From contig NZ_SMMC01000207.1 in assembly GCF_009711445.1 (NCBI RefSeq), positions 1-52,749 of the forward strand: DNA of 52,749 nt, given 5' to 3'. A program made the translations under genes and the position numbers. How positions within the stretch are numbered: position 1 is the first letter of the stretch; each line of letters starts with the position of its first letter. Source of the DNA: Curvivirga aplysinae (GTDB lineage Bacteria > Pseudomonadota > Alphaproteobacteria > UBA8366 > Aestuariispiraceae). The notes below the pieces were generated by a model. It was not told the DNA's origin, ran no database searches, and was given only the letters and a program-made list of their open reading frames with translations. Below, in pieces: positions 1 to 52,749 of this stretch.

Positions 1-1
1 A

Positions 2-763
2 TTATCTTGGCTGCATTCTCAATGCACTATCTAAACGTACTACTTCCCCATTCATAATTGCGTTATCAGCCATATGCAGCACCAGCTTTGCATACTCTTC
101 CGGGCGCCCGAATCGTGATGGGAATGGCAGAGTTGATGTCAGACTATCCTGCACTTCTTGCGGCATCCCTAAAAGCATAGGAGTACCAAAGAGACCTGGT
201 GCAATCGCATTTACACGAATACCTGTTTTTGCGAATTCACGGGCCGCTGGCAATGTCATACCCACAACGCCCCCTTTAGAAGCTGAATATGCCGCTTGAC
301 CAATCTGACCTTCGAAAGCAGCAACAGATGCCGTATTTACAATCAGTCCTCTTTCTCCATCTTCATTTGCTTCACGTGTTTGCATTTGTGCAGCAGCTAA
401 ACGCATAATGTTAAAACTACCAATCAAATTCACTTGAATAACTTTAGAGAATGCTGCCAAATCACAAGGCCCTTCTCGCCCAACAATTTTCATTGCTGGT
501 GCAATTCCCGCGCAATTAACCGCAATGGCACATGCCCCTAGCTTTTCCTGTACCTCGTTCATTGCCTTTTCTGCACTAATTGCATCGGATACATCACAAG
601 CGATAGCAAGCCCTCCGATTTCATTTGCAACGGCTTGCGCTTTCTCCAATCCCATATCCAATAATGCAACCTTTGCACCTGCGGCAGCCAAGGCACGTGC
701 AGTACCCTCACCTAAACCACTCGCCCCACCTGTTACAACAGCAACTAATCCATTTACATCCAT
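2..763 (-). CDS. SDR family oxidoreductase, 3-hydroxyacyl-CoA dehydrogenase type 2-like
   Basis: A complete 253-residue short-chain dehydrogenase. The Rossmann nucleotide-binding motif TGGASGLG is at residues 11-18, the NCAG motif at 83-86, and the catalytic Ser146, Tyr159 and Lys163 (YSASK) are all present. Asp36-like acidity after the second strand (ALLDM) suggests NAD rather than NADP. The overall pattern, including VNAIAPGLFGTPML and a C-terminal NGEVVRLDSALRM, matches the HSD17B10/FabG-like family that oxidises short-chain 3-hydroxyacyl-CoA in beta-oxidation or branched amino acid breakdown. A GGGAG-like Shine-Dalgarno lies about 10 bases before the ATG. It is divergent from the acetoacetyl-CoA synthetase gene, which fits a shared role in four-carbon acyl-CoA or ketone metabolism. 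The family is certain; the exact substrate is inferred. Confidence 0.85.
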   Translation of the reverse strand: MDVNGLVAVVTGGASGLGEGTARALAAAGAKVALLDMGLEKAQAVANEIGGLAIACDVSDAISAEKAMNEVQEKLGACAIAVNCAGIAPAMKIVGREGPCDLAAFSKVIQVNLIGSFNIMRLAAAQMQTREANEDGERGLIVNTASVAAFEGQIGQAAYSASKGGVVGMTLPAAREFAKTGIRVNAIAPGLFGTPMLLGMPQEVQDSLTSTLPFPSRFGRPEEYAKLVLHMADNAIMNGEVVRLDSALRMQPR

Positions 764-993
764 AACGTTTACGCTCCCAAAACTTGGATAATAATATTAC
801 CTTTCCTTAGTTATTAAAAAGAACACAGGAAAAAGCAACTGTTGAGTATTTTTGCACTATTATGAGACTTAATAAGCACGACCAAGACTTGTCCCCTCTT
901 TCAAGCCGTTGTATTGAATTAATAATAATTAAAAAACTGTGCGGATTAAGGCCAATTTATTGGTAAAACATCTTTCTGAATGGTGAATATAAA

Positions 994-2949
994 ATGACAA
1001 ACCCATTGTGGACGCCGAATTCGGCGCGCGTAGCCAAATCAAATATGTCTGCTTTTATGAATATGTTAGAAGCGGACCACGGGGTGACATTATCCGATTA
1101 TGATGCATTACATGATTTCTCTGTCAATGAATTGGAGAAATTTTGGGATTCGTTTTGGAAGTTTGGCAAAATCGTTGCTCAAACTAAAGGCGAGCGCGTA
1201 ATCGCAGATGCCGATAAAATGCCAGGCGCTAAATTCTTCCCAGATGCGAAGTTCAATTTTGCAGAAAATATGCTTCAAAAACGTGATGGTTCAAATGCTA
1301 TTGTATTTTGGGCAGAGGACAAAGTGAAGCGCCGCATGACTTGGAAGGAGTTATATGATGGTGTATCTCGTCTTTCCCAGGCGTTACGTGACATGGGCGT
1401 TAAACCCGGTGATCGTGTTGCAGGCTTTGTGCCGAACATGCCTGAAACCGTTATGGCAATGTTGGCGGCCACTACGATTGGCGCCGTCTGGACTTCTTGT
1501 TCTCCTGATTTTGGTATAAATGGTGTTTTGGACCGCTTTGGACAAACCGAGCCAAAAGTGCTCTTTACCGCCGACGGGTATTACTACAATGGCAAAAGCC
1601 ATGATAGTTTAGGCCGTGTCCGTGAAATCGTAGCAGGCCTTCCAACCGTTGAAAAAGTGGTGATCTTACCGCTTCTTAGTGATGACCCAATCGAAGCAGA
1701 AATCATTAATTCTGTTTCACTAGATCATTTCATTGCCGATTACGATGCAAAAGAAATTGAATATGAATATACGGATTTCAACCATCCTGCATATATCATG
1801 TATTCATCGGGCACGACAGGTGTACCAAAATGCATTGTGCATTCAGCTGGTGGCGTTTTACTAACTCAAAAGAAAGAGCATATGCTCCATTGTAATAATG
1901 GTTTAGGCAGCCGTGTGTTCTATTTTACAACCTGCGGATGGATGATGTGGAATTGGCTGGTCGCCGCTTTATCTTGTCAATCCACTTTGGTCCTTTATGA
2001 CGGGTCCCCATTCGCACCCGATGCCAATATTCTATTTGATCTCGCAGACGCCGAAGGCGTAAATTTCTTTGGCACAAGTGCGAAATATATCGATGCATTA
2101 AATAAAGCAGAAGTAAAACCAATCGATACTCATAGTCTAGAAAGCGTTAAAGTAATTGGCTCCACCGGCTCTCCATTGGTCGCTGAAAGCTTCGACTATG
2201 TATATGAAAGCATCAAGAAAGATGTACAGCTTTCCTCCTTATCTGGTGGGACAGATTTACTAGGCTGTTTTATTGGCGGCATTCCTACCAAGCCTGTATA
2301 TCGTGGCGAGATTCAAGGTAAAATGTTGGCTATGGACGTTCATGTATATGACGAAAATGGAAATTCCGTTGAGCAGGAAAAAGGCGAGTTGGTTTGTACT
2401 AAACCTTTCCCATCTATGCCTCTTGGCTTCTGGAAAGACCAAGATGGTAGTCGTTATCACAATGCTTATTATGCGGAATATGATAATATTTGGCACCATG
2501 GTGACTTTATCGAAGTGACCGAAACAGGCGGCATAGTCGTCTATGGCCGTTCCGATGCGACCCTAAACCCAGGTGGTGTGCGAATTGGTACTGCTGAGAT
2601 TTATCGTCAGGTGGAAAGTTTTGCACAAGTTAAAGAAGCCTTAGTTATCGGCCAAGATTGGAACAGTGATGTACGGGTCGTTCTCTTCATCATTTTAGCC
2701 GAACAAGCCGAATTAACAGAAGATCTTCAACAAGCGATCCGCAGTCATGTTCGACAACAATGCACCCCACGTCATGTGCCTGCGAAAATCATCGCTGTTA
2801 CAGATATTCCACGCACTAAATCTGGAAAAATCACTGAATTAGCTGTACGCGATGTAGTTCATGGACGATCTGTTAAAAACAAAGAATCTTTAGCTAATCC
2901 AGAAGCATTGGATCTTTATTTAAATATTGCTGCTTTACAGGAAGATTAA
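994..2949 (+). CDS. aacS: Acetoacetyl-CoA synthetase (acetoacetate-CoA ligase)
   Basis: A 651-residue ANL-superfamily adenylating enzyme. It should activate acetoacetate with ATP and CoA to acetoacetyl-CoA in the cytoplasm, feeding ketone-body use or polyhydroxybutyrate metabolism. The N-terminal ACAS-type segment (W-x-P, then FNFAENML) is followed by the P-loop-like YSSGTTGVPK at about residues 270-279, the FYFTTCGWMMWNW stretch typical of acetoacetyl-CoA synthetases, GGTDLLGCF near 420, and the C-terminal PRTKSGKITE motif near 605-614 carrying the acyl-adenylation lysine. Length is normal for the family (about 650). It stands alone on the plus strand, ends in a strong intrinsic terminator, and is divergent from the SDR gene, with 230 bases between the two starts that must hold both promoters. 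Confidence 0.93.
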   Translation: MTNPLWTPNSARVAKSNMSAFMNMLEADHGVTLSDYDALHDFSVNELEKFWDSFWKFGKIVAQTKGERVIADADKMPGAKFFPDAKFNFAENMLQKRDGSNAIVFWAEDKVKRRMTWKELYDGVSRLSQALRDMGVKPGDRVAGFVPNMPETVMAMLAATTIGAVWTSCSPDFGINGVLDRFGQTEPKVLFTADGYYYNGKSHDSLGRVREIVAGLPTVEKVVILPLLSDDPIEAEIINSVSLDHFIADYDAKEIEYEYTDFNHPAYIMYSSGTTGVPKCIVHSAGGVLLTQKKEHMLHCNNGLGSRVFYFTTCGWMMWNWLVAALSCQSTLVLYDGSPFAPDANILFDLADAEGVNFFGTSAKYIDALNKAEVKPIDTHSLESVKVIGSTGSPLVAESFDYVYESIKKDVQLSSLSGGTDLLGCFIGGIPTKPVYRGEIQGKMLAMDVHVYDENGNSVEQEKGELVCTKPFPSMPLGFWKDQDGSRYHNAYYAEYDNIWHHGDFIEVTETGGIVVYGRSDATLNPGGVRIGTAEIYRQVESFAQVKEALVIGQDWNSDVRVVLFIILAEQAELTEDLQQAIRSHVRQQCTPRHVPAKIIAVTDIPRTKSGKITELAVRDVVHGRSVKNKESLANPEALDLYLNIAALQED

Positions 2950-2970
2950 ACTGAAAAGATTTAAACTAAC

Positions 2971-3004
2971 AAAAAGGCCAGATCCACTGATCTGGCCTTT
3001 TCTT
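2971..3004. terminator. Bidirectional intrinsic terminator between aacS and the FliL-like gene
   Basis: A 13-bp perfect stem (AAAAGGCCAGATC paired with GATCTGGCCTTTT) around the 4-base loop CACT, with T-rich sequence on the plus side and an A run on the other side. It sits 22 bases after the aacS stop and just beyond the 3' end of the convergent minus-strand gene, so it can serve both. Confidence 0.9.
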
Positions 3005-3035
3005 TACCCGAGACAAGATTAAGACACTGAAATAA

Positions 3036-3593
3036 TTAATCTTGTTTTAGCCCCTCAGGTGGATCTCTAAATACAAAACGAAGGCCTTTACCACCACATT
3101 CGTATCGCACTTTATCTGAAGCCTTCATCAAATCAAGGTTTTCATCACTGATAATGGTTTCAGTAAACATATCATCACCCAAACGCCCTTCGATCGCCAT
3201 GTGAATTTCCTTACGCGCCATACTCTTTCCAGCGAGTGCATCTTCAAGCAATTCTTTATTCACTGTTAGAATAGTTAAGATGATATCCGCCAGATGTGGA
3301 TGGCGCATACAAATCGTATCGGCAGCTTCCCGATCTTTCATACGTAAAGTTGCACGTAAGTTATAATAACTACCATGTCCGTTGGGTATCATAATTGGCT
3401 TACTTTGCAACCAGGCCACCCCGGGATCATAGTCCGCACGTATATTGCCACTTGAATCCAGAATCTCAGCATCTTCCCTCGGATCTGGTGATGCTTGATC
3501 GAAGAACACATAAAAAATTGGTATACTTAGACATAATGCGCCTACAAGCGACAAAATTAAAAAATTCGTTCGCTTAGATTCTCTTTGAGCCAT
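3036..3593 (-). CDS. Small single-pass membrane protein, FliL-like
   Basis: A 185-residue protein with a short basic N-terminus and one membrane segment at about residues 11-31, then a presumably periplasmic domain. The pattern YYNLRATLRMKDREAADTICMRHPHLADIILTIL...LLEDALAGKSMARKEIHMAIEGRL resembles the fold of FliL, the stator-associated flagellar protein (strand, conserved R/HPHL-D-I, then an E-x-R-x-x-I helix). The match is weak, and the protein is not next to flagellar genes here. It follows the TPR glycosyltransferase-like gene by 33 bases on the same strand, so the two are probably one operon. The call could also be simply a hypothetical membrane protein. Confidence 0.45.
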   Translation of the reverse strand: MAQRESKRTNFLILSLVGALCLSIPIFYVFFDQASPDPREDAEILDSSGNIRADYDPGVAWLQSKPIMIPNGHGSYYNLRATLRMKDREAADTICMRHPHLADIILTILTVNKELLEDALAGKSMARKEIHMAIEGRLGDDMFTETIISDENLDLMKASDKVRYECGGKGLRFVFRDPPEGLKQD

Positions 3594-3626
3594 TTCCCAT
3601 CCCCGTAAACAGCCTGCCCAGCTGTG

Positions 3627-5183
3627 TTAGTCTTCCCCAATATCTGTCATTTCATGCAACTTATGTATCAGACGATCCCGAACGCGATGCATCACTTCTT
3701 GCCAATCTCCCGGACTGGTTTGACGTAATAATGACATAGATCGATACCAAGGGCTATCCCCTCTAAACATTTGCCAACGCCAATCAGGTGCAAAAGGAAT
3801 TAAAACCCAAACAGGTATATCCAATGCGCCTGCGAGATGCGCCACCGCGGTATCAACTGAAATAACCAGATCAAACTGATTTAATAAACTCGCCGTATCC
3901 GCAAAATCCCGAATATGAGCTGAAAGATCTCTAATCATAGGATCAAAACAATGCTCTTTAATCTCACTTTCCGCGCCACCGATTTGGAAGCTGTAAAACT
4001 GAACTCCAGGTAAATCAAGCAGTTGCGCAAACTGTTCTAGTCCTATGGAACGATTATGATCGTTCTTATGATGGGCATCTCCTGCCCATACCAACCCGAC
4101 ACGGATTTGTGGGATAAGTCCCTTATTCAAAACGGGAACATCTGTATCAGGCGCCTTCAAATAAGGAATATTGTTTGGAATATCCTCTAACTTAGGCCCA
4201 ACCATTCGCGGTAAACTCAATAATGGAATAACTGCATCAATATCGTTAGGAAGCTCTTCTCCAAATCCATAAACTTTTATTCCCTCAAATTCAGGGCTGG
4301 ATTGAATAAGGCGCTTAATTGATGAATCACAATAAAAAACAATTGCCCCAGCTTTATTTTGAACTAACGGCAAATACCGACAAAATTGGAGGCTATCCCC
4401 AATTCCATTTTCTGCATATACCATCAATTTTTGCCCCTCCAATGGAGCGCCTTTCCAAATTGGAATTTCTGGAAAATGTGGATGGCAATCATGTAATTGC
4501 CATCGTGCCTCTAACCCTTTAAAACCACTTTCTAGATTTCCTTGTAGTAAATCTAGCAATGCATGATCCCAACGTAATTCCGCACTATCATAGCCAAGTA
4601 ATTCGGCACGACGGAAACAAGCTGCTGCTTCCTCCAAATGTCCAAGATCCCGATGGACAAAACCTAGATTATAATGGATTTGTGGTGCGCCCGGATCCAG
4701 ATCGATAGCGTGTCTATGCGCTTTGATAGCCTCGTCATAGCGGCACAAATCACGTAAAGCATTACCAAGATTTGACCAGCTGGTTCCATCGTCTGGACGC
4801 AACGCTAATCCGCGACGTAAACATATCACAGCAGCTTCAGTCATTTTTCGCCGACGTAACAGAACACCCAAGTTACCCCAAGCAGAGGGAACATTAGGAC
4901 GCTCACTGAGTAATTTACGATATAGAAGTTCCGCATCAGAGTAATTACCAGCTTCATGCGCTTCTATGGCCATACGGAATAAATCCGATGTCGTCTTCAT
5001 CTTACTTGGCGGTGGTGGAACGTCTTCAAAGGAAAAATCTTCATCACCCGGTTTGTCGGATAAAACTCCTCCGTCAGCGCTTCTACGTTCGATATTCATA
5101 TCATCGGTGATACCGAAAATATGCTTCTCCAACGCAGAACGCCCCTCTGGAGAGTTCAAAACTATATCTTCCTTACTACTCAT
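3627..5183 (-). CDS. TPR repeat protein with glycosyltransferase-9-like C-terminal domain
   Basis: A 518-residue soluble protein. After an acidic, low-complexity start (residues 1-60) come about four tetratricopeptide repeats (residues about 65-215) with typical A-x-x-x-Y/F-x-x-A-x-x-x-x-x-x-x-x-P-x-x-P spacing, for example YSDAELLYRKLL and YDEAIKAHRHAIDLDPGAP. The C-terminal half (about 235-510) has the GT-B pattern of heptosyltransferase-like proteins: VGLVWAGDAHHKNDHNRSIGLEQF, then the sugar-nucleotide region FDLVISVDTAVAHLAGALDIPVWVL and the aromatic PDWRW. Such proteins often glycosylate surface polymers or flagellin, but no acceptor can be deduced. It lies downstream of asd on the same strand, with a 116-base gap, and upstream of the FliL-like gene. 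Confidence 0.7.
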   Translation of the reverse strand: MSSKEDIVLNSPEGRSALEKHIFGITDDMNIERRSADGGVLSDKPGDEDFSFEDVPPPPSKMKTTSDLFRMAIEAHEAGNYSDAELLYRKLLSERPNVPSAWGNLGVLLRRRKMTEAAVICLRRGLALRPDDGTSWSNLGNALRDLCRYDEAIKAHRHAIDLDPGAPQIHYNLGFVHRDLGHLEEAAACFRRAELLGYDSAELRWDHALLDLLQGNLESGFKGLEARWQLHDCHPHFPEIPIWKGAPLEGQKLMVYAENGIGDSLQFCRYLPLVQNKAGAIVFYCDSSIKRLIQSSPEFEGIKVYGFGEELPNDIDAVIPLLSLPRMVGPKLEDIPNNIPYLKAPDTDVPVLNKGLIPQIRVGLVWAGDAHHKNDHNRSIGLEQFAQLLDLPGVQFYSFQIGGAESEIKEHCFDPMIRDLSAHIRDFADTASLLNQFDLVISVDTAVAHLAGALDIPVWVLIPFAPDWRWQMFRGDSPWYRSMSLLRQTSPGDWQEVMHRVRDRLIHKLHEMTDIGED

Positions 5184-5299
5184 AGAAGAAGTGTAAACTA
5201 CAGAGGGGCGTTGGGTCGAGTCGAAAATCAGCTCAAATTCAATGAAATACTTGAAATTAGCCTTTCTTCATAAACTCTTAACAGAAGTAGAAATTCTGA

Positions 5300-6316
5300 T
5301 TAAATCAAACCACGCTCAATCATTTTTTCGGCAATCTGTACCGCATTCAATGCAGCACCTTTACGTAAGTTATCAGCAACAACCCACATATTCACACCGT
5401 TTTCAACTGTGATGTCATCACGAATACGACTAATATAAACCGCGTCTTCACCAGCACATTCAACAGGTGTCACATAACCTTCGTCTTGACGATAATCCAC
5501 GACAACGACACCTTCAGCAGATTCCAATACCTCACGCGCTTTTAAGTGATCCATATCGTTTTCAAATTCAATATTCACAGATTCCGCATGACCTACAAAG
5601 ACTGGCGCACGCACTGCTGTAGCAGATACTTTAATGGACGGATCAAGAATTTTCTTGGTTTCTACAACCATTTTCCATTCTTCTTTGGTAGAACCATCAT
5701 CCATAAACACGTCAATATGCGGGATCACGTTGAAGGCAATTTGTTTTGTGAATTTTTCTTTTGTGATCGGATCATTCACAAAAATACCGCGTGTTTGAGT
5801 AAACAGCTCATCCATGGCTTCTTTGCCACCACCAGATACAGACTGATATGTGGAAACAACAACACGCTTGATTTTGCCTGCTTCATGCAAAGGTTTAAGT
5901 GCCACAACCATTTGAATGGTAGAACAATTCGGGTTTGCGACAATACCTTTTTTCTTCCAACCGTCCAAAGCTTCTGGGTTTACTTCTGGAACAACTAATG
6001 GCACGTCCGGATCCATACGCCAGAAAGATGTGTTGTCAATGACAACCGCACCTGCAGCAGCAGCCTTTGGAGAAAACTGCTCAGAAATTTTTGCGCCCGG
6101 TGAAGACAGAACAATATCCGTACCAGTGAAGTCAAATGTTGCTAGGTCCTGAACCTTGATATTCTTTTCATCGCCATATGCCACTTCTGTTCCAACAGAA
6201 CGTGAGGAAGCCAATGCTACCACGTCGTCGGCGGGGAAGTTACGCTCTGCCATGGTTTGAAGAACTTCTCGTCCTACGTTACCTGTGGCGCCTACTACTG
6301 CAACTTTATAACCCAT
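5300..6316 (-). CDS. asd: Aspartate-semialdehyde dehydrogenase
   Basis: A 338-residue cytoplasmic enzyme that reduces aspartyl-4-phosphate to aspartate semialdehyde with NADPH. This is the branch point to lysine/diaminopimelate, threonine, isoleucine and methionine. The N-terminal GATGNVGREVL binds NADP. The active-site cysteine is in NPNCSTIQ (about residue 131), and the catalytic His is in FVGHAESVN (about 241). VSTYQSVSGGGKEAMDEL is the family signature. Length is normal. The gene is preceded on its own strand by a 45-codon Lys/Thr-rich leader ORF and an intrinsic terminator (see those entries), which suggests control by transcription attenuation. Confidence 0.95.
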   Translation of the reverse strand: MGYKVAVVGATGNVGREVLQTMAERNFPADDVVALASSRSVGTEVAYGDEKNIKVQDLATFDFTGTDIVLSSPGAKISEQFSPKAAAAGAVVIDNTSFWRMDPDVPLVVPEVNPEALDGWKKKGIVANPNCSTIQMVVALKPLHEAGKIKRVVVSTYQSVSGGGKEAMDELFTQTRGIFVNDPITKEKFTKQIAFNVIPHIDVFMDDGSTKEEWKMVVETKKILDPSIKVSATAVRAPVFVGHAESVNIEFENDMDHLKAREVLESAEGVVVVDYRQDEGYVTPVECAGEDAVYISRIRDDITVENGVNMWVVADNLRKGAALNAVQIAEKMIERGLI

Positions 6317-6374
6317 TGGTCTGTCTTTCTTTTATCTAAACTTGTTACATTTCAATAAAGCATGCTGCACATAC

Positions 6375-6432
6375 AAAAAAACCGGAGTTTCTGGAACCCC
6401 GGTTGACCTGCTTTATGCAACACAAGAGTTCC
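6375..6432 (-). promoter_or_regulatory. Transcription attenuator of asd: terminator hairpin with competing antiterminator
   Basis: Read on the minus strand, the left arm AACCGGGGTTCC (6404-6393) pairs with GAAACTCCGGTT (6391-6380) with one mismatch and one wobble. Seven U residues (6381-6375) follow: a full intrinsic terminator ending about 59 bases before the asd ATG. A competing segment, GGAACTCT (6432-6425), lies 2 bases after the leader stop codon and can pair over 8 bp (two G-U pairs) with GGGGTTCC in the left arm of the terminator, so the two structures exclude each other. A ribosome waiting on the leader stop codon would cover GGAACTCT and allow termination. A ribosome stalled upstream on Lys/Thr codons would leave it free to antiterminate. 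The pairings are read from sequence; the regulation is inference by analogy with thr, his and trp attenuators. Confidence 0.7.
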
Positions 6433-6434
6433 GG

Positions 6435-6572
6435 TTAATACCGAGTCTTAGTTGTTTTGGTTGTCTTAATAGCTTTTACGCGAACTGGGGAAAGTGTTGG
6501 CGCAGCCATAACTGTCCATACCATCTGTTTAGCTTTTTCAATCACCGCAATCAAAACTGCCGGAGCAAACAT
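6435..6572 (-). CDS. Lys/Thr-rich leader peptide of asd (45 codons)
   Basis: A short minus-strand ORF that starts with ATG at 6572 behind a good Shine-Dalgarno (AGGGA, 8-9 bases upstream) and ends with TAA at 6435-6437. The peptide begins MFAPAVLIAVIEKAKQMVW and ends VKAIKTTKTTKTRY. The last 14 codons hold four Lys, five Thr and one Ile, all end-products of the aspartate pathway in which the downstream gene acts. Later in-frame ATGs at 6524 and 6509 are possible alternative starts, giving 29 or 24 residues. The terminator/antiterminator pair begins 2 bases after the stop, the standard spacing for ribosome-mediated attenuation. Alternatively it is a small protein that merely ends in a terminator. 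I know of no described family for it. Confidence 0.65.
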   Translation of the reverse strand: MFAPAVLIAVIEKAKQMVWTVMAAPTLSPVRVKAIKTTKTTKTRY

Positions 6573-6597
6573 ATTTTCGTTCCCTATTTGATATGCA

Positions 6598-6615
6598 GGT
6601 CATCATATGATGACC
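6598..6615. repeat. 18-bp perfect palindrome in the asd leader
   Basis: GGTCATCATATGATGACC is a perfect 18-bp palindrome. It lies between the candidate asd promoter and the leader-peptide start, about 40 bases downstream of the -10 hexamer. It could be an operator for a dimeric regulator or a 5' stabilising hairpin. No regulator can be named. Confidence 0.55.
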
Positions 6616-6656
6616 CAGTTACTTTCAGCCCAACTGGCCAAAACATCTTGCCCAAT

Positions 6657-6685
6657 TACATAGGGCGCGAGACAGAATGAATCAA
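6657..6685 (-). promoter_or_regulatory. Candidate sigma70 promoter of the asd leader
   Basis: On the minus strand, TTGATT (6685-6680) and TATGTA (6662-6657) are separated by exactly 17 bases. Transcription would start near 6650, about 78 bases before the leader-peptide ATG, and would include the 18-bp palindrome in the 5' untranslated region. Confidence 0.45.
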
Positions 6686-6778
6686 GCGCGTTTTTAAACT
6701 TTTTTCATTTTTTATCATGTTTCGCATTTCTATTGTAACATTATTACTCAAGGAAATAACAAGCAGGCTAAATTTCCC

Positions 6779-6807
6779 TTAATCTAGTGAACCATTTCAT
6801 GTATAGT
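6779..6807 (+). promoter_or_regulatory. Candidate sigma70 promoter of the binding-protein gene
   Basis: TTAATC (6779-6784) and TATAGT (6802-6807) are separated by 17 bases. The -10 box overlaps the GTG at 6806, so a transcript from here would not contain that GTG. This supports the ATG at 6842 as the real start. Confidence 0.4.
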
Positions 6808-6841
6808 GATTAGAAATAATAACAACAAAGCGAGCATCTTC

Positions 6842-7609
6842 ATGCGACTGTTTATCTCATCCATTTTTGTGTTTCTTTTTTCGATCCAAATTAGTATCGC
6901 CTCAGAAATAAAACAAATCCTTTCATCAGATGAGCCCTTGCTTAGCAAGAAGTTACCTGATGGCAGCTCAAAGGGATTATTTGTAGACTTCTTTCAAATC
7001 GTTGCAAAGAATGCAGGGCGAGAAGTCAGTGTCTCTCATCTTCCCTGGAAACGTGCTCAGAAAATTGCCCAAGAAGTTTCAGATGCGACCTTAGGCCCCC
7101 TAACACGCACGAGCAAACGTGAAAGTAAATATAAATGGATTGGCCCGCTCTTCCCCATGCGGATCACATATATGACAACTTTAGACCAACCCGTTGTAGA
7201 AAACCTCGACCAAGCAAGACGTTTAAAAGTTGCGATTAAAGGCGGAAGCGCAGCCGTTTATGCATCAAAGAAACATCAGCTTTCAACAAATATGGTGGAT
7301 GTCGTTTCACAACAAAGCTCAATATTAGAAATGCTAATTAGAAAGCGGATTGACGCCTGGTTAGTATGGGATGTCATCGCGCATCGTACAGTTCAAGAAT
7401 TCGATAGTGGTGCGCAACTGCAAGCTGGCTATACTGACGAGTTAGGCGAACTATATATGGCGGCCTCACCTTCGGTTTCTGACGAAGAAATCGCTGTTTG
7501 GCGTAAAGCGATGGAACAGGCAATAAAGGATGGCGCCTTAAAAGAGATTACAAGTAAGTATCTAGGTAGAGCATATACGCAAAACTCTTCATCCAATGTG
7601 ATGCAATAA
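6842..7609 (+). CDS. Periplasmic substrate-binding protein, PBPb (amino acid ABC transporter) type
   Basis: A 255-residue secreted protein. I start it at the ATG at 6842 rather than the upstream GTG at 6806, because this gives a clean signal peptide (MRLFISSIFVFLFSIQISIA, cleavage before SE) and the GTG overlaps a likely -10 box. The mature part has the type-2 periplasmic binding fold seen in many orphan proteobacterial proteins: KGLFVDFFQIVAKNAGREVSVSHLPWKRAQKIAQE, then LRVAIKGGSAA-like RLKVAIKGGSAAVYA, and a C-terminal WRKAMEQAIKDGALKEITSKYLG helix. No permease or ATPase is adjacent, so it may feed a distant transporter or a sensor. It is divergent from asd and ends at a bidirectional terminator. 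Confidence 0.75.
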   Translation: MRLFISSIFVFLFSIQISIASEIKQILSSDEPLLSKKLPDGSSKGLFVDFFQIVAKNAGREVSVSHLPWKRAQKIAQEVSDATLGPLTRTSKRESKYKWIGPLFPMRITYMTTLDQPVVENLDQARRLKVAIKGGSAAVYASKKHQLSTNMVDVVSQQSSILEMLIRKRIDAWLVWDVIAHRTVQEFDSGAQLQAGYTDELGELYMAASPSVSDEEIAVWRKAMEQAIKDGALKEITSKYLGRAYTQNSSSNVMQ

Positions 7610-7614
7610 GTCAC

Positions 7615-7650
7615 AAAAAAAAGAGGTACCTGAAAGATACCTCTTTTTGA
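7615..7650. terminator. Bidirectional terminator between the binding protein and pheT
   Basis: AAAAAGAGGTA (7618-7628) pairs perfectly over 11 bp with TACCTCTTTTT (7638-7648) around a 9-base loop. Both strands carry a T run after the stem, so it can terminate the plus-strand gene and the convergent rpmI-rplT-pheS-pheT transcript. Confidence 0.88.
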
Positions 7651-7671
7651 TAAGTTAAGACAGAAACTTAA

Positions 7672-10065
7672 TTAACCACGTAAGCTACCACCTGTGGCTT
7701 TCGCAACCATAGCAATAACCTTTTGAGATACTGCTTCGATATCATCGTCGGTTAATGTCTTATCTGTTGGTTGCAAGGTGACAGAAATCGCTACAGATTT
7801 CTTATCGCCCATATCTTCGCCTTTATATACATCAAAGATATTTACGGCAGAGATAAGTTTCTTATCCGCACCTTGTGCAGCGCGTAAGATTTTCTCAGCA
7901 GTCACATCATCTTTCACTGTAAACGCAAAATCACGGTTCACAGACTGGAAGCTAGATGCGTTCAGCAAGCTACGTGTCTTACCACCTTTTTTCTTTGGCT
8001 CTGGAATATTATCCATAAAGAGTTCAAAGGCAACCACGCGGCCTTTCAGGCCAAGCTTACGCGACACGGTTGGGTGAATTTCACCAAAATATGCCAACGC
8101 TTGCTTACCCATACGCAAAGCACCGGAACGACCCGGGTGATACCAAACTGGTGCATCAGTTGTAACCTGCAAGCTTTTCACAGGGGCACCACAATGTTCA
8201 AGGGCTGCCATTGCATCCGCCTTTACATCAAACAGATCAACGGCACGTGGGGATGTTTCCCAGTGACGTGGACCTGTCTTACCGGCGCGCACACCAGCTG
8301 CTACCATGTCTTGACCTTTTGGTGTTGGATTACGGAATGCAGGACCAACCTCAAATAAGGCCACATCACCGAAACCACGGTCCGTGTTGCGAGCTGCAGC
8401 AGAAATCAAGTTACCCAAGATACTTGGACGCATTGCATTCAGATCACTGGAAATCGGGTTTGCCACCATCAAATTTTGAGGCACACCTCCAAACAGTTCC
8501 GCATCTTTATCAGACATGAAGGACCATGTGATAGCTTCCATCATACCACGGCCAGCCAAGATTTTCTTCGCAAATGCCACCCGGCGCTGTTTCAGGGAAA
8601 TAGCGAGCTCAGGAAGAACTGTTTCACGGTCCAAGGCAACAGCGGGAATTTTATCAAATCCATAGATGCGCAACACTTCTTCGACCAAGCAATGTTCGCC
8701 TTCGATGTCAGGACGCCAGCTTGGAATATCCACTGTAATCGCATCGCCCTCAACAGAAGTGCCAAAACCTAGACGTTTCAATATTTCTTCCGCCTCTGCC
8801 ACAGAAACATCCGCGCCACCATGTGTCTTTAAACGTGACACACGTAAGCTTGTTTGACGTTCCCATGCAGGCATATCGCCAGCCGCTGTTACGTTAGATG
8901 GTTCACCGCCGCAAAGATCAAGGATCAAACGTGTCCCCACATTCACACCCCAATCAGAAGACAATGGATCAATACCACGTTCAAAACGATAACGTGCATC
9001 AGTATCGACACCAAGTTTACGGCCAGTTTCCGCAATGCGGATCGGATGCCATAAAGCAGATTCCAAGAATACATTTACGGTTTCTTCGGTACAGCCGGAT
9101 ACTTCACCGCCCATAATACCACCAATGGATTCAGGGCCATTCTCGTCAGAAATAATGATCATACCTTCTTCAAATGTATGCTCATTCCCGTCTAAACCAA
9201 GAAGCGTTTCACCACCTTTGGCATAACCAATGGTAAGATCGCCCTTAACTTTATCCGCATCAAAAACATGAAGTGGACGACCAAGATCGAAAGTCACATA
9301 GTTTGTAATATCTACCAAAGCAGAAATCGGACGTAGGCCAATAGCTTTCAAACGATCTTGCATCCATTTTGGACTTGGGCCGTTTTTCACGTTTTTGATC
9401 AAACAACCGACCGCACGTGGTGCATCATCCCCTAGACCTTCAACACGGTTCCACTTGATAGAACTATCAAATTTGCCTTCAACAGGATCAAGGTTTGGTG
9501 CTTTCAGTGTACCAAGACCAGCCGCGGCCAAATCACGAGCCACACCATAAACACCAAGGCAGTCACCACGGTTAGGTGTAATCGCGATTTCAATGATTGG
9601 ATCATCTTTACCTGCATATTCCGCAAAAGACATACCCAATGGTGCATCTTCTGGTAAATCAATGATCCCATCATGTTCATCTGAAATCATCAATTCACGC
9701 TCAGAACATAACATACCATTAGATTCTTCACCGCGTATCACACCTGGTTTCAATGTCATATCGGAACCTGGAATATAGGACCCAGAAGGTGCAAAGACAC
9801 CTTTCATGCCTTTACGTGCATTTGGGGCACCACATACAACTTGTAAAGTTTCTTTACCGTTATTCACCATACAGATGTTTAATTTATCAGCATTCGGGTG
9901 TTTCCAAGCATCTTCCACATAACAGATCGTGAAAGGTTTTAAGGCTTCTTTCGGATCTTCTACACCTTCAAGTTCTAAGCCGATAGCTGTTAATTTATTT
10001 GTAATTTCTTCGAGGCTTGCATCTGTTTCAAGATGATCTTTCAGCCAGCTCAATGTGAACTTCAT
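7672..10065 (-). CDS. pheT: Phenylalanine-tRNA ligase beta subunit
   Basis: A 797-residue subunit of the alpha2-beta2 enzyme that charges tRNA-Phe. I start at the ATG at 10065 ([15 protein letters not shown], the standard N-terminus), not at the upstream in-frame ATG at 10128. This start overlaps the pheS stop as ATGA, indicating translational coupling. Visible domains in order: the EMAP/OB tRNA-binding fold (about 40-150, [13 protein letters not shown] and CGAPN), the B3/B4 editing region ([10 protein letters not shown]...[30 protein letters not shown]), the B5 DNA-binding-like domain (about 400-475), the catalytic-like core ([24 protein letters not shown]), and the ferredoxin-fold anticodon-binding domain at the end ([14 protein letters not shown]). 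Length is normal. Confidence 0.97.
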
Positions 10066-11147
10066 GGTGTCAAACCTCGTGTCATAGACGCCGCTTCTAG
10101 CGGCAAGAAACCATAATGGCGCAACCAACGCAGGTCCGCATCAAAGAATGTACGCAAATCAGGAATGCCATATTTCAACATCGCGATACGTTCAATCCCC
10201 ATACCAAAAGCAAAACCTTGATATTCTTCCGGATCAATACCGGACGCACGTAACACATTTGGATGCACCATCCCGCAACCAAGAATTTCCAACCAGTCTT
10301 CACCAGCCCCGATCTTCAATTCACCGCCTTTGCGGGAACAGCCAATATCTACTTCCGCGGATGGTTCAGTAAACGGGAAGAAAGATGGACGGAATTGCAA
10401 TGGAATATCGTCTACTTCGAAATATGCATTTACAAATTCCTGCAAGCAACCTTTCAAATGACCAAAGTTAGCTTTCTTATCGATAACTAAACCTTCCACT
10501 TGAGAGAACATCGGCGTATGGGTCATATCACTGTCAGAACGGTAAGTACGGCCCGGTGCGATAATACGAATAGGTGGTTCCTGATTTTCCATCGTACGAA
10601 TTTGTACCGGACTTGTATGGGTACGCAGCACAGATTCCATATCTACTTCGCCATCTTCACCACATAGATAAAATGTGTCATGCATTTGGCGTGCAGGATG
10701 TTCTGGCGGAATGTTCAGCGCAGTAAAGTTATGAAAATCATCTTCGATATCTGGACCATCCATAACGGTAAAGCCCATCTCACCAAAGATCGCAACAATC
10801 TCATCCCATGTCTGACTGATTGGGTGCAAGCGGCCCATTTCTTCTGGACGTACAGGTAAAGAAACGTCAACACGTTCAGCTTCTAATTGTGCGTTCAAGG
10901 CGTCTGCTTCCAGACTTTCCTTACGTGCGTTCAAGGCTTCTGCTACAGATGCTTTGACTTGATTCAGGGCTTGGCCCTTCTCTTTACGCTCTTCTGGGGA
11001 AAGTCCACCCAATGTTTTCATTTCAGCGGTAATGCGTCCCTTTTTGCCAAGGGCCGATACACGAAGATCTTCCAAAGCTTTCAGATCTGATATCTGATCA
11101 ACTTCTGCCAGAAGTTCAGCGCGTAATGTCTCAAGACTATCGCTCAT
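10062..11147 (-). CDS. pheS: Phenylalanine-tRNA ligase alpha subunit
   Basis: A 361-residue catalytic subunit of phenylalanyl-tRNA synthetase. An N-terminal coiled-coil (about 1-90) precedes the class II core. Motif 2 region [12 protein letters not shown] and [25 protein letters not shown]-type sequence are clear. Motif 3 is [22 protein letters not shown] near the C-terminus. The stop overlaps the pheT start by 4 bases. It is the third gene of rpmI-rplT-pheS-pheT; 198 bases separate it from rplT, and these contain a hairpin but no Phe-rich leader peptide. Confidence 0.97.
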
Positions 11148-11252
11148 ACCCTACTTCGAGTCCTTATTATTGCTTGTTCAGATTTCCGGTTCAGAAATCA
11201 GATATAGCGGGTTTTTATGAAATTTTGATTTCGGAAAATGCGCCAAAAACGC

Positions 11253-11286
11253 ACGAAAGCGGAACCATTGCTGGCCCCGCTTTCGC
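11253..11286 (-). other. Intercistronic hairpin between rplT and pheS
   Basis: CGAAAGCGG (11254-11262) pairs perfectly with CCGCTTTCG (11277-11285), a 9-bp stem with a 14-base loop. On the transcribed minus strand it is followed by TGCGTTTTTGGCGC, so it could partly terminate, or mark an RNA processing site that sets different levels for the ribosomal proteins and the synthetase. The U run is short and offset from the stem, so strong termination is unlikely. Confidence 0.5.
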
Positions 11287-11345
11287 CCAAAACCTGATTT
11301 TGGATCTGTATCTCTACAGTGTCCAATAAATCCTTGAAGATGGCT

Positions 11346-11702
11346 TTAAGCCAGCGCGGCCTGCGCTTGTTCTGCAAGGGATTTAAAGGTAGCTGGTTCA
11401 TGAACTGCGATATCAGCCAAAACCTTACGGTCCAACTCGATACCAGCTTTTTTCAAGCCGTTCATGAATACAGAATATGTCAAACCGCATTCGCGGGATG
11501 CAGCGTTGATACGTTGAATCCAAAGACCACGGAAAGCGCGTTTCTTCGCTTTACGGTCGCGGTATGCGTATTGACCAGCTTTCTCAACAGCTTGCTTAGC
11601 TACGCGGATCGTATTTTTACGACGGCCGCTGTAACCTTTAGCTTCGCTAAGAACTTTTTTGTGACGAGCGTGGGATGTTACACCCCGTTTTACACGTGCC
11701 AT
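11346..11702 (-). CDS. rplT: Large ribosomal subunit protein bL20
   Basis: A 118-residue bL20, an early 23S rRNA-binding assembly protein. The classic start [18 protein letters not shown], the central [33 protein letters not shown] and [20 protein letters not shown] are all present. It follows rpmI by 39 bases, as in nearly all bacteria. bL20 represses its own operon in E. coli and Bacillus; I cannot confirm that here. Confidence 0.98.
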
Positions 11703-11741
11703 TTTACTATGCTCCTACTATAACAGTTCGTTTCTGTCGCG

Positions 11742-11939
11742 TTAGCCGCGCAAGAAGTTACGTTTGATGATACGCGCATCCGCATCACACATAATTTGGC
11801 TGCCACGGTTTTGGCGCTTCATTTGTTGTGGACGTTTGGATGTACCATGACGAAGGCAAGCAGAGTAAAAACGTACTTTACCTTTTGCTGTCAATTTGAA
11901 CCGCTTCTTAGCGGAGCTGTTTGTTTTCAACTTGGGCAT
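11742..11939 (-). CDS. rpmI: Large ribosomal subunit protein bL35
   Basis: A 65-residue basic protein starting MPKLKTNSSAKKRFKLTAKG, the invariant bL35 N-terminus. The ATG at 11939 is chosen over the upstream in-frame ATG because of this and the Shine-Dalgarno AAGGGAAG directly before it. First gene of the rpmI-rplT-pheST cluster. infC, which often precedes rpmI, is not here. Confidence 0.98.
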   Translation of the reverse strand: MPKLKTNSSAKKRFKLTAKGKVRFYSACLRHGTSKRPQQMKRQNRGSQIMCDADARIIKRNFLRG

Positions 11940-12077
11940 TTTATCTTCCCTTGTAAAAAGTGGTTTCATCAAAATAGTGGCAAGGCATACCCTGAACCAT
12001 TGACCTTCAGATTAAGATCGGTTCGCCCAGCGCACCAATAACCACGCCCCAAACGAGTTTGGTTCGCAGAGGCGCGG

Positions 12078-12106
12078 TTTATAACTTTCTATCTATTGTT
12101 TTGCAA
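12078..12106 (-). promoter_or_regulatory. Candidate promoter of the rpmI-rplT-pheST operon
   Basis: On the minus strand, TTGCAA (12106-12101) and TATAAA (12083-12078) are 17 bases apart. The resulting leader of about 130 bases before rpmI contains a compact hairpin (CCAAA-CTCG-TTTGG near 12050-12063) that may belong to a ribosomal-protein control region. Confidence 0.5.
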
Positions 12107-12172
12107 GGGGGGTTTCAGCATTTTTCTCTCAGAAACCTGAAAAAGTATCCTGAACAACTCTTAACCAGCCCT

Positions 12173-14310
12173 TTAATCGACATGCTTCACGTCTTCTTCA
12201 GGCGCAATACCATAACTTTTCCATGTATCGCGACCACCACGGTTATTCAAAATATTGATTAAGGCTGCAACTGCGGCACGGTCATATTTTGAACCTGTTT
12301 CTGAATATAAAATACCCGCAGCTTTATCAAAATCCATTCCTTGGCGCCAAGCACGTGCAGACACCATCCCAACGAATGCATTTGCCACTGACGCGACCCG
12401 TGCCGGCATTAAGATATCTTCTGCCAAAAGACCATTCGGAATACCTGTTCCATCCACATTTTCAAGCATCTGACGCATGGTATCGCGGACAGGACCATCA
12501 AAATCGATATTCGCAACTAGATCTGCAGATGACAAAACCGAATCCTGAACGATTGTGCGTTCTTCATCTGTAAGGGCGCCTTGCTTGGTTAGAATTTCAG
12601 CAGGCACGGCAATCTTGCCAAGATTCATCAGACTGCCTGCAATAGCCGCCGTATCTGCCTCAAGACTATCCAGTTCCATCTCATACGCAATGGCACGAGA
12701 TACATCTGCAACACGTTGCGAATGATCCGAAGAGAAAATGGATCACGACGATCTACCAATGACACCAATGTGGAAACCAATTGGCGCATAACTGTTTCAC
12801 GTTTTTCACGCTCACGTACGGAATCGGTAATATCTTGAGAGACAACCAAAACAGCCGCTGCATATTGCTCATTGGATGGGATCATGATGAAATCAGATTT
12901 AAAGACACGTTCTGTCTTGCCATCCAAATTCATTTTGTGCGTTTTAGTATGGGGCGCCTCATTGTCCAAACATTCATCTACCCAACCGATCATTTTCTTG
13001 CCTTCAATCGGCCCAAGAACAGCAGATACATTTTTGTCAAACAAATCCACACGTTCCAAACCAGATTGCTCGATCACTCGTTGGTTAAACCAGCGATAAT
13101 TGCCATCCCTATCAAAAATCGCGATGGTATTGGGCTGACTATCAGTCACCAAATGCATAAAGTTTCTTTGCCCAGCAAATCGATCTGCCAGTTTCTCAAA
13201 CTTATCCGCAGCTTCCTTGGCACGTTTAGATGTTCCAAAATACCATAGCGCAAGCATGCCAATCAGCACGACCACAATGACCATACCAAGAACGATGACC
13301 AACATACTCACGCGCGCTTCTGAATCAGCCAAGGCTACTTGTCGGTCGATTTTATACATCAATACCCAAGGCACTTCTTCAAATGCACGCCCCAGAACCA
13401 GAACCTCATCACCCTTATAGTCTTTCATCACCCCAAAGCCACTTGCATCCCGCATCACAAATGCAGCAGCTAGATCAGGTGTATCCATATTTAACTTTTT
13501 CTTAAGAGCGGGGGTCCCGTCATGCAGCGGCGATATATATTCGACATTTAAACCTTCTTGGCGTAACAAAACAGCTTCGGCTGATTTTTCAACTGCACCA
13601 GGCTGCACTAATAGCGGCGGCAGCTCTTCTGTAACTTGCTTAACACCGACCACAACACCGATATGAGAATCTGCGGTCTCATCCCCCTGCAATACAAAAG
13701 CAGGTTCCGCGAATGCCATTGTCGGCTGCCCTTCAGCGTTTAAAAACACTTGACTAATACCGGCTTCACCGGGTTTCAGTTCAGCTAGAAAAGCCTGCAA
13801 TTTACCGACTAATGCAGGGAAACCATGACTTGAGACCACTAATTCGTTCTTTGCATCCAACAATGCGATACCCGCCACCCCTTGGCGTGCTACATTGGCG
13901 TTGACCTGGGACGCGCCTGAATTGGTAGCCGTAAAGCCTGCACGTTCAGCAGTGACAGTTAATAAATTGCCAAGATATTCTAGTTCCGCACTCGCCCCTT
14001 CATCATCATCGACGCCATGCAAGATAGTCATATAGAGTTGTAGGGAAGCATTATCCGCCAAAGCACGTAGATCGGCTTTTTGCATCTGCAACCAGTTTGA
14101 CACATCCGCATATCGGCTTTCCGTCACAATTCCCATGCGTACCTGCCAAGCTTGCAATTCTCGCTGACGTTCATTTTCACCAAATTGAAAGACTAAATAA
14201 AAGGCTATCACCGCACCGATCAACAATCCGGCAACTGTTAATCCCATGCGTCCGATAACAGTCGTTTTTCCCATACCAACAACCTTGGCCACTGCCTCAT
14301 CACTACTCAT
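12173..14310 (-). pseudogene. Membrane sensor with PAS and degenerate HD-GYP-like domain, split by a frameshift
   Basis: Two reading frames together encode one protein. The first (14310 down to about 12735; ATG at 14310 with GGAGAG six bases upstream) has a membrane segment near residues 20-40, a periplasmic sensor domain of about 290 residues, a second membrane segment (MLVIVLGMVIVVVLIGMLAL) and a PAS domain (NTIAIFDRDGNYRWFNQRVIEQSGL). It then runs to LVDRRDPFS, where homologous HD domains continue with HS-x-RV. In this frame the sequence turns to nonsense. The continuation SSDHSQRVADVSRAIAYEMELD is found in another frame, which ends at 12173. The junction is TTTTCTCTTCGG on the minus strand; removing one CT dinucleotide restores DPFSSDHSQRV. 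The HD-GYP motifs are degenerate: LMNLGKIAVP replaces HDIGKI, and ENVDGTGIP replaces HERYDGSGYP, so phosphodiesterase activity is unlikely even if the frame is repaired. Confidence 0.75.
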
Positions 14311-14514
14311 CAAGTCTCTCCGAATTACTTCCATAATCTGTTCTGGGCAGTTTCATTTATAATAATCAAAATGATTTACCTAAAATGCGAACAAGTTTCG
14401 CTGGATATTTGCCAATATGATGCCTTATATTGAGGAAAATTAACAGTATAAATCAACCAGATACTTGCGAATATTCACATAGTATCTGGAAAATCCTCTC
14501 AAGGAAGAATCCGA

Positions 14515-15198
14515 ATGAATGGGATTGGCGATTATAAGCTGACAAAAGTAATAGTTAAACTTCTTAACTTCACCTGTTTACTAGCCTTTGTTAGCATGCT
14601 TTTTATGTCACCAAATATTGCTTTGGCGCAAAAATCGCCGCGTTTATTTGGAACAGGCGAAATTCAATCTAAAAAACTGACCAAATTTAAAAAATGGACT
14701 TCAGTTCTTGATCGTTATGCAACAGAAGTGCAAAGCGAACTCAATAAATGCACTTTAACAGCAAGTAATAAATGCCTTGTAACCAAATGGCGTATCTTCC
14801 TGAAAAAGATTGCTGATAAGCCACCACGCGAACAAATGGAACTCGTCAATCAATATATGAATAAGTGGCTCTATGTGATTGATCCGGTCAATTATCAGCG
14901 CAAGGATTATTGGGCGACCCCGAAGCAATTTTTAAACCGCAACGGGGATTGCGAAGATTATGCTATCGCGAAATTTGCCTCACTTGCGCATTTGGGCTTT
15001 GATAAAGATCAGATGCGCATTGTGGTATTGCAAGACTTAAATCTAAAGGTTCCCCATGCTGTCTTGGTTGTTTATGTAGATGGACAAGCCCTTATTTTAG
15101 ACAATCAGATTTCCAAAGTTGTCAATGCAGATCGTATTAAACATTACAAACCCATTTTCTCAATTAACGAAGATGCATGGTGGCTTCATCGGGGTTGA
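14515..15198 (+). CDS. LapG-like transglutaminase-fold periplasmic cysteine protease (DUF920/BTLCP)
   Basis: A 227-residue protein with an N-terminal membrane/signal segment (about residues 16-39, ending ALAQ) and a bacterial transglutaminase-like cysteine protease domain. The catalytic triad is visible: Cys146 in NGDCEDYA, His181 in KVPHAVLVV and Asp196 in LILDNQ. The helix motif W-x-x-x-L near 66-70 and CLVTKWRIFLKKI are family features. The best-studied member, LapG of Pseudomonas fluorescens, cuts giant adhesins near their N-terminus to release them, and is restrained by LapD when c-di-GMP is high. The next gene encodes a degenerate GGDEF-EAL protein, and a giant type I-secreted adhesin lies 20 kb away; both fit an adhesin-release role, but this is inferred. 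The 180 bases before it separate it from the divergent sensor gene. Confidence 0.85.
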   Translation: MNGIGDYKLTKVIVKLLNFTCLLAFVSMLFMSPNIALAQKSPRLFGTGEIQSKKLTKFKKWTSVLDRYATEVQSELNKCTLTASNKCLVTKWRIFLKKIADKPPREQMELVNQYMNKWLYVIDPVNYQRKDYWATPKQFLNRNGDCEDYAIAKFASLAHLGFDKDQMRIVVLQDLNLKVPHAVLVVYVDGQALILDNQISKVVNADRIKHYKPIFSINEDAWWLHRG

Positions 15199-15287
15199 AT
15201 AAAACCTTCCTCACAAACATGCTATAAAGAATTTATCTCAAATGCTTTGAAAAATTCACTTCTGCGTGTATCATCCTTATTCACCAA

Positions 15288-15318
15288 TTGTTTAGGTAAG
15301 ACTTGATTTCCTAAACAA
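15288..15318. repeat. 9-bp inverted repeat upstream of the degenerate GGDEF-EAL gene
   Basis: TTGTTTAGG (15288-15296) and CCTAAACAA (15310-15318) are a perfect inverted repeat with a 13-base spacer, 28 bases before the start of the next gene and within the 147-base gap after the LapG-like gene. It may be an operator or an mRNA hairpin. Confidence 0.6.
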
Positions 15319-15345
15319 GGCTATAGATCCGGGGGGCGTTTTAGG

Positions 15346-16644
15346 ATGATTATGGCGGGAATAAATATGGTTCAAGGTCAACCCTTTGGGCGACATAGTC
15401 AAGAAAACCTTCTGCTTGATTACGCAGAACGGTTAAAACGATATAGAGAAGGTCGTCGCGCAGTGCATATTCATTTATCGCGCTTGCGCCCACAACATCG
15501 CCGTCCTCATCATTTACGCATCGCCGCCAATACCATAGAAGATTTCATATTTGCTTTTGAAGGTCAGCTCTTTCGCCTTGGGAATACCGACATGCTTTTC
15601 GTTGTAAAAGATGCAGACCTGATGCAGCTTGACGATATTGTCATGCGATTGCGTACTTTATTTAGTGAAGATCCAGTTGCATCCATTAACTCCACAATGG
15701 AAGGTCATGGTCGTTTTGCGACACTTTACAGCCTTGATCGTCAATATGATAAATTCCTTGAACTTAGCCGTGAACTCACTGAGGCCGCCCAACAAAGAGA
15801 AAAACGTCTTAACGCAATGGCCTCTCAAACAGAAGAGGATCGCGGGGAAATACTAACTCCACTTTCACCAGATCAGCTAGGACGCCTAGAAGAAGTTCTG
15901 AAACGTACAGATTTATCAAACGTATTTAAACGTCAAACCATCTGTGCAGTTTCCAGTAATTCCGATCCAACACCAGTTTTCAACGAATTGTATATCTCCA
16001 TCATGGAATTAGCACGAATGGTGCTCCCCGAAGTCAATCTGGCTGCCAATAGATGGCTGTTCCAACATTTGACAGAGACATTGGATAGACGCGTTTTACA
16101 TATGCTCTCAAAAGCAGATGATCGAACCCTCTTTGATTCATTTTCCATCAACTTGAACGTAAACACGTTACTATCTCCCGAATTCCTTCAATTCGATGCG
16201 AATTTACATACAGGGTCTCGTGGAACTCTGGTCGTAGAAATGCAAATCGTAGATATTATGGCTGATTTTTCGGCCTTTCTATTCGCGCGCGATTTTGTCA
16301 AAGAAAAAGGATATCGCATTTGCCTTGATGGCATCACACCAGATTTATTAAGTTTTATTGATCGTAAAAAGATGGGCGTAGATCTGATTAAACTTACGGC
16401 AAATGGCATATTTAATGGGGAAAGTGCGCAAGATAAATTTGATGAAGTTGCCCAATATGTAGAAGAAGCCGGGCAAGGACGTATTATTTTGTCTCGTTGC
16501 GATAACAAACTCATGATTGAAAATGGCCAGAAAATGGGTATTACCATGTTCCAAGGGCATTATTTGGACGGGCTTTTAACGCAACGAAATCGTGAGAACT
16601 CTCCGCCACCACCGCATATTCGCAGGCAGCAAAAATTCATCTAA
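15346..16644 (+). CDS. Soluble degenerate GGDEF-EAL protein (candidate c-di-GMP effector)
   Basis: A 432-residue protein with no membrane segment or signal peptide. Residues about 35-110 follow the GGDEF-domain pattern, but the catalytic motif is RLGNTDMLFVV, with GNTDM (79-83) where GGDEF should be. Residues about 190-420 follow the EAL fold: LVVEMQIVDIM replaces the EAL strand, ICLDGITPDLLSFIDRKKMGVDLIKL resembles the DDFGTG-KID region without its acidic pair, and FQGHYLDGLL matches the usual QGYLFG end. Both domains should be catalytically dead, as in c-di-GMP receptors or scaffolds. It sits directly downstream of the LapG-like protease on the same strand. Unlike LapD it lacks HAMP and periplasmic parts, so it cannot hold the protease directly. 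The purine-rich GGGGGGCGTTTTAGG precedes the ATG. An ATG at 15352 is an alternative start. Confidence 0.65.
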   Translation: MIMAGINMVQGQPFGRHSQENLLLDYAERLKRYREGRRAVHIHLSRLRPQHRRPHHLRIAANTIEDFIFAFEGQLFRLGNTDMLFVVKDADLMQLDDIVMRLRTLFSEDPVASINSTMEGHGRFATLYSLDRQYDKFLELSRELTEAAQQREKRLNAMASQTEEDRGEILTPLSPDQLGRLEEVLKRTDLSNVFKRQTICAVSSNSDPTPVFNELYISIMELARMVLPEVNLAANRWLFQHLTETLDRRVLHMLSKADDRTLFDSFSINLNVNTLLSPEFLQFDANLHTGSRGTLVVEMQIVDIMADFSAFLFARDFVKEKGYRICLDGITPDLLSFIDRKKMGVDLIKLTANGIFNGESAQDKFDEVAQYVEEAGQGRIILSRCDNKLMIENGQKMGITMFQGHYLDGLLTQRNRENSPPPPHIRRQQKFI

Positions 16645-16705
16645 TTTTATTTCTAATTCGAATTCATATTGACCCAATGCAAAAGGCAGGATACCTCCTT
16701 GCGCT

Positions 16706-17749
16706 ATGGAAGATATTATTAACAACCTGACCATCTTTGTGTCTAATATTTTTAGCGTAGAGTCTAAATGGGCATTCCTCATCCTGCCTACATCTGCGAC
16801 ATTGGTTCTTGCCCTCATTCTGGACTGGGTTCAGGGTGACATGAAATGGTTGTTTCGCATAATTCCTCACCCAGTTGTTTTTTATGGCAAAATTATTTCC
16901 TTTCTGGATAAAAAACTAAATCGTGAAGATCGCTCAGCAAATAATAAAATGGTCAGAGGCGCATTGGTCAGTCTGTTTGTCATTTCTATTGGTGTTTTCA
17001 TAGGTTTACTTCTAGAAAAAGTTGCTGAAATTCTACCATGGTTCTGGTTCTTCAATCTCTGGTTAACCGCTGTTATGCTGGCTGGGCGAAGCCTCTATAC
17101 GCATGTCCGTGCAGTTGCCACAGGCTTTGCGAAATCTGGACTTGATGGTGGTCGCGAAGCCGTAGGCCATATCGTAGGACGAGACCCAAAAACTTTGGAT
17201 AAACATGGTGTCATTCGTGCTGCAATTGAGTCTCTTGCCGAAAATTTTGCCGATGGCGTGGTCGCACCAGCATTTTGGTATCTGCTTTTTGGCTTACCCG
17301 GCATCTTAGGATATAAAGCTGTAAATACTCTGGATTCCATGATTGGATATCGTACAAAACGTCATAAAGATTTTGGTATGTTTGCCGCTAGACTGGATGA
17401 TCTCGTTAACTGGCTTCCTGCACGCATCAGTGGCTGCATGATTGTGATCGCTGCATTTTTACACCCAAATAGTAATCCGTTTCGTGCTATGAAAATCATG
17501 TGGATTGACTCACCTAAACATGCTTCCCCAAATGCGGGATGGCCGGAAGGCGCAATGGCAGGTGCTTTTAACTGGGCATTAGGTGGACCACGTCAATATC
17601 CAGGTGGTGTCTCCGAAGCCGCATGGATTGGGCAGGGTAAAGCGCGTCTTGAGCCTAATCATATCGGGTATGCACTTGATCTTTATGCAATCACAAATGT
17701 AGTTCAGACCGTTTTAATTCTAATGGTATTAGTTGGCAGCAGTATATAG
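16706..17749 (+). CDS. cbiB: Adenosylcobinamide-phosphate synthase (CbiB/CobD)
   Basis: A 347-residue integral membrane enzyme that attaches aminopropanol phosphate to adenosylcobyric acid in B12 synthesis. The family blocks are clear: LILDWVQGD, HPVVFYGKIISFLD, the R-x-A-V/GHIVGRDPKTLDKHGVIRAAIESLAENFADGVVAPAFWYLLFGLPG block, KAVNTLDSMIGYR and PNAGWPEGAMAGAFNWALGGPRQYPGG. Four to five membrane segments are visible. Its stop codon is 2 bases from the stop of convergent cobQ. Confidence 0.95.
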   Translation: MEDIINNLTIFVSNIFSVESKWAFLILPTSATLVLALILDWVQGDMKWLFRIIPHPVVFYGKIISFLDKKLNREDRSANNKMVRGALVSLFVISIGVFIGLLLEKVAEILPWFWFFNLWLTAVMLAGRSLYTHVRAVATGFAKSGLDGGREAVGHIVGRDPKTLDKHGVIRAAIESLAENFADGVVAPAFWYLLFGLPGILGYKAVNTLDSMIGYRTKRHKDFGMFAARLDDLVNWLPARISGCMIVIAAFLHPNSNPFRAMKIMWIDSPKHASPNAGWPEGAMAGAFNWALGGPRQYPGGVSEAAWIGQGKARLEPNHIGYALDLYAITNVVQTVLILMVLVGSSI

Positions 17750-17751
17750 GT

Positions 17752-19257
17752 TCATACCCCTGACTTAGCCATCTCTATCATGGCAGGAATATCCGTTTGG
17801 GCTTCACAATGATCTGCAAAGCGATCCAAAACGTCTTCTACCATCTGTTCATAATCTAAAGAAGCTTCACGATCTTTACGGAATCGTTTCAGGTATTCAT
17901 TTCTGAAATTATCAGAAGCAAACAAGCCATGTAAATAACACCCCATAATGCGCCCATCTGATGAAACAGCTCCATCGGGATGCCCTTCAAGGATTAGCAT
18001 TGGGTTGTTCAAACCTTCGCCTTCACTTCTTCCCATATGCATTTCATAACCATACACAGCCTCACTTGTTGAGCTTTCAATACCAGAAATCTCGACAAGA
18101 CGTTTATCACCTGACATCGTCGTTGACATGTCAATTAATCCAAGACCATCGACTTCGCCTGCGGGGCCTTCAATGCCCTGCGGATCAGCCAGTTTTTTAC
18201 CCAACATCTGAAATCCAGCACAAATTCCTAAAACATGCCCACCACGACGGAGATGGGCTTGAATATCAATATCCCAGCCTTGCGCCCGCAAAGCTTTCAA
18301 GTCAGGCATCGTAGTTTTTGATCCCGGTAATAATATTAGGTCTGCATCACCGGGAATTGGCTCACCAGCTTGCACCATAATAACTTCAACATCCGGCTCC
18401 GCTTGCAATGGATCGAGATCATCAAAATTCGCGATACGTCCCAGACGAGGCACAGCAACTTTAATTAAATGGTCTTTCGCAGCAGCCTTACCAGCTCTTG
18501 CTTTCTCCAGCGCAACTGCATCTTCCGCTGGTAATTTACGTGCTTCATCAAACCAGGTAAGTGTACCAAATGTGGGCAAACCTGTATGATCGCGAATGAT
18601 ATCATGCCCTGTTTCAAACAAGGTTACATTACCACGAAATTTGTTGATTATATAACCTTTCAATAATTTTTTCTCATGGTCGCTTAAAAGATTATAAGTT
18701 CCAACGATACTTGCAATAACCCCACCACGGTCAATATCCGATACCAAGAGTACCGGTACATTTGCGGCCTCAGCAAATCCCATATTGGCAATATCTGCAG
18801 CACGAAGATTAACTTCCGCAGGACTTCCCGCACCTTCAACCAATATAATATCTGCCTCTTCAGAAAGCTTTACAAAGCTTTCCAAAACCTTAGGTAACAA
18901 TTTGGATTTTAAGGTGTAATAGTCACGCGCTTTAGCCGTCGTCATGACTTGGCCTTGCACGACAACTTGTGACCCCAAATCTGATTGCGGCTTTAATAAT
19001 ACAGGATTCATATGTACAGATGGCTTCACGCCACATGCACGCGCTTGTAATGCCTGTGCTCTACCAATCTCACCACCATCGGACGTGACCGCAGCATTGT
19101 TTGACATATTTTGAGGTTTAAAAGGTCTGACCACAATCCCACGTCTTGTCATTGCGCGGCATATCCCAGCTACAAGTAGCGACTTACCAACATCTGACCC
19201 CGTCCCTTGAAACATGAGAGACGGGATCATTTGATCCAGTTTAATTTGATCAGACAT
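17752..19257 (-). CDS. cobQ: Cobyric acid synthase (glutamine-hydrolysing)
   Basis: A 501-residue enzyme that amidates side chains b, d, e and g of adenosylcobyrinic acid a,c-diamide. The N-terminal P-loop is FQGTGSDVGKSLL, followed by RPFKPQNMSNNAAVT and IGRAQALQARA, the cobyric acid synthase signature. The C-terminal class I-like glutamine amidotransferase has its nucleophile in GHVLGICAGFQMLGKK (Cys near 343) and the matching YGYEMHMGRSEG histidine. Normal length. It follows the SYLF gene (61-base gap) and cobO on the minus strand, probably as one transcript. Confidence 0.96.
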   Translation of the reverse strand: MSDQIKLDQMIPSLMFQGTGSDVGKSLLVAGICRAMTRRGIVVRPFKPQNMSNNAAVTSDGGEIGRAQALQARACGVKPSVHMNPVLLKPQSDLGSQVVVQGQVMTTAKARDYYTLKSKLLPKVLESFVKLSEEADIILVEGAGSPAEVNLRAADIANMGFAEAANVPVLLVSDIDRGGVIASIVGTYNLLSDHEKKLLKGYIINKFRGNVTLFETGHDIIRDHTGLPTFGTLTWFDEARKLPAEDAVALEKARAGKAAAKDHLIKVAVPRLGRIANFDDLDPLQAEPDVEVIMVQAGEPIPGDADLILLPGSKTTMPDLKALRAQGWDIDIQAHLRRGGHVLGICAGFQMLGKKLADPQGIEGPAGEVDGLGLIDMSTTMSGDKRLVEISGIESSTSEAVYGYEMHMGRSEGEGLNNPMLILEGHPDGAVSSDGRIMGCYLHGLFASDNFRNEYLKRFRKDREASLDYEQMVEDVLDRFADHCEAQTDIPAMIEMAKSGV

Positions 19258-19318
19258 AAATAGATTTACCTAAGATTTTTCATACCAGTTTTAACTATGA
19301 AAATCCTATATAGTTTGC

Positions 19319-20023
19319 TTAATTCATTGGCAAGGAAGAGAGATAGTCACGAAGTTTATCAGCTTTTTCATTTGCAAACTTTCCGTTCAAAATGATGTCT
19401 TCTGAGGTCGCACCCTCTCCATAAAACGCAGCATTGCGTGCTTTATCCTCCCAAATTGCAGCACCTTCAACTGAAGCGCCAACAAAGCCCCCCTGGTTAC
19501 GTGAAAAAGAATACACATCAGCACCGATATTAGTCGTCGTTGTACCTGAAACGCCCTCTCCTTTTGACCCGACGGCTGCGCTAAGATCGCCACCTAAGGT
19601 GACTTTATCATCTAAAATAGCTCTAAGGCCATTACCTGTTTGAATGGTGAGAAGCAGCTCCATATTCTGCGCACCCAATTGAAGTCCTACACTTGCAGCA
19701 CCCATCTTAAAGAAACCCGGATAACTCCATTCACCATTTGAGGCACGTGCCATGATTATGCCACTCCCACCTTCGGCACCAATTATAAAAGCGCCTTTTA
19801 AAATTTGAGGTGAAATAAAGATTGCCTTTGCTGTTTTAATATATCCCATCGCACGATCACCTTGGCGTTCATTTTCAAGGATTTTTTTAATGGAATAATA
19901 AGCCTCATCTACCAATTCATGAGCATCATCCAATTCAGCTGCACGGGCAGAGAAAGAAATTAAAGACATTGCCATCACAGCCAAAAAAGATAGTTGGAAC
20001 AGTTTAGAAAAATACATCTTCAT
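19319..20023 (-). CDS. SYLF-domain (Ysc84-like) lipid-binding protein, exported
   Basis: A 234-residue protein. The ATG at 20023 is preferred to the one at 20068 because AAAGG lies 9 bases before it and it gives a clean signal peptide (MKMYFSKLFQLSFLAVMAMS...SARA, cleavage before AE). The rest is a SYLF domain: AKAIFISPQILKGAFIIGAEGGSGIIMARASNGEWSYPGFFKMGAASVGLQLGAQNMELLLTIQT-type sequence, then GGDLSAAVGSKGEG and the Y-x-G/FSRNQGGFVGASVEGAAI block. These proteins bind phosphoinositides in eukaryotes; the bacterial role is not known. Its place between cobO and cobQ has no obvious functional reason. Confidence 0.88.
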   Translation of the reverse strand: MKMYFSKLFQLSFLAVMAMSLISFSARAAELDDAHELVDEAYYSIKKILENERQGDRAMGYIKTAKAIFISPQILKGAFIIGAEGGSGIIMARASNGEWSYPGFFKMGAASVGLQLGAQNMELLLTIQTGNGLRAILDDKVTLGGDLSAAVGSKGEGVSGTTTTNIGADVYSFSRNQGGFVGASVEGAAIWEDKARNAAFYGEGATSEDIILNGKFANEKADKLRDYLSSLPMN

Positions 20024-20099
20024 GGATAATACCTTTATCACTACATTTGCAGCCGAAGCTCGCGACAATCCCTACAGCATTAGAATTCCTTGATTCTGA

Positions 20100-20726
20100 C
20101 TAAAATTCAATGCCAACTTGAGCTTTATAACCATCACGGAAATGATGTTTTATTTGTGTCATTTCTGTGACCATATCTGCAATTTCAATTAATTCTTCTT
20201 TTGCATTTCGCCCAGTTACAACCACATGAAGTTCTTCCGGTTTATTTTCCAGTGTGGAAATAATTTCTTCCAAAGGAAGATAATCGTAGCGCATCACGAT
20301 GTTAAGTTCATCCAAGATCACCATATCATATTCAGGATTTGCAATGGCATCCTTCGCATAATCCCATGCCGCACGCGCAGCTGCAACATCACGTTCTCTG
20401 TCTTGCGTATCCCAGGTAAAACCTTCACCCATGGCTTTCATTACGCATTGATCTGGAAACTGATCCAAAATTTTCTTCTCGCCAGTGGACCAAGCACCTT
20501 TTACAAATTGAACAATACATATCTTCATATCATTACCAATTGCACGAGTTGCGAGTCCCATCGCAGCAGTTGTTTTACCTTTACCTTTACCGGTATGAAC
20601 CATCAGCAAACCACCCGTAGATGTTTTAGTCGCAATCATCTTGTCGCGCGCCGCTTTCTTCTTAGCCATTTTCTCAGCGTGGCGTTGATTGATTTGTTCT
20701 TCTGTCATGCCGTCAGTTTTCATCAT
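20100..20726 (-). CDS. cobO: Corrinoid adenosyltransferase (cob(I)yrinic acid a,c-diamide adenosyltransferase)
   Basis: A 208-residue CobA/CobO/BtuR-type enzyme that transfers adenosine from ATP to the reduced cobalt of corrinoids. The P-loop HTGKGKGKTTAAMG is near residues 44-57. CIVQFVKGAWSTGEKK, MGEGFTWDTQDRERD, MVILDELNIVMRYDYL and VVVTGRNAKEELIEIADMVTEM are family blocks. A strong AAGGAG lies before two consecutive ATGs (20726 and 20723); the second has the better spacing. The N-terminal 35 residues are a charged helix typical of the family. It leads cobO-SYLF-cobQ and is divergent from a MocR regulator. Confidence 0.96.
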   Translation of the reverse strand: MMKTDGMTEEQINQRHAEKMAKKKAARDKMIATKTSTGGLLMVHTGKGKGKTTAAMGLATRAIGNDMKICIVQFVKGAWSTGEKKILDQFPDQCVMKAMGEGFTWDTQDRERDVAAARAAWDYAKDAIANPEYDMVILDELNIVMRYDYLPLEEIISTLENKPEELHVVVTGRNAKEELIEIADMVTEMTQIKHHFRDGYKAQVGIEF

Positions 20727-20852
20727 AATCTCCTTAAACCTACCTCCATTCTGATTACGCTTATTTGCGATTAAAATAAAGTGACAAATTCTAAATTATG
20801 ATTAAAATTGGCTTCAAATAATCAAATAATTTTATTTTCCAATGGTGCCAAT

Positions 20853-22349
20853 ATGCGCAGAACAGATAAAGCAGCTCTTCTTCCAATTGCTGTTGACAAA
20901 AAATCCCCAGAACCTATGCATCGCCAGCTTTATGATCAAATCCGAGAACTAATCTTAACACATAGATTAAGTGCAGGTGAGCGCCTTCCATCCACGCGTA
21001 GCCTTGCCAAGGACATGGCCCTTTCCCGCAACACTGTTGCAACTGCCTTTGATCAATTATTAGCTGAAGGATATCTTGAAGGTCGTATTGGTGCAGGATC
21101 TTTTGTTTCTGATTTACTGCCCGATGAAATTCGCCCCTCGTCTTCAATCCATTTAAATAAGAAAGACTCTGCACCAAGAAGAGGCCTCTCAAAGAGGGGA
21201 GAGCGGCTGGCTGCTTTATGGAGAGGACGGAGCAAACGCACACCTGCCTTTGCACCCGGCTTACCCGCGATTGACGAGTTCCCCTTTGATGTATGGTCAC
21301 GCTTAATGGCACGTGCGTGGCGTAATCCTCCGATCGAACTTTTAGCACATGCAGAGCCTGCAGGATATCGCCCCTTGCGCGAAGCAATCGCCAATTATCT
21401 CCGAACAGCACGTGCCGTTAGATGTGAAGCTGATCAAGTAATCATCGTATCTGGCGCACAACAAGGTATCAGCCTTGCTGCTAACGTCCTTCTTGATGAT
21501 GGAGATGCAGCGCTTATCGAAGAACCCGGCTATCCGGGTATTCGTGGTGCTTTGCTCGCCGCAGGCGCACAATTGATTCCGGTACCTGTCGATGGGGAAG
21601 GCTTAGAAATCGATAAGGCTGAGGATTTAGCACCAGACGCAAAACTGGTTTGTGTAGCGCCATCTCATCAATACCCACTTGGTGTGACCATGTCATTAGC
21701 ACGTCGCTTACGTTTACTTGAATGGGCCTCACAGAAAGATGGCTGGGTAATTGAAGATGATTACGATAGTGAGTTTCGCTATAGCGGTCGCCCACTTGCT
21801 GCTTTACAAGGTTTGGACCGTGACAATCGTGTTGTATACATTGGCAGTTTTTCCAAGGTAATGTTTCCCAGTTTGCGCTTAGGATACATAGTAGTTCCCG
21901 AAGATTTAACTGATTCATTTCGCATGGCACGGGCGGCTCTTGATGATCATCCTAGTACAATTGCCCAACCTGCCTTGGCTAAATTTATCGAAGATGGCTA
22001 TTTCACCGCTCATCTCCGCCGCATGAGAAAACTATATGATAACCGTCGGTGTAAGTTGTCAGAATTACTAGAAAAACATCTCGGCGAATATGTAACGATT
22101 GAATCTGCAGAAGCAGGCATGCATCTACTTATTCGATTTAACAAAAAACTGAAAAGCATGACAAGTGACATGAAGGCAACAGAACGCGCACAAGAAAGAG
22201 GTATTTCTGTCACTCCGTTATCGGCCTTCCATTACCTAGAAGATACAAATGACCACTATCATGGTTTGTTACTAGGATATGCAGCCGTGAAAGAGAATGA
22301 TATAGAAAAAGCAGTATTGATACTTAAAGATGCAATTTTGGCTAAATAA
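20853..22349 (+). CDS. MocR-family regulator (GntR wHTH fused to class I aminotransferase domain)
   Basis: A 498-residue transcription factor. The ATG at 20853 (MRRTDKAALLPIAVD) is preferred to a TTG at 20808 that lacks a ribosome site. The N-terminal winged helix (about 22-90) shows MHRQLYDQIRELILTHRLSAGERLPSTRSLAKD and VATAFDQLLAEGYLEGR. The C-terminal fold-type I PLP domain has VSGAQQGISLAANVLLDDGD, EEPGYPGIRG, IEDDYDSEFRYSGRP and the PLP lysine Lys335 in GSFSKVMFPSLRLGY. MocR proteins such as PdxR and GabR use PLP or its adducts as effectors and often control a divergent neighbour. The divergent gene here is cobO, so control of cobalamin genes is possible but unproven. Confidence 0.9.
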   Translation: MRRTDKAALLPIAVDKKSPEPMHRQLYDQIRELILTHRLSAGERLPSTRSLAKDMALSRNTVATAFDQLLAEGYLEGRIGAGSFVSDLLPDEIRPSSSIHLNKKDSAPRRGLSKRGERLAALWRGRSKRTPAFAPGLPAIDEFPFDVWSRLMARAWRNPPIELLAHAEPAGYRPLREAIANYLRTARAVRCEADQVIIVSGAQQGISLAANVLLDDGDAALIEEPGYPGIRGALLAAGAQLIPVPVDGEGLEIDKAEDLAPDAKLVCVAPSHQYPLGVTMSLARRLRLLEWASQKDGWVIEDDYDSEFRYSGRPLAALQGLDRDNRVVYIGSFSKVMFPSLRLGYIVVPEDLTDSFRMARAALDDHPSTIAQPALAKFIEDGYFTAHLRRMRKLYDNRRCKLSELLEKHLGEYVTIESAEAGMHLLIRFNKKLKSMTSDMKATERAQERGISVTPLSAFHYLEDTNDHYHGLLLGYAAVKENDIEKAVLILKDAILAK

Positions 22350-22375
22350 AAAGCCCTGTATTCCTACAGGGCTCC
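22350..22375. terminator. Terminator between the MocR gene and the AsmA-like gene
   Basis: AGCCCTGTA (22352-22360) pairs perfectly with TACAGGGCT (22365-22373) around the tetraloop TTCC. The minus strand continues with TTTTTATTT, so it mainly ends the convergent AsmA-like transcript; the plus strand has a weaker CCTTAT tail. Confidence 0.85.
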
Positions 22376-22397
22376 TTATCACATAATAAATTAGGTA

Positions 22398-23261
22398 TTA
22401 GTCACCTGTCCCAAATAAGTTTTTAAGCGCACCCTCGGCATCTTTGGTGATATCTTTGATGGCATCATCACCTAACACTTCCCCTGCTTGCTCTTGAAGC
22501 TGTTGCTCTACATTATTCAAATCAACACCACCCAAAGCATCTTCTATTAACTTTCCAGCACCAGAATTAGTTACACTGGCAGCTACATCTTTGAATAAAT
22601 TATCCATAATATAGATGGCAGCCTCAGCAGCCAAAACACCACCTTCTTTTTTTCCAATATCTGTCAAATGAACATCTACTGAAGGTGCCTCCAGTTTTTT
22701 ACCACCTAGAACATTTAGGCTTACCGCAGTTGAAACATTACGAATATAAACGTTCTCAATAATAAATTTTGGACCTTCAGAAGCTTCCTGTGAAGGTGCT
22801 GTTTCCGCAGATGAAGATGTCGTTTCGCCACCGGAAGAGCCTGATGTTTGTGACTGTAATTTATTGGCAAAAGACATGACATTCTCATGAATTGCATCAA
22901 TGTTACTGCCACTTTCACCAAGTTCATAAATCACTGATGGTGTATCAACAACAATTTCATTAATTACAATCACATCACCTGTTACCGTGGTCGGATCCAT
23001 CTTTAGAGAAACCAATCCCAAAGCGAGTGCATGGTCAGTTTCAAAACCTTCAGGGTTGGCAATATTCAACCCAGATAAACTTGCCTTTCCATTAGCAGGA
23101 TCAATATTCGTCTCGTTCAAAGTCACAGAGGTTTGAGTAAGTTCTGTTCCTACAGTCTCTACAGCTTCCTTAACAAAAGCATCTAGATTAAATAAAATAA
23201 ACGCAATGCCACCGATGAATGCGGCAACGATAAAAAGCACAACGAATAGTATAATACGCAT
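22398..23261 (-). CDS. AsmA-like membrane-anchored periplasmic protein, function unknown
   Basis: A 287-residue protein. The ATG at 23261 is chosen because AGGAG stands 7 bases before it and it gives MRIILFVVLFIVAAFIGGIAFILFNL, one membrane anchor at the extreme N-terminus. The periplasmic part has the AsmA/DUF748-type signature of small amphipathic strands (SVTLNETNIDPANGKASLSGL, then IANPEGFETDHAL, IVINEIVVDTPSVIYELGESGSNIDAI). A Ser/Gly/Glu-rich linker lies at about 148-180, and the C-terminal 80 residues are acidic and helical (LFKDVAASVTNSGAGKLIEDALGGVD). AsmA-like proteins are linked to outer-membrane lipid transport. It is divergent from the PAS-GGDEF-EAL gene. Confidence 0.6.
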   Translation of the reverse strand: MRIILFVVLFIVAAFIGGIAFILFNLDAFVKEAVETVGTELTQTSVTLNETNIDPANGKASLSGLNIANPEGFETDHALALGLVSLKMDPTTVTGDVIVINEIVVDTPSVIYELGESGSNIDAIHENVMSFANKLQSQTSGSSGGETTSSSAETAPSQEASEGPKFIIENVYIRNVSTAVSLNVLGGKKLEAPSVDVHLTDIGKKEGGVLAAEAAIYIMDNLFKDVAASVTNSGAGKLIEDALGGVDLNNVEQQLQEQAGEVLGDDAIKDITKDAEGALKNLFGTGD

Positions 23262-23574
23262 GATTTTCTCCTGAAAAGGGAAGCTGAATGTCAATTCACT
23301 AATACTAATTTTATCATACGCAAAGTTTTTTAAAAGCGCCATTTCAATTTGCATATAAGATAGATCATTTTATTTCCAGTAACTTAGTGATTAGAATCCT
23401 AATGTTTCTAGTTTGAATCTACCTATAGTTTACGTTCAATCAGGTCACTGTCCCTTGACATATACCTAAGAGAATCTAAGTTAGGTTTATCAGGATTGCG
23501 GAGGAAAAGGGGCTCCACAATATTCATCACATCGGGTTACCGTTGGGGAACGGACCTGTGCTGAATGAAGTGAA
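23262..23574. other. Gene-less divergent region with -35-like box and inverted repeat
   Basis: 313 bases between divergent starts. A perfect TTGACA (23455-23460) is followed by ACCTAA (23464-23469) and TTAGGT (23481-23486), a 6-bp inverted repeat with an 11-base spacer lying where the -10 region would be, so a repressor site is possible. A strong purine tract, GGAGGAAAAGGGG near 23500, resembles a ribosome site but has no start codon close behind it. A small hairpin (CCGTT-GGGG-AACGG) lies near 23540-23553, just before the phosphodiesterase gene. No ORF is convincing. Confidence 0.5.
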
Positions 23575-25395
23575 ATGAAAGTATTTGATAGGGACGCAGT
23601 TGGTAGATTAGCTGCGCAAGATGAATTAGACAGTGAAAAATCACTACGCAAAGATGAAACTTTGCGTAATGTTGACTCATCATCTCATCACATAGAAAAA
23701 GCAAATACAGCTTTTGGCCTTTCAATATTTTCCTGGGATACAAAAACAAACAAAGCTTATTTTGATGGTTGCTGGAAAGACCTACTGCAAGGCCATCAAT
23801 TGAATGGCAACGATATCAGATCACTGCTTGATCTTGTTCATCCAGAAGACTATGGCGTTATTTATCTTGCTTTTTCGGACCTAACACATGGACGCGTTCA
23901 TAAATTAGAACGCGAAGCCAGATTAGATATTACAGAAAGCGGCATTGAAAAATGGGTTCTTATTCGTGCCGAGTCTATACGAGATGAGCATGGTGATCCT
24001 ATCGAAATTAATGGTGCCATCTTAGATATTACGAGCTACAAAACCACTGAACAACAAGCTGCGGAAATGATCCACCAAGATATGATGACAGGCTTACCAA
24101 ACCGTCAACAAATCTTGACTCAGATTGAACAGAGCCAGAAGCAAAGCAGTAAACAAGATACGCCACAAAAAATGGATGTCGCTGTTCTTGATATTGATCG
24201 TTTTCGACTTATTAATGAAAGCCTTGGAGAATCTGCGGGAGATGAAGTCATTCGAATTGTTGGCGAACGCTTACGGCGTCAACTTCGCCGCGATGATTTT
24301 CTGGCTCGATTAGGTGGTGATCAATTTGCTTTTGCCATTTTATCTTCCCTACAAACAGATGATATTAAAATTAGTTCAAGACTTGAAAAAATTCGACAAG
24401 TTATTTCGGACCCAATTAATTTATCGGGCGAAGTCGCGAATCAAGACCCTATTACATTGGAAGTTAACATAGGCTTACGACGTAGTACGACGTCAGAAGA
24501 CATAAGCGCTGAAAACTTATTACGTGACGCGTCTCTTGCATTACGCGAAGCAAAATCAAGCAATGCAGCAAATTTCGCAGAATTCCATAATGAGTTACAT
24601 GAAAAACTTCTATCATCAGTTCGTTTCGAGAAAATCATCCGAACTGCACTTACAGAGGATTGGATCGAAGTTCATTACCAGCCCGTTATTGAATCTGTAT
24701 CAGGAAAACCAACTGGCTTTGAAGCCTTAGTACGTATCAATCATCCTGATGAAGGCTTGATGCCACCCAATATATTTATTCCTGTTGCGGAAGAAACTGG
24801 CCTGATAAGAGAGCTAACGCGCACAGTCATTTCAAAGTCTTTGAAACAATTAGCCGTGTGGCGCGAAACAGTACCAAACATGCGCGATATGACAATGGCT
24901 ATCAATTTATCGCCTGTACAGTTTGAAGATGATGAAATCATCAACGATTTAAAACTTGGTTTACACGAAACCGGGTTAATGGGAAATGATATTAAAATTG
25001 AAATCACAGAAAGCCTTTTGATTAAAAGCATGACAGAGACAGTAAAAATTCTTGATGCAATTAAGGAAATGGGTATTCAAATATGTATTGATGATTTCGG
25101 AACAGGCTATTCATCTTTATCTTATATCCGCAACTACAGCTTCGATACTTTAAAAATCGATAGATCTTTCATTGAACATGTCACACGTGAACCCAGAGAT
25201 GCAGAACTTGTACGTTCAATTGTGCAAATGGGACAGAATGTCGGCATGAATATTGTGGTTGAAGGTGTTGAGGAACATGATCAACATGATTTACTTAAAG
25301 AACTAGGCTGCCATTTTGTACAAGGATTCCTTGTTGCAAAACCCCTTCCTGCAGAACAGATTGGGGAGTGGTTATTGGAAAACAACCACGTCTAG
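23575..25395 (+). CDS. PAS-GGDEF-EAL protein, probable c-di-GMP phosphodiesterase
   Basis: A 606-residue cytoplasmic protein without membrane segments. A PAS domain (about 45-155, FSWDTKTNKAYFDGCWKDLL, LDITSYKTTEQQ) is followed by a GGDEF domain (about 165-335) whose active-site motif is GGDQF at 247-251; the Glu-to-Gln change should weaken or abolish cyclase activity, though the domain may still bind GTP. The EAL domain (about 345-590) keeps EAL at 383-385, DDFGTG at 506-511, LKIDRSFI and VEGVEEHDQ, and ends QGFLVAKPL, so it should hydrolyse c-di-GMP to pGpG. An in-frame stop just before 23575 fixes the start. This is the only apparently catalytic c-di-GMP enzyme in the window and could lower c-di-GMP for the adhesin circuit. 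Confidence 0.9.
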   Translation: MKVFDRDAVGRLAAQDELDSEKSLRKDETLRNVDSSSHHIEKANTAFGLSIFSWDTKTNKAYFDGCWKDLLQGHQLNGNDIRSLLDLVHPEDYGVIYLAFSDLTHGRVHKLEREARLDITESGIEKWVLIRAESIRDEHGDPIEINGAILDITSYKTTEQQAAEMIHQDMMTGLPNRQQILTQIEQSQKQSSKQDTPQKMDVAVLDIDRFRLINESLGESAGDEVIRIVGERLRRQLRRDDFLARLGGDQFAFAILSSLQTDDIKISSRLEKIRQVISDPINLSGEVANQDPITLEVNIGLRRSTTSEDISAENLLRDASLALREAKSSNAANFAEFHNELHEKLLSSVRFEKIIRTALTEDWIEVHYQPVIESVSGKPTGFEALVRINHPDEGLMPPNIFIPVAEETGLIRELTRTVISKSLKQLAVWRETVPNMRDMTMAINLSPVQFEDDEIINDLKLGLHETGLMGNDIKIEITESLLIKSMTETVKILDAIKEMGIQICIDDFGTGYSSLSYIRNYSFDTLKIDRSFIEHVTREPRDAELVRSIVQMGQNVGMNIVVEGVEEHDQHDLLKELGCHFVQGFLVAKPLPAEQIGEWLLENNHV

Positions 25396-25436
25396 GCTTT
25401 CTTACATCTCTTGATGAACTATTTTTCATTTTATTA

Positions 25437-25898
25437 ATGACCGATAATCGATCTTTCCACTCAAGACCTGAAACAACATTAAACGTAACGCGCGGCACCA
25501 GACGCTTACTCGCACAGCTTGGATTTCATGCGATAACCGAGTTATCCCTCAAAAACGGTAGACGTGTTGATCTAATTGGTCTTAATGACAAAGGGAAAAT
25601 CATCATTGTAGAAGTAAAATCTTCCAAGGAGGATTTTCAAGTTGATGAGAAATGGGAAGAATATCTCCCTTTTTGTGACCAATTTTATTTTGCTGTCAGT
25701 TCAGAATTCCCAACAGATCTACTTCCGCCAGATACAGGATTTATTGTCGCTGATGCCTACGGTGCAGAAATTATCAGGGAAGCAACGAATGGTGACTTGA
25801 ACCCAGCAAGACGAAAAGCGCTCACCATCAGAATCGCACGTATGGCTGCGAAAAAAGTGACCTATATAGAAGATTCCGACTTTCGTTTACCCGATTAG
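25437..25898 (+). CDS. MmcB family DNA repair protein
   Basis: A 153-residue protein starting at the ATG at 25437 (MTDNRSFHSRPE). An upstream in-frame start at 25368 overlaps the phosphodiesterase gene and adds an unconserved segment. It has a PD-(D/E)XK-like nuclease-fold pattern: TELSLKNGRRVDLIGLNDKGKIIIVEVKSSKEDFQVDEKW, with R-x-D, E-V-K as putative catalytic residues, then CDQFYFAVSSEFPTDLLPPDTGFIVADAYGAEIIRE. This matches MmcB, a mitomycin-response protein known in Caulobacter and widespread in Alphaproteobacteria. Its stop overlaps that of convergent hldE within TTAG. Confidence 0.85.
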   Translation: MTDNRSFHSRPETTLNVTRGTRRLLAQLGFHAITELSLKNGRRVDLIGLNDKGKIIIVEVKSSKEDFQVDEKWEEYLPFCDQFYFAVSSEFPTDLLPPDTGFIVADAYGAEIIREATNGDLNPARRKALTIRIARMAAKKVTYIEDSDFRLPD

Positions 25899-27361
25899 TT
25901 ATTCATTTTTGCAATTGTACTTGTCGTTGATTGTCCTTCAACCAAGTTTGCTAAGACAACTTCACCGCCCCAGCTTTGAACATCCGTAGCGCCAACAACA
26001 GTTTCCACTGTATAATCGGCACCTTTAACCAAGACATCCGGTTTGATCGAGCGAATAAGTTCAATTGGCGTCTCTTCACTAAATATGACAACCATAGCAA
26101 CCTTGGCCAACGAAGCCAAAACCGTCGCGCGGCTCACTTCATTTTGAATCGGACGGTTTTCACCTTTTAACCGCTTAACGGAGCTATCACTATTTAAGCC
26201 AAGAATTAATCGGTCACAATTCACCGAAGCTTGTTCAATTAAAGATATATGACCGGGATGCAATAAGTCGAAACATCCATTTGTAAAACCAACTTTTAAT
26301 CCCTTTTGTCGCCAACGTTGAGCACGATTAACAGCTGTATCCAAGGAGACAACCTTGCCTTCTCCTTCTTGCCATGAACCACTATGGGCAGAAGACAAAA
26401 TTTCGTCTGGATAAGCCACAGCAGTACCAACTTTTGCAACGACAATACCCGCAGCAACGTTGGAAAGCCATGCGGCTTCTTCCATTGTCATCCCCGCGGC
26501 AATTCCCGCAGCAAAGGTTGCAATAACGGTATCTCCAGCACCAGCAACATCAAATACTTCCATAGCACGAGCATTTAAGTGATGAGGTTCACGATCTTTA
26601 TAAATCAAGCTCATACCTTGTTCTGAGCGAGTTGCCAATACACCGGCAATAGCACAATTTTCTATCAAGTATTCGCAAGCATTAATAACTTCTTCATCAC
26701 TGCCAACTGACATTTTTGAAGCTTGCGCCAATTCCTGTCGATTAGGGGTCAAAACAGAAGCACCAGCATAACAGCTAAAATCATCCCCCTTTGGGTCTAC
26801 AATTACTGGAACATTCGCATTATTAGCTCTTTTAATAATTGCCTGAATAAGGTTTTCACTCAGCACGCCTTTCCCATAATCGGAAAGAATTAAAGCACCA
26901 ACTTCTGATAACTGCTGCTCAACTTGAGTCAGAATATTCTTTTCCACCTCTCCTGAGATAGATTCAACTTTTTCCCAATCTGCACGAAGTAATTGTTGTC
27001 CGCCCGCAACAAAGCGAGTTTTTATAATAGTTGGACGATCTTCTAGTTTCATTAGATTAGCTGTCACGCCATTATGGCTTTCTAACAAATGCTCTAATTC
27101 TCGTGCAGGGGCATCATCACCACAAACAGATACCAAATTTGTTGAAACCGACAATGCAGAAAGATTGCGTGCAACATTTCCAGCACCACCAAGATGAGCC
27201 TCTTCACGCGAAACATGTAACACAGGAATAGGCGCTTCAGGAGAAACACGCGCCACAGCGCCTTCACAAAAACGATCTAACATGACATCTCCGACACATA
27301 AAACACGCGCAGATTTTAGACGTTCCAAATATTGGGAAATATCCTGCCCTGTGACTTCCAT
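25895..27361 (-). CDS. hldE: Bifunctional heptose 7-phosphate kinase / heptose 1-phosphate adenylyltransferase
   Basis: A 488-residue fusion that makes ADP-heptose for the lipopolysaccharide core. The ATG at 27361 is chosen because AGGAAAG precedes it; in-frame ATGs at 27376 and 27496 would extend into the upstream gene. The PfkB-type kinase (about 1-315) shows VLCVGDVMLDRFCEG, GGAGNVARNLSAL, ILSDYGKGVLS and the anion-hole GAGDTVIATFAAG. The cytidylyltransferase-like domain (about 345-488) begins KVGFTNGCFDLLHPGHISLIEQA. Full-length, both halves intact. The gene follows the TAXI binding-protein gene on the minus strand. Confidence 0.95.
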   Translation of the reverse strand: MEVTGQDISQYLERLKSARVLCVGDVMLDRFCEGAVARVSPEAPIPVLHVSREEAHLGGAGNVARNLSALSVSTNLVSVCGDDAPARELEHLLESHNGVTANLMKLEDRPTIIKTRFVAGGQQLLRADWEKVESISGEVEKNILTQVEQQLSEVGALILSDYGKGVLSENLIQAIIKRANNANVPVIVDPKGDDFSCYAGASVLTPNRQELAQASKMSVGSDEEVINACEYLIENCAIAGVLATRSEQGMSLIYKDREPHHLNARAMEVFDVAGAGDTVIATFAAGIAAGMTMEEAAWLSNVAAGIVVAKVGTAVAYPDEILSSAHSGSWQEGEGKVVSLDTAVNRAQRWRQKGLKVGFTNGCFDLLHPGHISLIEQASVNCDRLILGLNSDSSVKRLKGENRPIQNEVSRATVLASLAKVAMVVIFSEETPIELIRSIKPDVLVKGADYTVETVVGATDVQSWGGEVVLANLVEGQSTTSTIAKMNN

Positions 27362-27428
27362 TTTGCTTTCCTGCATTTTAAATAATGATGTGTTGAAGCT
27401 ACATGATTTCAAGCACTTTTGACCAGAT

Positions 27429-28442
27429 TTATTTCCAGCTTTGCTCTTTATAGTAACGTAACGCACCGGGATGAAAGGGTAGTGAGACGTCCTCACGTAA
27501 CATATATTGGCGCCCCAATCCAGCCAATGCGGGATGCATTTTCTTCAACTGATCTAAGTTTTCAAAAACCGTCTTAACAAGCTTATAAACGATTCTTTCA
27601 TCCATATCTGCATAAGTAATTAAACCAGATCCAACCGTTAAGACACCTGTATGCCCTTTTAGCACTTTATCCATTTCAGACGCTAATATCGTATAGGAAT
27701 AGAAACCATACTTCCCCACTAATTCGCCAATTAACTCTTTACTAAAAGGGATAGATCGAAGGCTGCATTCATTTAACGCATTTACAATAGATGCGTTTGC
27801 GAAAGAAGTCACAAACGGAATCGCATCCACCTCGCCAGCACAGAGTGCCTTAATTTGCTTCAAAATATTTTGTTCGGTCGTGATGGCAAAATCATCCATC
27901 GACCAATTTTTCTGTTTAAGTAGCAACTCAAATGTTTCACGCGCTGCTGTACCATTCGGACCAAGTTGTAATTTTTTGTTCTTTAGGTCTTCAAAAACCT
28001 GAAAAAAACTATCGTCCCTTACAAGAACCATTACAACTTCTTCATGCAATCCGAAAACGCGACGTAATTCCTCTCTTGGTCCGTCCGGAAAATCCTCTTC
28101 GGAACTACCTGTATATCCCTGTTCCTGCCAATCAGCTTCAAGGATTGCGAAATTCACCCCTGATTCATCTAAGTCATATATATTCTGTAAAGATGTCCCG
28201 GGTAACGCTTTACAGCCTCGCGTTCTTACCTCTGCAATATTCTTAAATAAATAACAGATCGACCCTCCAATAGCGTAACTGGTTCTATTATAATCACCAG
28301 TTCCAATGAGATAAGCAGAATTATTAGTTGCACTACCCTCTTGAGCATAAGCCTTTAAAGGCAACAAAATGATCAACAGAAGCATGGTCAACATCTGTTG
28401 CTTGAAATTTCTTTGCGTCTTTGTTCGAAGGGGATTGAACAA
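27429..28442 (-). CDS. TAXI-family TRAP transporter solute-binding protein
   Basis: A 337-residue exported protein: signal segment MLTMLLLIILLPLKAYA (cleavage near residue 34), then a TAXI domain with LIGTGDYNRTSYAIGGSICYLFK, ILEADWQEQGYTG, LQLGPNGTAARETFELLLK and the typical C-terminus HPGALRYYKEQSW. TAXI proteins capture substrates such as glutamate or other carboxylates for fused 4TM-12TM TRAP permeases. No TRAP permease is adjacent, so it is an orphan. It lies upstream of hldE (67-base gap), possibly co-transcribed. Confidence 0.85.
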   Translation of the reverse strand: MFNPLRTKTQRNFKQQMLTMLLLIILLPLKAYAQEGSATNNSAYLIGTGDYNRTSYAIGGSICYLFKNIAEVRTRGCKALPGTSLQNIYDLDESGVNFAILEADWQEQGYTGSSEEDFPDGPREELRRVFGLHEEVVMVLVRDDSFFQVFEDLKNKKLQLGPNGTAARETFELLLKQKNWSMDDFAITTEQNILKQIKALCAGEVDAIPFVTSFANASIVNALNECSLRSIPFSKELIGELVGKYGFYSYTILASEMDKVLKGHTGVLTVGSGLITYADMDERIVYKLVKTVFENLDQLKKMHPALAGLGRQYMLREDVSLPFHPGALRYYKEQSWK

Positions 28443-28554
28443 ATCTCTTATTCCTTAATCTTCTAAGGCTTTGGCCTGCGTTCAGTATATTGCCAATATA
28501 TCTTAAAATGTTTAGCTTAAAGCAACCTTAAACATTCCTAAGAAAGTATCTGTA

Positions 28555-29070
28555 ATGGACTTACGCGCTCATATTCGTACTGTGCCTGATTTTCCTAAAC
28601 CAGGGATTCTCTTCTATGACATCTCAACTATTCTAGCCAATGCGGATGCTTGGAAAGCATGCGTGGCACAATTAAAGGAAATCATAGAACCGATCAAACC
28701 CGATTTATTAATTGGTATTGAATCCCGTGGCTTCTTACCTGCAGCTCCTTTGGCATTAGAACTTGGTATTGGTTTCACGATGGTACGAAAGAAGGGTAAA
28801 TTACCCGGTCAAACCATTGGTCACGAATACGAACTGGAATATGGTACCGATACAGTTGAAATTCAAGCAGACGCCATCGAGAAAGGCCAGCGTGTCGTGA
28901 TCCTTGACGATTTACTCGCAACAGGCGGCACAATGCGCGCGGCGATTGATCTTGCAACTAAAGTCGGTGCGGATGTTGCTGCATGTGCATGTATTATTGA
29001 ATTAGAAGGCTTAGGTGGACGGGACGAAATGAACGCCCCGTGCCATAGTCTTGTTCAATACGAGGTCTAG
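28555..29070 (+). CDS. apt: Adenine phosphoribosyltransferase
   Basis: A 171-residue purine-salvage enzyme forming AMP from adenine and PRPP. Start [24 protein letters not shown] is diagnostic; [15 protein letters not shown] and [12 protein letters not shown] follow, and the PRPP-binding motif is [14 protein letters not shown]. It is divergent from the TAXI gene and converges with the amidase gene with only 3 bases between stops. Confidence 0.97.
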
Positions 29071-29073
29071 ATT

Positions 29074-30279
29074 TTAAAGTGAAAATTGGGCGAGGCCATT
29101 TTTCGCTTCGCCCCCAAGAGCTTCTGCCAAAGCTAACAATTTCTCATCATGTCCCCGCCACGCAAGGAATGACAAACCAACAGGGCGACGATTAACGCGC
29201 CCCAATGGGATTGTGATCTGTGGTGTCCCCGTGATTCCAGATAGACAAGTCATACGTAAAGAAGCAAATCTGTAAGCTTCCATCTCTTCAACAGGCAAAT
29301 CTCTTAATGGCGCTGGTTCATGTGAGGATGGAAAGACTAATATTGTACCGTCTCCAATAATCTTTTTTAAATTATTAGCAACTTCGGCACGTACCTCTTC
29401 ACCTGCTTTCCATTCAGCTTCAGTTACTGTCCGCGCCCATTCCATACGGCCAGCGACACCGTCACTAAAGGTTGGTTTTTCCTTTTCTACCCAATCCTTA
29501 TGTGTTTGCCAGATTTCCCAACCTTGCACATGCCGGTTTGAGTTAAACCAATCTTCTATGGTTTCATTGGGACCAGTAAGTTCGACCTCTTCTATATCCC
29601 CAAAAATTTCAGCAATCACTTCCAATTTGGGAAGTAACTCTTTAACCACAGCCGAAGATGCTTGATCCCAAATTTCTTTTGGGGCAAGAAATTTAAGATC
29701 TTTGGAAGGCGTGTCCCAATCATCAAACAACACCTGACCAACACGACGCAACAATTTGGGATCACGAGCAAACCAGCCGATAGTATCAAACCCCGGCGCC
29801 AAAGGAAGGATACCCTCCAACGGAATACGGTTATGTGTTGGCCTTAATCCATATAGTCCGCAATGACTGGATGGAATGCGCACACTGCCACTGGTATCTG
29901 AACCAAGAGCAAAATCAACCAAACCACCGGCGACTGCCGAAGCGGAACCACTGCTTGATCCACCCGGGTCGCAATCCAGTGCATTTGGGTTAATCGGCGT
30001 TCCATAATGTGAATTATGGCCTATCAAGGAAAATGCCATCTCAACTGTATGGGTAGCCCCCCGGCCTTTAGCACCAGCCGCCAGAAGCTTTTCGATAACT
30101 GGTGCATTCTGCATTGCTGCTTCATGAGTACGTAACCAATCTGGATTACCAAAGGAGTTTTTATGACCTGCCATATGAAAGATATCTTTCACAGCAAATG
30201 TCATCCCATTAAGCTTCCCCTCGCCTGTGGCATCTGCCTGCCATTCTTCACGAATAAATGCATTAAATGGATCATTCAT
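29074..30279 (-). CDS. Amidase signature family hydrolase
   Basis: A 401-residue amidase. The Ser-cisSer-Lys triad is complete: Lys31 in FAVKDIF, cis-Ser108 in GGSSSGSA and nucleophile Ser132 in DTSGSVRIP, with the normal 24-residue spacing. It is shorter than GatA and lacks tRNA-amidotransferase neighbours, so it is probably a small-molecule amidase; the substrate is unknown. It follows the HlyD adaptor gene by 37 bases on the same strand and so may be read from the secretion operon, which is odd. Confidence 0.88.
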   Translation of the reverse strand: MNDPFNAFIREEWQADATGEGKLNGMTFAVKDIFHMAGHKNSFGNPDWLRTHEAAMQNAPVIEKLLAAGAKGRGATHTVEMAFSLIGHNSHYGTPINPNALDCDPGGSSSGSASAVAGGLVDFALGSDTSGSVRIPSSHCGLYGLRPTHNRIPLEGILPLAPGFDTIGWFARDPKLLRRVGQVLFDDWDTPSKDLKFLAPKEIWDQASSAVVKELLPKLEVIAEIFGDIEEVELTGPNETIEDWFNSNRHVQGWEIWQTHKDWVEKEKPTFSDGVAGRMEWARTVTEAEWKAGEEVRAEVANNLKKIIGDGTILVFPSSHEPAPLRDLPVEEMEAYRFASLRMTCLSGITGTPQITIPLGRVNRRPVGLSFLAWRGHDEKLLALAEALGGEAKNGLAQFSL

Positions 30280-30316
30280 GACCTTAATATCTCTCTGTTC
30301 TAAAATTTATTGTAAA

Positions 30317-31636
30317 TTAACGTTCACGTAATGCGTTTTCTTTGGCTTTAAGAATAGGCTTTAACAGATAATCTAATACGGTCTTGCGACCTGTCAAAAT
30401 ATCCACTGTTGTTGTCATACCTGTTCTAATCGGCTTATCTTCACCCAGATTATTTTGGTCCGTCCGCAAACGAATTCGATAGTAAGTTTCACCTTGTTCA
30501 TCCGTAATCGTATCCGGGCTAATATCGGTCAAAGTTGCATCCAAACCACCATGGATAGAAAAATCATAAGCAGAGACTTTTACCACAGCTGGTAATCCAG
30601 GCCATAGTTGGGCACGATCTGAAGGTTGAATACGCGCCTCAACCAACAACGTATCTTCCAAAGGAACGATTTCAACCAAATCATCCCCAGGGCCCACCAC
30701 GCCACCAATTGTATTCTTAAGCACCTGTTTCACCACCCCATGTACGGGCGAACGCACATCTGTGCGGACCGCACGATCCACACCAGCGGAAATATCTTCC
30801 AGCAAACGCGCCGCATCCACTTGAACAAGGTTCAATTGTTCTTGAGCTTCTGTTTGAAAAGTTAACTCTTTTTCACCTATACGTTCTTCAGCTTCACGTT
30901 TTTGAGTTTGAATACGTGGAATCGCCCCACGATTAGCGTCAATTTCCTGATCGATTTCTGCAAGCTTCTGTTGTACACGCAACAAATCAAGACGCGGAGA
31001 AGCACCAACATCCACCAATGGCTTCACAAGATCATATTCTTCCTGTGTCACCTTCCGTGTTTTTTGCAATTGAGTAAACTTATTGTCGATCTCTTTTAAT
31101 TCTTGATCTTTTTGCTCAACTTGGTTGCGCAACAAGCTTAATTGATTTTCTTGCTGACTACGACGTGCCTGAAAAAGCAGTTCTTCTTGTCGTGCAATCT
31201 CTGGCGCATTCACCCGAACTTCATCAGGAAATTGAATATTGTTATTTCCATTGATTTCCGCGACAAGACGCGCAGCCTGCGCGGTGAGGTTTAAATACTG
31301 TTTTCTCTTTTCCCCAAGTGCAGCTTCCGCAACTTTATTCTCAATCCGCAATAATACTTGGCCTTGTTCAACAACCATACCTTCACTGATAAGAATATTC
31401 GAAATAATGCCACCCTCTAAATGCTGAACGATCTTGGTTTGGCCAGTTGGTATAATCTTTCCTTCGCCACGAGTTACCTCATCAAGTTCGGCATTATAAG
31501 CCCATATAATAAAACAAACAAAAAAGGTAAAAATCGACAATAACATGACATGGGCGACACGACTGGCACCACGGTTTGCCAGTGGCCCCATCTCGCTATC
31601 GGCAATATCTCTTTCCCAGCTTCTTCTAATAGACAT
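30317..31636 (-). CDS. HlyD-family type I secretion membrane fusion protein
   Basis: A 439-residue adaptor with a cytoplasmic N-terminus, one membrane segment at about 28-48 (AHVMLLSIFTFFVCFIIWAY), a lipoyl half-motif (EVTRGEGKIIPTGQTKIVQHLEGGIISNILISEGMVVEQGQVLL), a long coiled-coil (about 110-275) and a C-terminal beta-barrel (VRSPVHGVVKQVLKNTIGGVVGPGDDLVEIVP, LRTDQNNLGEDKPIRTGMTTTVDILTG). It should bridge the ABC exporter and the TolC porin. It is 14 bases after the exporter gene. Confidence 0.95.
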   Translation of the reverse strand: MSIRRSWERDIADSEMGPLANRGASRVAHVMLLSIFTFFVCFIIWAYNAELDEVTRGEGKIIPTGQTKIVQHLEGGIISNILISEGMVVEQGQVLLRIENKVAEAALGEKRKQYLNLTAQAARLVAEINGNNNIQFPDEVRVNAPEIARQEELLFQARRSQQENQLSLLRNQVEQKDQELKEIDNKFTQLQKTRKVTQEEYDLVKPLVDVGASPRLDLLRVQQKLAEIDQEIDANRGAIPRIQTQKREAEERIGEKELTFQTEAQEQLNLVQVDAARLLEDISAGVDRAVRTDVRSPVHGVVKQVLKNTIGGVVGPGDDLVEIVPLEDTLLVEARIQPSDRAQLWPGLPAVVKVSAYDFSIHGGLDATLTDISPDTITDEQGETYYRIRLRTDQNNLGEDKPIRTGMTTTVDILTGRKTVLDYLLKPILKAKENALRER

Positions 31637-31650
31637 AGTTTTACGTCCTC

Positions 31651-34443
31651 TTAATCTTTAGCTGTTTGAATGCGACCGCTGGCCAAAGCTTCCATAACAG
31701 CTTCTTTTGGCCCATCCGCAACAACAATACCGCCATCCATTACAATTAGCCGATCAACCAAAGTCATTAATGATCCGCGATGCGTGACCAAAACCAGCGT
31801 TTTATTGCCTATTACTGTCCCAAGACGCGACTTAAATCTACTTTCAGAAGTATTATCCATGGAACTTGTTGGTTCATCCATAACAAGGATAGGTGGATCA
31901 AGTAATAATGCACGGGCGACCGCAACAGCTTGACGTTGACCACCAGATAAATTCGCGCCTCTCTCCCCAACAGGCATATCTAGTCCCATCGGATGTTTGG
32001 AGGCAAATTCTTCAACCCCAGCAATACGAGCTGCACGAATGATTGCTGCGTCATCAACATAAGGCGCGCCAAGCGCGATGTTTTCTTTTACGGACCCAAA
32101 GAATAAATACACATCTTGTGGAACCACACCGATATTACGACGTAAATCTGCCGGATCAACCTGACGGGTATCCGTGCCATCGATCATCACTGACCCTGCA
32201 GTCGGGTCATGCAAACCAAGCATCAGGCGTTCAACAGTACTTTTACCAGATCCAATTCGACCAATGATACCAACTTTTTCGCCAGCTTGAATATCAAAAC
32301 TAACGTTGCGCAAGGCTTCCGTTTGGGCCTCTGGATAAGTAAACCCGACATTTTTATATTCAATATGTCCTGTGAATGTCGGACGATGTACAAATGTGCG
32401 ACCTTGTGGACGTTCAACAGGTGTCTGCATCATATCATCAAGTGCAGACAATGCCTGTTTTGCCTGATGGAAACGCGTTGCTATCCCTGCAATTTGTCCG
32501 AGAGGTGCCAAAGCACGACCTGACAAAATAGTACAAGCGACCAAGGCCCCAACTGTTAAATCACCATTTTGAATTAGGTAAACACCAACTACGACAACCC
32601 CGACCGTAACCATCTGCATGGACATACCGGAAAAATTCATGGCCAATTGAGCCCAACGTGTCGTTAACATGGAAGAGCGGGCTGTCCGGCTTGTAAACAC
32701 TTCCCAAGCACGTTGCATACGACTTTCAGCCGCAGCCAGTTTAATGGTCTCAATACCTGTAATTGCTTCCACCAATATTGCGTGTTTTTGTTGAGCTTCT
32801 TGATGTGTATCTTTCATCACCTTTTTCATTGGCATTTGCATCAACAAACCCACCAAGGCAACAATGATTACGATCGACGCGGGTACCATTACTATAAAAC
32901 CACCGCCAATCACATAAATGATTGTCAGGAAAAGCAATATGAATGGTAAGTCAATCAGCGTTACCAGAGTACTGGAGGTAAAGAATTCTCGAAGAGATTC
33001 AAATTCCCGCATGGAATTGGCAAGTGCCCCTGCTGATTGCGGCCGATCCGCCATTTTCATACCAAGCATTTGTTGGAATAAACGCGCAGCAATGCGCGTA
33101 TCAGCCGTCTTCCCAGCGACATCCACGAGATATCCCCTAAGAAGCTTTAGAATAAAATCAAAGCCAAACACCATTGTAACACCGATTGCCAAGACCCATA
33201 AGGTTTCTTCAGCAAAGTTCGGGACAACCCGATCATACACATTCATCACAAAAAGCGGACTTGCAATCGCGAAACAGTTGATCAACAGAGCAGCCATCAT
33301 CACTTCCAGATAAAGGCGCCAGGAAGACATAATATTTCCCCAGAACCAATCCTTCGGGTTTTCAACCTTTTCTTCTTTTGCACGGGCATCAAATTGAAAT
33401 TCAGGTCGCGCAAAAAGGGTGTAACCAATATAATTTTCTTTTAGTTCTTCGAAACTAACTACTTTGGTTCCTGCCCCCATCTCCGGCAACAAGATCGTTG
33501 CCTTTCCACCAGAAGAAATTTCCGTTAAAACAGCAGCACGCTGCTCCTTTAACAATAGGACACACGGTAAGGTCAGACGACTAATTGCATCTAAATTCTG
33601 TTTCTGAAGCCTTGCTGTAATACCCGCTCGCTCTGCTGCACGAATAAACAAATCCGGCGTCATATGCCCTTCTTCTTCAAGGGGAAGGCCTGCCGTTAAA
33701 GCATTTGCAGAAATAGGCCGATCTTGAAGTGTACATAGAATGGTCAGACATCCCAACAAAGGATCATCATTTTGCCCTGTATTGGGTTTAATATGCCAAC
33801 GTGGACTTGCCCGACGTTCGCCGTTTCTGCGTTCCTCATCCGGTTTTTTTTGTGCAGCTGTTTTAGTCCCAATCTTAGAGAACTCATCGCTTGTTGCGTT
33901 TTCCGCAACAGCTTCTTTTTCATCATTCTTCCGTGCAAAAGCTGCTTTACGAGCCTTTTTCATAACACGTGGTTGAGCATCTTCCTGAGATGAACTCTTC
34001 TTATCCAGCTTCGAATGTTTATCATCCGATTGTGTGTTTATCTTTTTGGCTGCGCTGAAATCAATTTCTTCATCCTCGGTCTCTATCTTCGTCAATTGCT
34101 CGATTTCAGTTGTTGACGCCGTCTTTGCCGCCGCAAAATCGATCTCCTCATCATCTTCCTCAAGATCAGATGAGATCCCAGTTCTTTCAGCAGCTTCCTC
34201 TAACGGTTTTTCTGCATCTAAAAGTGCTGGGGTTTCTTCTTGTGCGGCTTTGGAATCTAATATGGCTTGACGAATTTTAAGTAAGACTTCCTCGCCACTT
34301 TCTTCATGGCTTCCAGCCCCAGTGTTCACAAGCTCTTCTGTCGCTTTGACAGTGTCCTTGCCTGTTTCTTGATCTACTGTATTCTCTTTATCCGTCATAT
34401 TATCTATCACATTAGAATTTATTAGATAGGCATTGGTTTTCAT
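31651..34443 (-). CDS. Type I secretion ABC exporter (LapB-like) with C39-like domain and acidic N-terminal extension
   Basis: A 930-residue permease-ATPase; an in-frame ATG at 34398 is an equally possible start. Residues about 1-220 are a highly charged, low-complexity region with two near copies of DEEIDF(A/S)AAK near 97-140. A C39-like domain without the peptidase cysteine motif follows (about 228-355, DPLLGCLTILCTLQDRPISANALTAGLPL), typical of exporters for RTX adhesins. The six-helix membrane domain spans about 370-640. The nucleotide-binding domain (about 680-925) has Walker A GRIGSGKST, signature LSGGQRQAV, Walker B ILVMDEPTSSMD and switch His in LVTHRGSL. It lies downstream of the giant adhesin gene, behind a terminator, and upstream of the HlyD adaptor. 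The N-terminal extension is much longer than usual. Confidence 0.93.
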   Translation of the reverse strand: MKTNAYLINSNVIDNMTDKENTVDQETGKDTVKATEELVNTGAGSHEESGEEVLLKIRQAILDSKAAQEETPALLDAEKPLEEAAERTGISSDLEEDDEEIDFAAAKTASTTEIEQLTKIETEDEEIDFSAAKKINTQSDDKHSKLDKKSSSQEDAQPRVMKKARKAAFARKNDEKEAVAENATSDEFSKIGTKTAAQKKPDEERRNGERRASPRWHIKPNTGQNDDPLLGCLTILCTLQDRPISANALTAGLPLEEEGHMTPDLFIRAAERAGITARLQKQNLDAISRLTLPCVLLLKEQRAAVLTEISSGGKATILLPEMGAGTKVVSFEELKENYIGYTLFARPEFQFDARAKEEKVENPKDWFWGNIMSSWRLYLEVMMAALLINCFAIASPLFVMNVYDRVVPNFAEETLWVLAIGVTMVFGFDFILKLLRGYLVDVAGKTADTRIAARLFQQMLGMKMADRPQSAGALANSMREFESLREFFTSSTLVTLIDLPFILLFLTIIYVIGGGFIVMVPASIVIIVALVGLLMQMPMKKVMKDTHQEAQQKHAILVEAITGIETIKLAAAESRMQRAWEVFTSRTARSSMLTTRWAQLAMNFSGMSMQMVTVGVVVVGVYLIQNGDLTVGALVACTILSGRALAPLGQIAGIATRFHQAKQALSALDDMMQTPVERPQGRTFVHRPTFTGHIEYKNVGFTYPEAQTEALRNVSFDIQAGEKVGIIGRIGSGKSTVERLMLGLHDPTAGSVMIDGTDTRQVDPADLRRNIGVVPQDVYLFFGSVKENIALGAPYVDDAAIIRAARIAGVEEFASKHPMGLDMPVGERGANLSGGQRQAVAVARALLLDPPILVMDEPTSSMDNTSESRFKSRLGTVIGNKTLVLVTHRGSLMTLVDRLIVMDGGIVVADGPKEAVMEALASGRIQTAKD

Positions 34444-34482
34444 GGAGAAAACTATACCTAATCGGTTTCAGTTTCCACTTAT

Positions 34483-34523
34483 TCGCATCCGAAAGCAACA
34501 TTAGAAGAGTGTCACATCCGAAA
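34483..34523 (-). repeat. Direct repeat upstream of the exporter gene
   Basis: TCGCATCCGAAA (34483-34494) and TCACATCCGAAA (34512-34523) are near-identical 12-mers 29 bases apart, in the stretch between the adhesin terminator and the exporter start. They could be tandem sites for an activator giving the exporter/adaptor genes their own control. Confidence 0.4.
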
Positions 34524-34563
34524 ACCCATCGAATTTTACTTAAAATTCATATTTTGCCTTAAG

Positions 34564-34598
34564 AAAAATGGCACCTCTCAAATACGAGAGGTGCCATT
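34564..34598 (-). terminator. Strong terminator after the giant adhesin gene
   Basis: AATGGCACCTCTC (34567-34579) pairs perfectly over 13 bp with GAGAGGTGCCATT (34586-34598), loop of 6. On the minus strand the stem is followed by TTTTTCTT. It stands 30 bases after the adhesin stop, so most adhesin transcripts should end before the exporter gene, which must then rely on readthrough or its own promoter in 34444-34560. Confidence 0.9.
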
Positions 34599-34627
34599 CA
34601 CTCCGATCCATTCTACCTGAGGGGCTA

Positions 34628-37600
34628 TTAAGAGGTAGGTGGTTCTTCGGAACTTTCGATGTTAACAGCCGTATCAAGACCTTCAACGAGAACAACATCA
34701 GCGTCATTAGCGCCACGCTCCTCTTCGCCCTCACCCTTGAATAGGTCGTCTTTCATGTCCATCAATTCTTCAGCACTTAAGGCGCCGCTATCATCGGTAT
34801 CTGCATCATATTCGGAAACATTCTCTTCTCCAAAAATTGATGCATCCACATCAACAAGTTTTAATGCATCGCCATTATCGCCAAGCTTGATGATTGTATC
34901 ATTACCATCTGCAAAGATATCCATATCGTCACGACCATAACCACTGATGATTAATTGATCTGTACCGGCTTCAAAATCATGGATAGTATCCACACCATCG
35001 CCTTCTGCGAAGAAGAATAAGTCTTGCTGGTCATCACCATCTCCACCTTCTTCACCACCCCAAAGCTGATCACCGCCTTCGAAATCGATTTCAACATTTT
35101 CATCAACTTCAACAGTCACAACAGCGTCATCATAGTCTCTATCGCCGCCACCTTTCAGATCTTCGAAGCCAAGTTCACCATCTTCATCAATTTGAACATG
35201 GACAATACCATCCGGGTTCATCTCAGCAGGTCCATCGAAGTAAGCAGGTTCACTACGTCCTTTCAAGACATCACCATCTGGATCAACAACAACCCATTCA
35301 TCTTGAGCATTTTTCTGGAAGGTAACCTCCATACCATCTTCAAGATCATTGTTGCGGCGATCGCCATCCGGGATCAGGAAGAAACCGATATCATCAGCTG
35401 TTTTACCAGCAGGGATTTCAATTTCGTATTCTTCGCCTTGTGCTGTTTCGTTTCTTAAATCTTTCCAGATCAAGACGCCTTCAGTAGGTTCGCCATTCTC
35501 ATCCTTCACATAATAACCGAAGCTATTATGATAACCGGCACGAGAACTTTCAAATGTCACCGTAACTGTTTCGGACACTTCAACTTGAGCTTTACCATCA
35601 TCTGTACCACCCGCGATGAAGTCAGATCCAGCACCGCCTGCGATCGTATCATCGTTCGCACCACCAGTGATAATATCATCACCTAGGTTACCAGAAATAT
35701 GATCTTCGCCAGCACCGCCATGTAGACTGTCATCAAAACTTGCAGGATCTTTCCAATCAAAGTCAATGTTTGTGATCCAGTAATCAGAACTATCTCTCGT
35801 GGTTTCCTGACCGCCAGAATATTCTGTTGCAGTGAATACCAATTGGTCAAATCCATCAGGAATATTGATATTAAGTTCAGTCTGGTTATTACCTTGTGTC
35901 GCGGTAAAGGTACCTTCACCGACAACTTCGCCATCTTTCATCGCAACCCATTTACCTTGTTCATGGGCTTCACTGCGACCTTCATGACGGTTACCTTCAT
36001 TTCTATAAAGGTTAGAGATACCAACCGTTGCAGAACTCACATCCTGATCAAACGATACAGACAATTCTTCAGAAACATCATTCTCTTTGTCATAACCCAA
36101 CTGACCATTTACACCAGCACTTGGGGTGCCAATAACGGCAAAAGCTTTACCGGCACGAGAATTACCTGTGGAAATTTGTGCATCTTGTAAGCCACCCTCA
36201 CCATCAGATGTCTTCGCAGTTACAGTGAAGCCCATATCAGTGTCACGTACATTTTCCCAAGTGATGGAACCGCCATCACCTTCGATATATGTACCGCCGT
36301 CACCGATGATTGTATCGTCACCCGCATTACCAGCAATATAATCATTACCGGAACCACCAGTCAGAACATCATTACCAGCACCAACTTCGTTAGCAACATC
36401 AACATGAATTGTCGCAACTGTCACTGCAACATCATCATCTGTTGCGCCAGCAACTTCACCATCAGCCTCGCTATCTGTCGCTGTCGCTGTTACTGTTATA
36501 TCAAAGTTTGCAGTACCCGTTGGAACACTTAATTCAAGACCATCCAATTGATCCGGTGCCAGATCGTATTCTGTGGCGCCTGTGAATTCCTCACCAGCAG
36601 CATTGGTTAAGACTGCATTTGTATTGAAGCCGGATAAGTTAATGGACAATGTCTCAGACGTATCTGTATCTTTCAAATATGCCTCTACATTCAAGCTTGT
36701 AGTCGCCATACCTTCATATACGTCGCCATAAATTGCATCATTACCCGCACCGCCATCGATCGTATCATCGCCAGCTCCACCAAGGATACGGTCATCGCCA
36801 TCTGTTCCAACAAGAACATCATCCGTGCCCGCATCACCTGTCGCTGTTACATTTTCATCAACAGATACTGTTGGCTGATCAGCAACCGCATTCACATTCA
36901 CTTGAAGTTGTGCAGTTGTGCTATTTGTCTCAACAGCCTTCGTTTCAGGATCAACATCCTGGCTGTTAACTGTGACGGTTAATGTCATATCTTCGGCACT
37001 ATGTTCTGCAGGTGTCAGTGTAATACCATCGATATCATCAGGTGATACTGTCCAGATACCTGTATCTTCATCATAGTCACCTGCAGATAGTTCAGCGCCC
37101 TCAGGCAGACCTGAAATTTGATAATTCACAATACTTTCAGAACCATCTGTATCAGTGACAGTTGCAGAGATGTCCAACTCAATTGGTGTGTCTTCATCTG
37201 TATTAATAATGTTATCTGGCTCAACACTACGCTCAAAGCTAATAGAGTTGATCAAATAGTCATCATTGCGATCCGTGCCTGCATGGAAGACGATTTCATC
37301 AAAATCAGAACCATTGGTCGGTGCTAATGTCACAGCCTCGTCAATACGATCCGTCACACCACGGAAAGTAACTTCACCAACTTTCACGCCATCTTTGTAG
37401 AATTCTACGGTCGCATCTTCTGTACGATTTTGCCATGCCATGGACACATCAACAGAGGAAACATCTTGATCAAACTCTACAGAGATACTTTCAGAGCCAT
37501 TTTCATTACTTCCAAGTTCCGAACCATGACCAGAAGCACGTCCAACCACACCAAAACCTGTATGTGCTGGATGCGCATTAATACTGATTTCACCATCAGA

Positions 37601-40600
37601 TCCATCGATATTCTTCGCAGATACTGTAAATCCTTGATCCGCATCCGTATCTTTCACATTGCTGATATCAATTGTGACAGTCTCAACCGCAGTAGCCTCG
37701 ACTGACAATGTAGGCGTATCCGCAACAGCATGAACTTCAACAGTCATCGTTTCTGCTTCTGTAGAAGCTGTAGTCACATCACCTGTCTCAGGATCGATTT
37801 CCTTACTATGCGCAACAACAGACAGGGCCATATCCGCACCACTATCCACAGGCGGAGTGATACTTAGCCCATCAATGTCATCCGCGTCCACGGACCAGCT
37901 ATTTGTTGCTTCGTCATAAGTACCTGCAGATAAAGTTGCACCAGATGGCACACCTGTGATTGTGATGCCCGTTACTTCACCACCATCAGCAGCTTCGGCA
38001 GTGATATCCAAGGCAATGCCTGTATCTTCGTAACCGGAAGCATTCTCAACATCAAGATCAGCTGCGTCTGCAACCGCATCAACAGTCACATTCAGTTGCG
38101 TTTTGGAAACATTGGTAGAAGTCTCACCAGTTTCACTATCTGTATCTGTTGCAATAGCACCGATTGTTAATGCGAAATCCTCTGCACTATCTAATGGAGG
38201 TGTAATTGTTACACCATCAGCAACCTCAGCAGGGCTCAACGTCCACACACCGTCGACAAGCTCACCTGCAGATAGAGTTGCTCCCAAAGGAATGTCTTCT
38301 ATCGTATAAGATGTAATTACTTCTGATCCATCTGTATCGGTCACAACAGCAGAGAAATCCAACTCGATGGCTGTATCTTCGTCTCCAGACGCATTATTAA
38401 CCGTTAAGTCTGGTGCGTCGGCAACTGCATCAACATTTACATTCGCATCAACTTTTGCCGTAGATGTCTCCTCACCTGTCAACAAGTTAACGACATTCGC
38501 AGAAACATCTAAATTCATAACACTATCGTCATCTGACGGCGGTGTAATCGTCAAACCATCCATTTGATCTGCGGTAAATGTTACAGAACCATCTGCATTC
38601 ACTTCACCTGTTTTATTAAACAAAGCACCATCTGGAATATCGTAGAAGGTATAAGAGGTAACTTCAGCAGCGCCTGTATCAGTGGTTAATGTTGCAGAAA
38701 CATCAATTGCAATAGCTTGATCTTCATCACCTTGCATCAAACCAACATTCACTGTTGCACTTACATCAACAGCAGGGCCATCAAATTCGATATCTTCCCA
38801 ATCCTTAACGGTGAGGCCTATTGCATCAAAGGTTTCTGATGGTCCATCAGAACTGGAGGCATCGCTGTTATCCTGAATGAATTTTTTCAATGCGATAAGA
38901 TCAGCGACAATTGCCGGATCAGATAAATCATCTGCGGAATATGTCACCACCAAAGTATCAACATTCGAGCCACCAGCGTAGACTTCACCAGCACCACCTT
39001 CACCAATCGTAAAGTGACCTGTATCATCACCGCTACCTGCATCGACAGTATCAATACCTGCGCCACCATCAAGTGTATCCTCGCCTGTACCGCCTTCTAA
39101 AATGTCATTTCCAGCATTACCGGAAATATCATCATCGCCTGCACCGCCAAGAAGAGTATCATCACCCGCTACTTCATAGCCACGTAAAGAAACGCTATCA
39201 ATCAAAGCACCATAGCTATCGCTTAATCCTGTACCAGAGAAAACAAGGTTATAGTCACCAGCCTCAATTCCCTCAATATCGAAGGAAGCATCTTGCCAAC
39301 CCTTTTCAACATCCTCAAAGGATTCAGACCAAACTACTTCACCATTTGAATTCACTAAAGAAACAGAGAAATCGCTTGTTTCCTCGGCATCCAATGCACC
39401 TTTATCGCGACCAGAATATTGGAATGCCAATACAAAGCTACCAGCTGTTAAAGCCACTGCTTGTTGCACAGTAGAATTATAATGTGCATCCAACTCAAGG
39501 AAGCTATCATCAGAGGCAGGTGTCCCACCATGACCACGGTCCTGAATTTCAATATGACCTTCTGTCGCTGTCCAACCTTCAATATTTTTGAAAGTACTCC
39601 AGCTACCCGGTGTATCAGCTTCAAATTCGCCGTTCACAATCAGGTTCTCACCCAATCCAAGCTCGCCATCACCAATCAGAACATCATCACCCTCGTTACC
39701 TTCGATATGGTCATCACCGGCACCGCCTGTAATTGTATCGTCACCATAGCCTGTCATATGCGATACATCGACACTGATCGTTGCAACTTCTTCTGCAACA
39801 TCGTCCGATGCATCCGCCACTTCGCCCTCAGCTTCACTATCGGTCGCAGTCGCGGTAACCGTAATGTCAAAGTTAGCCGTATCAGTCGGCACACTTAGCT
39901 CTAGTCCTTCAAGTTGATCAGCCGTGAGGTCGTATTCCGTTGCACCTGTGAATGTTTCACCAGCCGCATTGGTCAAAACTGCATCAATACCAAACCCGGA
40001 TAGCGTAATAGACAACGTTTCTGATAAATCTGTATCATTCAACGATGCTGCAATATCCAAGCTGGTTTTTGCCATACCTTCGAAACTATCACCGATTAAG
40101 GTATCATTACCTGCACCGCCATTGATTTCATCATTACCAGCCCCACCTGTGATACGATCATCACCGCTTGTACCAGTCAATGTCAAATCATCACCAGTAT
40201 CCCCAACAGCTGTCACATCTTCATCAACGGTTAAGTTTGGTGTATCCGCCACCGCATTCACAGTGACTGTAACAGTTTGTGCTTCAGAGGTTGCTGTTGA
40301 AGCTTCCCCACCATCAGGGTCCGATTTAGACGTATGCACGACAACAGATAGATCAAAGTCTACACCACTATCTGCTGGTGGTGTAATCTTAAGACCGGAC
40401 ACATCTGTAAAGGTAATGGAACCATCAGGGTTCTCGGTACCCGCAATATTAAACGAAGCACCTGCTGGGATATCGGAGACCGTATAACCCGTAACAACAG
40501 AACCATCATCTGTAGTTGCATCAATATCCAAGGCAATCGCTGTATCTTCATTGCCAGAAACATTCTCAACATCAAGATCAGCCGCTTCTGCAACCGCATC

Positions 40601-42931
40601 AACAGTCACTTTGATCTGACCAGAAGAAGTCGCTGTAGAGGTCTCACCTGTTTCTGTATCTTTATCCGTTGTGGTCGCTGTCACATTCAAGGTGAAATCA
40701 GCGGCACTGTCGGCAGCAGGGGTTACTGACACACCTTCGGCCACTTCTGCAGGGGTCAATGTCCAAGTATCTGTATCGGCATTATAAGTACCTGCAGATA
40801 AGCTTGCACCAGATGGCACACCTGCAATGCTGTAAGACGTAATCTCTTCAGAACCATCTGTATCTGTTACAACCGCAGAGAAGTCCAGATCAATCGCTGT
40901 ATCTTCATTACCAGACGCATCATTCACACTTAGGTTTGGCTTATCCGCAACCGCATTCACGGCAACAGTAGCCGTTTCTGAACCTGTCGATGTCACTTCA
41001 TCAGTAAGTAAGTTGGTTACATTGGCAACCACAGACATATTAAAATCATCAGCACTATCTGCAGGCGGGGTAATTTTCAAACCTGCAATATCAGCGGCAT
41101 CAACAGTCCACGTTTCTGCAACCACATCGTAGGTACCAGCAGAAAAACTTGCACCAGAAGGAACATCAGAGAAAGTATAGGAAGAAATCTCGGCAGCACC
41201 ACTATCTACAGACAATGTCGCAGACACATCTACAGCAATAGCTTCATCCTCATTACCTTGTATCAAACCAACATTTACAGTTGCACTGACATCGATAGCA
41301 GGGCCATCAAATTCAACATCCTCCCAATCCTGAACCGTCAGACCAATTGCATCAAATGTTTGTGACGGCCCATCTGTACTTGAGGCATCACTATTTGCCT
41401 CGATGAAGCTTTTCAAAGCCACCATATCAGCAACGATTGCCGAATCAGCAAGATCATCAGCAGAATAAGAAACAGTTAATGTATCCGTACCTGAACCACC
41501 CTTATACACCTCACCAGCATTATCTTCACCGCCAGTAATGCCTCCCTCACCAATTGTGAAACGGCCAATATCGTCGCCTGAACCACCATCAATTAAATCA
41601 ATACCGATACCGCCATCTAAATCATCGCTATTAGCACCACCAAATAGGCCATCAGCGCCTTCGCCGCCTTCGATAACATCATCACCTTCATTTCCTTGGA
41701 TAGCATCAGAACCTGCACCACCATAAATGGTGTCACTACCTTCATTACCAAAGATGACATCATCACCACCTTCACCATAAACCGTATCATCACCTGCGCC
41801 AGCCTGAATAATATCATCACCAGCAACAGCTTCATTAATTGTCACAGGTAAGGTATTTTCAATTGTACCTGGAATATTAGGCGCATCCACAGAGAAGCCT
41901 ATTTCAATTTCATTGATACCTTCTTCGGCTAAGAAAGTTACATTACCAATTTGGTCACCCGTCACCAACCAGCGACCATCCGGTTGCTGAACAGCAGGCT
42001 CACCCGCACTCACACCCTCTGGCAAAGTCAACAAGAAAGTAACATCCGGCGAGTTCAAATTCGCATCAACATCAACATCCGTCGATCCATCAGACTGAAC
42101 AGTAGAGGTTGTAATTGTGTAAACAGTGGATACATCCAGCGTAAATTCAGAACCAGAACCAGCATCACCATAAATCACATCATCATACGCGCTACCCTTC
42201 ATAGTGTCGGCACCACCGCCACCACGAAGTGTTACAGCCTCTGCAAAAGCAGAAGCATCAAAGAATTCATCACCAGAAAATTTCGGATCAAATGCAGGCG
42301 GCTCGCCCAAATCAAGATCAAGTGCATAAGTTAGAACTGGAGGCTCGGAAAGATCGGTAAAACCACCATCTGGGCCACCACCAGTACCAGTACCAGCACC
42401 ATCATCATCATCCAAACCACCTAAAGGGGGAGTTGGGTCTGGCGCACCCGCCCCAACAGCATTATCATCAACGCGCTCAAAACCTTCAAGTGCTTCTACA
42501 GCGTCAGCAAATCTGGAACCATAACTCGTGACAGGGGAACCTGCAGATTCGCCAGATGCCGTATCAATACCCTGCAAAGCATCTGCCAATGCATCCAAAT
42601 CGGCCGTTGATTCAATCAACTCCTCTGCGGACATAGTGCCACCATCTGCAAGAAGCAAAATCGGAGGCTCCTCAGAGAAAGCCGCATCCACAAGAGAATT
42701 TAATATAATTTGGGAACCGTCAGCAAATGTAATAATGATATCATCATCAGTTTGCTCAACTTCCACATCACCCAAAGAGAAGGTCAAACGCAATGGCTGA
42801 CCAGGCTCAACTTGATATTCCGCGACTTCCCCACCAGATGGTTGCTCAAGAACGATTGCACGCTCCGCCAACTCAGCTGTTTCCGCAGTCACATTAAAAA
42901 CAGAACCGTCATTACCTGTAATATCAGACAT
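34628..42931 (-). CDS. Giant RTX/cadherin-like type I-secreted adhesin (2767 residues)
   Basis: A very acidic secreted adhesin. In order: an N-terminal region (1-220) with a beta-rich domain (QPLRLTFSLGDVEVEQ...DIIITFADGSQIILN) and a Ser/Gly/Asp linker; a first RTX stretch (about 234-253) and an RTX block (368-456); linker copy A and three cadherin/VCBS-like repeats; RTX (about 911-952), a repeated module, RTX (1057-1090); a carbohydrate-binding-like jelly roll (1092-1252, NLIVNGEFEAD); RTX (1252-1303); linker copy B and three more repeats; a jelly-roll-like domain (1747-1905); a seventh repeat; RTX (2028-2070), module copy 2, RTX (2180-2217); a second jelly roll (2220-2397); RTX (2399-2442); a DUF4114-like domain (2447-2617, ESSRAGYHNSFGYYVKDENG, DYDDAVV); an M10/serralysin-like end (VDTIHDFEAGTDQLII); and an EF-hand loop (DTDDSGALSAEE). 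Calcium should rigidify it outside the cell. AGAGGTAAAAGAGA precedes the ATG. Confidence 0.92.
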   Translation of the reverse strand: MSDITGNDGSVFNVTAETAELAERAIVLEQPSGGEVAEYQVEPGQPLRLTFSLGDVEVEQTDDDIIITFADGSQIILNSLVDAAFSEEPPILLLADGGTMSAEELIESTADLDALADALQGIDTASGESAGSPVTSYGSRFADAVEALEGFERVDDNAVGAGAPDPTPPLGGLDDDDGAGTGTGGGPDGGFTDLSEPPVLTYALDLDLGEPPAFDPKFSGDEFFDASAFAEAVTLRGGGGADTMKGSAYDDVIYGDAGSGSEFTLDVSTVYTITTSTVQSDGSTDVDVDANLNSPDVTFLLTLPEGVSAGEPAVQQPDGRWLVTGDQIGNVTFLAEEGINEIEIGFSVDAPNIPGTIENTLPVTINEAVAGDDIIQAGAGDDTVYGEGGDDVIFGNEGSDTIYGGAGSDAIQGNEGDDVIEGGEGADGLFGGANSDDLDGGIGIDLIDGGSGDDIGRFTIGEGGITGGEDNAGEVYKGGSGTDTLTVSYSADDLADSAIVADMVALKSFIEANSDASSTDGPSQTFDAIGLTVQDWEDVEFDGPAIDVSATVNVGLIQGNEDEAIAVDVSATLSVDSGAAEISSYTFSDVPSGASFSAGTYDVVAETWTVDAADIAGLKITPPADSADDFNMSVVANVTNLLTDEVTSTGSETATVAVNAVADKPNLSVNDASGNEDTAIDLDFSAVVTDTDGSEEITSYSIAGVPSGASLSAGTYNADTDTWTLTPAEVAEGVSVTPAADSAADFTLNVTATTTDKDTETGETSTATSSGQIKVTVDAVAEAADLDVENVSGNEDTAIALDIDATTDDGSVVTGYTVSDIPAGASFNIAGTENPDGSITFTDVSGLKITPPADSGVDFDLSVVVHTSKSDPDGGEASTATSEAQTVTVTVNAVADTPNLTVDEDVTAVGDTGDDLTLTGTSGDDRITGGAGNDEINGGAGNDTLIGDSFEGMAKTSLDIAASLNDTDLSETLSITLSGFGIDAVLTNAAGETFTGATEYDLTADQLEGLELSVPTDTANFDITVTATATDSEAEGEVADASDDVAEEVATISVDVSHMTGYGDDTITGGAGDDHIEGNEGDDVLIGDGELGLGENLIVNGEFEADTPGSWSTFKNIEGWTATEGHIEIQDRGHGGTPASDDSFLELDAHYNSTVQQAVALTAGSFVLAFQYSGRDKGALDAEETSDFSVSLVNSNGEVVWSESFEDVEKGWQDASFDIEGIEAGDYNLVFSGTGLSDSYGALIDSVSLRGYEVAGDDTLLGGAGDDDISGNAGNDILEGGTGEDTLDGGAGIDTVDAGSGDDTGHFTIGEGGAGEVYAGGSNVDTLVVTYSADDLSDPAIVADLIALKKFIQDNSDASSSDGPSETFDAIGLTVKDWEDIEFDGPAVDVSATVNVGLMQGDEDQAIAIDVSATLTTDTGAAEVTSYTFYDIPDGALFNKTGEVNADGSVTFTADQMDGLTITPPSDDDSVMNLDVSANVVNLLTGEETSTAKVDANVNVDAVADAPDLTVNNASGDEDTAIELDFSAVVTDTDGSEVITSYTIEDIPLGATLSAGELVDGVWTLSPAEVADGVTITPPLDSAEDFALTIGAIATDTDSETGETSTNVSKTQLNVTVDAVADAADLDVENASGYEDTGIALDITAEAADGGEVTGITITGVPSGATLSAGTYDEATNSWSVDADDIDGLSITPPVDSGADMALSVVAHSKEIDPETGDVTTASTEAETMTVEVHAVADTPTLSVEATAVETVTIDISNVKDTDADQGFTVSAKNIDGSDGEISINAHPAHTGFGVVGRASGHGSELGSNENGSESISVEFDQDVSSVDVSMAWQNRTEDATVEFYKDGVKVGEVTFRGVTDRIDEAVTLAPTNGSDFDEIVFHAGTDRNDDYLINSISFERSVEPDNIINTDEDTPIELDISATVTDTDGSESIVNYQISGLPEGAELSAGDYDEDTGIWTVSPDDIDGITLTPAEHSAEDMTLTVTVNSQDVDPETKAVETNSTTAQLQVNVNAVADQPTVSVDENVTATGDAGTDDVLVGTDGDDRILGGAGDDTIDGGAGNDAIYGDVYEGMATTSLNVEAYLKDTDTSETLSINLSGFNTNAVLTNAAGEEFTGATEYDLAPDQLDGLELSVPTGTANFDITVTATATDSEADGEVAGATDDDVAVTVATIHVDVANEVGAGNDVLTGGSGNDYIAGNAGDDTIIGDGGTYIEGDGGSITWENVRDTDMGFTVTAKTSDGEGGLQDAQISTGNSRAGKAFAVIGTPSAGVNGQLGYDKENDVSEELSVSFDQDVSSATVGISNLYRNEGNRHEGRSEAHEQGKWVAMKDGEVVGEGTFTATQGNNQTELNINIPDGFDQLVFTATEYSGGQETTRDSSDYWITNIDFDWKDPASFDDSLHGGAGEDHISGNLGDDIITGGANDDTIAGGAGSDFIAGGTDDGKAQVEVSETVTVTFESSRAGYHNSFGYYVKDENGEPTEGVLIWKDLRNETAQGEEYEIEIPAGKTADDIGFFLIPDGDRRNNDLEDGMEVTFQKNAQDEWVVVDPDGDVLKGRSEPAYFDGPAEMNPDGIVHVQIDEDGELGFEDLKGGGDRDYDDAVVTVEVDENVEIDFEGGDQLWGGEEGGDGDDQQDLFFFAEGDGVDTIHDFEAGTDQLIISGYGRDDMDIFADGNDTIIKLGDNGDALKLVDVDASIFGEENVSEYDADTDDSGALSAEELMDMKDDLFKGEGEEERGANDADVVLVEGLDTAVNIESSEEPPTS
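36390..36690 (-). repeat. Adhesin internal module, copy 2 (C-terminal)
   Basis: Encodes KDTDTSETLSINLSGF...AVLTNAAGEEFTGATEYDL...LELSVPTGTANFDITVTATATDSEADGEV. It is a close copy of the stretch at about 39755-40050, with most differences conservative. Both copies lie between RTX blocks. Confidence 0.8.
38634..39042 (-). repeat. Adhesin linker module, copy B
   Basis: Encodes GDDTGHFTIGEGG...TYSADDLSDPAIVADLIAL...SETFDAIGLTVKDWEDIEFDGP...NVGLMQGDEDQAIAIDVSA. Closely similar to copy A at about 41160-41590, including the DWED-EFDGPA core. It begins the second half of the protein. Confidence 0.8.
39755..40050 (-). repeat. Adhesin internal module, copy 1 (N-terminal)
   Basis: Encodes NDTDLSETLSITLSGF...AVLTNAAGETFTGATEYDL...LELSVPTDTANFDITVTATATDSEAEGEV, the partner of the module at 36390-36690. 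Confidence 0.8.
41160..41590 (-). repeat. Adhesin linker module, copy A
   Basis: Encodes GDDIGRFTIGEGG...SYSADDLADSAIVADMVAL...SQTFDAIGLTVQDWEDVEFDGP...NVGLIQGNEDEAIAVDVSA, the partner of copy B. It carries an extra short insertion (ITGGEDN) missing from copy B. Confidence 0.8.
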
Positions 42932-43227
42932 TCTCTTTTACCTCTTTAAACAATGTCGCTTAGCAGCCCGCCCACCATATCTCACGACATATCAGCAACC
43001 CAACACAGATCACCACATATTAGAATTCAGCTTCAAGATATAGGATAAGATATATATTTCAACAAAAAATTATTAAAATTTATTTAAAATTTTATATATT
43101 TAAAATATTAATATAAAACAATGACTTAAATACACTCAGCAAGAAATGAAACCACTTGGATTTAAAAATTTTCAGGAAATACGCGTCAAAACCCCAAAAA
43201 AAATGAGCCCTAGCCATGAAGAATCAC
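42932..43227. other. AT-rich adhesin upstream region without a gene
   Basis: 296 bases between the adhesin start and the end of the TolC-family gene. From about 43030 to 43145 it is almost entirely A and T with runs such as AAAATTTATTTAAAATTTTATATATTTAAAATATTAATAT. No ORF or convincing terminator is seen after the porin gene, only a run of eight T on the minus strand near 43197-43204 without a clear stem. Confidence 0.6.
43037..43065 (-). promoter_or_regulatory. Candidate promoter of the giant adhesin gene
   Basis: On the minus strand, TTGTTG (43065-43060) and TATATC (43042-43037) are 17 bases apart, embedded in the AT-rich stretch. A transcript would have a leader of about 95 bases. Confidence 0.35.
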
Positions 43228-44976
43228 TTAGAACGCGCTTTCATCCTCAGCATATAATTCAAGTATGGCACCATCAGCCCCCTCAACACCACTTGCCTGA
43301 ACTTGATCAGTTCCAGCATCAAATGCGGCGTAATCTACAACGGGCACATCCTGCTCCAGCTCACCAAATTCAACAGGATCACTTGTCGGAGCCACTTCCC
43401 CATCAGATGCACTTACAACTCGCTCTGACACTGGCGCAACCTCTTCTTTAACCTTAGAGGTAGGATCCAATGTTAAAGGCTCCTCCAATTCAAAAACCTC
43501 CAAATCCATAGCATTAGGATCAAGCACATCCCCTTCGATCTCTTCTAGCTCCACCGGGTCAAGAATTGGCGCATCCAAGCCCCCTATTTCCTCACCCAAA
43601 ACCGGATCAATATTGATGCTTTGCGCATCTTTAGCGGCCAAATCAACTTCCTTATGCGGCACAGGGTCAAACTCACTAGTAGCCTCGATAGGCTTCGGAA
43701 CCTCAAGTGAGGCTAACAATACCCCACCTGTCGCCAACACACGATAGACACCAAAAATCGCCTGAAACTCTGTAGAAATCATATTTGTACGCGCCAGAAA
43801 ATATTCATTCTCAGCATCCAATAATTCCAATAGACTACGCCCACCCAGATCGAACTGTTGACGATAAGTGGTACGAACTACGTCATTCGCCTCCACCTCA
43901 CGACGTTGAGCACGTACACGACTTACCGAACCATCACGCGCATTCCACGCAAGGCGCATATCTTCTTCGGTCAGACGAACCGCACGGTTATACTGCTGTC
44001 GGGATTGAGCGATACGCGCCAAAGATTCTTGACGCCTATATGTATCTTCACCACCATTATACAGATTATAAGTCATACGGATCATTGCTTCAGCCGTATA
44101 CTCAGCACCACGCGTCCCATCTACGTTACGATTCGCATCAGCGCCTAATTCCAAATTTACGGTTGGAAAAAAGCCTGATTTCGCAGCATCAAATTCTCGT
44201 ATTGATGTTTCTAGATCTGCCTTGGAGACATTGACAGTTGGATTATTTTCAATCGCCCAATCAATTGCCTCATCCAGACTAGCTGGCATCGCCCAAAACG
44301 GCGCTACTGGCCGCTCCAAAGACACGGGGCTTTCCCCAATAATTCTTACATATGTCGCATCTGCATCACGTAAGCGCACACGGGCATCCTCTAAAGAGGC
44401 CTGCGCAGCAGCCAAACGGGAAGCCGCTTGTTGTTGATCCGCAATTGTTGCAGCCCCACCTTCAACCTTACGCGTTACCAAATTCAATGTTTCTTCGTGC
44501 ATAAGCACATTGTCTTCACTAAGCTCGGTAAGTTCGCGTTGACGACGCGCTTCAAGATATGCCTGAATCGCGTCCAAACCAATCTGTTCTGAAGTTTGAC
44601 GCACACGACGTGTTGCAGAGATAACACGGCTTTCCTGACGCGCTACTTCTGAATCAGTTGCATAGCCATCGAAAAGCATCTGAGTAACACTTAATCCGCT
44701 TTCATAGCGGTTCATCGAATTGTAACTATCGCCTGAATTTCGAGCCCCAGGGTCGTCCGTATATTCATGACCAACCCCCGCATTAAAGTCCAAATCAGGC
44801 CTGTAAGCTGCTTCGGATTGTTTTAATTCATACTCGGTGGCTCGACGATCTTCAATGACGATACCAATATCTGGATTTGTTTGTAACGCAGTCCGCACTG
44901 CTTCTTCCAAAGGAACTGCCAATGCAGTGCTACTCATCAATACTGATGCGAGTGAAAACCCAAGAAATCGCTTCAT
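43228..44976 (-). CDS. TolC-family outer-membrane channel with acidic C-terminal extension
   Basis: A 582-residue outer-membrane efflux protein. The start is the ATG at 44976, giving a signal peptide (MKRFLGFSLASVLMSSTALA, cleavage before VP) followed directly by the TolC pattern LEEAVRTALQTNPDI; the upstream in-frame ATG at 45099 would bury it. The two halves of the channel (about 22-420) include RQ-E-SRVISATRRVRQTSEQIGLDAIQAYLEARRQRELT, RYESGLSVTQMLFDG and YRQQFDLGGRSLLELLDAENEYF. After ATGGVLLASL the normal family ends. Here about 155 more residues follow, very acidic and repetitive (DPVELEEIEGDVLDP, DLEVFELEEPLTLDP, DPVEFGELEQDVP), likely periplasmic. First gene of the adhesin secretion locus. 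Confidence 0.93.
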   Translation of the reverse strand: MKRFLGFSLASVLMSSTALAVPLEEAVRTALQTNPDIGIVIEDRRATEYELKQSEAAYRPDLDFNAGVGHEYTDDPGARNSGDSYNSMNRYESGLSVTQMLFDGYATDSEVARQESRVISATRRVRQTSEQIGLDAIQAYLEARRQRELTELSEDNVLMHEETLNLVTRKVEGGAATIADQQQAASRLAAAQASLEDARVRLRDADATYVRIIGESPVSLERPVAPFWAMPASLDEAIDWAIENNPTVNVSKADLETSIREFDAAKSGFFPTVNLELGADANRNVDGTRGAEYTAEAMIRMTYNLYNGGEDTYRRQESLARIAQSRQQYNRAVRLTEEDMRLAWNARDGSVSRVRAQRREVEANDVVRTTYRQQFDLGGRSLLELLDAENEYFLARTNMISTEFQAIFGVYRVLATGGVLLASLEVPKPIEATSEFDPVPHKEVDLAAKDAQSINIDPVLGEEIGGLDAPILDPVELEEIEGDVLDPNAMDLEVFELEEPLTLDPTSKVKEEVAPVSERVVSASDGEVAPTSDPVEFGELEQDVPVVDYAAFDAGTDQVQASGVEGADGAILELYAEDESAF

Positions 44977-45443
44977 TATGTCAGACCCAACCGTCTTTAT
45001 CTTATTATTACTCAATTCCACTCCCATCTCTGCGAAAAGATACGAGTACCCCCCATCCATCTCTTCTATACTATACAGTCGGTAATTAGCAATGACCACT
45101 CAATTAACTATATAGCTAAACATGAAATAGATAAATTTTTATGTAAATGCATAATAATAAAAATACAAGCAATTATTCTCCTAAAATTAGAAACACACGA
45201 AAACGTGACGAAATAATATTATCAGAATCAATTTAGATCAGGCAAGAATGACTTAACTTAACGCAGATTAACAGGATTTTACCACCAAAAGTCTTGACGC
45301 CTGCCTATATTCTATGTTGACCTTAACCCAATGATATAAAGAATGGGTCGGAAAATCACCCAACTTATATAAAAATATATAGAACAAATAAAAATGCTAT
45401 ACTCTCTGCTTTTTTGAAGAGTGTAGGTTCAAGGGGTACCGTG
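44977..45443. other. Divergent intergenic region between the TolC gene and the amino acid transporter operon
   Basis: About 467 bases with no convincing gene. It contains a candidate minus-strand promoter for the TolC-family gene and, near 45327-45349, the imperfect inverted repeat ACCCAAT...AATGGGT around an AT-rich centre that could be an operator for the transporter operon. The middle (about 45100-45260) is strongly AT-rich. Confidence 0.5.
45070..45098 (-). promoter_or_regulatory. Candidate promoter of the TolC-family gene
   Basis: On the minus strand, TGGTCA (45098-45093) and TATAGT (45075-45070) are 17 bases apart, about 95 bases before the chosen ATG. Confidence 0.4.
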
Positions 45444-46220
45444 GTGACGGATAAGTCTGTTGTTTTGCAAGTAGATGACTTGCATAAGAGCTTTGGCAAT
45501 GTCGAAGTATTAAAAGGCGTTTCGCTAACTGCACGACAAGGTGACGTAATTTCCATGCTTGGATCTTCTGGATCAGGCAAAAGTACATTCTTGCGCTGCT
45601 TGAATATGTTGGAAATCCCCAATTCTGGAAAAGTAACAGTACATGGCGAAACCATCGGCATGTCCACTGATCGAAGTGGAAGCACTATACCTGCAGATAT
45701 GAAGCAAGTAGAACGCATCCGTTCACGACTTGCTATGGTGTTTCAAAGTTTCAATTTATGGTCTCATATGACTGTGTTGGAAAATGTCATTGAAGCCCCA
45801 ATTCACGTATTAGGAAAAAGCAAAGCAGAAGCAACAGAACAAGCCAAAGAATTACTAGATAAAGTGGGTATCTACGAACGCGCCGACTACTATCCATCCC
45901 ATATGTCTGGTGGCCAACAACAACGCGCGGCTATTGCCCGTGCCTTGGCTATGGATCCAGAGGTGATGCTGTTTGATGAACCGACCTCTGCCCTCGATCC
46001 AGAATTAGTGGGCGAGGTTTTAAAAGTTATGCGTGATCTCGCTGATGAGGGCCGCACGATGATCGTCGTGACCCATGAGATGGGCTTTGCCAAAGATGTA
46101 AGTTCCGACGTGATCTTCTTACACGAAGGCCGCATTGAGGAAGAAGGTCAACCAGAAGAAATCTTCACGAACCCTCAATCAGAACGTTTCCGTCAGTTCC
46201 TCGCGAAAACACGAGACTGA
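45444..46220 (+). CDS. Polar amino acid ABC transporter ATP-binding protein (HisP/GlnQ type)
   Basis: A 258-residue ATPase. Start is taken at the second of two adjacent GTG codons (45444; AAGGGG lies 7 bases before it). A TTG at 45414 would add ten unconserved residues. Walker A is GSSGSGKST, the Q-loop region [17 protein letters not shown], signature [10 protein letters not shown], Walker [21 protein letters not shown] and switch [12 protein letters not shown]. The insertion [29 protein letters not shown] is like HisP/OccP, which serve basic amino acids or opines. It leads an operon with binding protein and two permeases. Confidence 0.93.
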
Positions 46221-46311
46221 CCCACCCATTTAATTAAAACTCTATCGGACAGGGTGGCTGATAGAATAAATTAACGGTTAATACTTAATATAACGACTAA
46301 GGGAGATAACC

Positions 46312-47085
46312 ATGTTTAAAAAAGTTTCATTGACAGTTGCCGCAGCGGCAATCGCATTGACAGCTGGCATGGCAAATGCTGCAGACAAAGTACGTATCGG
46401 TGTGGAAGGCGCTTACCCTCCATTCTCCGAAAAAACACCTTCTGGTGAGCTTATCGGTTTCGATATCGATATTGCAAACGCACTTTGCGCAGAAATGAAA
46501 GTTGAATGCGAATTGGTTGAACAAGATTGGGACGGTATGATCCCTGGTCTTTTGGCTTCCAAATATGATGGCATCATTGCTTCTATGTCCATCACACCAG
46601 AGCGTAAAAAGAAAATTGACTTCTCTGAGAAATATTACAACACACCTGCGAAACTAGCTTCAAAAGCTGGTATGTTTGCTGACGATAAGCCAGCAACATT
46701 GGCTGGCAAAGTAATCGGTGTTCAATCTGCAACAATCCACGCGGATTATGCAAAAGCGACATTCAAAGATTCCGAAATCCGCGAATATGGTACACAAGAA
46801 GAAGTTTATCTTGATCTAACAGCAGGTCGCTTGGATGCCATCATGGCTGACTCTATTGCGATTGACGATGGCTTCTTGAAAACAGATGCAGGCCAAGGCT
46901 ATGCATTCTTCGGTCAAGATCACACAGACGTACAATATTTCGGTGAAGGTGCTGGTGTTGGTGTACGCCAAGAAGACACTGAATTGCGTGATGCTTTCTC
47001 TAAAGCAATTAAAGCAATCCGTGCAAATGGCAAATACAAAGAAATCAACGATAAATACTTCGACTTTGACATCTATGGTGGCTAA
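46312..47085 (+). CDS. Periplasmic amino acid-binding protein (HisJ/ArgT-like)
   Basis: A 257-residue protein with a textbook signal peptide (MFKKVSLTVAAAAIALTAGMANA, cleavage before AD). The mature part reads VRIGVEGAYPPFSEKTPSGELIGFDIDIANALCAEMKVECELVEQDWDGMIPGLLASKYDGIIASMSITPERKKKIDFSEKYY in consecutive blocks, the lysine-arginine-ornithine/histidine-binding family pattern, with the DxD after GF and the SMSIT/ER-K ligand motifs. Specificity for basic amino acids or opines is likely but not certain. GGGAG precedes the ATG. The 91-base gap to the ATPase gene carries CCACCC...GGGTGG, which can form an intercistronic stem. Confidence 0.93.
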   Translation: MFKKVSLTVAAAAIALTAGMANAADKVRIGVEGAYPPFSEKTPSGELIGFDIDIANALCAEMKVECELVEQDWDGMIPGLLASKYDGIIASMSITPERKKKIDFSEKYYNTPAKLASKAGMFADDKPATLAGKVIGVQSATIHADYAKATFKDSEIREYGTQEEVYLDLTAGRLDAIMADSIAIDDGFLKTDAGQGYAFFGQDHTDVQYFGEGAGVGVRQEDTELRDAFSKAIKAIRANGKYKEINDKYFDFDIYGG

Positions 47086-47103
47086 TTCGTAAGTAAGATA
47101 TCA

Positions 47104-47136
47104 GGGGCGGAATGTTAATTATTTCGCCCCGTTTCT
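47104..47136 (+). terminator. Intercistronic hairpin with T-rich tail after the binding-protein gene
   Basis: GGGGCGGAA (47104-47112) pairs over 9 bp (one G-U) with TTTCGCCCC (47122-47130), followed by GTTTCTTTCT. It is a partial terminator or 3' stabiliser that would leave binding-protein mRNA in excess over the permease mRNA, as in many such operons. Confidence 0.7.
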
Positions 47137-47178
47137 TTCTCCTCATTATCCTTAACTATCACTTGATCAGGCTTTTTC

Positions 47179-47868
47179 ATGGAACATATTTGGGAATTTC
47201 GGGTTCTTTTATTGCAAGGCATCGGCTGGACCGTTCTTGTATCCATTTGCTCATTAATTATTTCTGTGATTTTTGGATTATTTGGTGCTTGGGGCAAATT
47301 AGGAAAGCATCCACTCGCGAATAAAGTTACAAATGGATACACAACTATTGTACGTGGCATCCCTGATCTCGTTTTGATGTTGCTGCTCTTTTATGGTGGG
47401 CAACAACTTCTAAACGATATTGGTAAACAAACAGGTCTTTGGAAATATGTTGAAATCAACCAATTTGCAGCGGCTGTAATGACCATTGGTTTCATTTTCG
47501 GCGCCTATATGACTGAAACATTTCGTGGGGCTATTTTGGCAATTCCACATGGACAGATTGAAGCTGGTATTGCATGTGGTATGTCTAAAGGGCAAATTTT
47601 CAGACGTATCATCTGGCCACAAATGGTACGCTATGCATTACCAAGTTTTACAAATAATTGGCTCGTCCTAATGAAGACAACTGCCTTAGCATCAGTTCTT
47701 GGCTTACAGGAACTTACATATGTAGCAAGATCGGTAGGGGCAAAATATCGTGAACAGTTTACATTCTTATTTTTCGCTCTCATCGTATATCTGATTTTTA
47801 CGGCAATCTCGGAATATGGCCTGCGGCGCCTTGATAAGAAATATAATGTTGGTGTACGGAGGGCTTAA
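47179..47868 (+). CDS. Amino acid ABC transporter permease (HisQ-like)
   Basis: A 229-residue permease with about five membrane segments, starting MEHIWEFRVLLLQGIGWTVLVSICSLIISVIFGLFGAW. It contains IVRGIPDLVLMLLLFYGG, AYMTETFRGAILAIPHGQIEAGIACGMSKGQIFRRIIWPQM (the EAA loop contacting the ATPase) and the closing LDKKYNVG. It is followed 2 bases later by the second permease. Confidence 0.93.
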   Translation: MEHIWEFRVLLLQGIGWTVLVSICSLIISVIFGLFGAWGKLGKHPLANKVTNGYTTIVRGIPDLVLMLLLFYGGQQLLNDIGKQTGLWKYVEINQFAAAVMTIGFIFGAYMTETFRGAILAIPHGQIEAGIACGMSKGQIFRRIIWPQMVRYALPSFTNNWLVLMKTTALASVLGLQELTYVARSVGAKYREQFTFLFFALIVYLIFTAISEYGLRRLDKKYNVGVRRA

Positions 47869-47870
47869 TC

Positions 47871-48596
47871 ATGGAAGAATTAGCATGGTTAAACTGGGGT
47901 TTTATTGATTGGAACCTACCTATCAAACACTATGATTTATTCATTCAAGGTGTCGGTAACACATTAGCACTAACCGCATTATCAATTGCCATTGGCTGGG
48001 TTTTCTCTGTGCCATTTGCATTTGCACGGGCTAATCGTCATCCAATTTTTAATATTCCAGTATGGGCATTTACATATTTATTTCGCGGTACACCTTTGTT
48101 GATTCAAACCTTTCTCATTTATTATGGTTTGGCACAGTTTGAATTTGTCCGTGAAAGTTTTATGTGGCCTATTCTTCGTGAACCTTGGTGGTGTGCTTTA
48201 ATCGCTTTCTCTTTGAATAGCTGTGCGTATCAAACTGAAATCCTGCGTGGGTCTATCGAAGCAACACCATTTGGTGAGGTGGAAGCCGCAATCGCATCAG
48301 GCATGTCCCCATTAATGCGTCTACGTCGTATTATCCTGCCAAGTAGTTTGCGTCGCGCCTTACCGATGTATTCCAATGAGATCATCTTTATGCTTCACGG
48401 CAGTGTAATTGCCAGCACAATCACCATCGTGGATATCCTAAAAGCGGGTCGTATCATCAACGGGCAATATTATGTTGCCTATGAAGGATTTATTTCCGCC
48501 GCAATCCTTTACATGATTTTGGTTTTCTTTATTGCCAAATTCTTGAAATGGGTCGAAGGCCATTGGCACGCGCATTTAAAACCACGCAAAGCTTAA
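47871..48596 (+). CDS. Amino acid ABC transporter permease (HisM-like)
   Basis: A 241-residue permease pairing with the preceding one. Visible: FIQGVGNTLALTALSIAIGWVFSVPFAFAR, YLFRGTPLLIQTFLIYYGLAQFEFVRES, and the EAA loop CAYQTEILRGSIEATPFGEVEAAIASGMSPLMRLRRIILPS. The segment FVRESFMWPILREPWWCA is typical of HisM/OccM. Last gene of the operon; it converges with a LysR gene 14 bases away. Confidence 0.93.
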   Translation: MEELAWLNWGFIDWNLPIKHYDLFIQGVGNTLALTALSIAIGWVFSVPFAFARANRHPIFNIPVWAFTYLFRGTPLLIQTFLIYYGLAQFEFVRESFMWPILREPWWCALIAFSLNSCAYQTEILRGSIEATPFGEVEAAIASGMSPLMRLRRIILPSSLRRALPMYSNEIIFMLHGSVIASTITIVDILKAGRIINGQYYVAYEGFISAAILYMILVFFIAKFLKWVEGHWHAHLKPRKA

Positions 48597-48609
48597 AGTT
48601 TCGCAAAGC

Positions 48610-49509
48610 TTACTTTTGAAATTCCTTGGATTGAATCAGATGGTCAATTAAACATCTGGTTCGAGATGGCAATTGCCGCCTAGAAGGATACACAATATAA
48701 AATTCTAATGGGGCACCTTGTAATTCTGGAAATAGAGGTACTAGTTGCCCTTCAACCAATGCAGTTTGCATTGTCGAAGGTAGAACAGCCGTTATACCTA
48801 TCCCTTCCAAAACCATCTGTTGCATCATCAATGGCGAATTGCAGCTGTAATAGGATTTTGGCCTTATTTGAACTTGCTTCCCTTCTTTGTAGAATCGCTG
48901 AACACCATCTGATGAGGATATATCCAAAGATATCCAACTATGTTGTTCCAGTTCTTCTATATTTTTCGGCGTCCCATTTCTTTCAAGATAATCTGGCGAC
49001 GCCACAATTTGAAAATGATCTCGATACAAAACACGTGCGATCAGACGATCATCTTTTGGAACGCCAACACGGATCGCTAGGTCTATACCTTCAGCAATCA
49101 AATCTGTTCTTTCATCTTCTAACCTAACATCCACAAAAACTTCCGGATATTGAGTTTGAAAACTTTTCAAACATGGCAATAATTTATTAATACCAACATC
49201 ATTGGTTGTTGTAATGGAAACACGCCCCTTAGGAATAGATTGATCTGCCAAGGAATCTGTATCGACCAGGATATCTTGTAAATCACGTGCCCTTTCATAG
49301 ATAACCTTACCATCCTCAGTAACTGACAATTGACGGGTCGATCGATGAAACAATCGAATGCCGAGCATTTCTTCTAGTTGGGTTATCTGTTCGCTAATTC
49401 TGGAGCGGCTAGAATGTAATTGTCGCGCAGCTGCCGCGAAGCTTCCTTGTTCCACAACAATTGCAAATATTGCCAGTAGTTTTAGACGATTTAAATTCAT
49501 TGTACTCAA
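48610..49509 (-). CDS. LysR-family transcriptional regulator
   Basis: A 299-residue regulator. The winged helix-turn-helix is at about 8-66 (LLAIFAIVVEQGSFAAAARQLHSSRSRISEQITQLEEMLGIRLFHRSTRQLSVTEDG), and the effector-binding domain follows (about 90-295, GRVSITTTNDVGINKLLPCLKSFQTQYPEVFVDVRLEDERTDLIAEGIDLAIRVG). The sensory-domain pattern with DLAIRVGVPKDDRLIARVLYRDHFQIVASPDYL is of the CrgA/AaeR-like group. It is divergent from the QorB-like gene, the usual arrangement for a LysR regulator and its target. Confidence 0.93.
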   Translation of the reverse strand: MSTMNLNRLKLLAIFAIVVEQGSFAAAARQLHSSRSRISEQITQLEEMLGIRLFHRSTRQLSVTEDGKVIYERARDLQDILVDTDSLADQSIPKGRVSITTTNDVGINKLLPCLKSFQTQYPEVFVDVRLEDERTDLIAEGIDLAIRVGVPKDDRLIARVLYRDHFQIVASPDYLERNGTPKNIEELEQHSWISLDISSSDGVQRFYKEGKQVQIRPKSYYSCNSPLMMQQMVLEGIGITAVLPSTMQTALVEGQLVPLFPELQGAPLEFYIVYPSRRQLPSRTRCLIDHLIQSKEFQK

Positions 49510-49520
49510 AATCCGAACTA

Positions 49521-49535
49521 TAATTTCTAAAATTA
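49521..49535. promoter_or_regulatory. Candidate LysR operator between the LysR and QorB-like genes
   Basis: TAATTT-CTA-AAATTA is a perfect inverted repeat in the 100-base divergent gap, 12 bases before the LysR ATG. Its symmetry, size and place fit a LysR autoregulatory site. Confidence 0.45.
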
Positions 49536-49609
49536 CCTACTACCGATAACAAAATCAATCGCCCATATTCCCTTTGATAAATCCAACATATCATTCAAAG
49601 GAAACAAAA

Positions 49610-50533
49610 ATGATTGCTGTTACAGGTGCTTCCGGCCAACTAGGTCGATTAGTTATTGAATCTCTGCTGTCTAAAACAAGCAGTGAGAATATTGTCGCTT
49701 TAGTAAGAGAGCCAAATTCCATCCCCGAATTTGTCGCAAAAGGTATTGAGATTCGTCAAGCGGATTACAATGATCCTGCATCATTGGTGAAAGCCTTAAA
49801 AGGTATCGATAAGGTATTACTTATTTCTTCCAACGCAGTTGGACAGCGTACATCTCAACATAAAGCCGTCATTGATGCCGCGGTTCAAACAGGTGTAAAT
49901 TTTTTGGCCTATACCAGCTTATTAAAAGCTGACACATCCCCGATTTTTTTGGCCAAAGAGCATAAAGAGACTGAAACTTTGATCAAAGAGTCGGGATTGA
50001 ACTATAGCTTTTTGCGCAATGGTTGGTATACGGAAAACTATACTATGGGCATTGCCCAGGCCATAGAAGATAAAGCTGTCTATAACTGTGCTGGCCAAGG
50101 TCGCCTCACAACAGCGCCACGTGCAGAATATGCAGAAGCTGCAGCTGTCATATTAACAGATGAAACAGATCAACATCTAAATCAAACTTATGAGTTAGGT
50201 GGGGACACACCTTATGATTTAAGTAATTTTGCCGATGAAATCGCTAAATCAGCCGGAACCGATATATCCTATATTAATCTTAAAGAAGACGATTTTAAAT
50301 CAGCACTTATCGAGGCGGGTGTACCTGAGGGTTTTGCCGGCGCTTTAGCGGATGCGGGCATAGGGATTGCGGATGGCTGGTTAGTGGATGAAAAGCAAGA
50401 CCCTTTCAAAAATTATCGGGCGTACAACGACACCTATGAAACAATCTGTTTTGGAAGCGGTTCAAGCTTTATAGAAAATTTTGAAGCAAAAAGGCAGGAA
50501 ATACTTCCTGCCTTTTTTTATTTCATTCTATGA
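49610..50533 (+). pseudogene. QorB-like NAD(P)H-binding oxidoreductase with a 3' frameshift
   Basis: The start is the ATG at 49610 (AAAGGAAA 8 bases upstream), giving MIAVTGASGQLGRLVIESLLSK, an NmrA/atypical SDR nucleotide-binding motif. The body matches QorB/YtfG quinone reductases (EHKETETLIKESGLNYSFLRNGWYTENY, YELGGDTPYDLSNFADEIAK). Near 50391 four A residues occur. With one A fewer, the frame reads DESKTLSKIIGRTTTPMKQSVLEAVQAL and stops at TAG 50472-50474, exactly the expected family C-terminus (IGRPTTPL-like). As given, the frame instead reads an unrelated tail through the gene's own terminator to 50533 (307 residues). The enzyme core is intact, so the product might still be partly active. 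A single-base sequencing error in a homopolymer is the simplest alternative. Confidence 0.8.
50487..50519 (+). terminator. Terminator of the QorB-like gene
   Basis: GGCAGGAA (50493-50500) pairs perfectly with TTCCTGCC (50505-50512), extended by flanking A and T runs, and followed by seven T. It starts 13 bases after the ancestral stop codon at 50472-50474 but lies inside the frameshifted reading frame. It can also serve the convergent chemoreceptor gene. Confidence 0.9.
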
Positions 50534-50553
50534 ATTAACCTTTAACTAGAAGG

Positions 50554-52650
50554 TTAATCATCCTCTGTTCTGTCTTCTCTGATATGTGCAATAAACTTTT
50601 CAGTTTCCGCCGCCAGTAACTCACTGTTACGTGACAATTCATGAGCCGATGCCTGCAATTCTTCTGTCGCTGAACCAGTACCAGCTGCATCCGCAGATAC
50701 AGCATCGATATCTGTAACAACCGATTGAACTAATGACATAGCCGCCTTAGCAGAAGATGCAACTGTTTGCGTGTCACCTGCTTGATGTTCAACAGTTGAG
50801 GCAATTTGCCCCATGGTTGCGTTCACTTGTTCAACGGCACCCGTAATTTGGTCCACAGCCGATGTTGAACTGCTAATTTCAGATAACATTTGACCAACCT
50901 GAGACGAAATTTCCTCTGTTGCATTCTGTGTTTGAGAGGCCAAAGATTTTACTTCATTGGCAACAACCGCAAATCCCTTGCCCGCATCGCCTGCGCGTGC
51001 GGCCTCAATGGTCGCGTTCAAGGCCAATAGATTTGTCTGATCCGCAATATCCGCAATCAATGACACAATATCATTAATCTTGGCGCTTGATGCATTCAAG
51101 GCTGCCACTTTCTCAGACGCTTCGGCTGCATGTTCAGAAGCCTGTGTAGTCAATTGACTTGCTTCGGCGACTGTCGTTGAGATGTCATTTACGGAACGGT
51201 TCACTTCCTCAACTGAGTCAGAAACCGTAGACATGTCATTACCCGCACTATGGGCGGCATCACGCACACCACTTGATTTTGTTGCTGTACGATTGGCAAC
51301 CTCACTGACTTCTTTCGCAGTTGAAGAAAGTTGTGTTGATGAGGCGCTCAAGGCCGCAATGACGCCCCCCACGGTTTCTTCAAACTGGTCGGCTAAACTC
51401 ATAATCTGTCTACGTTGATCTTCGCGCGTTTTAATTCGGAATTCTTGCTGTTCTTTACGATAAGCTTCGGCTGCGCGGCTTTCCTGTTTAAATTTATAGG
51501 TTGCCCGTGCCATATCCGCCATTTCGCCTTTGCCTTCGATATTTGGAACAAAGGTATCAAAATCCCCATCAGCGAGTTTGATCAGGGCATCGCGGATTTT
51601 ATAGAGCGGCTTTACAACTTGGAACATAACAACATAGGCAACAAAGCTCACGCCAATTATAGAAATGAGTGCCACGCTTACGTCAATGATCAACCAAATC
51701 AACGCGCCTTGAAGGCCTTTTTCAATTTTGCCGATAATATCACCTTTTGCAACGGTCTGTGCGTCCAATAGCGACTTAATACCTTCTGTTGCAGAAGCAA
51801 ACCATTCCGCTGAAGCAACTGGATAAGGCTCACCATATTGTCCGGCTTTAATTACTTTATCACGCAAAGATGAGAAGCTACCAAAATAAACATTTTCAAT
51901 CGTTTTAACCTGTTTTCTAAATTCCGGGCTTAATTCATTTTCCAGATCTTTAACAACAGACCATCCCGCCTCCACTTCACCGCGATAGCGTCCAAGTAAA
52001 GACACTTGTTCCGGCGCAAAAGCTTTATTTGCCCCAATTAGACCTGCAACCAATCCACGTTCGCGACCCGAAAACTCACTGGCAATCCATAGGTTATGAC
52101 GTATCGAAAAGGCAATCGCCACATGAGAAGGCACATTATCACCGAGTAGAGATTCCCCATGCAATCTGAGTTTTTGGGAAATGACAATCAAATCAGTAAT
52201 TTCTTTAAAGAATTTGGTTCTTAATTCTTTCTGGTCTTGATCAGATTTAGACGCTAAGGCTCTATCCACGTCCTTCCGCAGAGACTGAACAACTTTCAGC
52301 TGCTTCTGAACTTTGATGATGTCATTATGGACCAGTTCATTTTCAAGTTCCTTAATCTCATCAACGGCCTTCAAAAATGCGGCATCAGCAATCTTTCGGC
52401 GTTCTTTAATAGTCGAGAGTTGCTTGCTAGAAGCTTTTGACGGGTTCCCCAATGTACCTGCTGATGTCCCCCGTTCAACAGCCCATGATCCCGCACTAAC
52501 AAGCAACTGGTTAGACGCTTCGTTAATATGTAAGGCATCCAAATCTTCTATATAAGATTGGGAAACTTTAACCGTGTCCGTTACCGCCAACGCGAATAAC
52601 AAACCGCCCAATAATAAAATGGAAATGAGAAGTTTATTCTGAATAGACAT
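50554..52650 (-). CDS. Methyl-accepting chemotaxis protein with helical periplasmic sensor domain
   Basis: A 698-residue chemoreceptor. TM1 lies at about 8-28 and TM2 at about 318-345 ([26 protein letters not shown]). The large all-helical periplasmic domain between them contains [13 protein letters not shown] and [13 protein letters not shown], resembling the NIT (nitrate/nitrite-sensing) family. A HAMP domain follows (about 345-400, [23 protein letters not shown]). The signalling hairpin tip is [35 protein letters not shown] in consecutive blocks. There is no CheR/CheB docking pentapeptide; the end is EDRTEDD. GGGGAAAG precedes the ATG. It implies a motile organism. Confidence 0.93.
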
Positions 52651-52687
52651 GCTTTCCCCTTTTTATGGAATTCTCTCCAAATGTTAA

Positions 52688-52735
52688 GTTTCGAGCCCCC
52701 GGAAAAAGCTAGCCGAAACCCCCATAGCTTTTCCC
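52688..52735 (-). other. Two overlapping alternative hairpins upstream of the chemoreceptor gene
   Basis: GTTTCG-A-GC (52688-52696) can pair with GC-CGAAAC (52712-52719), and GGAAAAAGCTA (52701-52711) can pair with TAGCTTTTCC (52725-52734). The arms overlap, so the two stems exclude each other in the 5' leader of the chemoreceptor mRNA. No known riboswitch consensus is recognised. Confidence 0.4.
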
Positions 52736-52749
52736 TATCTTAATTAAAT

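Follow-up and report, generated by a model that had tools for sequence, protein, structure and literature searches.

The asd gene of Curvivirga aplysinae is very probably controlled by a ribosome-dependent (classical) transcription attenuator specific for lysine and threonine, as judged from its DNA sequence and that of its relatives. This reading is based on the anatomy of the leader region, its recurrence, the complementarity of the arms and the fixed position of one arm at the leader stop codon. The Asd product is the common precursor of lysine and threonine, and isoleucine and methionine are also products of the pathway. Leader peptides are known for the thr, his, leu, ilv, trp and phe systems, and the sensors usually known for lysine supply are riboswitches; both the specificity (Lys together with Thr) and the target (asd) are unusual for a classical attenuator. 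The features concerned lie in the window, by which we mean the whole analyzed stretch of 52,749 nt:

5300–6316, minus strand: asd, encoding an aspartate-semialdehyde dehydrogenase of 338 aa and the proposed target of regulation (NCBIfam equivalogs NF011456 and TIGR01296, both above cut-off)
6375–6404, minus strand: intrinsic terminator, with a 10-bp stem (6404–6380) and a U tract (6381–6375)
6393–6400, minus strand: segment 3, GGGGTTCC, common to the terminator and the antiterminator
6425–6432, minus strand: antiterminator 5' arm (segment 2), GGAACTCT, 2 nt past the leader stop, a position relative to the stop that is conserved
6435–6572, minus strand: leader ORF of 45 codons, identified by translation and by Thr/Lys-dense ORFs at the matching place in relatives
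6444–6476, minus strand: putative Lys/Thr sensing codons, K33 to T43, identified by leader translation and Thr/Lys enrichment and unique in the genome
6581–6585, minus strand: partial ribosome site, a Shine-Dalgarno-like AGGGA read from the sequence, 8 nt 5' of the leader ATG
6598–6615: perfect 18-nt palindrome, GGTCATCATATGATGACC, found by inverted-repeat search, 26 nt before the leader ATG
6806–7609, plus strand: family 3 solute-binding protein gene, the divergent upstream neighbor

The leader ORF (6572–6435) encodes MFAPAVLIAVIEKAKQMVWTVMAAPTLSPVRVKAIKTTKTTKTRY and terminates in KAIKTTKTTKTRY directly before the stop codon, with four Lys, five Thr and one Ile within its final 14 residues. 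Its Thr/Lys density is the highest among the 1340 short ORFs of the window, and a search of the whole genome returned the codon run encoding TKTTKT only once. Thus, the leader is enriched in codons for end products of the pathway, as the leaders of attenuators are, and the same holds in relatives. Elsewhere in this genome, no comparable leader was found before hom, lysC or dapA.

The terminator, AACCGGGGTT-ccaga-AACTCCGGTT-TTTTT, is located 63 nt upstream of asd, between leader and structural gene as in an attenuator, and is the sole terminator detected on the minus strand between 6300 and 6850. Because the upstream gene at 6806–7609 is divergent, this terminator does not serve to end it. The terminator and antiterminator hairpins have nearly equal stabilities (−13.4 and −13.2 kcal/mol, respectively). 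Rfam covariance models, including those of the Thr leader and the lysine riboswitch, gave no match at the gathering score, nor did any appear in the region 6300–6650 at a relaxed threshold (E up to 5). All of the elements named in the preliminary description, namely the 45-codon ORF, its terminal Lys/Thr content, the stop, the arm 2 nt further on and the terminator before asd, are present as described.

In the proposed mechanism, a ribosome would translate the 45-codon leader while RNA polymerase transcribes the leader region. With both Lys- and Thr-tRNA charged, the ribosome would reach the stop codon and cover GGAACTCT, allowing the terminator to form and transcription to end before asd. Shortage of either Lys or Thr would instead make the ribosome stall within the KTTKTTKT run and leave GGAACTCT exposed; the exposed arm could then pair with GGGGTTCC, blocking the terminator so that asd would be transcribed. 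The spacing is compatible with such a switch. The leading edge of a ribosome is taken to lie ~13 nt downstream of the first base in its A site; at the stop codon (6437–6435) the ribosome would therefore reach ~6424 and cover the arm at 6432–6425, while one stalled at the T43 codon (6446–6444) would reach ~6433 and leave the arm free, as would earlier stalls. Translation of the leader in Curvivirga aplysinae, stalling and a transcriptional response to Lys or Thr shortage are thus predicted by this scheme.

To place the leader in a wider context, asd was located in relatives and other members of the class, and the upstream DNA of 214 alphaproteobacterial regions was extracted. A Thr/Lys-dense short ORF lies 60–350 nt before asd in 48 of the 214 regions, compared with an expectation of 0.25 per shuffled set and none on the reverse strand; most alphaproteobacteria sampled lack the leader. 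The leaders of the two nearest relatives end in TTAKKTTKTTKTGT and KTTTTKTKTTKTGR, that of another member of the window's family in TTKTTTKKTTTGV, and others in TTTTTTTTTKAKKLPE, TKTKTKKTTV or, among Rhizobiales, KTTTKTTTKTV. Over the last 16 residues, Thr is enriched 6.5-fold and Lys 4.3-fold, with no enrichment of Ile (0.5) or Met (0.7). The Thr and Lys content noted in the preliminary description is therefore part of the recurrent signal, while the Ile that it also counted lies outside it. On an Asd tree of 136 proteins the leader is clustered, yet its distribution requires 9 to 19 gains or losses. Terminators identified by a strict criterion follow 13 of 24 such leaders from outside Rhizobiales, compared with 24 of the 158 regions that lack a leader (p = 7e-5).

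Support for an antiterminator comes from comparison across relatives. In the window, GGAACTCT can base-pair with the terminator's 5' arm, but this pairing is not significant from the window sequence alone (p = 0.06–0.13). Among 18 non-secreted lineages (representatives picked by leader and terminator sequence, with no formal phylogenetic correction), pairing of the stop-adjacent arm with the terminator arm of its own locus has an energy of −17.0 kcal/mol, compared with −12.7 kcal/mol for shuffled and −12.9 kcal/mol for swapped arms (own vs shuffled, Fisher p = 1.5e-7; own vs swapped, Wilcoxon p = 3e-4). Along the leader, complementarity is highest at the stop codon; the segment that best complements the terminator arm lies there in 12 of the 18 lineages (10% expected; p = 1e-8). 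The pairing between arm and terminator that the preliminary description had seen is hence significant by comparison, and an antiterminator that is exclusive with the terminator and maskable at the stop is indicated on the same comparative grounds. Compensatory changes, which that description had suggested looking for, were found among three sequences, those of the window and of the two closest relatives: the arm pairs are GGAACUCU:GGGGUUCC, GAAGAACCUC:GGGGUUCUUC and CGAACCUC:GGGGUUCG, and the pair adjoining their common GAAC core is G-C, A-U and C-G, respectively. These pairs were read by hand, since a MAFFT alignment of the three sequences misaligned the arms. Conservation of the Lys/Thr codons, the stop position and the pairings in many lineages collectively supports the attenuator reading.

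A spurious Thr/Lys-rich ORF beside an accidental hairpin might account for the weak pairing in the window, but recurrence in many lineages against a near-zero expectation refutes a chance origin, whose probability we consider practically nil. A more substantial alternative is a gene for a small Thr/Lys-rich protein that has its own terminator and is syntenic to asd, with the asd promoter inside the 63 nt past the terminator. Similar-looking genes do exist in the order: small secreted proteins with a signal peptide and a Thr-rich tail ending in GG before the stop are encoded near and upstream of asd in relatives, at the loci L004, L010 (as two tandem copies), L011, L059, L163 and L168, and a terminator follows most of them. 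The members scanned gave no strong match in Pfam or NCBIfam. At L059 and L168, another, unrelated gene separates this ORF from asd, and for this reason ORFs of the signal-peptide type were rejected as leaders and removed, leaving 35 of the 48. The pairing signal persists after their removal. ORFs of the window's type have no conserved N-terminus, their N-terminal portions varying from group to group, and what recurs is their Thr/Lys codons plus, at the stop codon, an arm that complements the terminator; moreover, no promoter-like site was found in the 63 nt between terminator and asd. A protein gene of this kind is accordingly very improbable. The promoter search, which covered 6300–6850, also returned no sigma-70-like site upstream of the leader, and this counts against the attenuator reading. 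It is also unlikely, if somewhat less so, that a class-wide Lys plus Thr attenuator of asd has merged, in part of the order, with the gene for a small secreted protein, such that the exported peptide serves as the leader and its last codons as the antiterminator arm.

The leader might also act through nascent-peptide or general ribosome stalling, Rho or an antibiotic-type signal, and not through the charging of Lys and Thr tRNAs. Lys runs can slow ribosomes generally, and several relatives have no U tract: the hairpin lacks one after 10 of 11 Rhizobiales leaders and, within the window's own family, at L007, L012 and L015–L018. The terminator of the window, however, has a proper U tract, and the order and spacing of Thr and Lys vary freely among leaders while their enrichment is retained, a pattern more in keeping with codon sensing than with an arrest peptide. 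We therefore regard this alternative as very improbable for the window. The same mechanism cannot be assumed for those family members and most Rhizobiales; at loci that lack a U tract, termination, if it occurs, must proceed in some other way. The post-leader hairpin of L007 and L015–L018 is very stable (CGGGCCGGGG...CCCCGGCCCG). Ten Rhizobiales leaders (L061, L064, L068, L072, L074, L085, L091, L094, L096 and L110) end in KTV at the stop, most of them in TTTKTV or TTAKTV; the GC hairpins downstream of these leaders are strong, in most cases have no U tract and lie ~63–76 nt before asd.

The Lys/Thr attenuator proposed here is reminiscent of the thr operon attenuator of Escherichia coli, in which thrL contains Thr and Ile codons: both have a leader peptide rich in end-product residues and alternative antiterminator and terminator structures, and both belong to the aspartate pathway. 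They differ in that the target here is asd, Lys would be sensed together with Thr, Ile would not be, and Rfam gives no match. The lysine riboswitch (L box) and the Lactobacillales asd RNA motif likewise place lysine or asd genes under RNA control; neither was detected in the window, where the putative sensor would instead be a translated ORF. A leader that reads the products of both branches, placed before the gene for the enzyme at the branch point, could give alphaproteobacteria a single node at which to tune the aspartate pathway.

A leader of this type has been partly anticipated. For Sinorhizobium meliloti, a 2023 study described the ORF SEP5, which lies in the 5'-UTR of an 'aspartate dehydrogenase' gene and carries six Thr and three Lys codons toward its 3' end; SEP5 was reported to be translated, as detected by Ribo-seq and Western blot, and was called 'possibly a leader peptide' conserved only in Sinorhizobium (PMC10117765). 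The downstream gene is probably asd, and SEP5 would then resemble the leader of the window in both codon content and location. The passages on SEP5 contain no terminator/antiterminator analysis (PMC10117765), and the Rhizobiales loci compared here mostly lack a U-tract terminator. Beyond this report, we found no other account of such an asd leader in the open literature. Although the preliminary description treated a Lys/Thr leader of asd as unfamiliar, the idea of a Thr/Lys leader had thus already been published for Sinorhizobium (PMC10117765). Our comparison supports the leader-peptide suggestion for SEP5, broadens it to numerous lineages within the class and contributes a predicted antiterminator. 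The proposed asd attenuator is widespread and largely unannotated. In many genomes the asd leader ORFs have no match among Pfam, NCBIfam or Rfam models, and the arrangement provides a rule by which to annotate them.

A TPR gene lies 116 nt downstream of asd on the same strand, and no terminator was found between the two; the earlier description of asd as monocistronic is therefore not established. Upstream of the leader, the palindrome GGTCATCATATGATGACC has a single perfect copy in the genome, making it a candidate operator through which a regulator might act on the asd transcription unit.
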